A stretch of 34,405 bases of DNA from Candidatus Moraniibacteriota bacterium. Lineage in GTDB: Bacteria > Patescibacteriota > Minisyncoccia > JAHIHE01 > DAOVOJ01. The notes under the pieces are model-generated. The model had not been told where the DNA came from, did not search any database, and saw only the letters and a program-made list of their open reading frames with translations. Every line of letters begins with the position of its first letter. Positions within the stretch are counted from its first letter, which is position 1. Where the stretch lies: NCBI GenBank assembly GCA_030629775.1, contig DAOVOJ010000004.1:1-34405 (forward strand). The letters run 5' to 3'. A program made the position numbers and the translations under genes. Of the stretch, positions 1 through 34,405 are shown piece after piece.

Positions 1-1
1 C

Positions 2-67
2 CACACGCAATGGATCTTAATAGGATTATTTCCAATTGTTGTTTATTTGTTTTTTACAAAAAAATAA
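2..67 (+). CDS. 3' end of a truncated upstream gene, possible membrane protein C-terminus (..HTQWILIGLFPIVVYLFFTKK*)
   Basis: Open frame from window start to TAA at 65-67; hydrophobic C-terminal helix with basic tail. Confidence 0.35.
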   Translation, partial: HTQWILIGLFPIVVYLFFTKK

Positions 68-68
68 A

Positions 69-91
69 AGCATTGTCTGTAAAACAATGCT
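69..91 (-). terminator. Hairpin AGCATTGT..ACAATGCT, T-rich tail on the minus strand
   Basis: 8-bp perfect stem; minus-strand reading gives AGCATTGTTTTACAGACAATGCTTTTATTTTTTT after ORF 90..368. Confidence 0.55.
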
Positions 92-368
92 ATGAACGAA
101 ACTCTATCCAATGAATACTGGATAGTTTTACTTCGATCAGTTCTCTTATTATTTTCGCTGGCACCTTTTTACTTGGGGGATAAATATAACAGCAAAAACC
201 TCTTTCTGTTTTTTCTTTTCTCCCGATAAAACGCGGCAACACATTTCCTTTTGGAACTTGTCTTACGACAATGACAATTTTCATTGCCCCTTTTATTTTG
301 TTTGTTAGATCTTTTCTTGCTTTTCTTCTTACTTGAGATGAATACAATACATCCACATTGTAAGTCAT
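90..368 (-). CDS. Hypothetical basic protein, 92 aa
   Basis: ORF with terminator-like hairpin at its 3' end; no family recognised. Confidence 0.5.
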   Translation of the reverse strand: MTYNVDVLYSSQVRRKARKDLTNKIKGAMKIVIVVRQVPKGNVLPRFIGRKEKTERGFCCYIYPPSKKVPAKIIRELIEVKLSSIHWIEFRS

Positions 369-470
369 TACAGTTCCTCCTTTATCGTTTTAATAATAAA
401 ATCCTAATACATAATAATAAAAATGTCAACGCCTAAATTTTTTAAACTAGCCTTGAAATTTAAAATGTGT

Positions 471-476
471 TATAAT
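471..476 (+). promoter_or_regulatory. Extended -10 promoter (TGTGTTATAAT)
   Basis: TGnTATAAT about 30 nt upstream of the histidine kinase ATG. Confidence 0.45.
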
Positions 477-506
477 TTAAATATTGAAAAATGAAAATAA
501 AAAATT

Positions 507-1451
507 ATGAAAAATTTTTTGGATCAATTAAATTTTGTTAAAAAATGCCGGGAATATCATCTGGGACTTTGGCAATGTCCCAGTTTTTTATTTATAATAA
601 TGGGAACAATGAATGTAGTGGCGATGCTAAGCACCTATATGATCGCTAAAAGATATGACAATCCGGAAATTGTTATTATCAGCGTTTCCGGGGTAAGCAT
701 CATTATTTTTGTAATCGGCTCCTCCATTATTAAGGGAGTAGAGCAAGTAGCTAGGGCTAGTATGATGAAATCGGAGTTTGTTTCAATTGTTTCTCATCAG
801 CTTAAATCTCCTTTAACGGGAATGAGATGGTCGCTGGAATTGTTGAGAGGAGAAAAAATAGGCGAACTTAACGACAAACAAAGCGATTATCTTAAATCCG
901 CTTATGAAAATGTGTCAAGAATGGTTAGGCTGGTAAATGATCTGCTTGATGTTTCAAGAATTGAAAACGAAGGGATAAAAATGATCCCTCAAAAAATTTC
1001 TTTTGACAAGACAGTAAAAGATGTTGTCAAAGAGCTGGAATTTTTTGCTAAAGCCAATAACACGCAAATAAAATTTAAATCAGAGGATAATATTCCCAAG
1101 GTTTACGTTGATCCGATAAGGGCAAGAATGGTTGTTCAAAACTTGATTGATAATGCCATTAAATATTCAAGTATGAAGGGAAATGTAGAGATAGAGTTGC
1201 TTAAAAAAGGCAGTTTTGTTTGTTGCCAGGTCCACGATTCCGGAGTCGGAATTCCCGAAAAGGAACAAAAAAAGGTTTTCAATAAATTTTTCAGAAGCAA
1301 TAATGTAACCAAAAAACAAACAGTTGGCACCGGTCTCGGACTTTATATCGCCAAGGCGATAATAGAAAGTTCGGGAGGAAAAATAGGGTTTACTTCGGAA
1401 GAAGGAAAGGGAAGCGTTTTTTGGTTCAGCTTGCCAATCGCGTCTAAATAA
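507..1451 (+). CDS. Membrane sensor histidine kinase (HisKA + HATPase_c)
   Basis: Two N-terminal TM segments; H-box FVSIVSHQLKSPLTGMRWSLELL; N-box NLIDNAIKYSS; G1 DSGVGIPEKEQKKVFNKFFR; G2 GTGLGLYIAKAIIESSGG. Confidence 0.93.
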   Translation: MKNFLDQLNFVKKCREYHLGLWQCPSFLFIIMGTMNVVAMLSTYMIAKRYDNPEIVIISVSGVSIIIFVIGSSIIKGVEQVARASMMKSEFVSIVSHQLKSPLTGMRWSLELLRGEKIGELNDKQSDYLKSAYENVSRMVRLVNDLLDVSRIENEGIKMIPQKISFDKTVKDVVKELEFFAKANNTQIKFKSEDNIPKVYVDPIRARMVVQNLIDNAIKYSSMKGNVEIELLKKGSFVCCQVHDSGVGIPEKEQKKVFNKFFRSNNVTKKQTVGTGLGLYIAKAIIESSGGKIGFTSEEGKGSVFWFSLPIASK

Positions 1452-1516
1452 TATCTGCTAACTATTCCTCTCTCAAAAGAGGAGCTATAAGAAATTTTTA
1501 TTTTTAATTTAAACTT

Positions 1517-1897
1517 ATGGAAGAAAATAAACAAAAAATTCTCATCGTTGAAGATGAAGCAACTTTACAAAAGACTCTTCAGGAGGTTTTAACAGCCGAA
1601 GGATACAGCGCTTTAAGCGCTCTTGACGGACAGAGAGGATTTGAAATAGCTAAAGAAGAAATTCCCGATCTGATTTTGCTGGATATTATCCTGCCCAAAA
1701 TGGACGGCTTTGAGGTTTTAAAAGCGCTTAAAGACGACGAAACGACAAAGTTTATCCCAGTAATTATTCTGACTAACTTGGGCGACCTCAATGACATTCA
1801 AAAAGCTTTGGATCTGGGCGCGACCACTTATCTTGTTAAGGCCGATTTTTCACTGGAAGATGTCCTTAAAAAAATAAAAGAGATCATGACGTCATAA
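1517..1897 (+). CDS. Stand-alone response regulator receiver protein
   Basis: ILIVEDEATLQKTL; phospho-acceptor region DLILLDIILPKMDGFEVL; PVIILTNLG; conserved K in YLVKADF. Confidence 0.92.
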   Translation: MEENKQKILIVEDEATLQKTLQEVLTAEGYSALSALDGQRGFEIAKEEIPDLILLDIILPKMDGFEVLKALKDDETTKFIPVIILTNLGDLNDIQKALDLGATTYLVKADFSLEDVLKKIKEIMTS

Positions 1898-2091
1898 TAA
1901 CAGAACAATGAATTGTTCATTGAATTTGTTAAAAGTTAAAGTTAAAAGTATTTTGAATTTTAAGTTTTTAATTTAAATACTTTATAGACTTTACGATTTT
2001 ATAGATTTTGACTTTAATAATCCACCCCTAGCCTCTCTCGAGAGGGGAATAATTGATAAAAATTACTAGACTTTAAATAATTAATTTATTT

Positions 2092-3879
2092 ATGCAAGTT
2101 GAAGATCAGCAATTAAAATCATTTTTATTGAATGCCGGTCTAGTTAGTTCTGAGAATTTAAAAAAGGCGTTGAAAGAATCCTCAAAAACAAACAAGAAGC
2201 TAGGGGAAGTTTTAATAGAAAAAAAATTAATTTCTCAGAACGAAATTGACAGGCTAAAAGCCTATATTTTAGGGATTCCTTTTATAGATCTGACAAAAAA
2301 TGACATTCCAAGAGAAATTATTGAAATAATTCCCGAACCAGTTGCCAGAAAATACCAAACGGTTGCTTTCCAGAAAAAAGGCAAAGAGTTAAAAATTGCC
2401 ATGGTTGATCCGGGCGATCTTCAAATTTTGGATTTTATCAGCAAAAAAACCGGCTTTAAAATTGTTCCCTGCTTGACTACCAAAGAAAGCGTTAAGTATG
2501 TTCTGAAACAATATCAAAAAAGTTTGGAGGCGGAATTCGGCGATATTATTCAGGATAAAGAAATAGAAGCAGAAATTTTAACGGAAAAAGGAAGCAAGGC
2601 GGCCGCTGTTTCAAAAGAAGAGGATTTAGATTTAAAAAAAGTAGCCGAGGATCTGCCTGTCATTAAGATCGTTGATACTTTATTAAAGCACGCCATTGTT
2701 GAAGGAGCAAGCGATGTTCATATTGAACCGGAAGAAAAAGATGTGGTAGTCAGATACAGAATTGACGGGATTCTCCATGACGCGATGACTTTGCCGTTAA
2801 AAGTTCTGCCGGGAATCGTAGCGAGGATAAAAATTCTGGCCAATCTAAAAATTGACGAGCATCGCCTGCCTCAGGACGGGCGGTTTAAGATTAAAACTCT
2901 GGATTATAAGGTAGCTTTTCGAGTATCGGTGCTGCCGGTTTTTGATGGTGAAAAAATTGTCATGCGGCTTTTAGACGAATCATCCAAAAGCCTGACTTTG
3001 GAGCAGATAGGATTTTCAGGAAGAGATTTGAAAGTTATTAAAAATTCCATTAAAAAACCAAACGGAATGATTTTAGTAACCGGTCCTACCGGCTCGGGAA
3101 AAACCACTACTCTTTATACCATTTTATTTATTTTAAATACTCCTGAAGTTAATGTTAGCACGCTTGAAGATCCGGTTGAATATAGAATGCCCCGAATAAA
3201 TCAAACTCAGATTAACCCTAAAATAGGCTTGACTTTCGCTTCGGGCCTGCGAACTCTTTTAAGACAGGACCCGGATGTTATTATGGTAGGAGAAATTAGA
3301 GACCATGAAACGGCCGAGATGGCAATTCATTCCGCCTTGACCGGCCACCTTGTTCTTTCCACTTTGCACACTAATAGCGCGGCTGGAACGCTTCCGCGGT
3401 TGTTGGAAATGGGAATTGAGCCTTTTTTACTGGCTTCAACCACTAATGTTATCATTGCCCAGCGGCTGGTTAGAAAAATTTGTCCTGATTGCAAGAAAAG
3501 TTATCAGCTTGACGCGGCGGCGTTAGAAAAATTATCCGAACAATACGATCTTGAAGCGATTATGAAAGTCTTGAAAAAAAGAAAAATTGTTAAAGATTCA
3601 GATAAAACATATAAAGAAGATTGGCTTGAACTGAAATTTTTTAAAGGAGAAGGATGCAGCCATTGCCACAATAGAGGATATAAAGGAAGAATCGGGATTT
3701 TTGAAGTGATGGAAATAACCGATAAAGTAAAAACACTGCTTAGCAAAAACGCTGAAACAGCATTGCTGGAAAAAAAGGCCATTGAAGAAGGAATGATAAC
3801 TATTATGCAGGACGGTTTCGCCAAGGCTGTCCAGGGAATTACGACTATTGAAGAGGTAATAAGAGTGACGAAAGAATAG
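2092..3879 (+). CDS. pilB: Type IV pilus assembly ATPase PilB (GspE family)
   Basis: N-terminal MshEN-like domain; Walker A GPTGSGKTTTLY; EDPVEYR; DPDVIMVGEIRDHETAEMAIHSALTGHLVLSTLHTNSA; CPDC/CSHC zinc site. Confidence 0.96.
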   Translation: MQVEDQQLKSFLLNAGLVSSENLKKALKESSKTNKKLGEVLIEKKLISQNEIDRLKAYILGIPFIDLTKNDIPREIIEIIPEPVARKYQTVAFQKKGKELKIAMVDPGDLQILDFISKKTGFKIVPCLTTKESVKYVLKQYQKSLEAEFGDIIQDKEIEAEILTEKGSKAAAVSKEEDLDLKKVAEDLPVIKIVDTLLKHAIVEGASDVHIEPEEKDVVVRYRIDGILHDAMTLPLKVLPGIVARIKILANLKIDEHRLPQDGRFKIKTLDYKVAFRVSVLPVFDGEKIVMRLLDESSKSLTLEQIGFSGRDLKVIKNSIKKPNGMILVTGPTGSGKTTTLYTILFILNTPEVNVSTLEDPVEYRMPRINQTQINPKIGLTFASGLRTLLRQDPDVIMVGEIRDHETAEMAIHSALTGHLVLSTLHTNSAAGTLPRLLEMGIEPFLLASTTNVIIAQRLVRKICPDCKKSYQLDAAALEKLSEQYDLEAIMKVLKKRKIVKDSDKTYKEDWLELKFFKGEGCSHCHNRGYKGRIGIFEVMEITDKVKTLLSKNAETALLEKKAIEEGMITIMQDGFAKAVQGITTIEEVIRVTKE

Positions 3880-4161
3880 TGTTATTTGTTATGTGAGAAT
3901 TACATGTTTCTAACAGCTCCCCTCCTGAGAGGGAGGTTAGGGGTGGGTTAATTTAATACCAAATATCAAATTCTATAATGATAAAATAATTTGATATTTT
4001 AACTTTAATATTCACTTGATATTTGACATTTGGTATTTGATATTTAAATGAATTAAAATACATCTCTTTTAGAAATCCTCCTAGCCCTCTTTCGCAAAGA
4101 GGGAATAATCAGCAAAAATCATCAGCCTCTATTTAATACAATAATTTAACAAGTTGCTTTT

Positions 4162-5319
4162 ATGAATAACAATGATCTTTCAGAGCTTTTAGGCGGCGGG
4201 GAATATGAGACTTTTAAGCCTTCCAAAAAAGAAAAGGAGCCTAAAGGCTCTGTCAATATTAAGTTGCCGAAATTTTTAAGGAGAGTGAGTCTGGTTGAAA
4301 AGATGCTTTTCGCGCGCCATTTATCGGTAATGATGAAAGCGGGACTTTCCTTTTCCCGATCGCTAAAAACCATTTCTCAACAGACTAAAAATCAATATTT
4401 TGCCGAGGTTATCAGTCAGATTGAAAAAGACATTAAAAAAGGCAAGTCTCTGGCGGACAGTTTAGAAAAACATCCGAAAGTTTTCAACGAATTGTTTGTT
4501 AATATGGTTCGGGTGGGAGAAACGGGAGGAAATTTAGAAGAAATTCTGGAAAATCTGGCTGAACAGATGAAAAAAGACCATGAAATAATTTCTAAAGTTC
4601 GCGGAGCGATGGTTTATCCGGCGGTTATCGTTCTTGCTATGATCATCATCGGAGTCTTGATGATGATATTTGTCATTCCGACTCTGTTGGCAACTTTTCA
4701 AGATCTGGAAGTTGAACTTCCTTTTACGACTCAAATGATCATTTTTATAAGCGACGCTTTTCAAAATCATGGACTCGTTGTTTTGGGAGTTATGATTATT
4801 TTAACCTGGCTATTCATGGCAATTCATAAAACAGCTAAAGGAAAAAAGTGTTTTGATTTTTCATTATTACACTTGCCGATATTCGGAACTATAATTAAAA
4901 AGGTAAATTTGGCCAGATTTACCAGAACTTTAAGCTCGCTGATAGAAAGCGGAATTTCCATTAATAAAGCTCTCAATATTATTTCCAGGACGCTAGGCAA
5001 TACTTATTATAAAGAGTCTTTAAAAGAGGCAACCAAAGATATTCAAAAAGGAATAGACTTAAGCAAAATTATCAAACGATATGAAAATCTTTATCCCGCC
5101 TTGGTGGTTAATATGATTGAGGTAGGGGAAGAAACGGGAACACTGGAAGGGACATTAAAGCAAATCGCCGAGTTTTACGAGGAAGAGGTTGATCAAGTTA
5201 CCGCCAACCTTTCTTCAATTATTGAACCGATTCTAATGATGGTTATCGGCGCGGCGGTAGGATTTTTTGCCGTTTCTATGATTCAGCCAATGTACTCGCT
5301 AATGGAAGGAATAGCGTAA
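4162..5319 (+). CDS. pilC: Type IV pilus inner membrane platform protein PilC (GspF family)
   Basis: Two GspF repeats: FARHLSVMMKAGLSFSRSLKTI and FTRTLSSLIESGISINKALNII; MVRVGETGGNLEEIL and MIEVGEETGTLEGTL. Confidence 0.95.
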   Translation: MNNNDLSELLGGGEYETFKPSKKEKEPKGSVNIKLPKFLRRVSLVEKMLFARHLSVMMKAGLSFSRSLKTISQQTKNQYFAEVISQIEKDIKKGKSLADSLEKHPKVFNELFVNMVRVGETGGNLEEILENLAEQMKKDHEIISKVRGAMVYPAVIVLAMIIIGVLMMIFVIPTLLATFQDLEVELPFTTQMIIFISDAFQNHGLVVLGVMIILTWLFMAIHKTAKGKKCFDFSLLHLPIFGTIIKKVNLARFTRTLSSLIESGISINKALNIISRTLGNTYYKESLKEATKDIQKGIDLSKIIKRYENLYPALVVNMIEVGEETGTLEGTLKQIAEFYEEEVDQVTANLSSIIEPILMMVIGAAVGFFAVSMIQPMYSLMEGIA

Positions 5320-5434
5320 TTAGTCTCTTGATTTCCTTATAATTTCCCTCTGGAGAGGGGAGTAATCGGGAAGCTTCTAACAAGGCTATTTTCAAGTTCC
5401 ACATTCCAAGTTTTAAGTTTTAAGTTCTAAACCT

Positions 5435-7702
5435 ATGTTCCAAGTTCCAAGTTCCAAGTTCCAAGAAAAAGGTTTTAGCCTTATTGAAGGCATGGTAAGC
5501 GTGGCAATTTTTTTGATTGTTTCTTTGGCGTTATTTTCATTATTTAGCGTTGCTTTTAATTCCATTAGAAACAACAAAGCAAAAGTGACGGCGAACAGCA
5601 TCGCGCTGGAGGAATTGGAAGTTATTCGCGGAATGGAGTTTGACAATGTTGCCACTACCACCGGCTGGGTGCCGGCGGGACCAATTCTTAGCGAGAAAAA
5701 TATTAACAGAGGCAGTTTTAATTTCACCGTTAAAGTAGATATTACCTTTGTTGACGATCCTTTTGACGGAACAGAAACCAGCTCTCCCGCCGACACTTTC
5801 CCTTTTGATTATAAAAAAGCGCGGGCGCAAGTTATCTGGACAAATCCAATCACAAAAGGTCAGGAGACAGTGGCAATGAGCACTAATATTGTTCCGCCGG
5901 GATTGGAAGGAGGAACCGGTTTGTATATTACCGTTTTTGACGCTTCGGGACAGCCGATAAATGAAGCGAAAGTTGATATAACCAGCGTTGATGAAGGTTA
6001 TACTCTTGACGACGCTTTGACGGATCCAAACGGTAATTTGTGGGTGCCTAACTTAGAACCAAATAATGACTATCACATTATAGCAACCAAAGACGGTTAC
6101 AGCACTGCCCAGACATACGCGATAGACAACGATTCCGCTTCACCAGACTATAATCCTAATCCCACTAAACAGGACGCTATTGTTATTGACGGAGAAGTAA
6201 CCCGAGTCGGATTGGCAATTGATGTTTTGGGAAATCTGAACATTCAAACCGTCAATTATAACAATCCTCAAAATTGGAAAATTAATTCTGATCTTGGGGT
6301 AGACAGCCAAACGGAAGTTGCCGTTGATATTGACAGCGGAGATAATTTATTTCTTGTCTGGCTGGATGATCGAGACGGTCCAGAACGGTTTTACGCCCAA
6401 AAATATAAATATAATTCAGTCGCCGGTTTGTATGAAAAACAGTGGGACCCTGACGCTCAGATTACCGTTGCCAATAATAAGCGAACTCCGAGAATATCGG
6501 TTTTTGGAACAAGCTATTTTTACATTGTCGGAACCGATGATCGAAATGGGAATCAGGACATCTTTTTGGAAAAATATAATTCTTCCACCGGCGGTTCAGA
6601 ATGGAACGATGTTAAGATTAATGTGGACGCCAATAATGACGCTCAAATAAAACCTGACATCGCAATTGATTCAACTGAAAATATTTATACCGTCTGGATG
6701 GACGACCGGAACGGGAACTGGGATATTTATGCCCAGAAGTATGATCCCGACGGAAATAATTTATGGACGGCGGACTTAAAAATTAACAGTGACACCGGAA
6801 TTCATAATCAGAAAAATCCAAAAGCGGTAGTTGACGACGAAGACAATTTTTACATTGCTTGGGAAGATGAGATTAACGGCGACAAAGATATTTATATGGC
6901 TAAGTTTGACGGCGATGGCAGCATTCTTTTTGCCGGAAAAAAAATAAATACCGACACTTCGGGATTAGATCAATATGAACCAAATATCGTTTTTGACGGT
7001 TCAGATTATTTATATCTTTGTTGGAGCGATAAAAGAAATTCCCAGCCGGATATTTACGCCGGAAAATACGATAAAGCGGGAACGCGAATAATAAGCGACA
7101 ATTGGGCGGGAGGAGATGTAAAAATAAACGACGATTCTATGTCTGACGCTTGGAGAACCAAACCAGCAGTCGCTTATTTCAGCGACAGCGCTATTTATTT
7201 TTCATGGCAGGACAACAGAAACGGAAACCCCGATATTTATTCCGCGAAATTTGATTCCAGCGGCAATAAACTTTGGACCTACGACTTGATTATGAACGGC
7301 ACCGCTTCCAATGATCAGGGCGCTCCGGATGTGGTCACCGATTCAATGGGTTACGGAATTACCGTTTGGGAGGACTTCAGAAGCGGGGACGCTGATATTT
7401 ACGCGGCTAGATATAAAGACCTGGGATTTTTTACCAGAACAGGTATACCGATTACGATTACCGGCGCTAAATTAAAAGGAACTTATCCGCCCGACAGTTC
7501 GCCAATCTATAAATACAGCGAAAACTTTACAAGCGACGACGCTGGCAATATCAGCATTGGCGACGGAGCTACCGTGATAGAATGGGACAGTTACAGTTTT
7601 ACCGCCGGCGACGGCCACACGATTATTTCTACCGACCAACCGGAACCGTTATTCATAGCCCCCGGAACAACTGAAAATGTAGTGATCAATGTAGAACCGT
7701 AA
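5435..7702 (+). CDS. Large prepilin-like protein: type IV pilin N-terminus, carboxypeptidase-regulatory-like domain, and seven W-x-D-x-R-N-G-x-x-D-I-Y repeats
   Basis: Prepilin motif EKG^FSLIEGMVSVAIFLIVSLALFSLF; GQPINEAKVDITSVDEGYTLDDALTDPNGNLWVPNL; seven related motifs each ending DIYAxKYD-like. Confidence 0.88.
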   Translation: MFQVPSSKFQEKGFSLIEGMVSVAIFLIVSLALFSLFSVAFNSIRNNKAKVTANSIALEELEVIRGMEFDNVATTTGWVPAGPILSEKNINRGSFNFTVKVDITFVDDPFDGTETSSPADTFPFDYKKARAQVIWTNPITKGQETVAMSTNIVPPGLEGGTGLYITVFDASGQPINEAKVDITSVDEGYTLDDALTDPNGNLWVPNLEPNNDYHIIATKDGYSTAQTYAIDNDSASPDYNPNPTKQDAIVIDGEVTRVGLAIDVLGNLNIQTVNYNNPQNWKINSDLGVDSQTEVAVDIDSGDNLFLVWLDDRDGPERFYAQKYKYNSVAGLYEKQWDPDAQITVANNKRTPRISVFGTSYFYIVGTDDRNGNQDIFLEKYNSSTGGSEWNDVKINVDANNDAQIKPDIAIDSTENIYTVWMDDRNGNWDIYAQKYDPDGNNLWTADLKINSDTGIHNQKNPKAVVDDEDNFYIAWEDEINGDKDIYMAKFDGDGSILFAGKKINTDTSGLDQYEPNIVFDGSDYLYLCWSDKRNSQPDIYAGKYDKAGTRIISDNWAGGDVKINDDSMSDAWRTKPAVAYFSDSAIYFSWQDNRNGNPDIYSAKFDSSGNKLWTYDLIMNGTASNDQGAPDVVTDSMGYGITVWEDFRSGDADIYAARYKDLGFFTRTGIPITITGAKLKGTYPPDSSPIYKYSENFTSDDAGNISIGDGATVIEWDSYSFTAGDGHTIISTDQPEPLFIAPGTTENVVINVEP

Positions 7703-7742
7703 GCGTGTAACGCAAAACGTATAACGTGTAACGTAAGACACA
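7702..7742 (+). repeat. CGTGTAA/CGTATAA heptamer array, left of the S23-type ORF
   Basis: gcgtgtaa cgcaaaa cgtataa cgtgtaa cgtaaga. Confidence 0.8.
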
Positions 7743-7764
7743 CATAGTAAATTATATTAACACT

Positions 7765-8124
7765 ATGAAAGAGCAAAATCAATTTCATAACGAGTTAAAA
7801 AAATTAATGGATGAGTATGTTAATAAGGTTTATGATTATACTAAAAAGTTTCCAAGAGACGAATTGTTTGGAGTAATTTCGCAATTTAGGAGAGCAAGCT
7901 TATCAATAATACTCAATTATATTGAGGGATACGCAAGAGGAAAAAACAAAAGTAAAGTTTTAAAGAATTTTTTAGAAATCTCCTATGGCTCCTTGAAAGA
8001 AAGCAAGTATTTGGTCTATTTTTCTTACAAAAGAAAGTATTTAGATGAAAAAGAATACAGAGAATTAATAAAATTATCCGAAAGAATAGGCGCTATGCTT
8101 TGGGGAACCATAAAAAACATATAA
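7765..8124 (+). CDS. Four-helix-bundle protein, S23 / 23S rRNA intervening-sequence type
   Basis: KKLMDEYVNKVYDYTKKFPRDELFGVISQFRRASLSIILNYIEGYARGKNKSKVLKNFLEISYGSLKESKYLVYFS is typical of this family. Confidence 0.87.
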   Translation: MKEQNQFHNELKKLMDEYVNKVYDYTKKFPRDELFGVISQFRRASLSIILNYIEGYARGKNKSKVLKNFLEISYGSLKESKYLVYFSYKRKYLDEKEYRELIKLSERIGAMLWGTIKNI

Positions 8125-8149
8125 TGCATATTATATTTTTGTTACATAA

Positions 8150-8183
8150 GTATGTTACACGTTACACGACACACGTTACACGA
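8150..8183 (+). repeat. GTTACAC heptamer array running through the ATG of the minor pilin gene
   Basis: atgttacacgttacacgacacacgttacacg, inverted relative to the 7702-7742 array. Confidence 0.85.
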
Positions 8184-8772
8184 TAATGGTTTTACTCTTA
8201 TTGAAATGATAATCACTCTCGCTATCCTTGTTATTATGACGGGAGTGATCGTTACTTTTTTTATTTTTCTTTATCATGAACAGGCGGCTGATATTATCAG
8301 AATTAGACGGATAAATATTGCCAGTCACGCAATTAAAATAATGAGTTCTGAAATTAGAAAAATGAGTCGGGCGGAAGATGGCTCTTATACGATTGAATCG
8401 GCGAGCGGACAAACCTTGATATTTTATTCGGATGTTGATAACGACGGACTGACGGAAAAAATAGAATATTCCTTATCGGGAACAAACTTAGAGAGAAAAA
8501 TAATAGAACCGACCGGCGATCCTTATGAATATACTTCGGCTGAAACAGTAACCGTAACGGCGCGCGATATCAGAAACGGGACTGATCCGATATTTAAATA
8601 TTACGACGAAAGTTACACGGGCAGCGAAGCTTCGCTAGGTGATCCGGTAAATGTTACCGCAATAAAATTAATTGAAATCAGCCTGGACATTAATTCTGAT
8701 AATAATTATCTGACTCAGCCGTTTCACATTGAAACAAAAATCCATCCGAGAAATTTGAAGGAGTTTAATTGA
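8152..8772 (+). CDS. Prepilin-type N-terminal cleavage/methylation protein (PilW/GspJ-like minor pilin)
   Basis: NG^FTLIEMIITLAILVIMTGVIVTFFIFLYHEQ. Confidence 0.87.
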   Translation: MLHVTRHTLHDNGFTLIEMIITLAILVIMTGVIVTFFIFLYHEQAADIIRIRRINIASHAIKIMSSEIRKMSRAEDGSYTIESASGQTLIFYSDVDNDGLTEKIEYSLSGTNLERKIIEPTGDPYEYTSAETVTVTARDIRNGTDPIFKYYDESYTGSEASLGDPVNVTAIKLIEISLDINSDNNYLTQPFHIETKIHPRNLKEFN

Positions 8773-8886
8773 AGCGTATAACGTGTAACGTATATTATAA
8801 ATAATTTAAGTTACACGTTACACGTTTTGCGTTACACGTTACGTATTACACAGTATATAAAAATATGTTACACACTACACGCTACA
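8773..8886 (+). repeat. Inverted CGTGTAAC/GTTACAC arrays running through the ATG of the pilX-like gene
   Basis: gcgtataacgtgtaacgtat ... gttacacgttacacgttttgcgttacacgttacg ... atgttacacactacacgctacac. Confidence 0.85.
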
Positions 8887-10334
8887 CAAACCAAAAAGGT
8901 CTGATCACTCCTCTAATTCTCATCATCGCTTCAACAATGCTTATTTTTGCGACGGCGATCATAAATTGGTCAATCAGCGAACATAAGGATGCCAGCCGGA
9001 AAATCAGAACAACTCAGGCGCTTCAGATTGCCGAAGCGGGAGTGAATTATTACAAATGGCATCTAGAGCATGACGAAGGCGATTATCGGGACGGAAAAGA
9101 TTGGTGCTGTGACAACGATCCCGGCAAAAGTTTAATTGAATGCGGCGGAACTTGCGGCCCTTACGACCATCCATATTTAGATTATAACGATGTTAACATC
9201 GGCTACTTTTCTCTGCAAATAACTCCGCCGGAAGTTGGTTCTACAATCGTAACAGTGAAATCAATCGGCTATGCCTATGATGATGCTAATAATAAAAAAG
9301 AGATTACTTCGCGAGTCGGAAAAAGGTCACTGGCAGAATACAGTTTTTTAAGTAATACCCCGATCTGGATCGGCGCCGGTGAAGCAACTTCCGGACCGCT
9401 GCATTCCAATGGCGGGATTAGATTTGACGATGTCTGCAACACAGAAATAACCAGCGCGGTAGAAAATTACGACTGTGCTGACGTAGGACATGATTGCACC
9501 GGTATTAAACCTGGAATTTGGGGGTCAGGCGGACCAACAACTTACTGGCGTTTTCCTGTATCAGTAATTGATTACGATCTTTTTACAGTCAGTTTAGCGA
9601 ACATACAAACAAAAGCCGCCAAAGAAGATGGCACTTGTAATGGAGATAGCGGGGAGGGGAGAGGTATTTGTTTTGAAGACAGCGGAGCGGAAGGATATTT
9701 AGTGGAATTTTTATCGGACGCCACTGTTAATATCTATCAAGTTGACTCTTTAGAGTCGCCGTTAAAATATTGGAATTATCCCGGCTGGAAACAGGAAGCG
9801 GAAAAAATTGAAAATAAAACATTGCTGGGCAATTATAATATGCCTGACAACGGACTTATTTTTATTGAAGATGATATTTGGACAGAGGGAACAGTAAATG
9901 GTAAAGTGACAGTAGCAGCGGCTAAGTTTCCGGAAAATCAGAATAATTACGCTCAGATTAGAATAAATAGCAATATTCAATATTTAGCGCGCGACGGCAA
10001 TCATATTTTAGGACTGATCTCACAGGGAGATTTAACAGTGCCACGGCATGCTCCTGACAATCTTATTGTTGACGCCACTTTGCTTTCTCAAAAAGGACAT
10101 GTTTATTTTAGAAGATACGAAAACAGTTCTTTTGTGGTAAAGAATAATATAGAAATTTACGGCGGAATAATTACTAATTTATTTTGGACATGGAGTTATG
10201 TCACCAGTAGTGGTATAATAGTAAATGGATATACTACTACAAACACTATTTATAATAACAACCTTACTTTCAGTCCTCCTCCTTCTTTTCCAACCTCGGA
10301 AAATTTTGAAGTGTTGTCATGGAGTGAAGATTAA
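8865..10334 (+). CDS. PilX-like minor pilin / pilus assembly protein
   Basis: QKGLITPLILIIASTMLIFATAIINWSISEHKDASRKIRTTQALQIAEAGVNYYKWHLE; position within the pilus locus. Confidence 0.72.
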   Translation: MLHTTRYTNQKGLITPLILIIASTMLIFATAIINWSISEHKDASRKIRTTQALQIAEAGVNYYKWHLEHDEGDYRDGKDWCCDNDPGKSLIECGGTCGPYDHPYLDYNDVNIGYFSLQITPPEVGSTIVTVKSIGYAYDDANNKKEITSRVGKRSLAEYSFLSNTPIWIGAGEATSGPLHSNGGIRFDDVCNTEITSAVENYDCADVGHDCTGIKPGIWGSGGPTTYWRFPVSVIDYDLFTVSLANIQTKAAKEDGTCNGDSGEGRGICFEDSGAEGYLVEFLSDATVNIYQVDSLESPLKYWNYPGWKQEAEKIENKTLLGNYNMPDNGLIFIEDDIWTEGTVNGKVTVAAAKFPENQNNYAQIRINSNIQYLARDGNHILGLISQGDLTVPRHAPDNLIVDATLLSQKGHVYFRRYENSSFVVKNNIEIYGGIITNLFWTWSYVTSSGIIVNGYTTTNTIYNNNLTFSPPPSFPTSENFEVLSWSED

Positions 10335-10494
10335 AGAATTAAATAAAATAGAAATTGGTAGAAATTAATAGAAATTTAATTGTCGTGTGGCAAACAACAA
10401 TTTAATTGCCATTAATTTCGCGAAGCGAATTTCCATAAATTTCTATTCTATCAATCCATTAATTCATTAATAAATAATCCGCTAATTCATTTTT

Positions 10495-11631
10495 ATGTCA
10501 TTATTTAACAATAATCTAGACGCTTTTGGTCTTGACTTAAGTGATCAAACAATTAAAGTTGCTCAACTCAAAAAAAGCGGAGGGAAATTAAAATTGGCGG
10601 GACATAACAGAATAGAAATTCCCGAAGGGATAGTGGAAAACGGTGAAATAAAAAAAAGCGACGAGCTGGCGAATATAATTCGAAAGACAATTTCCGAAAG
10701 CAAGCCCAAGCCGATTTCAACGAAATTTGTTATTTACTCAATCCCGGAAACCAAAGGTTTCATCCGAGTCGTTAGACTGCCAAAGTCAAAAAAAGAAGAA
10801 ATAGTTAAAGCGATTGCCGACGAAGCGGAACAATCTTTTCCCATTAATCTTAAGGAGTCGTATCTTGATTGGCAAATTCTGCCAAAAAATACAGGGAATG
10901 ATAAAATAGAAGTTCTAGTCGCCACCGCTCCTAAAAATTTAGTTGATTCTTATTCAAGAGTGTTAAAAAAAGCGGGGTTAAAGCCCATTGCGGCGGAAAT
11001 AGAATCAATTGCCATTATCAGAAGCCTCATTAACAGGCAGCAATCTTCCAGACCAGTATTGATTATTGACTTGGGGAAAGACAGAACAAGCTTTATTATT
11101 TTTAAAAAACCGGCAGTTCAATTCACGGCAAGCATCCCTGTTTGCGGCAATGAATTTAATAAAGCGGTCGCTAAAGAATTTTCCGTTGACATAGAAGAGG
11201 CAGAGAGAATAAAATTGGAGTTCGGACTCAGCCAACAGGGAAAATCCGGAAGGACATACAAGGCAATGTTGCCCGTTTTGGTTAACTTGGTAAAATACAT
11301 TGACAAGCTCCTTGATTATTATAAGGAACATTTCAGTTCTGAATTTCATTCCGAACTTCATTCTGATCAAATCAAATTAAAGCATGATTTAAAAATTTCC
11401 GAAAAAAATAGTTCTCCCATTTCAAAAGTTATCGTCTGCGGCGGAGAATCAAAAATACCCGGGATGAATTTTTATTTGTCTTTACAGATTAAAAAAGAAG
11501 TTGAAAGAGGAAATCCATGGATTAATATTATGAATTTTGACAAAGACATAATCCCGCCCATTTCCAGAGAAGATTCATTGGTATTTGTTACCGTTTTAGG
11601 ACTGGCAATGAGGGGAGTGGGAGAATACTAG
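10495..11631 (+). CDS. pilM: Type IV pilus assembly protein PilM (actin-like ATPase)
   Basis: FGLDLSDQTIKVAQLKKSGGKLKL; VIYSIPETKGFIRVVRLPKSKKEEI; ESIAIIRSLI; LIIDLGKDRTSF; VIVCGGESKIPGM. Confidence 0.93.
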   Translation: MSLFNNNLDAFGLDLSDQTIKVAQLKKSGGKLKLAGHNRIEIPEGIVENGEIKKSDELANIIRKTISESKPKPISTKFVIYSIPETKGFIRVVRLPKSKKEEIVKAIADEAEQSFPINLKESYLDWQILPKNTGNDKIEVLVATAPKNLVDSYSRVLKKAGLKPIAAEIESIAIIRSLINRQQSSRPVLIIDLGKDRTSFIIFKKPAVQFTASIPVCGNEFNKAVAKEFSVDIEEAERIKLEFGLSQQGKSGRTYKAMLPVLVNLVKYIDKLLDYYKEHFSSEFHSELHSDQIKLKHDLKISEKNSSPISKVIVCGGESKIPGMNFYLSLQIKKEVERGNPWINIMNFDKDIIPPISREDSLVFVTVLGLAMRGVGEY

Positions 11632-11873
11632 TAAATTTTTGTAAGTCGAATTTTGCGGAAATGAGAGTAGAATTTAAAATATTCTTTTTTAAACAGGTTG
11701 TTAATACTAAATTACAAATTATAAATATCAAATGAATTTTAAATTTCTAATGTCAAATTTTTTTATTTGGCATTTGGCATTGATTTGATATTTGGAATTT
11801 GTAATTATAAACATTATTTAACGCCACAAAAAATCTTAATACTTTATTGTCTTGTATTAAACAATGAAATTTT

Positions 11874-12455
11874 ATGATCAAACTTAATCTTCTTTCTTCT
11901 CAAGAAAAAGAAGAAATCAGATGGGAGAAAATAAATCGTATTTTGATGATTAACGGAACGGTGATTATCGCCGAACTGGTTATTTTTATTGTTCTTTTTT
12001 TGGCGATGGATTTTTATTTATCAAGAGAATTTTCTAAAATTGACAATTTGGTAGTACAAAAACAGCAAGAAGCGGAAGTAAAAGAAATTGGAGAACTTAA
12101 AATTAAAACTCAGTCTTTTAATGAGCGGCTTAATTTAGTTGATGAAATACAAAACCAACAGATTAGTTGGACAAAAATATTAGAGAAGCTAAGTTTAATA
12201 ACGCCGGAATCAGTTCAAATTATCAGTCTAGACATAAGTCCGAAAAATAACGAAACTGATGTCATTAATAGTGAGCAATATCTTTTTAATTTAGTTGGAC
12301 ACGCGAAAACAAGAGAAGATATGTTGGAATTTGAAAATAGATTAAAAGATTCCGATTATTTTTCCAACCTGGAATCAAATCGATCAAACTATTTAGAATC
12401 CTACAATGTCAACTTTCGTTATAGATTTAATCTTGCGGAAAAAATCTTAAATTGA
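11874..12455 (+). CDS. pilN: PilN-like inner membrane protein
   Basis: MIKLNLL start, single TM, coiled coil, PilN-like VDEIQNQQISWTKILEKLSLITPESVQIISLDI; directly downstream of pilM. Confidence 0.85.
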   Translation: MIKLNLLSSQEKEEIRWEKINRILMINGTVIIAELVIFIVLFLAMDFYLSREFSKIDNLVVQKQQEAEVKEIGELKIKTQSFNERLNLVDEIQNQQISWTKILEKLSLITPESVQIISLDISPKNNETDVINSEQYLFNLVGHAKTREDMLEFENRLKDSDYFSNLESNRSNYLESYNVNFRYRFNLAEKILN

Positions 12456-12470
12456 TTTTTATTAATAAAT

Positions 12471-13052
12471 ATGTTGACTTCCAAGAAAAAAACTTATTTC
12501 ACTTCTCTTATATTTTTAGCGGGAATGATTTTACTGCTTTTTGTGAGCGGAACTTTTTTAATTGATCAAATCAGAGCGGATAGCGAAAAAATTAAGAATT
12601 GGAAAATTGCGTTGAACCGCCTTGATGATCAAAAAAATCAAATTAATAGAATCAGAGAAAATTACTATGAAAAAGAGGATGATATGGAAGCAATAGAGGG
12701 GCTCTTTCTAGATCCTGAAAAAACGGTTGACTTCATTATTGAAATTGAAAATATTTCCGAGAAAGCAATGGTAGAATTGGAAAAAAAGGCTTTGGAACAA
12801 AACATCGCCGTTAAAAACGATAAAAACGAGCCATCAGTTTTTAATTATCAGCTGACCGCCAAAGGAAAATTCAATAATATTATGCATTTTCTAACATACC
12901 TTGAAAATATGAACTATAGTGTTATAATTAATAATCTGAAAATAAAAGCTCTTAGCGGAAGCGGAAAAAATTATTTGTATTCCAACGCTAACGACGAGAT
13001 TGAAATGTCAATAAATTTGGGAGTTTACATCCTTGAAAAAACCCGTAAATAA
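12471..13052 (+). CDS. pilO: PilO-like protein
   Basis: N-terminal TM then coiled coil and C-terminal YQLTAKGKFNNIMHFLTYLENMNYSVIINNLKI; position after pilN. Confidence 0.75.
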   Translation: MLTSKKKTYFTSLIFLAGMILLLFVSGTFLIDQIRADSEKIKNWKIALNRLDDQKNQINRIRENYYEKEDDMEAIEGLFLDPEKTVDFIIEIENISEKAMVELEKKALEQNIAVKNDKNEPSVFNYQLTAKGKFNNIMHFLTYLENMNYSVIINNLKIKALSGSGKNYLYSNANDEIEMSINLGVYILEKTRK

Positions 13053-13063
13053 AATAAATTACT

Positions 13064-13429
13064 ATGAAAAAGATTAGCATAAAATTAAAATTCAATTCTA
13101 AAAAAATTATCGGGCTTGCTTATAAAAGAAGGTTTGTACTGTTTACGGCATTGTTTGCCACCTTATTGCTAATTGCTTTCAATGTGTGTTATAATGAAGC
13201 TTATTTAAAAATCAGTATTCTGGAAGCTGAAACTGGCGATCAAAACAATTATATTGGAATAAGAAAATCAAAACTGTCCAAAGTGATAAACAAAATTGAA
13301 GAAAAAGAAAATAATATTAAAAATGGAATAGCCAAAGAATACCAAAGTCCTTTTGATGTTGTTAAAGGCGGTGAAGATGATAATTCTGATAAAAACTCTG
13401 ATTTGGAAATATCACCAACACTGAGGTAA
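13064..13429 (+). CDS. Hypothetical single-TM protein at the end of the pilus locus
   Basis: ORF 12 nt after pilO; one TM segment FVLFTALFATLLLIAFNVC. Confidence 0.55.
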   Translation: MKKISIKLKFNSKKIIGLAYKRRFVLFTALFATLLLIAFNVCYNEAYLKISILEAETGDQNNYIGIRKSKLSKVINKIEEKENNIKNGIAKEYQSPFDVVKGGEDDNSDKNSDLEISPTLR

Positions 13430-13523
13430 ATTATAGAACATATAATATGGAATATATAATATAGAGCACAAAGTTTGAATATGGTCATTTGTTCCGTGTT
13501 CCATATTATATGTTCCATGATTT

Positions 13524-13595
13524 GTCCCCGTAGTTCAACGGATAGAACGGGAGCCTTCTAAGCTCTTGATGTAGGTTCAATTCCTGCCGGGGATA
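13524..13595 (+). tRNA. tRNA-Arg(TCT)
   Basis: Cloverleaf: acceptor GTCCCCG/CGGGGAT, D arm GTTC..GAAC, anticodon stem-loop GGAGC-CTTCTAA-GCTCT, T arm GTAGG-TTCAATT-CCTGC; no encoded CCA. Confidence 0.9.
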
Positions 13596-13646
13596 CTATA
13601 AAGAGTCAAAAGTTTATAAAGTCAAAAGTTAAAAGTTTAAAATAAG

Positions 13647-14630
13647 ATGTTCAAGGAATTGGTGATAATTATTTTTGTTTTTTGGGGCCAGTATAATACT
13701 TCTTTTATAGACGAGAAGCCGACTGGCTCTGTTTTAAGTTCATTTAATTCTGAAATAGATGTTTCTGTTGAAATAAAAAATGATAAAATTGCGACTATTA
13801 TTAAAAGCGAAGATAAAACAAATGAGATAAATAAAGATCAATTTTATTCAGCGCCGGCTTTATCTCAAATTAGCAACCCTAACTATAATTATTTTAAAGT
13901 AGGCGCAAAATCGGCAATAGCCGCGAATATGGAAACAGGCGTCATTCTTTACGAAAAAAATATTCAAGAAAAAGTGCCAATCGCCAGTCTAACTAAATTA
14001 ATGACCGCTCTGATAGTTCTGGAAAAAAATGAATTAGACAGTCTAACAATTATTAGTAAAAATGCCATCGCGTCAGAAGGGGATAAGGGGAGTTTAAAAG
14101 TAGACGAAAAAATAACCGTGAAAAATCTGTTGTATTTATTGCTAGTAAATTCCAGCAATGACGCGGCGGTAGCGCTGGCAGAGCATATTGCCGGATCAGA
14201 AAATGAATTTGTTAAATTAATGAACCAAAAAGCGGAGGAATTGGGACTAAATAATACCCGCTTCATTAACACAACGGGACTGGATTTAAATAACAAAAAT
14301 AATTATTCCACCGCTTATGATTTGGTGAAATTAACCAAACACGCTTTAGATAAACCGCTGCTTTGTGAAATAATGAGAGTTCAAAATTTAAATGTTTTTT
14401 CAGTTGACAAACAAATAAAGCATCGTTTGAAAAACACCAATAAGTTACTGGGAAAATTACCGGGAATTAATATTATTAGTGGAAAAACAGGATTTACAAA
14501 CAAAGCAGGGGAGTGCTTGATTTTAGCAATCAGCCACCCGGATAATAATCAAAAAATCGTCTGCGTTATTTTAAACAGCGAAGATCGGTTTGGAGAGATG
14601 GAGCGATTAGTTAATGAATTAACGAATTGA
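13647..14630 (+). CDS. D-alanyl-D-alanine carboxypeptidase (PBP5/DacA-like, S11 family)
   Basis: SxxK ASLTKLMTALIVLE; SxN NSSNDAAVALAEHI; KTG ISGKTGFTNKAGECL. Confidence 0.93.
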   Translation: MFKELVIIIFVFWGQYNTSFIDEKPTGSVLSSFNSEIDVSVEIKNDKIATIIKSEDKTNEINKDQFYSAPALSQISNPNYNYFKVGAKSAIAANMETGVILYEKNIQEKVPIASLTKLMTALIVLEKNELDSLTIISKNAIASEGDKGSLKVDEKITVKNLLYLLLVNSSNDAAVALAEHIAGSENEFVKLMNQKAEELGLNNTRFINTTGLDLNNKNNYSTAYDLVKLTKHALDKPLLCEIMRVQNLNVFSVDKQIKHRLKNTNKLLGKLPGINIISGKTGFTNKAGECLILAISHPDNNQKIVCVILNSEDRFGEMERLVNELTN

Positions 14631-14675
14631 CTGGATTTTTACTATAAACTATAACTTACAAAATGTATTAAGATT

Positions 14676-14821
14676 GTCATCCTGAAATAAGTCTGCCATT
14701 CTAAACCAAGCTTGTCATCCTAAGCTTGTTTCAGGATCTGTCGTCTGTTACTGTAGGTTTTAAGATAAATAAAAAAGCATTATATGGCATATAACAGATC
14801 CTGAAACAAGTTCAGGATGAC
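14676..14821. repeat. Inverted repeat element 1, GTCATCCTGA...TCAGGATGAC termini
   Basis: Perfect 10-bp terminal inverted repeats plus internal CTTGTTTCAGGATCTG / CAGATCCTGAAACAAG. Confidence 0.85.
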
Positions 14822-14875
14822 AGTTAATAAAGTATAAAACCAATAAACAACAATTTAAAATGTTAAAATGATCTT

Positions 14876-15937
14876 ATGCTTTCATTTGAAAACCCCGTTA
14901 TTATTATAAACCTAGCAAGAGTCTTCACTATTCTGGCAATAACTTTTGCCATAGCGATTTTAGCAACTCCGATTTTGACCCGCTTTTTATACAAATATAA
15001 ACTGGGCAAGCAAATTAGAAACGAGGGCGACACGCCAATTTTTTCGGCGCTTCACAAAAAGAAAGCCGGCACGCCGACAATGGGAGGACTGCTGATCTGG
15101 ATAACGGTAACCGCTTTGATGATAATTTTTTGGCTGGGGGATAAATATTTAGATATTTCTTTATTCAACAACTTGAATTTTTTAGACCGGTCCCAGACAC
15201 TTTTGCCACTGGGAATTTTAGTCCTGGCGGGAGCGGTAGGAGCTCTTGATGACATTCTGGGAATTAGGGGAATCGGTCCAAAAGGAGGAGGTTTGAGAAT
15301 AAGAGACCGACTGCTGGTTTATGTCGGCGTGGCAATGATCGGAGCTTTTTGGTTTTATTTTAAATTGGATTGGGATATGATCCACATTCCCTTTCTGGGC
15401 GACTTTTTCATCGGAGGATGGTATATTCCTCTTTTTGTTTTTATTATTACCGCGACCTCTTTTTCCATCAATGAAACTGACGGACTAGACGGATTGGCAG
15501 GCGGAACAATTTTGCCGGCCTTTGGCGTTTTCGGAGTAATCGCTTTTGTCCAGGGTAATGTAGAGTTATCAATGTTTTGCGCCGCCATCTCAGGAGCGCT
15601 TTTGGCATTTCTTTGGTTTAATGTTCACCCGGCCCGATTTTTTATGGGCGATACGGGAGCAATGGCTCTGGGAGTAACGCTGGGAACAATCGCCATGCTG
15701 ACCAATTCATTTTTAATTTTACCTCTTGTTTGTTTTATTCCCGTAATTGAAACCCTTTCAGTGATCATTCAAATAACTTCTAAAAAATTAAGAAATGGCA
15801 AAAAAATATTTAGAAGCGCTCCCATCCATCACCACTTTGAAGCGCTCGGCTGGCCCGAAACCAAAGTTACCATGCGCTTCTGGATTATTTCCTGGGTTAT
15901 GGCGGTAACCGGATTGGTGATCGGATTAGTAGGATGA
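14876..15937 (+). CDS. mraY: Phospho-N-acetylmuramoyl-pentapeptide-transferase MraY
   Basis: KKAGTPTMGGLLIW; SFSINETDGLDGLAGGTILPAF; FLWFNVHPARFFMGDTGAMALG; APIHHHFEALGWPETKVTMRFWI. Confidence 0.97.
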   Translation: MLSFENPVIIINLARVFTILAITFAIAILATPILTRFLYKYKLGKQIRNEGDTPIFSALHKKKAGTPTMGGLLIWITVTALMIIFWLGDKYLDISLFNNLNFLDRSQTLLPLGILVLAGAVGALDDILGIRGIGPKGGGLRIRDRLLVYVGVAMIGAFWFYFKLDWDMIHIPFLGDFFIGGWYIPLFVFIITATSFSINETDGLDGLAGGTILPAFGVFGVIAFVQGNVELSMFCAAISGALLAFLWFNVHPARFFMGDTGAMALGVTLGTIAMLTNSFLILPLVCFIPVIETLSVIIQITSKKLRNGKKIFRSAPIHHHFEALGWPETKVTMRFWIISWVMAVTGLVIGLVG

Positions 15938-16035
15938 TATCATTTTAACATCTAAACATAATAATAATAATTTTATAAAAACATTTTTAAATTTATTTCT
16001 TAGTGTTAAAATGTTAAGATATTAAAATGATTTAG

Positions 16036-16064
16036 TTGACCCAAGTCAATTTAGCTGTTATAGT
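16036..16064 (+). promoter_or_regulatory. Sigma70-like promoter upstream of rpsU (TTGACC-N17-TATAGT)
   Basis: TTGACC 16036-16041, 17-bp spacer, TATAGT 16059-16064, then AACGGAGGTG SD before the ATG. Confidence 0.6.
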
Positions 16065-16120
16065 TGCATTAGATTATGATAGTATTTATTTTTATTTAGA
16101 ACGGAGGTGAATTTAATTTT

Positions 16121-16336
16121 ATGGTAGAAGTAAAAAGAAAAGAAAGGGAAAATGTCGGTAGTCTATTAAGGCGTTTTTCTAAAAGAGTTCAGCAAAGTAA
16201 ACTGCTAATCCATGCCAGAGAAGTTAGATTCAGACAGCCTAAAAAAAGCCGGCCGGAACGAAGGAAAAATGCTTTGAAAAGAAATGAGATTAGAGAAGAA
16301 AAAGAGGTATTAAGAAAATTGGGAAAATTGGAATAG
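16121..16336 (+). CDS. rpsU: 30S ribosomal protein S21
   Basis: VEVKRKERENVGSLLRRFSKRVQQSKLLIHAREVRFRQPKKSRPERRKNALKR; strong SD CGGAGGTG. Confidence 0.93.
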   Translation: MVEVKRKERENVGSLLRRFSKRVQQSKLLIHAREVRFRQPKKSRPERRKNALKRNEIREEKEVLRKLGKLE

Positions 16337-16613
16337 AATCCGGAATCTGGAATTTAAATTATTCTCCTCTAGAAAGGGGCTGGGGTGTGTTGGATTAGTT
16401 AAAAGTATTTTGAGTCTCAAATTTTTAATTTAAATATTTTACAGACTTTACAGACTTTTGGCTTTAATAACCCACCCCCAACCCCTCTCCCGAAAGGGGA
16501 ATTATGAGACCTAACAACCCACCCCCTGAAATCTTCCTGATCAGTTTTTACAAAAGTGGGGTTCCTAAGAGGGGAATAATCGGTAAAAATCAGCAGGCTT
16601 TAATTAATTTATT

Positions 16614-17066
16614 ATGAATTTAAAAGAACAAATTCAAAACGATATAAAAGACGCGATGAAAGGCGGCGATCAAATGCGGCGCGGCGTTTTGCGGACGATT
16701 AACGCTGACATTAAAAATGTTGAGATCGCCAAAAAAAATGTTTTAAGCGATGATGAGGTCTTAGAAGTTATTTCAATAAACGCGAAACAACATAAAGACT
16801 CAATTGAACAATATAAAAAAGGTGGCAGAAATGATTTGGTGGAACAGGAAGAAAAAGAGTTGGAAATTTTACAAAAATATCTTCCCGAACAAATGAGCGA
16901 AGAAAAAGTTAGAAAAATAGTTCAGGAAGCAATTAAAAAAATGGGAGCGGCAGGAGCTTCTGATTTTGGAAAAATAATGGGAGCGACAATGAAAGAAATA
17001 AAAGGAAAAGCAGATGGAGGTTTGGTGAAAAAAATAGTGGAGGAAGAATTAAAAAGTAAGGATTAA
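16614..17066 (+). CDS. GatB/YqeY domain protein
   Basis: MNLKEQIQNDIKDAMKGGDQMRRGVLRTINADIKNVEI; YKKGGRNDLVEQEEKELEILQKYLPEQMSEEKV; FGKIMGATMKEIKGKADGGLV. Confidence 0.93.
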   Translation: MNLKEQIQNDIKDAMKGGDQMRRGVLRTINADIKNVEIAKKNVLSDDEVLEVISINAKQHKDSIEQYKKGGRNDLVEQEEKELEILQKYLPEQMSEEKVRKIVQEAIKKMGAAGASDFGKIMGATMKEIKGKADGGLVKKIVEEELKSKD

Positions 17067-17170
17067 TAGAATTATTAAAATCGGTATTTCGTGATTGATA
17101 AATATTTGAGTAGCGATTTAGCGTAAGCACATTAATATTTGTTAAAATGTTAATATGCTAAAATGTTAAT

Positions 17171-17647
17171 ATGAAAGAGACCCTTCTAATTAAAAATTTT
17201 ACTAAACATAAAATTAGCCAAAAATATTTAAATAAAGCGGCAGAGAAAACTTTAGAAATTGTTGACTTTAAAGGGCCGGCGGAGATTAGTTTGGTGATCA
17301 CCGGCGACCAAAAAATAAAAACACTTAATAAAAAATATAGAAAAAAAGACAGAGTAACGGATGTACTTTCATTCAGCGCTCTGGAAAATAAATCGGGTAA
17401 AAAAAATAAAAAAATAAAATTTATTTCACCGAAAGAAAAAGCGTTTTTGGGGGAGATATTCATCTGTTATCCGCAAGCGGCAAGACAGTCTAAGTTTCAA
17501 AATCATTCAACTAAAAAAGAAATAAGCATTCTTTTAATTCACGGAATTCTTCACTTATTAGGTTATACTCACGCTAAAAAACCAGAAATGACTAAAATGA
17601 AACAAAAGGAAAAAGCCATTTATTCGCTTTGCTTAAACGAAAAATAA
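17171..17647 (+). CDS. ybeY: Endoribonuclease YbeY
   Basis: TLNKKYRKKDRVTDVLSF; zinc site HGILHLLGYTH. Confidence 0.93.
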   Translation: MKETLLIKNFTKHKISQKYLNKAAEKTLEIVDFKGPAEISLVITGDQKIKTLNKKYRKKDRVTDVLSFSALENKSGKKNKKIKFISPKEKAFLGEIFICYPQAARQSKFQNHSTKKEISILLIHGILHLLGYTHAKKPEMTKMKQKEKAIYSLCLNEK

Positions 17648-17673
17648 AAGGCTTTTTTATTTTGGTGAAAGTG

Positions 17674-17682
17674 TGGTATAAT
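17674..17682 (+). promoter_or_regulatory. Extended -10 promoter (TGTGGTATAAT) upstream of ftsA
   Basis: TGGTATAAT about 100 nt upstream of the ftsA ATG; same 11-mer upstream of ftsZ. Confidence 0.5.
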
Positions 17683-17690
17683 TATATTGT

Positions 17691-17777
17691 TAAATTGCTA
17701 CATTGTTAAATTGTTGTATTGCTGTATTATTTTAGCGGCGGTAAAACAATTTAACAATTTAACAATATAACAATTTA
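17691..17777. repeat. Inverted octamer arrays upstream of ftsA
   Basis: gttaaatt gctacatt gttaaatt gttgtatt gctgtatt ... aacaattt aacaattt aacaatat aacaattt. Confidence 0.85.
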
Positions 17778-17782
17778 TTTTT

Positions 17783-19036
17783 ATGTCTCGAAGAGAAGAA
17801 ATAATTGTCGGGCTTGATGTCGGCAGCAGCGCCATTAGAACTGTCATCGCCCAACGGTCCAACAGAAAAGACAGTAAACCAATTATCCTGGGAGTGGGAA
17901 CGGCTTTATCGTTGGGTATTAGAAGGGGGATTGTGGTGGATGTTGAAGAAACGGTTAGGTCAATCGCCACTTCCGTTGAGTTGGCCGAAAAGGCGGCGGG
18001 AGTGCCGGTTGAACACGCCTATGTCAGTATCGGCGGAAATCATATCGCCTCTCAAATTAGTAAAGGAGTGGTAGTGGTTTCCCGAGTTGACGGCGAAATA
18101 AGCGAGGAAGATGTCAGTCGAGTTATTGAAGCGGCTCAGGCTGTTTCTCTGCCCAATAACAGAGAAATGATTCACATTATTCCTTGCACCTTTAATATTG
18201 ACGACCAAGATAAAATCAAAGATCCTGTCGGAATGAATGGTACAAGACTGGAAGTGGAAGCTTTAATTATTGAAGGCGCCAGTCCTTTTATCAAAAATTT
18301 GTCTAAATGCGTTCATCAAGCGGGGATTGATATTGACGAATTTGTTTTTTCTCCTCTGGCTTCCGCAAAATCGGTTTTAAGCAAAAAACAAAAAGAGTTG
18401 GGAGTGGTAATGGTGGACATTGGCAGCGGGACAACGGAGATGTCAATTTTTGAAGACAACAGTATTCTCAGCGCGGCCGCTTTGCCCATCGGCGCGGGAC
18501 ATATTACTAACGATATTGCTATTGGTTTGCGAGTTTCAGTTGAGACGGCGGAAAAAATTAAATTGGAATACGGCACGGCTCTTCCGGAAGAAGTAAACAA
18601 AAAAGATAAAATCAACTTATCGGAAATAAGCGACGAAGAAGAACTTGTTTCCCGCCGCTATGTGGCCGAAATAATAAAAGCTCGCTTAGTGGAAATTTTT
18701 TCAATGGTTGATAAAAAATTAAAGGAAGTTGACCGAAGCGGAATGCTTCCGGCGGGAGTTGTTCTGACGGGAGGAGGAGCTAAATTGCCGGGAATCATTG
18801 ATGTTGCCAAAGAGACCTTAAGGCTTCCCGTCCAAATTGGATTTCCAACCGAACTAAGCGGCATAGTGGATAAAGTAGACGATCCGTCATTCGCCACAGC
18901 TATTGGACTTGTAATGTGGGAAACGGATGAAGAAAATTTTTTCTCCAATTCTAAAAATCACGGACTCTTAAATAAATTCGGGCTTAGAGGAGTAGAAGGA
19001 AAAATTAAAAAAGTTTTTAAAACATTTCTGCCATAA
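17783..19036 (+). CDS. ftsA: Cell division protein FtsA
   Basis: IVGLDVGSSAIRTVIAQ; HVYV-like HAYVSIGGNHIASQISKGVVVVS; VVMVDIGSGTTEMSIFEDNSI; GVVLTGGGAKLPGIIDVA. Confidence 0.96.
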   Translation: MSRREEIIVGLDVGSSAIRTVIAQRSNRKDSKPIILGVGTALSLGIRRGIVVDVEETVRSIATSVELAEKAAGVPVEHAYVSIGGNHIASQISKGVVVVSRVDGEISEEDVSRVIEAAQAVSLPNNREMIHIIPCTFNIDDQDKIKDPVGMNGTRLEVEALIIEGASPFIKNLSKCVHQAGIDIDEFVFSPLASAKSVLSKKQKELGVVMVDIGSGTTEMSIFEDNSILSAAALPIGAGHITNDIAIGLRVSVETAEKIKLEYGTALPEEVNKKDKINLSEISDEEELVSRRYVAEIIKARLVEIFSMVDKKLKEVDRSGMLPAGVVLTGGGAKLPGIIDVAKETLRLPVQIGFPTELSGIVDKVDDPSFATAIGLVMWETDEENFFSNSKNHGLLNKFGLRGVEGKIKKVFKTFLP

Positions 19037-19058
19037 ATAAAACAATAAGCAATAAAAT

Positions 19059-19721
19059 ATGAAAACTAAGAATAAAATAAACTCGGTTTTTTTTATTGTT
19101 ATAGTTATTGTGATGGCGCTGACCAGTCAAGTTTTTGCCGGCTACTCTCTTCCTTCTCAGCCAGCTGGTTTGCCAAGTAGCTTGGAAAACGCGGCAATAA
19201 ATGCTACTAGTTGGTTATTGGGTTTTATAGTTTTATTGGCCGTTTTATTTATTGTTTGGGGAGGAATTAAATATGTCTTTTCAGCCGGCAATAAAGAAAG
19301 CGCGCAAGCCGGCAAAAAAACAATCACTTACGCCTTAATCGGACTTATTGTCGCCGGAGGTTCATACGCCATGATAGCGGTAATTGTTGATGATGTTACC
19401 AATATAAAAGAGCCTATTATTACAAGTACTGCTATCAGTCCCACTTCGGGTCCGCCAGGAACAACTTTTACCATTATCGCCACTATCACGGCATCAGCGG
19501 GAGTGGACATTGCGACAACAATAGTCCATATTCAAAATCCTGACGAAACAGACATTGACACGGTAACTCTTTATGATGACGGCGCCCATAGCGATGGCGC
19601 GGCAGGAGATAATGTTTACGGAAACACTTGGAATTCCGGAGCTGCTCCGGCAGGACCATATTTTGTTGATATTAGCGCTTGCGATTTGTTAGGAAATTGC
19701 AATGAAGAAGAAAATATTTAA
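19059..19721 (+). CDS. T4SS-type pilin (VirB2/TrbC-like) N-terminus fused to an Ig-like LYDDGxHSDxAAGDxxYGNTW module
   Basis: Signal peptide; two TM helices ATSWLLGFIVLLAVLFIVWGGIKYVFSAGNKESAQAGKKTITYALIGLIVAGGSYAMIAVIV; C-terminal VTLYDDGAHSDGAAGDNVYGNTW. Confidence 0.8.
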   Translation: MKTKNKINSVFFIVIVIVMALTSQVFAGYSLPSQPAGLPSSLENAAINATSWLLGFIVLLAVLFIVWGGIKYVFSAGNKESAQAGKKTITYALIGLIVAGGSYAMIAVIVDDVTNIKEPIITSTAISPTSGPPGTTFTIIATITASAGVDIATTIVHIQNPDETDIDTVTLYDDGAHSDGAAGDNVYGNTWNSGAAPAGPYFVDISACDLLGNCNEEENI

Positions 19722-19800
19722 TATTGATGGCAGTTTGAATATATACCAAAATAATAATAAGCATAACAACTATTAATAATTTAATTATTAATCTACAATA

Positions 19801-22212
19801 ATGCTTGTAATAAACAGAATTAAAAAATTAAAAACCAACTCTAAATTATTATTATTGATAAGCGTTATTTTAGTAAGCGTTTCAATTATTTCTTTTGTCC
19901 AGAGCGCTTCTTTTGAAATTGCCGATCAGCCGGAACCGACCGTGAGCAATACCAGTGTTACTCCCGGGACTGAAGACAGAGGCAGTAGTGTAGCCATTTC
20001 TTCTAAAGTAATTGATGTTTCGGGGGTTACTTATGTCAAAATACAGATAAAAAACGGTTTTGATACAATCGTGGCAAATATTGATCTTTACGACGACGGT
20101 ACTCATAGCGATAGCGCGGCGGGAGATAATATTTATGGTAACACATGGACAATTCCTATAAGTTTTTCAGCGGGAAATTATAAAATATTTATTACAGCTT
20201 CTGACACTCTTGGCAATGTTTATCAAACAGGAATTACCACTCCTTTCGGCGAGGCGGGACCGCGAAGCGAGGAAACTAATTTTAATGTAACTGTTCCTGT
20301 GATTACTTGTCCCGACGGTTCTTGCGATGTCGCCGGCGGAGAATGTTCAAGCTGTCCTATTGATTGTACTGTAGCCGATTGTTGCGGAACCGATATTTCT
20401 TGCAATGCTGTGGTAGGAGAAGATTGCTCAAGCTGCTCCACTGATTGCGGATGCGTTGCGCCGAATATTTGCTGTTCTGGAACTTGCCAACTACCAGCTT
20501 GCGTGAATAATAGCGACTGTAATGATGGCGATAGCTGCACAACAGATACTTGTAATAATTCTGGCACTTGTAGCGCCACCTGTTCTAATCCTTCAGTCGG
20601 TTGCATAGATGACGATGGTTGTTGTCCGGCAGGTTGTGATAGCACTAATGATAATAATTGTAGCGCAATCTGCGTAACAGATGGCTCATGCGATAGTAAT
20701 TGTCCAATAGGTTGTACCGTTGCGGAAGATCCTGATTGCGGTTGTCAAGATGATAACGGTTGTTGCGGAATAGGATGCGATAGTACTAACGATAATAATT
20801 GTTGTACTAATACCTGTGCTACAGATGCGGGCTGTAGCGCTATTGTTTTGTCTAACGCTAATATTACAACCGACGTTTGTTGCGGAGTTGGAGAATCGTG
20901 TTATGAATGTGACACTTCTTATTGCTGGAATGGCAGTAGTTGTATTGAAGATTACGATCCAATACCGAACCCTGTGGTAGGAAGCGCTCCGAATCCGATC
21001 GGAATATCAACTACGGTCGCGATAGACGATACCGTATATTTTGACGGGAGCAGTTACTCTTTGGATCCATATGGAACGATAGTTAAATATGAATGGGATT
21101 TTGAAAACGATGGAGCTTATGATTGGACTCATACGACTACTGGGATAACGACACATATATACACAACAGCCGGTTCATACATCGCTAAATTGCGAGTCAC
21201 AGATGATTGTGGGGTAACAGCCACAGACACCGTGAATATTACAGTCAATCCTCCCGGATTAGCGGCGTCAATTTTATCGCCGACAGATGGAGATGCTTTT
21301 AGTGAAGGAGACACTATTACTTTTTGGGGTTCGGCCACGGGAGGCATTTCTCCCTATGCTTTTTCTTGGACATCCAGTATAAATGGACCCATTGGAAGTT
21401 CTCAGGTATTTAACAAAAATGATTTAAGTGTTGGTGATCATACTATTACTTTAAAGGTGATTGACAATGCTAGCACGGAAAATACGATAAGTATAAATGT
21501 TTATATTCCGCCTAACAGTTTTACCTGGCAAAATGTAAGCGGTCAAAATTGGATGACAAATATTAAAGATCAGGGAGCTTGCGGGAGTTGTTGGGCGTTC
21601 GCAACAGTAGGGTCAGTAGAAGCAAAATATCAAATAGAACAAAATAATTCAACTTCGGGTATAAATCTCTCAGAACAATATATTGTTTCAGGATGTTGTT
21701 CCGCGGGAGATTGTAGCGGTGGAACAGTGCTCGCGTTTTCTTGTGTTCAAAATATAGGTATAGCAGAAAAAAATTGTTATAATTATCTTGGCAGCAATAG
21801 CAGTTGTCCAGTCGCATGTGATGATACAAGTCCGATAGATTTATGGAAAATTAATAGTTGGGATCCCATAATTCCACAACCACAAGGAGATAAGGCAGAT
21901 ATACAACGCGCTTTAATTCAACATGGACCTCTATTTGTAGGAATAGCGGTGGATCCATCGGGAGGATATTTTGGAGTCACTGGAACAGTGGATGAAAACA
22001 GCTGCGCCGTCTATACATGCGGAACAACACCAAATCATGCTGTAGTTTTAGTAGGCTATGACAATACAAATCAGTATTGGATTATTAAAAATTCTTGGGG
22101 CGTTATCTCTCTTGATATATGTGATAATGGTTATGCTAGTATGGATTACGGAACATGTCTTATTGGATCTAATATGTACGGTTTTTATTCAGAAGGAGTT
22201 TTGTCTCCGTAA
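19801..22212 (+). CDS. Secreted multidomain papain-like (C1) cysteine protease with LYDDG module, Cys-rich region, PKD-like domains and C-terminal catalytic domain
   Basis: N-terminal TM/signal; IDLYDDGTHSDSAAGDNIYGNTW; Cys-rich DDxGCCPxGCDSTNDNNC repeats; PKD VAIDDTVYFDGSSYSLDPYGTIVKYEWDFENDG; catalytic QGACGSCWAF, NHAVVLVGYD, WIIKNSWG. Confidence 0.92.
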   Translation: MLVINRIKKLKTNSKLLLLISVILVSVSIISFVQSASFEIADQPEPTVSNTSVTPGTEDRGSSVAISSKVIDVSGVTYVKIQIKNGFDTIVANIDLYDDGTHSDSAAGDNIYGNTWTIPISFSAGNYKIFITASDTLGNVYQTGITTPFGEAGPRSEETNFNVTVPVITCPDGSCDVAGGECSSCPIDCTVADCCGTDISCNAVVGEDCSSCSTDCGCVAPNICCSGTCQLPACVNNSDCNDGDSCTTDTCNNSGTCSATCSNPSVGCIDDDGCCPAGCDSTNDNNCSAICVTDGSCDSNCPIGCTVAEDPDCGCQDDNGCCGIGCDSTNDNNCCTNTCATDAGCSAIVLSNANITTDVCCGVGESCYECDTSYCWNGSSCIEDYDPIPNPVVGSAPNPIGISTTVAIDDTVYFDGSSYSLDPYGTIVKYEWDFENDGAYDWTHTTTGITTHIYTTAGSYIAKLRVTDDCGVTATDTVNITVNPPGLAASILSPTDGDAFSEGDTITFWGSATGGISPYAFSWTSSINGPIGSSQVFNKNDLSVGDHTITLKVIDNASTENTISINVYIPPNSFTWQNVSGQNWMTNIKDQGACGSCWAFATVGSVEAKYQIEQNNSTSGINLSEQYIVSGCCSAGDCSGGTVLAFSCVQNIGIAEKNCYNYLGSNSSCPVACDDTSPIDLWKINSWDPIIPQPQGDKADIQRALIQHGPLFVGIAVDPSGGYFGVTGTVDENSCAVYTCGTTPNHAVVLVGYDNTNQYWIIKNSWGVISLDICDNGYASMDYGTCLIGSNMYGFYSEGVLSP

Positions 22213-22232
22213 ATTATTAATAATATAATAAT

Positions 22233-23300
22233 ATGATGACAATATTAAAAGCCAGTAAAATGAATCAGAAAATAATAATGGGAGTTATAGCAACTTTTAT
22301 TATAATAGTATTTGTTTTTATAAACACCGCGTTCGCTCTAAAAAATCCTTCCGCGGTTTATTGCGAACAAATGGGCTATGAATGGACCGTGCAAGAAACG
22401 GAAGCGGGCCAAATAGGAATTTGTAAATTTTCTAAAATAGAGGATTGTCCGGCTTGGGAATTTTTAAAAGGTAAGTGTGGAGAAAAACACAGCTTTTGTA
22501 TTAAAGAAGGTTATGAATTAAAAAACATTAATGATCAAGAAAAATGTTCTTCAATACCATTTTCTTCAGAGTGTGCTGTTTGCGTTCTGGCTAATGGAGA
22601 AGAGATTGAAGTTACAAAATTAATGGAGTTAGATTTTAAGGAAGCTATTTGTGGTGATGGCAAATGTGTTTTAGGGGAAAATTATAAAACATGCCCCGAA
22701 GATTGTTCTTCGGGTCTTTTTGATGGGTATTGTGATGGTGAAATAGACGCTATCTGCGATCCGGATTGTACATTAGAATCTGATCTTGACTGCGCAAAAA
22801 AACCTGTTAAAGCGAATGTTATCATTTGCGCGGATAAAAATTGCTCTCAAAAAAAATCAGCCTTTACTAAAAATGAAACAGTTTATTTTAAAATAAATTC
22901 TGATATTTCTAATTTAAATATTTCATCCACTGTTAAAATTCCCAGCGGTGAAATTAAATATTTAACATTTGAAGATAATCTTGCTTCGTTTCAGTCTAAT
23001 GAAATTGGTGATTTTTCTCTTTGGATTAATCTTTCCAAGAGAAATTATCAGAATTTGAAAATAGAAGAAAATTTTGTTTATTTGGCTAAAATTCCATCGG
23101 CGTCCATTTGCAATGGCAATGGAAAATGCGAGGGTGAAGAAAATGAGCAAAATTGCCCTCAGGACTGCCTGCCAAAAACAGCTGGAGAAAACAATAACAA
23201 ACTTTACATTTTAATAGCGGGAATTTTGTTGGTTGTTGGAGTGGGAATAGCGTTTGTTTTAAAAAGAAAAAGAAAAAAAACCGAAAAGTATCCTTATTAA
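22233..23300 (+). CDS. Cell-surface protein with DUF333-like and Cys-rich motifs, C-terminal LPKTA-TM-basic tail
   Basis: NPSAVYCEQMGYEWTVQETEAGQIGICKFSKIEDCPAWEFLKGKCG (DUF333-like); GDGKCVLGENYKTCPEDC and NGNGKCEGEENEQNCPQDC; LPKTAGENNNKLYILIAGILLVVGVGIAFVLKRKRKK. Confidence 0.82.
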   Translation: MMTILKASKMNQKIIMGVIATFIIIVFVFINTAFALKNPSAVYCEQMGYEWTVQETEAGQIGICKFSKIEDCPAWEFLKGKCGEKHSFCIKEGYELKNINDQEKCSSIPFSSECAVCVLANGEEIEVTKLMELDFKEAICGDGKCVLGENYKTCPEDCSSGLFDGYCDGEIDAICDPDCTLESDLDCAKKPVKANVIICADKNCSQKKSAFTKNETVYFKINSDISNLNISSTVKIPSGEIKYLTFEDNLASFQSNEIGDFSLWINLSKRNYQNLKIEENFVYLAKIPSASICNGNGKCEGEENEQNCPQDCLPKTAGENNNKLYILIAGILLVVGVGIAFVLKRKRKKTEKYPY

Positions 23301-23308
23301 TTTAAATG

Positions 23309-23317
23309 TGGTATAAT
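23309..23317 (+). promoter_or_regulatory. Extended -10 promoter (TGTGGTATAAT) upstream of ftsZ
   Basis: TGGTATAAT about 80 nt upstream of the ftsZ ATG. Confidence 0.5.
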
Positions 23318-23392
23318 GGTATTATTCTAAATGATTATTTGTGTCGCTACACTAAATTTTAGAAAAATAATTTTAGATTTAACATTTTAATT

Positions 23393-24544
23393 ATGAAAGA
23401 AATTAAACCGGATTTAGAAACTTTTGCCAGAATAAAAGTGATCGGCATTGGCGGAAGTGGCGGCAATGCCATTGGGAGAATGAAAGAATATAACCTCAAA
23501 GGTATTGATTTTATTGCCGTTAACACCGACGCGCAAGATCTTCACAACTCTAAAATTTCAGAGAAAATTCATATTGGCAAAAACTTAACAAAAGGTCTGG
23601 GAGCAGGAATGAACCCAGAGGTTGGCCGGCAAGCGGCGGAGGAAAATCGGGACGAAATCCATGAAGCCCTCAAAGGATCCGATATGGTTTTTATTACTTG
23701 CGGTATGGGGGGAGGAACAGGGACGGGAGCGGCGCCAATTATTGCCGAGGCGGCCCGTGACGCCGGCGCTTTGACGGTAGCGGTAATTACCAAGCCGTTT
23801 GCTTTTGAAGGCGCTCAGCGAAAAAAAATTGCTGGAGAAGGATTGGAAAATTTAAAAAGCCAGGTGGATTCTATTATTACCATTCCCAACGATAAATTAT
23901 TGCAAATTATTGACAAAAAAACTTCTCTTTTAGACGCTTTTCAAATTGTTGATGATGTCTTAAGGCAAGCGGTTCAGGGCATTTCTGACCTCATTACTTC
24001 TCCGGGAATGATTAACGTTGATTTTGCCGATGTTAAAACGGTCATGGAAAATACCGGTCCGGCGCTAATGGGAATTGGAAGGGCAACCGGAGAAAATCGG
24101 GCGGTAGAAGCGGCCCGCCAGGCGGTTAACAGTCCTTTGTTGGAACTGTCAATTGACGGAGCTACGGGTGTTTTGTTTAACATCAGCGGATCTTCGGATC
24201 TGGCGATGATGGAGATCAATGAAGCAGCTGAAATTATTACCGAGTCAATTGATCCTAGCGCTAGAGTGATTTTTGGAGCAACAAGCAATAGTAATCTCAG
24301 AAAAGGCGAAGTTAAAATAACAGTAATTGCTACCGGATTTGACAACGATTCACAGGAAAAGAAATTTAATTTAAACGACAATAAAAAAACAGAAAGTGAT
24401 AAAAATGGCAAAGAGAAAAATACAAGCCAAGAAATCAAAGACCGTCCAAAAGATTTTTTAAAGCCAAAAATAAATCCGGTATTAAGTGAAGAAGAAGACG
24501 AATTAGACATCCCGGCGTTTATTAGAAAAAAGATGAAGAATTAA
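23393..24544 (+). CDS. ftsZ: Cell division protein FtsZ
   Basis: IKVIGIGGSGGNAIGRM; VNTDAQDL; GMGGGTGTGAAPIIAEAARDAGALTVAVITKPFAFEG; NVDFADVKTVM; C-terminal DIPAFIRKKMKN. Confidence 0.98.
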   Translation: MKEIKPDLETFARIKVIGIGGSGGNAIGRMKEYNLKGIDFIAVNTDAQDLHNSKISEKIHIGKNLTKGLGAGMNPEVGRQAAEENRDEIHEALKGSDMVFITCGMGGGTGTGAAPIIAEAARDAGALTVAVITKPFAFEGAQRKKIAGEGLENLKSQVDSIITIPNDKLLQIIDKKTSLLDAFQIVDDVLRQAVQGISDLITSPGMINVDFADVKTVMENTGPALMGIGRATGENRAVEAARQAVNSPLLELSIDGATGVLFNISGSSDLAMMEINEAAEIITESIDPSARVIFGATSNSNLRKGEVKITVIATGFDNDSQEKKFNLNDNKKTESDKNGKEKNTSQEIKDRPKDFLKPKINPVLSEEEDELDIPAFIRKKMKN

Positions 24545-24553
24545 AAGCGGATA

Positions 24554-24583
24554 ATTATATACCTAAGAAGTTAGGTATATAAT
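24554..24583 (+). terminator. Hairpin ATTATATACCTAA-GAAG-TTAGGTATATAAT after ftsZ
   Basis: 13-bp perfect stem, 4-nt loop, T-rich sequence downstream. Confidence 0.6.
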
Positions 24584-24608
24584 TTGCGCATTTTGTTTTT
24601 GCGAAGAA

Positions 24609-24684
24609 ATTGTTGTATTGTTATATTGTTAAATTGTTACATATCAGCTGAAACAATTTAACAATTTGGCAATTTAACAATATA
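24609..24684. repeat. Inverted octamer arrays upstream of nrdD (same word as ftsA)
   Basis: gttgtatt gttatatt gttaaatt gttacat ... aacaattt aacaattt ggcaattt aacaatat. Confidence 0.85.
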
Positions 24685-24718
24685 ATCTGTTAATTTTTTT
24701 TGCTTAAATTTTTTAATT

Positions 24719-26875
24719 ATGACTTCTAAAAAGATAACTAAAATCAGAAAACGGAGTGGGCGGGTGGTAAAATTTGAAAAAAATAAAATTACTAATGTAA
24801 TTTGCAAAGCGTTTAAAGCCACAGGTGAAGGCGGCAAGAGAGATTCTCAGAGTCTTGCGCAAAAAACAGAAGCAATTATTTTAAAGCGGTTCAAAATCAG
24901 AAATGGCCATAAAAAAGAAAATGGAAATGTTGAAATTCCAACAGTGGAGGAAGTTCAGGATATCGTTGAAGAAGTTTTGATCAGAGCCAATTATATTGAA
25001 ACGGCCAAAGCATACATTATTTACCGCGAACAGCATAAGATCTTGCGGGAAAACGAAGAAACGCTTCAGGACTCCGTTAATTTAGTTGCCGACTACCTTT
25101 CTGAAATTGACTGGCGAGTAAAAGAGAACAGCAACATGGCCTACTCTTTACAGGGGCTTAATAATCATATCGCCTCATTAGTAACTTCAAAATATTGGCT
25201 TCGGAAAATATATCCGCCGGAAATTAGAAAGGCTTACGAAAGCGGAGATTTTCATATTCACGATTTGGGAATGCTGGCGACCTATTGCTGTGGATGGGAC
25301 TTGAAAGATCTATTGGTACGAGGCTTTGGCGGTGTACCGGGAAAAATTGAAAGCAAGCCGGCCAAACATTTTCGAACCGCTCTTGGACAAATAATAAACT
25401 TTTTTTACACTCTTCAAGGCGAGTCAGCCGGCGCTCAGGCATTTTCTAATTTTGATACTTTATTGGCGCCTTTTATCAGATACGACCAGTTAAATTACCA
25501 GCAGGTTAAACAAGCTTTTCAGGAATTTTTATTTAATATCAATGTCCCGACCAGGGTGGGTTTTCAAACTCCATTTACAAACATAACGATGGATTTAAAT
25601 GTTCCTTCCACGATGGCCGAGGAAGCGGTGATTATCGGCGGAAAACAACAGAAGGAGCAATATAAAGATTTTGCCGAGGAAATGAAAATTCTTAACCGGG
25701 CTTTTGCCGAAGTAATGCTTGAGGGCGACGCCAGCGGACGGGTTTTTACTTTCCCGATTCCGACCTATAATATCACTAAAGATTTTGACTGGCAAGATTC
25801 AAACAATGATTTGATTTGGGAAATGACATCAAAATACGGCATTCCATATTTTGCCAATTATGTCAATAGCGAAATGAAGCCTGAAGACGCCAGATCAATG
25901 TGCTGTCGGCTGCGTTTGGATAATCGCGAACTCTATAAGAGGGGAGGGGGATTGTTTGGCGCTTATCCATTGACCGGTTCAATCGGAGTGGTAACCATTA
26001 ATCTTCCAAGGATTGGTTATTTGTCAAAAAATAAAAAAGAGTTTTTTAAAGAACTGGGAAGCTTGATGGATTTAGCCAAAGAGAGTTTGGAAATCAAAAG
26101 AAAAACCATTGAAAACTTTACCAAGAAAGGACTTTATCCTTATTCCAAACATTTTTTAAGCAACATTAAACTTCAACGAGGAGAATATTGGAGTAATCAT
26201 TTTTCCACAATCGGTTTGATCGGAACAAATGAGGCGCTTTTAAATTTCTTTAAAGGTAAGATTGATATTACCAGCGTAAAAGGAAAAAAATTTGCTGAAG
26301 AAATGCTTGATTTTATGAGAGATAAACTATTAGCCTATCAGGAAGAAACCGGAAATCTTTATAATTTAGAGGCTACTCCGGGGGAAGGAACTTCTTATAG
26401 ATTGGCAAAAGCTGACAAGAAAAAATATCCCGACATTATTACCGCTCAACATTATAATAGCGATAGCGACAAGTTTTACGATCCTTACTATACCAATTCA
26501 TCTCAACTGCCGGTCGGATTTACTGATGATTTGATCGAAGCGGTGAGCTTGCAAGATTCTTTGCAGACAAAATATACCGGCGGGACCGTCTTTCACGCTT
26601 TCTTAGGCGAACGGCTGCCAAGCGGAAATGAAGCAAAAATACTGGTGAACAAAATCTTTAAAAAGGTAAAGATGCCTTATCTTTCTCTAACGCCAACTTT
26701 TAGCATTTGTCCGGTGCATGGCTATTTAACGGGAGAACATTTTAAATGTCCGAAATGCGTTATTGATCAGGATTGCGAAGTGTATTCCCGAGTGGTTGGC
26801 TTTCTGCGTCCGGTCCAACAGTGGAATAAAGGCAAACGAACAGAATATGAGCAGAGGAAAGAGTTTAGGGTTTAA
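24719..26875 (+). CDS. nrdD: Anaerobic (class III) ribonucleoside-triphosphate reductase
   Basis: ATP-cone KIRKRSGRVVKFEKNKITNVICKAF; GVPGKIESKPAKHFRTALGQIINFFYTLQGESAGAQAFSNFDTLLAPFI; zinc site CPVHGYL..FKCPKC; glycyl radical region YSRVVGFLRPVQQWNKGK. Confidence 0.96.
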   Translation: MTSKKITKIRKRSGRVVKFEKNKITNVICKAFKATGEGGKRDSQSLAQKTEAIILKRFKIRNGHKKENGNVEIPTVEEVQDIVEEVLIRANYIETAKAYIIYREQHKILRENEETLQDSVNLVADYLSEIDWRVKENSNMAYSLQGLNNHIASLVTSKYWLRKIYPPEIRKAYESGDFHIHDLGMLATYCCGWDLKDLLVRGFGGVPGKIESKPAKHFRTALGQIINFFYTLQGESAGAQAFSNFDTLLAPFIRYDQLNYQQVKQAFQEFLFNINVPTRVGFQTPFTNITMDLNVPSTMAEEAVIIGGKQQKEQYKDFAEEMKILNRAFAEVMLEGDASGRVFTFPIPTYNITKDFDWQDSNNDLIWEMTSKYGIPYFANYVNSEMKPEDARSMCCRLRLDNRELYKRGGGLFGAYPLTGSIGVVTINLPRIGYLSKNKKEFFKELGSLMDLAKESLEIKRKTIENFTKKGLYPYSKHFLSNIKLQRGEYWSNHFSTIGLIGTNEALLNFFKGKIDITSVKGKKFAEEMLDFMRDKLLAYQEETGNLYNLEATPGEGTSYRLAKADKKKYPDIITAQHYNSDSDKFYDPYYTNSSQLPVGFTDDLIEAVSLQDSLQTKYTGGTVFHAFLGERLPSGNEAKILVNKIFKKVKMPYLSLTPTFSICPVHGYLTGEHFKCPKCVIDQDCEVYSRVVGFLRPVQQWNKGKRTEYEQRKEFRV

Positions 26876-26916
26876 TGGTTAAGAATTGCTAGCGTTGTTT
26901 TTAGATTCTCTTTTTG

Positions 26917-27100
26917 TCATTCCGGAATGAGAATAAATGAATGTGTTAAAAGGTGTCCAACGCCTACACACTCATTTTTATATTAATGTATTTCTTTTTA
27001 TATAAACACAAGCTATAAATTACAACTTGTATTAAGGTGTTGGACACCTTGATACTCAGTTGTTATTAAACGCTTTTATATCTCAATCTGGGATGACAAG
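26917..27100. repeat. Inverted-repeat element between nrdD and nrdG
   Basis: GTCATTCCGGAATGA ... TCAATCTGGGATGAC ends; internal AAGGTGTCCAACGCC / GGTGTTGGACACCTT. Confidence 0.65.
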
Positions 27101-27110
27101 TAGAAAATAA

Positions 27111-27890
27111 ATGTTCCAAGTTCCAAGTTTTATGTTTATCGGCGGTCTCCAAAAATTCACTTTAATAGACTACCCTGGCAAAATTGCGGCGGTTGTTTTT
27201 TTAGCGGGTTGTAATTTCAGATGCCCATTTTGTCATAACGCGGAACTTGTGATTTATGATAAAAATAACTATCAAAATAAATTATCAGAAAAAGAAGTTC
27301 TAAAGTTTTTGAGTTCCAGAAAAGGGGATCTAGACGGAATTTGCATTACAGGAGGAGAACCGACCCTACAACCTGGTTTAACAAAATTTATAAAGAAAAT
27401 CCGAAAAATGGGATTTCTAATCAAGATTGACACCAACGGCTCCTACCCTTTGGTAATAAAAAATTTACTAGAAAATAAGCTTGTTGACTATTGGGCGATG
27501 GATATTAAAACCGCGCCGGAGAAATATAAAATGGTGATTGGCGGTAAAAAAAATATAGAAAATATAGGAAACGAAAATCTTCGTTCTCTACAAAAAAAAT
27601 TAGAAAAAAGTATTGAGCTTATTGTTTTAAGTAAAGTTGAATATGAATGGCGAACAACAGTAGCGCCAACAGTAGTTGATAAAAATGATATTATAAAAAT
27701 GATTGAATGGTTAAAGAAAATTCATCCCGACGCTCTAAAAAATGCCAGCCGCTATACTCTTCAACAGTTTAGACCGGATAAAACTTTAGATCCCGCTTTT
27801 CAGAAAATAAAACCTTATTCCGATGATGAGTTAAAAAAAATGGCGGACTTATTAAAACCACATTGTAAAAAAGTAGTTATTTTGGGTTAA
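27111..27890 (+). CDS. nrdG: Anaerobic ribonucleotide reductase activating protein (radical SAM); real start may be ATG 27132
   Basis: IGGLQKFTLIDYPGKIAAVVFLAGCNFRCPFCHNAELV (CxxxCxxC); GICITGGEPTLQPGLTKFI; DTNGSYP; adjacent to nrdD. Confidence 0.92.
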   Translation: MFQVPSFMFIGGLQKFTLIDYPGKIAAVVFLAGCNFRCPFCHNAELVIYDKNNYQNKLSEKEVLKFLSSRKGDLDGICITGGEPTLQPGLTKFIKKIRKMGFLIKIDTNGSYPLVIKNLLENKLVDYWAMDIKTAPEKYKMVIGGKKNIENIGNENLRSLQKKLEKSIELIVLSKVEYEWRTTVAPTVVDKNDIIKMIEWLKKIHPDALKNASRYTLQQFRPDKTLDPAFQKIKPYSDDELKKMADLLKPHCKKVVILG

Positions 27891-27952
27891 ATTTTCCCCT
27901 CCTTGCGAAGGAGGGGGCAGGGGGAGGTTAAAAAATACTAAGTGAACGCATT

Positions 27953-28222
27953 ATGAAATTCAAATGCAAAGTCATTACCCGCTCTTCGCGGAATGAAATT
28001 GTCGGCTTGGAACAGGAACAATTAAAGCAAACTAAGTTTGATTTTGGCGATGATGAAAATCTGCCAACGATAAAAGTTTATTTAACCGCTGTGCCGATAA
28101 AAGGGAAAGCTAATAAAGAATTGATAAAATTATTGGCGAATGAATTAGGAATTAGCAAAAGTAAAATTAGTATTTTGAAAGGGGAGAGAAATAAAGAAAA
28201 AATGTTGGAAGTTAGAAACTAG
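27953..28222 (+). CDS. DUF167 / YggU family protein
   Basis: IKVYLTAVPIKGKANKELIKLLANELGISKSKISILKGERNKEKMLEV. Confidence 0.88.
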   Translation: MKFKCKVITRSSRNEIVGLEQEQLKQTKFDFGDDENLPTIKVYLTAVPIKGKANKELIKLLANELGISKSKISILKGERNKEKMLEVRN

Positions 28223-28275
28223 GAAGTTAAGTATTGAATTTTCAATTATAGTAAAATAGAAATTACGCGTTTACT

Positions 28276-28432
28276 GTTATTCCGACCGAAGTGACCCTGC
28301 GGCGATAGCCGAAGAGAGAACGGAGTGGAGGAATCTGTAAGGGGAATATACTTGTGTTTTGTAAAGATATATTGAAACACAACACTTTACTCTTTTACAG
28401 ATCCTTCGACTCCTATCGTCGCTCAGGATGAC
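28276..28432. repeat. Inverted repeat element 2 (same family), imperfect GTTATTCCGA...TCAGGATGAC termini
   Basis: Internal match to elements 3/4 (GGCGATAGCCGAAG..; GATCCTTCGACTCCTATCGTCGCTCAGGATGAC); flanks TTACGCGTTT and CTCAAACACGTAAG. Confidence 0.75.
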
Positions 28433-28488
28433 AAGCTCAAACACGTAAGCTTTAAAAAATAGCATTCTAATTTCCTAATTTCTCAATC

Positions 28489-28523
28489 AAAAAATCTCCT
28501 CTATATAAAATAAAAGAGATTTT
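28489..28523 (-). terminator. Terminator-like hairpin downstream of efp
   Basis: Minus strand reads AAAATCTCTTTT...GAGGAGATTTTTT. Confidence 0.5.
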
Positions 28524-28556
28524 GCAAAATGGTAATATTATTTGAAAGAGATCCAA

Positions 28557-29114
28557 CTACTCTTTCCCGTCATACCTTCCCGTCTCGGTTTTAATTTTCA
28601 AAACATCTTCTTCTTTAATATGCAAAGGCACGGAGATTTTCAAACCGGTTTCAAGAGTAACTATTTTTGATCCACCGTCAACGGTGTTACCTTTGATTCC
28701 CGGCGGAGCGCTAATAACTTTTAATTTTACCTCCGGTGGCAGAATAATGCTAATTGGATTGCCGCGATACTTTTTAATTTTGACGATAATTTCTTCTACC
28801 AAATAATCAGCTTTACCACCAAGCTGGCTCTCGTTCAGACTAAACTGTTCGTAAGATTCTTGATCCATAAAATAAAAATCTTCCCCTTCTTTATAAAGAA
28901 ATTGGGCTTTTAATTCCTCAAGCTCCGCCTCTTCAAATTTATCGCCACTTTTGTATGTTTTATCAAGAACGCCGCCGGTAATCAAATTTCTAATTTTCGT
29001 CCGCAAAACTGCCCCGCCCCGCCCCATTTTACTGTGCTGGGTTTCCAAAATCTCATAAGGTTCATTGTCAATTTGAATAGTCGTTCCCTTTTTTAGATCG
29101 CTAATGGAAAGCAT
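28557..29114 (-). CDS. efp: Elongation factor P
   Basis: LSISDLKKGTTIQIDNEPYEILETQHSKMGRGGAVLRTKIRNLITGGVLDKTYKSGDKFEEAELE; C-terminal PGIKGNTVDGGSKIVTLETGLKISVPLHIKEEDVLKIKTETGRYDGK. Confidence 0.96.
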   Translation of the reverse strand: MLSISDLKKGTTIQIDNEPYEILETQHSKMGRGGAVLRTKIRNLITGGVLDKTYKSGDKFEEAELEELKAQFLYKEGEDFYFMDQESYEQFSLNESQLGGKADYLVEEIIVKIKKYRGNPISIILPPEVKLKVISAPPGIKGNTVDGGSKIVTLETGLKISVPLHIKEEDVLKIKTETGRYDGKE

Positions 29115-29252
29115 GATTTTAGATTATGTTATTAATGTCGATAACAATTGTAATTTAACTTATTTTTTTACTTTTGACAAGAGAAAATGAATCACGAATC
29201 ACGAATTAAGAATTTCTTATTCTTAATTCGTGATTTGTAATTCTTGATTCTT

Positions 29253-30770
29253 ATGCCTAAATCAAAGATATTTTTACTATCCTGCCTCTCGTTCATCGCA
29301 GGAATTTTTTTAAGCGGCTTTTTAAATATTGACCAATGGATATTATTACTGCTGATGAGCTGGGTGATAGCGGCGGCTTATATTTTTAAAAAAGATAGAA
29401 AAACAATGGCAATCTTTTTTTGCCTGTTATTTATTTTGAGCGGATTGTTTAGAGCGCAAAGCGTAGCGATCAGCCAGGAAAAATTATCAGAAATAATGAA
29501 ATGCGCGAATCAGAAAATGGTTTTAGGGGGAACGATTGGCAAAGAGCCGGAGATTAAAAACGGCAAACAAAAGTTAATTTTGGGAAATATTCATAATATA
29601 GGGTCCGTAGAAACAAGACACTGTCTCGTCTCTACGGCAGACAAAATATTAATTTACGCTGACAAATATCCGGAATATCGCTATGGCGACGTTTTGAAAA
29701 TTTCAACCAAACTGAAAATCCCGGAAAGTTTTGATGGATTTGATTATCAAAATTATTTATTTTCTCAGGGTATTTATTACCTTTCATATTATCCTAAAAT
29801 AGAATTTATAGGTGCTGTAGAGGCAGGTCGCGACCCGCCTCTACAAAAAAAATATTACGCCCAAATTTTGTCTTTCAAAAAAAATTTAATAGATCTGAAT
29901 AAATCAATTTATCCTCAGTCTCAAGCGTTAATAATTAACGCTATGGTTTTGGGAAATAAAACTGAAATTTCTCAAGAGGTTTTAGAAAATTTCAACCTTA
30001 CCGGCACGCGGCACATTGTTGCTATTTCCGGCTTGCATATTACCATTATTACCATAATGTTGATGTATCTTTTGCTGGCAGTGGGAATAAATCGCAATCG
30101 CGCGTTTTATCTTGCCGTTCTGCTGATAGCTTTTTTTGTAATTATGATCGGCTTGCCACCTTCGGCGATTAGAGCGGCGGTAATGGGCGGAATGGTTTTG
30201 CTGGCGATCAAAGTCGGGCGACTCAACAATTCTCTTAACGCGATTGTTTTTGCCGCGGCGGCAATGCTTCTAATAAATCCTAATTTGCTATGGCATAATG
30301 TCGGCTTCCAGCTTTCCTTCGCGGCAGTTTTAGGAATTGTTTATCTTTTTCCTGTTTTAGAAAAATATTCCGAGAAAATTATAAAAAACGATCTAGTAAT
30401 ATATCGTTTTATAAGAAGCATAATTTTAATTACTCTCTCAGCCCAAATCGCTACCTTGCCGATTTTGATCAACAGTTTTGAAAGTTTATCTTTAAGTTCA
30501 ATTTTAGCTAATGTTTTAATTTTGCCGCTCGTGCCGGCAGTTATTTTAGGCAGTTTCTTAGTTATGCTTATCAGTAGTGTTTCTCTTTTCTTCGGACAAA
30601 TTATTTCCTGGCCAATTTGGCTGGCGGTAACTTATCAAATGAAAATCATTGAATACCTCGCCGGATTTTCTTGGTCAGCGATCACGATTAAAAATTTCCC
30701 GGCTTGGGTTTTTGGAATTTATTATTTGTTATTGGCGATTTTTCTTGCCAAAAACGGGAAAACAAGCTAA
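29253..30770 (+). CDS. comEC: ComEC/Rec2 competence-type DNA channel protein; ORF called from TTG at 29244, ATG 29253 more likely
   Basis: ALIINAMVLGNKTEISQEVLENFNLTGTRHIVAISGLHITIITIMLMYLLLAVGI; LPPSAIRAAVMGGMVLLAIKVGR; LLINPNLLWHNVGFQLSFAAVLGIV. Confidence 0.93.
   Translation: MPKSKIFLLSCLSFIAGIFLSGFLNIDQWILLLLMSWVIAAAYIFKKDRKTMAIFFCLLFILSGLFRAQSVAISQEKLSEIMKCANQKMVLGGTIGKEPEIKNGKQKLILGNIHNIGSVETRHCLVSTADKILIYADKYPEYRYGDVLKISTKLKIPESFDGFDYQNYLFSQGIYYLSYYPKIEFIGAVEAGRDPPLQKKYYAQILSFKKNLIDLNKSIYPQSQALIINAMVLGNKTEISQEVLENFNLTGTRHIVAISGLHITIITIMLMYLLLAVGINRNRAFYLAVLLIAFFVIMIGLPPSAIRAAVMGGMVLLAIKVGRLNNSLNAIVFAAAAMLLINPNLLWHNVGFQLSFAAVLGIVYLFPVLEKYSEKIIKNDLVIYRFIRSIILITLSAQIATLPILINSFESLSLSSILANVLILPLVPAVILGSFLVMLISSVSLFFGQIISWPIWLAVTYQMKIIEYLAGFSWSAITIKNFPAWVFGIYYLLLAIFLAKNGKTS
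29605..29637. repeat. Palindrome within comEC (CCGTAGAAACAAGACA-C-TGTCTCGTCTCTACGG)
   Basis: 14/16 arm matches, 1-nt centre; translated in frame. Confidence 0.8.
29816..29845. repeat. 30-nt near-perfect palindrome within comEC (TGTAGAGGCAGGTCG|CGACCCGCCTCTACA)
   Basis: 14/15 arm matches; translated in frame as AVEAGRDPPLQ. Confidence 0.88.
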
Positions 30771-30805
30771 ATTATAATTGTAATAGGACTTACGCGTTTG
30801 AGTCT

Positions 30806-30918
30806 GTCATCCTGAGCGACGATAGGAATCGAAGGATTCCCGTGCGATAATTCTAAGAGCTGTCAGAAAGGGATCCTTCGACTCCACTCCGCTATCGCTT
30901 CGTTCCGCTCAGGATGAC
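30806..30918 (+). repeat. Inverted repeat element 3 (113 bp), upstream of cysS
   Basis: GTCATCCTGA...TCAGGATGAC; near-identical to the reverse complement of element 4. Confidence 0.9.
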
Positions 30919-30963
30919 AGCTAAAGTTTATTTCGTGATTTAAAACACTTAAACAAAAAACTT

Positions 30964-32370
30964 ATGCCTCTCAAACTTTATAACACTCTCACCAAGAAAA
31001 AAGAAAAATTTATCCCCATTAATAAAAATAAAGTCGGGATGTATTCTTGCGGACCGACGGTTTATAACCACGCCCACATTGGCAATCTGCGTTCTTATTT
31101 GGCGGCGGACCTTTTACAGAAGACGCTAAAATATAACGGCTACAAAATAAACTGGGTGATGAATTTTACGGACATTGATGATAAAACCATTAAAGGCGTA
31201 ACGGAAAATTATACTAAAGCGGCTGATAATAATGACCTGAAAAAATACACTCAGAAATATATTAACATTTTTAAAAGCGATCTAGCAAAATTAAATATTG
31301 AAAAGCCTGACTTTGTCAGAGCGACTGACAAGATTGAAGAGATAAAAAAAATGATCAAGAAAATTGTTGATTTAGGGTTTGGTTACGAAAAAGACGGCTC
31401 AATTTATTTTGACATTAAAAAATATCAAGAGAAATATCGGGACTATGGCAAATTAGTAGGAGAGAATTTTATGAAAGGAATGAAATTTGGCGCAACTGTC
31501 AACGCCGACGAATATGAAAAAGAAAATATTGGCGATTTTGCATTGTGGCGAGAATGGAAAGAAAACGACAGCAACATTTTTTGGGAGAATGAAAATTTTC
31601 CGAAAGGCAAGCCGGGCTGGCACATTGAATGCTCTGCTATCGGCGCCGATAAGCTAGGTGACCAATTTGACATCCATAGCGGGGGAGTGGATTTAATTTT
31701 TCCCCACCACTCCAACGAAATCGCCCAAAGCCAGACGGCGAGCGGCAAAGTTCCATTCGTAAAATACTGGTTTCACTCAGAACATCTTTTAGTAAACGAA
31801 GAAAAGATGGCAAAGTCAAAAGGGAATTTCTTTACTCTTAAAGATATAGAAGAGAAAAATTTTAACCCGCTCGCTTTGCGATATTTATGCTTAGGCGCCC
31901 ATTACCATTCCACATTAAATTTTACATGGCAGAGTTTAGAGGCAAGCCAGAATGCGTTGGAGAGGCTGTGTGAGTTTATGAAATCGGACGAATCACGAAT
32001 CACGAATCACGAATTAGAAATAGAGGTGGAGAGTAAATATGAAAGTTTATTTTTAGAAGCGATCAATAATGATCTGGACACGCCGCGCGCGTTGGCGATT
32101 GTTTGGGAAATGATTAAGTCAAAAGAGATGAGTTATCAAAACAAGAAAGCGCTGCTTTTAAAATTTGATCGTATTTTAGGATTGGGCTTGAGTCAAGTAA
32201 AAAAAGAGAAATTAATAATTCCCGATGAAATTCAAATATTAATCAAAGAAAGAGAAGAGGCGAGGGAAAATAAAAATTGGAAAAGAGCGGATGAATTGAG
32301 AGAGGTTATTAAGAAGAAGGGGTTTTTGGTTGAGGATGTGGAGAGCGAAACGGATATTAGAAAATTATAG
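30964..32370 (+). CDS. cysS: Cysteinyl-tRNA synthetase
   Basis: GMYSCGPTVYNHAHIGNLRSYLAADLL; NFTDIDDKTI; GWHIECSAIGADKLGDQFDIHSGGVDLIFPHHSNEIAQS; KMAKSKGNFFTLKDI. Confidence 0.97.
   Translation: MPLKLYNTLTKKKEKFIPINKNKVGMYSCGPTVYNHAHIGNLRSYLAADLLQKTLKYNGYKINWVMNFTDIDDKTIKGVTENYTKAADNNDLKKYTQKYINIFKSDLAKLNIEKPDFVRATDKIEEIKKMIKKIVDLGFGYEKDGSIYFDIKKYQEKYRDYGKLVGENFMKGMKFGATVNADEYEKENIGDFALWREWKENDSNIFWENENFPKGKPGWHIECSAIGADKLGDQFDIHSGGVDLIFPHHSNEIAQSQTASGKVPFVKYWFHSEHLLVNEEKMAKSKGNFFTLKDIEEKNFNPLALRYLCLGAHYHSTLNFTWQSLEASQNALERLCEFMKSDESRITNHELEIEVESKYESLFLEAINNDLDTPRALAIVWEMIKSKEMSYQNKKALLLKFDRILGLGLSQVKKEKLIIPDEIQILIKEREEARENKNWKRADELREVIKKKGFLVEDVESETDIRKL
31990..32017 (+). repeat. Heptamer array inside cysS: GAATCAC x3 + GAATTAG
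   Basis: Direct 7-nt tandem units, translated as ESRITNHE. Confidence 0.88.
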
Positions 32371-32372
32371 CC

Positions 32373-32484
32373 GTCATCCTGAGCGGAACAGAGCGATAGC
32401 GAAGTGGAGCCGAAGGATCCCTTCCTGACAGCTCTTAGAATTATCGTACGGAAATCCTTCGGCTCGTTCCTCGCTCAGGATGAC
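32373..32484 (-). repeat. Inverted repeat element 4 (112 bp), downstream of cysS, inverted relative to element 3
   Basis: GTCATCCTGA...TCAGGATGAC; core GGATTTCCGTACGATAATTCTAAGAGCTGTCAGGAAGGGATCC on the minus strand. Confidence 0.9.
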
Positions 32485-32584
32485 GGTTATTATGACGCTT
32501 GCTCTTGCCAAAATCGTAAATTTCAATATAATAAAATAGTATCATAAACGCTTAATACTAACTACTTGATACTTAATACTAAAA

Positions 32585-32660
32585 GGGCCGGTAGCTCATC
32601 TGGTAGAGCGCCTCGTTTGCACCGAGGAGGTGGCGGGTTCAAGTCCTGTCCGGTCCACCA
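32585..32660 (+). tRNA. tRNA-Ala(TGC), CCA encoded
   Basis: Acceptor GGGCCGG/CCGGTCC, anticodon stem-loop CCTCG-TTTGCAC-CGAGG, T arm GCGGG-TTCAAGT-CCTGT, ACCA end. Confidence 0.96.
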
Positions 32661-32667
32661 ATAAAAG

Positions 32668-32797
32668 TGTTGGTTCCATAGTAGCAACAACCCCGTGGAA
32701 CCAGAATGCGAAACTTTATTGTAAACATTCTGCATTAAGGATTCCACAGCCCGGAGCCTGCCCCGTACTGCGATACGGGGGGACCATGGAACCAACA
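32668..32797. repeat. Structured 130-bp inverted-repeat element directly after tRNA-Ala
   Basis: TGTTGGTTCCAT...ATGGAACCAACA termini; nested GTGGAACCAGAATG/CATTCT..TTCCAC; inner hairpin CCCCGTACTGCGATACGGGG. Confidence 0.75.
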
Positions 32798-32847
32798 TCC
32801 AAAATTTGTTTAAATGTTAGTATGTTTAAATGTTTAAATGATTTTGC

Positions 32848-32876
32848 TTGACACAAATCAATCTTAGACGGATAAT
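32848..32876 (+). promoter_or_regulatory. Sigma70-like promoter TTGACA-N17-GATAAT
   Basis: Exact -35 hexamer and 17-bp spacer; SD GAAAGGGGGTG precedes the following ORF. Confidence 0.7.
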
Positions 32877-32933
32877 AGAGACATAAAAAAGCAAAAATAA
32901 AAATTAACATTAAAACGAAAGGGGGTGAAAGAA

Positions 32934-33623
32934 ATGCAATATCTTTTAATGACTGATTATTATTTTCTGATGCTAAACGCAATGGTGGATTTTTTTAGTT
33001 CTCTATTTTCACAAGGAATGATCGCTGCTTTAATTATTTTAATTCTTGGCGGAATTTTCGGAGTTGAATTTGGCAAAGTCGCCAAAAAATTATGTAATAA
33101 AATAAAAATTGATAAAGCTCTGGAGGCGGCCGGATTGAAAAAATTTTTAAGCAAAGGAAATGTTAAATTTTCTTTCGGCGGTTTAATTGAGTGGATGGTA
33201 AAATGGTTTGTGATTTTGTTTGCCTTGATGATCGCGGTTGATATGCTAGCCTTAAAACAAGTTTCAGATTTCCTAAGCGAGATTCTCGGTTACATTCCTA
33301 ATCTCATCGGAGCCCTGGCTATTTTAGCAGTTGCCCTGACGGTCGCTCAATTTGTTTATGAAGCAATTAAAGGAACGGCAAAAGCGGCAAACATTAAAGT
33401 CTACAATCTTTTGGCGGTGATGGCTAAATGGACAATAATTATTATCGCTGTTTTAGTAGCATTGGAACAACTGGGATTCAAAACTTCAGTGCTTCAAATT
33501 TTCGCCGGCGGATTATCGTTAATGCTAGCTCTTGCCGGAGGATTAGCTTTTGGCTTAGGAGGACAAGGATTAGCGAGAGAAATTTTGGATGAGATAAAAA
33601 AGAAGGTATCGGGAAGAGAATAG
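32934..33623 (+). CDS. Conserved TM-helix (MscS-like small) membrane protein; ORF called from GTG 32925, ATG 32934 preferred
   Basis: Repeated VARxxxxAI-like TM helices: GALAILAVALTVAQFVYEAIKGTAKAANI; GGLSLMLALAGGLAFGLGGQGLAREILDEIKKKV; SD AGGGGGTG 6-8 nt before the ATG. Confidence 0.8.
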   Translation: MQYLLMTDYYFLMLNAMVDFFSSLFSQGMIAALIILILGGIFGVEFGKVAKKLCNKIKIDKALEAAGLKKFLSKGNVKFSFGGLIEWMVKWFVILFALMIAVDMLALKQVSDFLSEILGYIPNLIGALAILAVALTVAQFVYEAIKGTAKAANIKVYNLLAVMAKWTIIIIAVLVALEQLGFKTSVLQIFAGGLSLMLALAGGLAFGLGGQGLAREILDEIKKKVSGRE

Positions 33624-33675
33624 TTTTTTTGTAAATCTTTTCTTAAGAGGGGGTTAGGGGTATATTATTTAAAGA

Positions 33676-33800
33676 TAATTTTCAATTTTCAATTTCTAAT
33701 TTTCAATCAATTCTCAATGACTAAATTTCCAATAATCTAAATGTTTGGAAATTGAAAATTGATTATTCGTTGAAAATTGAGAATTGGAAATTGAGGATTT
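33676..33800. repeat. Inverted heptamer arrays (TTTTCAA words / GAAAATT words)
   Basis: ttttcaattttcaatttctaattttcaatc... facing ...gaaaattgattattcgttgaaaattgagaattggaaattgagg. Confidence 0.8.
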
Positions 33801-33882
33801 ACAAAACACACCCCTAACCACTCTCAAGAAAGAAATAATTGCCCACCCCTAACCCCTCTCGAGAAGGGAATAATTTATATGC

Positions 33883-33910
33883 TTGACAGCTTAAAAGGTT
33901 GTGTTACACT
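33883..33910 (+). promoter_or_regulatory. Promoter TTGACA-N16-TACACT
   Basis: Exact -35 hexamer, 16-bp spacer; followed by an ORF-less segment ending in a terminator. Confidence 0.5.
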
Positions 33911-34030
33911 GAAAAGCAGTTGGATAAATAAAATAAAAATAGCAAAATCTAAATGAGAAAAATAGAGACAATCTACTCTTATCAAAGAAAACGACGGGAA
34001 TAGGAATTTTAGGGTTTGTTAAAAACTTTA

Positions 34031-34064
34031 AAATACCGCTTTCCAAAAAGCGGTATTTTGTTTG
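34031..34064 (+). terminator. Rho-independent terminator AAATACCGCTT-TCCAAA-AAGCGGTATTT-TGTTTG
   Basis: 11-bp perfect stem, 6-nt loop, T-rich tail. Confidence 0.85.
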
Positions 34065-34154
34065 TCATTTATTTATCATGTAGCGCGAAATGTGTAACAT
34101 GTAACATTATATTTTTATATAGTTATATGTTATACATTATACGTTATACGAATT

Positions 34155-34168
34155 GCTCTTTAACAATT
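34155..34168 (+). promoter_or_regulatory. rRNA boxA antitermination motif (TGCTCTTTAACAAT)
   Basis: Matches the E. coli rrn boxA TGCTCTTTAACA; lies about 100 nt before the 23S start. Confidence 0.75.
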
Positions 34169-34261
34169 GAATAAATAATAAGTAGGTAAAACAATCATTA
34201 CCGTAATCACCAAAAAACAATATAGCAATTATTAATTGCTAGTCAATTTTATGCTAATATA

Positions 34262-34405
34262 AACTCGTAAGGGTGTATGGTGGATGCCTAGACATAAAGA
34301 AACGATGAAGGACGCGACATGGCTGCGATAAGCCTCGGGGACCCGCTCAGTAGGGTATGATCCGGGGATTTCCGAATGGGGTAACCCGCGTTGATTAATC
34401 TCAGC
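34262..34405 (+). rRNA. rrl: 23S ribosomal RNA, 5' end (truncated by window end)
   Basis: GGTGGATGCCTAGACATAAAGAAACGATGAAGGACGCGACATGGCTGCGATAAGCCTCGGGGA...CCGGGGATTTCCGAATGGGGTAACCC. Confidence 0.96.

Follow-up and report, generated by a model that had tools for sequence, protein, structure and literature searches.

What would a beta-propeller do on a pilus subunit, and where in the pilus machinery would such a subunit belong? The question is raised by a 34,405-nucleotide stretch of DNA from a Candidatus Moraniibacteriota bacterium (hereafter, the window), in which one gene encodes a pilin-like N-terminus and, on the same polypeptide, a series of related motifs (Table 1). Little is known of how Patescibacteria recognise their hosts. 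The first-pass annotation of the window, made from the sequence alone, spoke of a reduced, probably episymbiotic lineage; the small Paceibacteria genome fits the reduction.

Table 1. Features of the pilus locus and of the propeller-bearing prepilin (window coordinates).
Feature	Position	Strand	Evidence
PilB-type extension ATPase (MshEN + T2SSE)	2092..3879	+	Pfam
PilC-type platform protein (T2SSF)	4162..5319	+	Pfam
Propeller-bearing prepilin gene, PilV position	5435..7702	+	755 aa ORF; N_methyl, CarboxypepD_reg; three orthologues
Leader peptide, 13 aa	5435..5473	+	predicted cleavage G13^F14, Glu at +5; sequence, Pfam N_methyl
Pilin alpha-1 helix, residues 16-65	5480..5629	+	AlphaFold2; block pLDDT about 86-92 from residue 21
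Pilin beta-sheet, residues 87-152	5693..5890	+	AlphaFold2; profile alignment with relatives
CpD1, first Ig-like/carboxypeptidase-regulatory domain, residues 162-275	5918..6259	+	PF13620; block pLDDT 90-97
Predicted seven-bladed propeller, residues 280-660, between CpD1 and Ig2	6272..7414	+	repeats, AlphaFold2, Foldseek, TIGR04275
Propeller motif starts	6359, 6530, 6695, 6860, 7022, 7205, 7367	+	repeat analysis
Ig2, second Ig-like domain, residues 665-754	7427..7696	+	block pLDDT about 84-96 from residue 671
Second prepilin, PilW position, Glu+5 present	8152..8772	+	Pfam N_methyl
PilX-position pilin-like protein, N-terminus KG^LITPL without Glu+5	8865..10334	+	sequence
PilM, PilN, PilO	10495..13052	+	Pfam: PilM E 1e-39; PilN and PilO weak, below cut-off

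The gene encodes a type IV prepilin

The protein begins with a canonical class III leader, MFQVPSSKFQEKG^FSLIEG, with Gly at -1, Phe at +1 and Glu at +5, and residues 11-34 match Pfam N_methyl above its cut-off (25.7 versus 21.2 bits). Together with the 50-residue helix (16-65) modelled by AlphaFold2, this upholds the earlier reading of EKG^FSLIEG as a prepilin N-terminus, that is, a class III signal peptide followed by a hydrophobic helix, as is characteristic of type IV prepilins. The first-pass annotation had also proposed a check for a PilD cleavage site, and the canonical leader, with Glu at +5, provides a predicted one at G13^F14. The carboxypeptidase-regulatory-like domain that it described is likewise matched by Pfam CarboxypepD_reg (PF13620, E 6e-10, residues 166-228). 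An extra folded domain is fused to the pilin module, the architecture of a modular pilin, and Ig2 is also kept in relatives that have no propeller. Three orthologues are present in the window's own order, with identities of 61, 48 and 42%; one of them loses its N-terminus at a contig end.

A heptanucleotide tandem repeat, (GTTCCAA)x4.1, lies at 5437-5465, within codons 1-11 of the prepilin gene, and other heptanucleotide repeats occur in the window at 5408-5426, 8810-8826, 27113-27129, 29189-29206 and 31988-32014. Counting arrays with 17 or more matched positions, we found 22 exact arrays of period 7 in 1.52 Mb of loci and 0-4 for each of the other periods from 4 to 12. The array in the leader is a possible phase-variation switch, since gaining or losing one copy would put the gene out of frame. 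The heptamer arrays may also be neutral, as they are dispersed and one even lies within cysS. A literature search on heptamer repeats found no relevant paper.

Seven repeats with a predicted propeller fold

The repeat WxDxRxGxxDIY occurs exactly seven times in the protein, at residues 309, 366, 421, 476, 530, 591 and 645, with a spacing of 54-61 residues. All seven related motifs quoted at first pass were recovered, and a leave-one-out profile, in which six repeats were used to score the seventh, gave 18-34 bits, compared with about 5 at the highest-scoring other site of the protein; the occurrence of exactly seven repeats is therefore not due to chance. All three orthologues from the same order can be read as seven blades in register. 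By the blade profile, seven are detected in one of these and six in the two others (the first or second blade is degenerate), and seven are detected in five orthologues outside the order.

An initial AlphaFold2 run on four sequences gave a good model of the propeller and a poor one of the scaffold; in a second run, 38 propeller-less relatives were added to anchor the scaffold. The full-length model from the second run has a mean pLDDT of 87 and a pTM of 0.65, a low value that is expected if the domains are flexibly joined. Its propeller portion is based on the four sequences, and some of the 38 added alignment rows are spurious at residues 421-435. Seven sets of strands are modelled across residues 280-660. 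Propellers are among the best Foldseek matches in the PDB, with TM-scores by target length of 0.54-0.71 for those named here: the CV39L lectin (0.71 with the first model, 0.67 with the second), GH145 BT3686 (0.64-0.67) and PL25 ulvan lyase (0.54-0.58), all of which we take to be seven-bladed propellers. The structure prediction and Foldseek search that had been suggested as a check thus returned a propeller fold plus a modelled pilin helix. Seven repeats of about 55 amino acids and a propeller fold, the marks of a seven-bladed propeller, were found by the repeat analysis, AlphaFold2 and Foldseek. The earlier suggestion of a closed seven-bladed propeller stands for the modelled blades and the propeller matches, and closure itself is suggested by the full-length matches to closed propellers.

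By profile comparison, the repeats are related to TIGR04275, an NCBIfam beta-propeller repeat, without being formal members (61.7 bits, E 3.9e-17, below the cut-off of 85). Searching the PDB by sequence with the propeller alone gave chance matches only. RCC1 had no Pfam match in the window protein at E 1, and PF05567, the PilY1/PilC propeller, had none in the window protein or in the scanned orthologues. PF05567 was also without a match across the bacterium's own genome, but so were the controls. No relevant paper was found in a literature search on TIGR04275 and the CV39L lectin.

The prepilin gene lies in a pil operon

The PilB-type ATPase and PilC are encoded upstream of the propeller pilin, and W, X, PilM, PilN and PilO downstream. 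The gene is accordingly found in the company of PilB, PilC, PilM, PilN and PilO, as befits a prepilin, and ahead of PilW and PilX, as befits a PilV-type one. The V-W-X gene order, with Glu+5 in W and not in X, recalls the GspIJK/PilVWX tip complex, in which the K/PilX tip subunit lacks Glu+5; the window locus differs from that complex in the large, variable inserts carried at the V position. The PilV model TIGR02523 had no match to the window protein at E 0.01, and it matched one orthologue below its cut-off (30.4 bits, E 4.5e-7, cut-off 52.2).

Around the gene for the conserved scaffold of this pilin, a pilX homologue was detected at 133 of 138 loci and a pilW homologue at 132, with PilC at 95 and an extension ATPase at 78; loci broken by contig ends are scored as misses in these counts. 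The setting in a pilus locus, implied at first pass, is confirmed by the Pfam assignments around the gene and by this synteny. No prepilin peptidase was found in the bacterium's own 94% complete assembly; since 15 of 18 genomes in the order carry one, the miss is likely an assembly gap. The genome has four matches to T2SSE-family ATPases, one of them in a 370-aa frame, the size of PilT, about 800 bases from another T2SSE match.

Between the V and W pilin genes, at 7765-8124, lies a 23S rRNA-intervening-sequence/bAvd-like gene (PF05635, E 1.6e-25), and proteins similar to its product are encoded near two other loci. Elsewhere in the window, a candidate surface cluster occupies 19059-23300, between ftsA-like and ftsZ-like genes. 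Its genes encode a T4SS_pilin (PF18895) whose C-terminal tail is longer, a protease of the papain family that has PKD and Cys-rich segments, and a protein matching an LPXTG-like anchor.

A conserved scaffold with an insertion slot

The scaffold profile, built from residues 1-277 of the window protein plus relatives, was detected in 116 of 384 sampled genomes of the class (about 30%, E 1e-25) and in 76 of 380 sampled genomes of the phylum (about 20%, E 1e-30). We compared the region between CpD1 and Ig2 in 139 reading frames. This slot is empty in 98, where CpD1 passes almost directly into Ig2; it holds a domain of about 150 amino acids, jelly-roll-like by eye, in 27 frames and a propeller of 383-423 residues in nine. 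One frame has 13 LVIVD repeats inside Ig2, and four are without a recognisable Ig2. Six frames, among them four propeller carriers, have an insert in the pilin domain, and 47 have one in a C-terminal CpD domain.

The propeller is therefore an insertion between two conserved Ig-like domains and not a simple C-terminal head. The first-pass annotation had placed it after the carboxypeptidase-regulatory-like domain, which agrees with the order of motifs, but it is not terminal, since Ig2 follows. Its suggestion to look for homologues in the same position was answered in part: the scaffold pilin is widespread at pil loci, with the propeller in a small minority. The widely conserved feature is the slot, not the propeller.

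The nine carriers of a slot propeller comprise four in the window's order, one in the order of genome G422 and four in that of genome G565. A single inherited group of carriers was rejected (single-clade constraint, p 0.0018, quick tree from scaffold columns only), and this tree fits a single gain with several losses and repeated gain or transfer alike. Pilin propellers are more similar to one another than to sampled non-pilin propellers: the window protein scores 137-177 bits against pilin propellers outside its order, compared with at most 112 bits against sampled non-pilin propellers. Occupation of the first slot and of the C-terminal insertion place appear to exclude each other (1/36 versus 46/99, Fisher p 3e-7); this pattern is confounded by ancestry and we claim no functional exclusion.

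Some scaffold pilins are considerably larger. The one with LVIVD repeats within Ig2 (L037 in G036, 4809-8819) has 1337 residues, the repeats amounting perhaps to two propellers' worth, and another gene for the scaffold follows about 2 kb downstream. Four others (L138-L141, in G565, G732, G733 and G735), of 942-1191 residues, combine a slot propeller with a pilin-domain insert of 185-410 residues, which in G565 is LamG/concanavalin-like by eye.

Comparison with known pilins and propellers

Modular pilins have been described before, and so has a pilin fused to a propeller in Patescibacteria (PMC12206443, PMC8179133). In Nanosynbacter lyticus TM7x (Saccharibacteria), the minor pilin PilX2 carries a seven-bladed RCC1 propeller; when PilX2 was deleted, the share of bound host cells fell from about 10.6% to 4.6%, and the protein is needed for normal host binding (PMC12206443). 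This published fusion corrects the earlier reading, which drew its comparison with the PilC/PilY1 adhesins, whose propellers lie on proteins separate from the pilin helix. In both cases a type IV minor pilin of Patescibacteria, encoded at a minor-pilin locus, has a seven-bladed propeller on the same polypeptide. However, PilX2 is an X subunit with a C-terminal propeller of RCC1 repeats and without a predicted PilD signal (PMC12206443), whereas the window protein is a V subunit with a canonical PilD signal and an interdomain propeller of WxDxRxGxxDIY repeats.

Modular pilins are a recognised class with 264 architectures (PMC8179133). Among them, PilB and PilC of Streptococcus sanguinis, which have been modelled at the tip, carry modules that bind host proteins and glycans (PMC8179133, PMC9934059). 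The window protein shares with them the joining of a pilin module to a bulky, in our case putative, ligand-binding module, but the vWA and lectin modules of S. sanguinis are C-terminal and the propeller lies between two Ig-like domains. The PilC/PilY1 tip adhesin of diderm type IVa pili is similar in that a propeller is presented by a minor-pilin complex; PilY1, in contrast, is a separate non-pilin protein whose propeller is of the PF05567 type. The TIGR04275 beta_prop_Msarc proteins have the same type of repeat by profile, but the name of that family refers to a beta-propeller repeat only and does not place it in a pilin.

New here are the V-position subunit, the TIGR04275-like repeats and the interdomain slot, together with evidence that the modules held in the CpD1-Ig2 slot, and in others of this scaffold, differ from lineage to lineage. 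None of the papers searched describes such a slotted propeller pilin.

A probable adhesin with an exchangeable head

Taken together, the protein is probably a minor pilin at the PilV position of a type IV pilus, and its propeller probably serves as an exchangeable ligand-binding head. We infer adhesion, a ligand, host attachment and a location at the tip. PilD would cut the leader, the mature protein would join the W and X minor pilins in a pilus-priming complex, and its size would place it at or near the tip. There the propeller would bind a ligand, probably a glycan or protein on the surface of another cell or of a particle, and, once the ligand was gripped, pilus extension and retraction would pull the cell to its target. 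Given that the two ends of a closed ring are adjacent, the propeller could occupy an interdomain linker without disturbing the scaffold. The precedents of TM7x PilX2 and S. sanguinis PilB/PilC, added to the evidence presented here, make an adhesin with an exchangeable head the best reading.

It is unlikely that the propeller is mainly structural, acting without an outside ligand as a spacer or assembly platform that contacts PilW/PilX or a co-secreted protein. Beta-propellers often serve as protein-protein platforms, and the gene nearly always adjoins W and X. The propeller of PilY1 has moreover been proposed as the contact to a tip-located minor pilin complex (PMC8179133). Most relatives, however, have the same scaffold, the same W/X neighbours and the same operon without a propeller, so pilus assembly does not in general depend on the propeller.

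Quite improbable is an enzyme, similar to a glycoside hydrolase or polysaccharide lyase, that trims surface glycans from the pilus. The Foldseek neighbours do include GH145, GH43, GH93, sialidases and PL25, and Pfam GH43 matches three of the four members from the window's order (best E 4.7e-10), but in the one member inspected in detail this match is partial and below the curated cut-off. The nine propellers have a mean identity of 32%, with six or seven blades detected in each, and the residues conserved in eight or more of them fall only at blade-recurrent, repeat-symmetric positions. All near-invariant residues (W, D, R, Q, P, G, Y and similar) are at repeat positions, and no asymmetric His or Glu set of the catalytic type is conserved across the nine. 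Conservation confined to repeat-symmetric residues argues more for a binding scaffold whose surface varies than for an enzyme.

A type II secretion-like pseudopilin or competence (ComG-type) pilin that does not reside on a long surface pilus is very improbable: N_methyl pilins are common to all type 4 filaments and the N-terminus has weak ComGE-like matches, but PilM, PilN, PilO and the V-W-X minor pilin set are type IVa features, and an orthologue matches the PilV model, though below cut-off.

Implications for host recognition

The scaffold that carries the propeller invites a wider reading, which we hold tentatively and with some doubt: the PilV scaffold, widespread in Patescibacteria, may be a general display dock for unrelated modules, which lineages acquire, lose or swap, the insert setting the target of the pilus. 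Such a dock would have at least four insertion places (the pilin domain, the CpD1-Ig2 slot, the interior of Ig2 and the interior of the C-terminal CpD domain), with two kinds of propeller among its modules.

In the one case tested in the Patescibacteria, a propeller-bearing minor pilin contributed to host recognition. The same principle is now placed in another subunit and in other lineages, together with the insertion site of the head. With the scaffold profile, a catalogue of heads can be drawn up for the whole phylum and set against partner organisms and, if the scaffold is indeed a display dock, the type of insert could predict partner choice from genomes.
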